5,687 nt of DNA. Origin: an uncultured Hungatella sp. (GTDB lineage Bacteria; Bacillota; Clostridia; Lachnospirales; Lachnospiraceae). The first letter of the stretch is position 1. The number at the start of each line of letters is the position of its first letter. The stretch is taken from NCBI GenBank assembly GCA_959018155.1, contig CAUEKH010000190.1, positions 1 to 5,687 of the forward strand, in the 5' to 3' direction. Shown here in pieces: positions 1 to 5,687 of this stretch. Made by a program: the position numbers and the translations under genes. The notes below the pieces were generated by a model. That model ran no database searches, had not been told where the DNA came from, and worked only from the letters and a program-made list of their open reading frames with translations.

Positions 1-246
1 AGCTTAGAGGGTGGACTCAGTTCCTCCGTTATGCATGAGGCGGTAATTAATGAGACGATGCTGAAAGCGTGTACCGGGAAAAGATATATTGTCGTGACAA
101 GTGACAAATTCAATAAAGTAAGCAAATTTTACTGTGGGGGATTGAATATGGTCGACTGTATTATTACCGATGTGAAGGCCAATCCGCTGATAGTTAAGGA
201 ACTGGAGAACCAGGGGATTGAAGTGGTCCTTGTGACGCCGAGATAG
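1..246 (+). CDS. DeoR/GlpR-family transcriptional regulator, C-terminal part (5' end outside window)
   Basis: The frame is open from base 1 to a TAG stop at 244-246, giving the last 81 residues of a protein normally about 250 residues long. The visible part matches the end of the DeoR C-terminal sensor domain. It starts with a GL-SSS-type effector-loop segment, continues with VMHEAVINETMLKAC (the usual helix before the core strand), then the IVVTSDKF strand that corresponds to the family's 'aDsSKF' motif, then VDCIITD and a closing GIEVVLV strand. Such domains bind sugar phosphates and relieve repression by an N-terminal winged helix, which lies outside the window. The gene converges on the PTS operon, so it is the natural candidate regulator of that operon and of the divergent amidohydrolase, but this is inference from position. 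The effector cannot be read from the sequence. Confidence 0.85.
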   Translation, partial: SLEGGLSSSVMHEAVINETMLKACTGKRYIVVTSDKFNKVSKFYCGGLNMVDCIITDVKANPLIVKELENQGIEVVLVTPR

Positions 247-254
247 TTAAAATA

Positions 255-300
255 AAAAATCCGTGGAGTTTCATCAAATTTGATGACTCCACGGATTTTT
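255..300. terminator. Bidirectional intrinsic terminator between convergent genes
   Basis: A perfect 15-bp outer stem pairs 255-269 with 286-300. Its GC-rich core is CCGTGGAGT/ACTCCACGG, and it is flanked by A-tracts on the left and T-tracts on the right, so it works on both strands. After a 2-nt bulge the inner sequence 272-285 is also palindromic (CATCAAATTTGATG) and extends the hairpin. It lies 8 bp after the regulator stop and 13 bp beyond the EIIB stop, ending both transcripts. Confidence 0.93.
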
Positions 301-313
301 AGTGGGGGTAACC

Positions 314-592
314 TTATAGAATTTGGAACTCCTTCAGTTTTGCCTCCAGTTCTTCTGTCGACATGATAGTTTGCAGCGGAAGAACGGTGGCTTTTTTCGT
401 ATGAAATAAGTCCGCAAAGGAGATTGGACATACAATCAAATCAAACTGGTCTGCGATAGAAGCGGCATCTCCTACGCTGCTGTGTGAGATGGACACCTCC
501 ATCTCGTATTTTTTGAAAAGATTCTGGACTTTCGTTTTAATCAGCATACTGGATCCCATTCCGTTGCCGCACGCTACCATTATTTTTAACAT
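314..592 (-). CDS. PTS system EIIB component, ascorbate (UlaB/SgaB) type
   Basis: This 92-residue cytoplasmic phosphocarrier accepts phosphate from an EIIA and passes it to the sugar carried by EIIC. The N-terminal strand and P-loop read MLKIMVACGNGMGSSMLIK. Cys8 is the expected phosphorylated residue, and CGNGxGSS is characteristic of the ascorbate-type EIIB fold. A later strand, DLIVCP (residues 51-56), fits the Rossmann-like core. The length is normal for a stand-alone EIIB. The ATG at 590-592 is preferred over longer forms reaching upstream because the homologous domain starts there and a TGGAGG site lies 7 nt upstream. Its start is 2 nt after the EIIC stop (TGA-TT-ATG), implying translational coupling. 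It is the last gene of the operon, followed by the terminator at 255-300. Family assignment is firm; the substrate is not. Confidence 0.93.
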   Translation of the reverse strand: MLKIMVACGNGMGSSMLIKTKVQNLFKKYEMEVSISHSSVGDAASIADQFDLIVCPISFADLFHTKKATVLPLQTIMSTEELEAKLKEFQIL

Positions 593-594
593 AA

Positions 595-2025
595 TCAATC
601 CTCCATAAATGAATAGTAATTGTCTTTGTGACGCCTGTAATAGATCTGATTCAATCCAAGAAGCAGAGCAATGGCCAGAATCATTGCAGGCCACGGACCG
701 AGGTAGTGGAACAGAAGCATTAACGCAGGCAGGGCCGTATTATTATCAAAAAATGCCGGCCATGCGGTTAATGAAATGCCGGATACCGCCTGTACAAACA
801 TGATCATGGCAAACGATATCAATACCTGAAAAAGTCCGTTGACGAGTGAGCAGATAATAGCTGCTTTTTTTCCTCCCCTCTTATTTGCATACACAGCGAC
901 TGTGGCGTTATCAAAGAAAAGCGGGATAAACCCAGGCACTAAAAAGAGAGGAGAGCGGAAGATAAGGAGTCCTCCGATTGCAATAAGCTGGCCAAGGAAT
1001 CCACAGATAAAACCTACCAGAGGAACGTTGGGATGAGCGTAATTAAACGCGACAGCGCAATCAACAGCAGGCATGGAACCCTTAATCAACTTGTTGGAGA
1101 TACCTTCAAAAGCCTTCATCAGTTCTGCCACAAACATTCGAACGCCGGCCAGCAGGATGTACATATATACCGCAAAGTGAAGACACTTCGTCAGAATATA
1201 GGTGACAAACAGCGTGGTGGCGGAAAAGGAAGGATCGATTTCCCTCATCGTGGAAGGACCGATGATTACCATGATTCCTCCAAAGAAAATCGTCATGAGG
1301 ATTGCTGTGGAAACTACATTATCCTTAAATATGGACAAAAATCCCGGAAGCTTTACATTTTCGATACTCTCTTCCGGTTTCCCGAGTTTTCCTGCAATTT
1401 TGTCTGTAAAATAGATTCCCAGCATTTCCTGGTGCCCGATAGCGAATCCGGCGTTTCCGGTTAAATTCTGAGTCGCCTCAACCGTTAAATTAGAACCGAC
1501 AGAAGCCCATACACCTCCCAGAAGACCGATCATCAGAGAACATGTAAAATTCTGTGACTGAGGGCAGACAATGAAGAAAAACCACATAAATACGGAAGAA
1601 TATACCTGCATCGTATGACCCGTTACATAGAGCGTTCTACAGCGGGTCCAGCGGTTCAGGATGACGAGCAGGAAGTTTACCCCGATGGAAATGGCGAATG
1701 CAACCATAGCCCACATGGCCGCATTACCGATAGAATACAGCCCTTCCTCCCCATACATTTGCCCGAGCAGGAAGTATGTATCCACGACTGCCGCATTCAT
1801 CTGAAATTTAGAACCAAGTGCATCAATGATTGGGCGGAAGGTAGTTGTAAGCCCGTTGGATCCGGCGGTAAGAATGAAAAAGCCAACTGCCGTTTTGATA
1901 AATCCCGCGAGCGCTTCGTGGACTGGCTTCTTTAAGATAAGAAGACCGATAAAGACCAGAATACCGGTGAAATAAGCCGGCTGTGACAGGATATTACTGG
2001 ATAAAAGCTGAATGAAATGTTGCAT
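595..2025 (-). CDS. PTS system EIIC permease, ascorbate (UlaA/SgaT) family
   Basis: This 476-residue polytopic membrane protein is the sugar-translocating subunit that works with the EIIB encoded just downstream. Many hydrophobic segments are visible, for example about residues 18-33, 41-55, 101-124, 236-256, 282-295, 335-356 and 436-459. Landmarks shared with E. coli UlaA, by recall of that sequence, are the KTxxGFxxLxAGS segment near 44-56, TGHTM (135-139), GFAIGHQ (193-199), KLPGFLSIFKDNVVSTAI with TIFFG (225-249), GVRMFVAEL (294-302), VDCA (321-324), GQLIAIG (345-351) and PGFIPLFFDNATV (364-376). The length equals the family norm (about 465). The ATG at 2023-2025 has a strong AAGGGGG site 6 nt upstream. 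It is the first gene of a two-gene operon driven by the promoter at 2068-2096. UlaA itself transports L-ascorbate. Because no ascorbate-pathway gene is seen here, the real substrate could be another sugar acid, lactone or pentitol-like compound. Confidence 0.94.
   Translation of the reverse strand: MQHFIQLLSSNILSQPAYFTGILVFIGLLILKKPVHEALAGFIKTAVGFFILTAGSNGLTTTFRPIIDALGSKFQMNAAVVDTYFLLGQMYGEEGLYSIGNAAMWAMVAFAISIGVNFLLVILNRWTRCRTLYVTGHTMQVYSSVFMWFFFIVCPQSQNFTCSLMIGLLGGVWASVGSNLTVEATQNLTGNAGFAIGHQEMLGIYFTDKIAGKLGKPEESIENVKLPGFLSIFKDNVVSTAILMTIFFGGIMVIIGPSTMREIDPSFSATTLFVTYILTKCLHFAVYMYILLAGVRMFVAELMKAFEGISNKLIKGSMPAVDCAVAFNYAHPNVPLVGFICGFLGQLIAIGGLLIFRSPLFLVPGFIPLFFDNATVAVYANKRGGKKAAIICSLVNGLFQVLISFAMIMFVQAVSGISLTAWPAFFDNNTALPALMLLFHYLGPWPAMILAIALLLGLNQIYYRRHKDNYYSFMED
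600..605 (-). promoter_or_regulatory. Ribosome binding site of the EIIB gene, embedded in the end of the EIIC gene
   Basis: TGGAGG on the minus strand is 7 nt before the EIIB ATG and is made from the ATG-GAG-GAT codons that end EIIC. It decides the EIIB start and shows that the two proteins are translated in a coupled way. Confidence 0.85.
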
Positions 2026-2054
2026 TACTTTTCCCCCTTATAGAATAGTTTTTG

Positions 2055-2069
2055 CTTTGTTAAGCAAAG
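2055..2069. promoter_or_regulatory. Candidate repressor operator over the PTS start point
   Basis: An inverted repeat CTTTG-N5-CAAAG (alternatively TGCTT-N4-AAGCA at 2053-2066) covers the predicted transcription start, about 7 nt past the -10 box of the minus-strand promoter. This is a classic position for a repressor site. The neighbouring DeoR-type protein is the obvious candidate to bind it, but nothing in the sequence proves the pairing. Confidence 0.5.
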
Positions 2070-2096
2070 TATACTATCGACATGATATAAAGTCAA
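2068..2096 (-). promoter_or_regulatory. Sigma-A promoter of the PTS EIIC-EIIB operon
   Basis: On the minus strand TTGACT (2091-2096) and TATACT (2068-2073) are separated by exactly 17 bp. The predicted start is near 2061, giving a short leader of about 36 nt before the EIIC start at 2025. This is a strong match to the vegetative consensus. Confidence 0.82.
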
Positions 2097-2124
2097 TATT
2101 TTATTAAAATATTTTCATAAAATA
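2097..2124. repeat. 28-bp AT-only-like palindrome directly upstream of the PTS -35 box
   Basis: Positions 2097-2124 form a dyad in which 13 of 14 base pairs match, with the single mismatch at 2105/2116. The outer arms are TATTTTAT and ATAAAATA, around the central palindrome AAAATATTTT. The dyad abuts the -35 box (2091-2096) of the minus-strand promoter. It could be an activator or repressor operator or act as an UP element. The extreme AT content makes chance dyads more likely, so the function is open. Confidence 0.45.
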
Positions 2125-2146
2125 ATATAATTTTGTCATAACACTG

Positions 2147-2175
2147 TTGTAAACATTTGCTAAATATGATATAAA
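2147..2175 (+). promoter_or_regulatory. Probable promoter of the creatininase-family gene, with a cre-like sequence
   Basis: TTGTAA (2147-2152) and TATAAA (2170-2175) are 17 bp apart, with the start expected near 2182, about 60 nt before the gene. The stretch 2147-2162 also resembles the CcpA cre consensus (WTGNAANCGNWNNCWW), differing only at the central G, which is A here at 2155. Such a site across the -35 box would repress. The core mismatch keeps this tentative. Confidence 0.45.
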
Positions 2176-2241
2176 AGAAAGGGGAGATGGGGTTTAGTAA
2201 AAATATTATCATATAAAACGAAGGAAGGGCGGGAAACGTTC

Positions 2242-2964
2242 ATGAAGAAAAAGATTGCAGCAGAAATGACGAGAAAAGAATTTGAGGAGGCAGTGAAAGA
2301 GGCGGTGGCGGTCATTGTTCCGGTTGGTTCCTGTGAACAGCATGGATATCATTTGCCACTGAACACGGACAATGAGATCGCAGAAGCGCTGGGCCGGTCT
2401 GCAGCCGGAAAAAAAGATGTGATTTTAATGCCTGCCGTAAATTACGGACAGGTATGGTCAGCGCGCAAAATTCCAGGGACAATTGCACTGTCTGCCAATA
2501 CATTAAAATGTATCCTTAAAGATATTGCGGTCAGCTTGAATTTCCACGGAGCAAGACACGTTATTTTTCTATCCGGACATAATGGTAATTTACCCGTGAT
2601 GAAAGAAATGGCACGAGAACTGGAAGAAGAGAAGGGATTCCGGAATATCTGGTATTTTGGTCCATCAGTAAGAAAAGAGGTAATGGATTTACTGGAAACG
2701 AAGATTCCCGGAAACTGTGTCCACGCGGGAGAACTGGAAACTTCGCTGATGCTTGCCATCCATCCGGAACTGGTACAGATGGATTATGCAACCGAGGAGT
2801 ACCCAAAGATGCCGGCAGAAGGCAGATACCGGCCAGTCTCCTGGGACCAGTTTGCAGAGTCGGGAGCTTTTGGAAATGCAAAAGCGGCATCGGCGGAAAA
2901 GGGGGAGAAAATTCTGGAATATATGATAGAAGAACTGGCAGATTTAATTGATATGCTGCCATAA
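2242..2964 (+). CDS. Creatininase-family metal-dependent amidohydrolase
   Basis: This 240-residue cytoplasmic hydrolase belongs to the creatininase (creatinine amidohydrolase) family, metal enzymes that open cyclic amides or cleave related C-N bonds. The signature residues are in order. PVGSCEQHGYHLPLNTD (27-43) supplies the probable metal ligands Glu32, His34 and Asp43. SGHNGN (111-116) carries His113. HAGELETS (161-168) carries the conserved acidic residues of the C-terminal half. The SGHxGN and HAGExETS form belongs to the broad family, which includes MftE and archaeal FAPy deformylase, rather than to true creatininase, where a glutamate follows two residues after the histidine. The length is normal. 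AAGGAAGG (2221-2228) is 13 nt from the ATG and a nearer GGGCGGG is 8 nt away, so the ribosome site is unusual but no better start exists. It is divergent from the PTS operon and may act on the imported compound; the substrate is unknown. Confidence 0.88.
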   Translation: MKKKIAAEMTRKEFEEAVKEAVAVIVPVGSCEQHGYHLPLNTDNEIAEALGRSAAGKKDVILMPAVNYGQVWSARKIPGTIALSANTLKCILKDIAVSLNFHGARHVIFLSGHNGNLPVMKEMARELEEEKGFRNIWYFGPSVRKEVMDLLETKIPGNCVHAGELETSLMLAIHPELVQMDYATEEYPKMPAEGRYRPVSWDQFAESGAFGNAKAASAEKGEKILEYMIEELADLIDMLP

Positions 2965-2969
2965 TCTGC

Positions 2970-2999
2970 TTGACAAGCATCCAAATTCTGTCGTATACT
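2970..2999 (+). promoter_or_regulatory. Near-consensus promoter of the ABC-F leader transcript
   Basis: TTGACA (2970-2975) and TATACT (2994-2999) are separated by 18 bp, so transcription should begin near 3006. The -35 box is the middle of a perfect 13-bp palindrome, TGCTTGACAAGCA (2967-2979), which begins 2 bp after the preceding stop codon. The promoter is far from the next good coding start (3421), so a leader of about 415 nt is implied. No terminator separates it from the creatininase-family gene. Confidence 0.85.
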
Positions 3000-3006
3000 T
3001 CGCTTA

Positions 3007-3047
3007 GTGGCCTGGTCAGGTGGTTTAAACACACCTTCCCAGACCAC
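3007..3047 (+). other. 5'-terminal hairpin of the leader RNA
   Basis: Arm 3007-3015 (GTGGCCTGG) pairs with 3039-3047 (CCAGACCAC) with one mismatch. In the same register AGGTG (3018-3022) pairs with CACCT (3032-3036), around the loop GTTTAAACA. The hairpin begins right at the predicted transcription start, where it could stabilise the RNA. Its left strand (3011-3017, CCTGGTC) can alternatively pair with GGCCAGG at 3324-3330 near the terminator. Confidence 0.6.
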
Positions 3048-3280
3048 AAACTAAAACAATCATGAATAAAATTATCAGGAAAAGAAAGAAGGTTCTGTCG
3101 GAAGATGATGACGAAATAATGACGAAAACAAGGCAGTGTAACAGAGTGTTGGAAGGTGTGGTCCGGCTGTCAGCGCGGTTTGGAGCACCATTCATTGTTG
3201 TCGGTGACTTTCGTGGAAAGCGTGAAGGTTATCGTGTATGCCTATGCGTTCGGTCATTATGGAAATTCTTTCGTACAGAC

Positions 3281-3320
3281 TCGTGTTTGTGCAGGTTGTT
3301 TTCTGCGCTTATGGACACGA
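3281..3320 (+). other. Leader hairpin upstream of the terminator
   Basis: TCGTGT (3281-3286) pairs with ACACGA (3315-3320). Inside it GTGCAG (3289-3294) pairs with CTGCGC (3303-3308, one G-U) around an 8-nt U-rich loop. The left strand belongs to a segment (CAGACTCGTGT, 3276-3286) repeated with one change at 3367-3377, so alternative pairing is conceivable. Confidence 0.5.
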
Positions 3321-3340
3321 AAAGGCCAGGTCGGGAAACC

Positions 3341-3430
3341 ATGGAGACATGGGGACGTGACGCCGGCAGACTCCTGTACAGAATGATATTCCTCCCGGAC
3401 GCATGGCCGGGAGGTTTTTTATGTTATTGA
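3341..3430 (+). CDS. Possible leader-peptide ORF running through the terminator into the ABC-F start
   Basis: An ATG at 3341 opens a 29-codon frame beginning METWGRDAGRLLYRM. It reads through both arms of the terminator and stops at TGA 3428-3430, 10 nt into the ABC-F gene in another frame. The frame stays open upstream to 3062, so a longer peptide is possible. There is no strong Shine-Dalgarno; only GGTCGGGA lies about 5-12 nt upstream. The attraction is geometric: a ribosome stalled in the second half of this frame would physically keep the terminator hairpin open and expose the ABC-F ribosome site. No known leader-peptide sequence is recognised, and expression is unproven. Confidence 0.3.
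   Translation: METWGRDAGRLLYRMIFLPDAWPGGFLCY
3391..3420 (+). terminator. Intrinsic attenuator terminator overlapping the ABC-F ribosome binding site
   Basis: CCTCCCGG (3391-3398) pairs perfectly with CCGGGAGG (3407-3414) around an 8-nt loop and is followed by six T (3415-3420). The ABC-F ATG is the very next base, 3421. The 3' arm contains GGGAGG (3409-3414), which is 6 nt from that ATG and is the only good ribosome site for the gene. The hairpin therefore both stops RNA polymerase and hides the ribosome site on any read-through RNA. A terminator at this position can only be regulatory. Confidence 0.92.
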
Positions 3431-4836
3431 AAGCAGGAAAGATTAAAAAAGAATATGGAATCCAGGAGGTCCTGGATATTGAAAAACTGGAGATTTGGGA
3501 GGGCGACCGGATTGGTCTGGTGGGGCCCAACGGAGCGGGCAAGAGCACTCTTCTCCACATTCTCTATGGAGATGAAGAAGCAGACGAAGGGCGTGTGGAG
3601 AGAAAATGTGAAATCGCCATGATTCCCCAGACGGGCGAGGCGGTCGGTGAGGCCGCAGGGGAGATGGTCAGCCATTTCGGCTTAAGAGACAATGCGGTAA
3701 AGAGCGGCGGGGAGAAGACGAGGCTGGCCATCGCCTCCGCGTTTTCCATGCACGCGCCGCTTCTCTTTGCTGACGAACCGACTACGAACCTCGATGTAGA
3801 GGGGATTGAGAAACTGGAACAGATGCTGATGGGATATCAGGGGGCGCTGGGTTTGATTTCCCATGACAGGCAGCTTTTAGATCAGGTCTGCAATACCATC
3901 TGGGAACTGGAGGACGGGAATATCCGCGTCTTTCCGGGAAACTACTCCGCCTGGTATGAGGAGAGAAACCGGGAGCGGGCGTTCGCCATGGAGGAGTATG
4001 AAAAATACCGCACAGAGAAGAAACGGCTGGAAAAGACGGTTGCGCAGATTAAACAGGATGCGAAGGGAATGAGGAAGCCGCCAAAACGGATGAGCAGCAG
4101 TGAATGGATGCTCTATAAAGGGACGGCTGCTATCAAGCAGGATCATGTACAGAGCCGCAGCAGGGCGATTGAGAGCAGGCTGGACCATTTGGAAAAGAAG
4201 GAGAAGCCCAAAGAGTTACCGGCAATCACCATGTCGCTGGGGGCTATTTCCCCGATTAAGGCAAAGACGGCCGCCCGTGTCAAAGATTTGACGGTGGAGT
4301 ATGATGGCCGGAAGGTGCTGGACCACATGACTCTGGAAATTCCCACGGGTAAACGGACGTTTCTGGTGGGCCCCAACGGTTCCGGGAAGACGACGCTGAT
4401 TAGATATCTGGTGGAAGGCGGGGAAAAGGCATTTTTAACAGAGGGGGCTAAAATCGGCTATTTTTCCCAGGAACATGAAACGCTGGACTGGAATAAGACG
4501 GTTCTGGAAAATGTGCGCCGCTATTCGGCCATGCCGGAATCCATCGACAGGGCGGTGCTGGCCAATCTCTATATGAAGGAGAGGGATATCCATAAAAAGG
4601 TGTCCGTCTTATCCGGCGGAGAACGGGTCAAGACGGCTCTGGCGCAGATTCTCGTCTCCTCCTGTAATTTACTGATTCTGGATGAGCCCACGAATCACAT
4701 GGATATCTATACCATGGAGGCCCTGGAAGAACTGTTAAGAAAATGGAAGGGCACCATGCTTGTCATTACCCATGACAGGAAGCTGGTGGAGAATCTGGCC
4801 GACCAGGTGGTGACACTGAAGCTGGACAGAAAATAG
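3421..4836 (+). CDS. ABC-F ribosomal-protection ATPase (Vga/Lsa/VmlR-like antibiotic resistance type)
   Basis: This 471-residue protein has two fused ATP-binding domains and no membrane segments, the ABC-F plan. Domain 1 has Walker A GPNGAGKS (35-42), signature KSGGEKTR (94-101), Walker B LLFADEP with Glu119, and the switch His148. A charged helical linker spans about 180-262 and includes KPPKRMSSSEWMLYKG, resembling the interdomain loop of Vga/VmlR-type proteins that reaches toward the peptidyl-transferase centre. Domain 2 has GPNGSGKT (317-324), LSGGE (397-401), LLILDEP with Glu422, and His451. Such proteins bind the ribosomal E site and dislodge lincosamides, streptogramin A or pleuromutilins. 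Which drugs apply here is not readable. Domain 1 is compact between Walker A and the signature. ATG 3421 is chosen because GGGAGG lies 6 nt upstream; the in-frame ATG 3403 sits in the terminator loop with no ribosome site. The attenuator context supports a resistance role over a housekeeping EttA/Uup role. Confidence 0.9.
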   Translation: MLLKAGKIKKEYGIQEVLDIEKLEIWEGDRIGLVGPNGAGKSTLLHILYGDEEADEGRVERKCEIAMIPQTGEAVGEAAGEMVSHFGLRDNAVKSGGEKTRLAIASAFSMHAPLLFADEPTTNLDVEGIEKLEQMLMGYQGALGLISHDRQLLDQVCNTIWELEDGNIRVFPGNYSAWYEERNRERAFAMEEYEKYRTEKKRLEKTVAQIKQDAKGMRKPPKRMSSSEWMLYKGTAAIKQDHVQSRSRAIESRLDHLEKKEKPKELPAITMSLGAISPIKAKTAARVKDLTVEYDGRKVLDHMTLEIPTGKRTFLVGPNGSGKTTLIRYLVEGGEKAFLTEGAKIGYFSQEHETLDWNKTVLENVRRYSAMPESIDRAVLANLYMKERDIHKKVSVLSGGERVKTALAQILVSSCNLLILDEPTNHMDIYTMEALEELLRKWKGTMLVITHDRKLVENLADQVVTLKLDRK

Positions 4837-4838
4837 CT

Positions 4839-4867
4839 TTGTTAAAATTCCATTTCTTTGATATAAT
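4839..4867 (+). promoter_or_regulatory. Promoter of the aspartate-dehydrogenase-like gene
   Basis: TTGTTA (4839-4844) and a perfect TATAAT (4862-4867) are 17 bp apart, starting 3 bp after the ABC-F stop. The predicted start is near 4874, about 40 nt before the next gene. An inverted repeat, TTCCAT (4848-4853) and ATGGAA (4866-4871), lies across the spacer and -10 box and could be an operator. ATGGAA occurs again at 4875-4880. No terminator follows the ABC-F gene, so read-through from it is also likely. Confidence 0.75.
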
Positions 4868-4901
4868 GGAACAGATGGAAAAATATAAAATGAAACAAGC
4901 T

Positions 4902-4906
4902 GGAGG
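4902..4906 (+). promoter_or_regulatory. Ribosome binding site of the aspartate-dehydrogenase-like gene
   Basis: GGAGG is 8 nt before ATG 4915. A GTG in the same frame at 4912 would be only 5 nt away and adds one residue, so the ATG is preferred. Confidence 0.8.
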
Positions 4907-4914
4907 ATTTTGTG

Positions 4915-5687
4915 ATGAGCAGGTTGAAACTTGGAATTGTCGGCAGTGGATTTTTAGGCGGGATCGTGGCGAAGGCATGGAAAGATGGATTTCTGCCGGA
5001 GTATGAGCTGGTGGGAATTGCCGGACGAAATGAAGAGAAGACAAAGAAGCTGGCAGAGGAGACGGGCTGCGCGGCTTGTGCCACGGTAGACGAACTGCTG
5101 GAATTAAAACCGGATTATATCGCGGAGACGGCGTCGGTCCAGGCCGTTAAGGATATGGCAATCAAAGTCTTAGAGGCAGGAAGCAGCTTAATCGTCATCT
5201 CAATCGGAGCATTTGCAGATACGCCTTTCTATGAAAGGGTAAAAGAGACGGCGAGAGAGCACGGAACCAGAGTCTATATCGCATCGGGAGCCGTAGGCGG
5301 TTTCGACGTGCTGCGGACCGTGTCCTTAATGGGCGAGGCGAAAGCCGGGCTGGAGAACCGGAAGGCCCCGAGAGGCTTTAGGGGCTGTCCGCTGTTTGAA
5401 GAACATCTGATGACGGACACGGAGCCGACAGAGGTATTTGAGGGAAATGCGAGAGAGGCAATCGAACTCCTGCCAACCAGGGTAAATGTGGCGGTGGCTG
5501 CCTCCTTAGCTACCGTGGGACCGGAAAAGACCAGGGTGAATATCATCAGCGAGCCGGGAGTGGTAGGCGATTATCAGAAGATCACATCGGAGATCGATGG
5601 CGTGAAGGCTGTCATTGACATTTATTCCAGCACGAGCGCTATCGCCGGCTGGAGTATCGTGGCGGTTCTGCAGAATATTGTGTCGCC
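4915..5687 (+). CDS. L-aspartate dehydrogenase-like oxidoreductase (3' end outside window)
   Basis: The first 257 residues are visible; the family is about 265-270 long, so only the tail is missing. The N-terminal Rossmann domain begins KLGIVGSGFLGG, with the dinucleotide loop GSGFLG at 10-15. The aspartate-dehydrogenase domain shows YIASGAVGGFDVL (121-133), FEGNAREAIELLPTRVNVAVAASLA (175-199) and a TSAIAGWSIVA segment near 240-250. L-aspartate dehydrogenases oxidise aspartate to iminoaspartate or oxaloacetate with NAD(P) and can feed NAD synthesis. The usual NxHEI motif, with its catalytic histidine, reads DYQKI here (219-223), and the GFRGC region (154-158) is not familiar. The true substrate may therefore differ from aspartate. 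It has its own promoter 3 bp after the ABC-F gene; no functional link to that gene is evident. Confidence 0.8.
   Translation, partial: MSRLKLGIVGSGFLGGIVAKAWKDGFLPEYELVGIAGRNEEKTKKLAEETGCAACATVDELLELKPDYIAETASVQAVKDMAIKVLEAGSSLIVISIGAFADTPFYERVKETAREHGTRVYIASGAVGGFDVLRTVSLMGEAKAGLENRKAPRGFRGCPLFEEHLMTDTEPTEVFEGNAREAIELLPTRVNVAVAASLATVGPEKTRVNIISEPGVVGDYQKITSEIDGVKAVIDIYSSTSAIAGWSIVAVLQNIVS

Follow-up and report, generated by a model that had tools for sequence, protein, structure and literature searches.

Introduction

What does a terminator-like hairpin do when it ends exactly at the start codon of an ABC-F gene and holds within its stem the predicted ribosome binding site of that gene? The question is raised by a stretch of 5,687 nucleotides of an uncultured Hungatella sp. 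(contig CAUEKH010000190.1; hereafter the window), for which an earlier note had suggested a single structure blocking transcription and also the translation of any read-through RNA. Here, we propose that the hairpin is quite probably a drug-responsive attenuator, in which both steps would remain blocked until a ribosome stalled on a short upstream open reading frame (uORF) allows an antiterminator to form.

Related switches have been described. In the C. difficile gene cplR, according to the available extracts of the published study (PMC10201436), the terminator stem hides the Shine-Dalgarno (SD) sequence and the RNA ends at the start codon in the absence of drug, induction requires the start codon of a uORF, and breaking the stem makes expression constitutive. 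A broken U-tract leaves cplR still repressed and still inducible, from which it follows that this gene is controlled at both levels (PMC10201436). In B. subtilis vmlR, a uORF of three codons (MIN), an anti-antiterminator, an antiterminator and a terminator precede the ABC-F gene, with partial sequestration of the SD as a second layer (extracts of PMC9226507), and the streptococcal ABC-F gene msrD is induced via drug-bound ribosomes by transcription attenuation (extracts of PMC10314930). Lachnospiraceae are not mentioned among the literature matches listed in our limited search.

The locus and its ABC-F protein

The features of the locus are collected in Table 1. Beyond these, the window carries PTS genes on the opposite strand and an aspartate-dehydrogenase-like gene on the plus strand that is truncated by the window end. 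An inverted repeat with a T-run at 252-303, between convergent genes, looks like an ordinary terminator; the same interval is the sole Rfam match with E up to 1 over the window, to a miRNA model and below its gathering score.

Table 1. Features of the ABC-F locus, numbered from the first letter of the window
Feature	Position	Strand	Basis
Creatininase-like gene	2242-2964	+	Pfam
Promoter-like TTGACA-18-TATACT, 11/12 matches, RNA start predicted near 3006	2970-2999	+	sequence
Hairpin at predicted 5' end of leader	3007-3047	+	MFE fold of 3006-3420
SD-like AGAAGG of uORF	3087-3092	+	sequence
Predicted uORF ATG ATG ACG AAA TAA, four codons, MMTK (or MTK from the second ATG)	3105-3119	+	sequence, relatives
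Box 1, ATAATGAC, overlapping the uORF stop; predicted anti-antiterminator strand	3116-3123	+	complementarity, MFE
Box 2, ATGCGTTCGGTCATTAT, pairing alternatively with box 1 or box 3	3244-3260	+	complementarity, covariation
Box 3, CCGGACGCAT, inner 5' arm of terminator plus loop	3395-3404	+	complementarity, covariation
Terminator hairpin 3:4, predicted to hide the SD	3391-3414	+	sequence, folding, relatives
Predicted SD of the ABC-F gene, GGGAGG, within the terminator 3' arm	3409-3414	+	sequence
T6, terminator U-tract and spacer from SD to start codon	3415-3420	+	sequence
ABC-F gene, 471 aa	3421-4836	+	NF000355, Pfam ABC_tran, tree, linker alignment

We place the start codon of the ABC-F gene at ATG 3421. 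The terminator loop also contains an in-frame ATG (3403), which would open a 477-aa ORF; it is unlikely as the start, as relatives begin right after the U-tract. A 122-aa ORF (3062-3430) that overlaps the ABC-F start was rejected as a gene, having no Pfam or NCBIfam match and, judged by eye, no SD before its ATG.

The protein is a ribosomal protection-like ABC-F (NF000355, 466.8 bits, above the cut-off of 380) that scores below the cut-offs for Vga (NF000170, 498.2 vs 725 bits), CplR (NF043038, 439 vs 780 bits) and Msr (412.4 vs 680 bits). The tree separates it from the CplR and Vga references and puts it in a 20-row set supported at 100/96. Its interdomain linker is, in the alignment, about as long as theirs, and it lacks the C-terminal extension seen in CplR, Vga and the protein of locus L046. 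The clade of the window's ABC-F (L034-L055; about 471-487 aa) is without this extension; the sister pair L045 and L046 measure 541 and 546 aa, and L046, which was aligned, has it. Judged from these comparisons, the missing extension is a loss within the family, and the window protein is likely to confer resistance.

A terminator hairpin around the predicted Shine-Dalgarno sequence

The terminator stem consists of eight pairs between CCTCCCGG (3391-3398) and CCGGGAGG (3407-3414), closed by a loop of 8 nt (3399-3406). The earlier note had the hairpin and T6 reaching exactly to the ABC-F start codon, and these positions are confirmed; its reading of GGGAGG in the 3' arm as the SD agrees with an SD-like sequence that stands six T before the ATG. 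The segment 3386-3420 folds at -17.1 kcal/mol (z -3.68), a stability equalled in 1 of 200 dinucleotide shuffles. An equally stable terminator arises in 1/400 shuffles of all 90 nt, and in 38/400 when the last 20 nt (SD and T-tract) are held fixed and the preceding 70 nt are shuffled. Taken singly, the hairpin of the window is only moderately unlikely by chance and proves little.

Conservation of the layout among ABC-F leaders

ABC-F leaders were gathered by a protein scan, which gave 33 loci, and by genome searches within one family (8/397, E 1e-130), one genus (10/17, 1e-130), one class (49/391, 1e-95) and one order (8/392, 1e-110). From 92 records, 69 distinct leaders were drawn, the window included; near copies occur within them (e.g. 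L051/L052, L056/L057, L064/L074) and they are thus not 69 independent cases. Lachnospiraceae, Enterocloster, Hespellia or similar account for most of the nine nearest loci, with proteins 57-65% identical to that of the window. Among the proteins listed, identity reaches up to 88%, the DNA of those lying outside the leader survey.

A leader was scored as having the layout if it contained a hairpin of -7 kcal/mol or better, with four or more SD bases paired in the 3' arm, and a U-tract after it. This was found in 60/69 distinct ABC-F leaders and in none of the 157 other SD-bearing ORFs of the same loci. A count under an identity limit, which excludes L021 and L024 (both without the layout), gives 60/67. 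Among shuffled leaders the layout arose in 3/335 full shuffles and in 87/335 shuffles that kept the SD and the U-tract, which means that the composition of this end contributes, yet it does not explain 60 of 69. Because the layout is conserved across ABC-F leaders, chance is excluded for the hairpin of the window, and we consider it real and very likely functional.

Nine leaders are without the layout (L021, L024, L039, L042, L061, L063, L077, L081 and L082), L081 having unread bases in the region concerned. In the last 130 nt before the start of L042 and L082, a terminator-like hairpin and a second hairpin follow one another, with the SD downstream of both and apart from them; the locks seem to be split here, in the manner of vmlR. 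L039, which has the same gene as L006, has kept an SD-covering hairpin and lost the U-tract, and may be a natural translation-only lock. Outside this set, the layout is absent from the leaders of the plasmid genes Vga(A) (L092) and Vga(C) (L094) and present in that of Listeria Vga(G) (L093), and two loci above the CplR cut-off (L095, L096) have an inverted repeat around the SD and a T-tract, as judged by eye alone.

In 200 Lachnospiraceae-family genomes, the pattern AGGAGGGATTTTTNTG was found 42 times, spread over 37 genomes, and its reversed control 3 times. An ABC-F gene was present in just two of the 30 pattern loci that were read, and SD plus T-tract alone is therefore not specific. At three loci (L118, L132 and L137, start codon 1514 in the last), a hairpin predicted at -18.3 to -24.6 kcal/mol stands before a SpoIIE-family gene and extends into AGGAGGGA-T5 ahead of the start, an ABC-F-like layout at a sporulation gene.

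Upstream elements and their covariation in the close clade

The leaders of the close clade present a fixed order of elements: a promoter-like site, a uORF, box 1 close to the stop codon of the uORF, box 2, and the terminator with box 3 as its 5' side. All 21 close leaders have the promoter-like site (9-12 matches) 34-105 nt upstream of the uORF, the weakest being those of L004, L043 and L044, for which 4-6 of 50 shuffles score as well. All 21 also have, beside box 1, a predicted uORF of 3-6 codons with an SD-like run. At the position of the uORF SD, relatives carry AAAGGTGG, AAAGGCGG, GGAGGT or GAGGT, and their predicted peptides include MNI, MIIK, MIIL, MKIR, MRIK, MYNK, MRM and MIIIIR, among others. 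The macrolide response of msrD reportedly depends on its leader peptide, unlike what we propose for the window.

In the window, box 1 can form eight pairs with GTCATTAT (3253-3260), a helix present in the MFE fold of the leader, and ATGCGTTCGG (3244-3253) can form ten pairs with box 3, being its best complement, with 0/200 shuffles as good. Just 3' of box 2 lies a second, weaker terminator-like hairpin (3273-3292), which the MFE fold includes in a longer stem and which could serve as a pause hairpin.

In 18 of 21 leaders of the close clade, the terminator 5' region finds its best complement in box 2 at a shuffle P <= 0.05. The exceptions (L036, L004 and L044; P 0.29, 0.44 and 0.115) have an 8-pair 2:3 helix that is left unformed in folding. 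With these three dropped beforehand, all 18 remaining leaders pair columns 1-9 of helix 2:3, with changes on both sides in columns 2, 4, 7 and 8, and in 13 of the 18 no swapped pair scores better than the leader's own 2:3 pair. When the 14 distinct pairs were permuted, the observed sum was reached in 0/10000; box 2 having been picked by complementarity, this permutation test is favoured, and the shuffle test applies the same choice to its shuffles. The terminator stem likewise varies on both sides (20 hairpins, 19 distinct), with a mean of -16.1 kcal/mol for own arms and -13.1 kcal/mol when 5' arms are swapped. A complement of the terminator 5' region at P <= 0.05 is found in 17 of 41 other, mostly distant leaders, one of these (L009) belonging to the close clade.

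Could the hairpin simply be an ordinary terminator for transcription of the creatininase-like gene, or from elsewhere upstream, with ABC-F made at a constant low level by read-through? Intrinsic terminators are common, and the creatininase-like gene does lie upstream on the same strand. Against this, a promoter-like site stands between that gene and the hairpin, a covarying competitor strand exists, and the hairpin, which in 60/69 leaders ends at the start codon and contains the SD, accompanies the ABC-F gene while the upstream genes differ. Of five other loci scanned for neighbours, four had a Pfam match, and the creatininase-like gene of the window is replaced there by an aminotransferase, an HTH protein, YjbR or a metal-sensitive repressor. 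Since neighbours differ between loci, a terminator of the upstream gene was rejected, and we regard this whole explanation as scarcely credible.

Folding under a ribosome mask

In the predicted leader of the window (3006-3420), the terminator forms with a probability of 0.93 when the RNA is free and of 0.07 when a ribosome mask is placed on the uORF. When the mask was moved over 23 positions, the fold flipped only for those starting at 3090-3120. For RNAs of 21 leaders that end before the 3' arm, mean 2:3 pairing rises from 1.0 to 8.8 pairs under the mask (2.8 under control masks), with a gain of more than 2 pairs in 15 of 21. In the equilibrium fold of the full-length RNA, masking lowers the terminator to less than 0.5 in no more than 7 of the 20 close leaders.

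This sensitivity to the uORF bears on the possibility that the same terminator is governed by a small molecule or a protein rather than by a stalled ribosome. The leader is long (about 415 nt as predicted) and more structured than its shuffles (z -4.06; 0/100 as good), as such a sensor might lead one to expect. However, the leader 3006-3420 matched no Rfam family, on which ground a known riboswitch was rejected, the short uORF stands beside box 1 in every close leader, and the fold is flipped only from the uORF stretch, leaving a sensor of another kind very unlikely.

Two results of the folding tell against a straightforward version of the model. When the RNA of the window is cut at 3404, helix 2:3 is already favoured in the unmasked state, with 9.4 pairs (ensemble -135.9 vs -133.4 kcal/mol for 1:2), and therefore the off state requires that 1:2 form first and then hold. 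When the RNA is extended by 60 nt into the gene, the masked leader keeps its terminator at 0.90, leaving the SD just 6% unpaired. Taken together, these results mean that the model needs kinetics: 1:2 would have to form early and hold, and 2:3, once made, would have to persist.

The closed SD also makes the translation lock the weaker half of the model in the window, and fits a reading in which only transcription is attenuated, the SD overlap being a by-product of placing a purine-rich SD beside a U-tract, with translation not separately controlled. That the layout arises in about a quarter of the shuffles that keep SD and U-tract (87/335) also agrees with such a by-product. The frequency of the layout in the real leaders argues against it, however, as does L039, which keeps its SD-covering hairpin despite the loss of the U-tract. 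In addition, a cplR reporter with a broken U-tract remains repressed without drug, as reported in the extracts of PMC10201436. On balance, we consider attenuation of transcription alone unlikely, and favour control at both levels.

Discussion

We envisage the two-level switch of the window as follows. The RNA is likely to start near 3006. If the uORF MMTK is freely translated, folding predicts that 1:2 pairs, that box 3 is left free, that terminator 3:4 forms, and that the RNA would end near 3420. A ribosome stalled by drug at the uORF, a step that we infer, would cover box 1, so that 2:3 could pair (as folding in part predicts) and consume the 5' arm of the terminator, letting the polymerase continue; the same refolding would release the SD. 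By analogy with CplR, the inducer is likely to be a pleuromutilin, a lincosamide or a streptogramin A. The elements themselves, their complementarity and their conservation are observed in the window and its relatives.

How does this compare with the known systems? Like cplR (extracts of PMC10201436), the window combines an ABC-F gene, a short uORF (MRI in cplR), a terminator stem that hides the SD, and a U-tract. Three features of the cplR type are found in the window: a predicted short uORF with an SD early in the leader; an intrinsic terminator at the start codon that hides the SD; and an antiterminator that competes with the terminator together with an anti-antiterminator that overlaps the uORF, the last indicated by complementarity, covariation and folding, with the exceptions given above. 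The two differ in leader length (212 nt in cplR vs about 415 nt predicted in the window), in the uORF (MRI vs MMTK), and in the protein, which in the window scores below the CplR cut-off and is without the C-terminal extension. Moreover, the formation of the antiterminator on ribosome stalling and the RNA end at the start codon rest on experiment in cplR and on prediction in the window (PMC10201436, extracts).

In vmlR, by contrast, the terminator (SL-3) and the SD-hiding hairpin (SL-4) are separate (extracts of PMC9226507), whereas the window has one hairpin for both, and no SD-hiding hairpin apart from the terminator was found there. The Listeria Vga(G)/Lmo0919-type leader (L093) resembles the window in that its SD lies within a hairpin's 3' arm and a U-tract is present, although its protein is distant from that of the window (36.7% identity, on a long branch of the tree). 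Lmo0919 is included in the anti-SD alignment figure of the cplR study (PMC10201436, extracts).

In light of these comparisons, the idea put forward in the earlier note is correct in substance, and the kind of system was already known. Its prediction of an SD-hiding terminator acting as a two-level attenuator of ABC-F is supported by the conservation of the layout, the covarying antiterminator, the recurring promoter-like site and uORF, and the folding under a mask. Its limits for the attenuator (3391-3420) hold for the terminator and the SD but miss the likely sensor parts, the uORF and boxes 1 and 2, which lie outside them. The arrangement, which the note called tighter than a simple upstream attenuator, is not exceptional for this family: the layout is typical of the sampled leaders (60/69), and a 2023 study had demonstrated it for C. 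difficile cplR (extracts of PMC10201436). What the present analysis adds is a further clade, the covariation of the antiterminator, the survey of leaders, and the natural variants with split or single locks.

Our findings also bear on how this kind of control has evolved. We lean slightly towards the view that the switch with the SD inside the terminator is an ancestral module of the whole Vga/CplR-like ABC-F lineage, across Clostridia and Bacilli, from which the split forms (L042, L082) and the form that lost its U-tract (L039) would be derived. If it is ancestral, box 2 and the SD would compete for the 5' arm of the terminator, and compensatory change would have preserved this competition as promoters, neighbouring genes, uORF peptides and even the C-terminal extension of the protein turned over around it.

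The mechanism established by experiment in a single C. difficile gene would be widened to an ABC-F group of Lachnospiraceae and, by our survey, to most of the sampled Vga/CplR-like leaders. Such genes would be near-silent in the absence of drug and could escape expression surveys, and the leaders with split or single locks would offer natural comparisons for the contribution of each lock.
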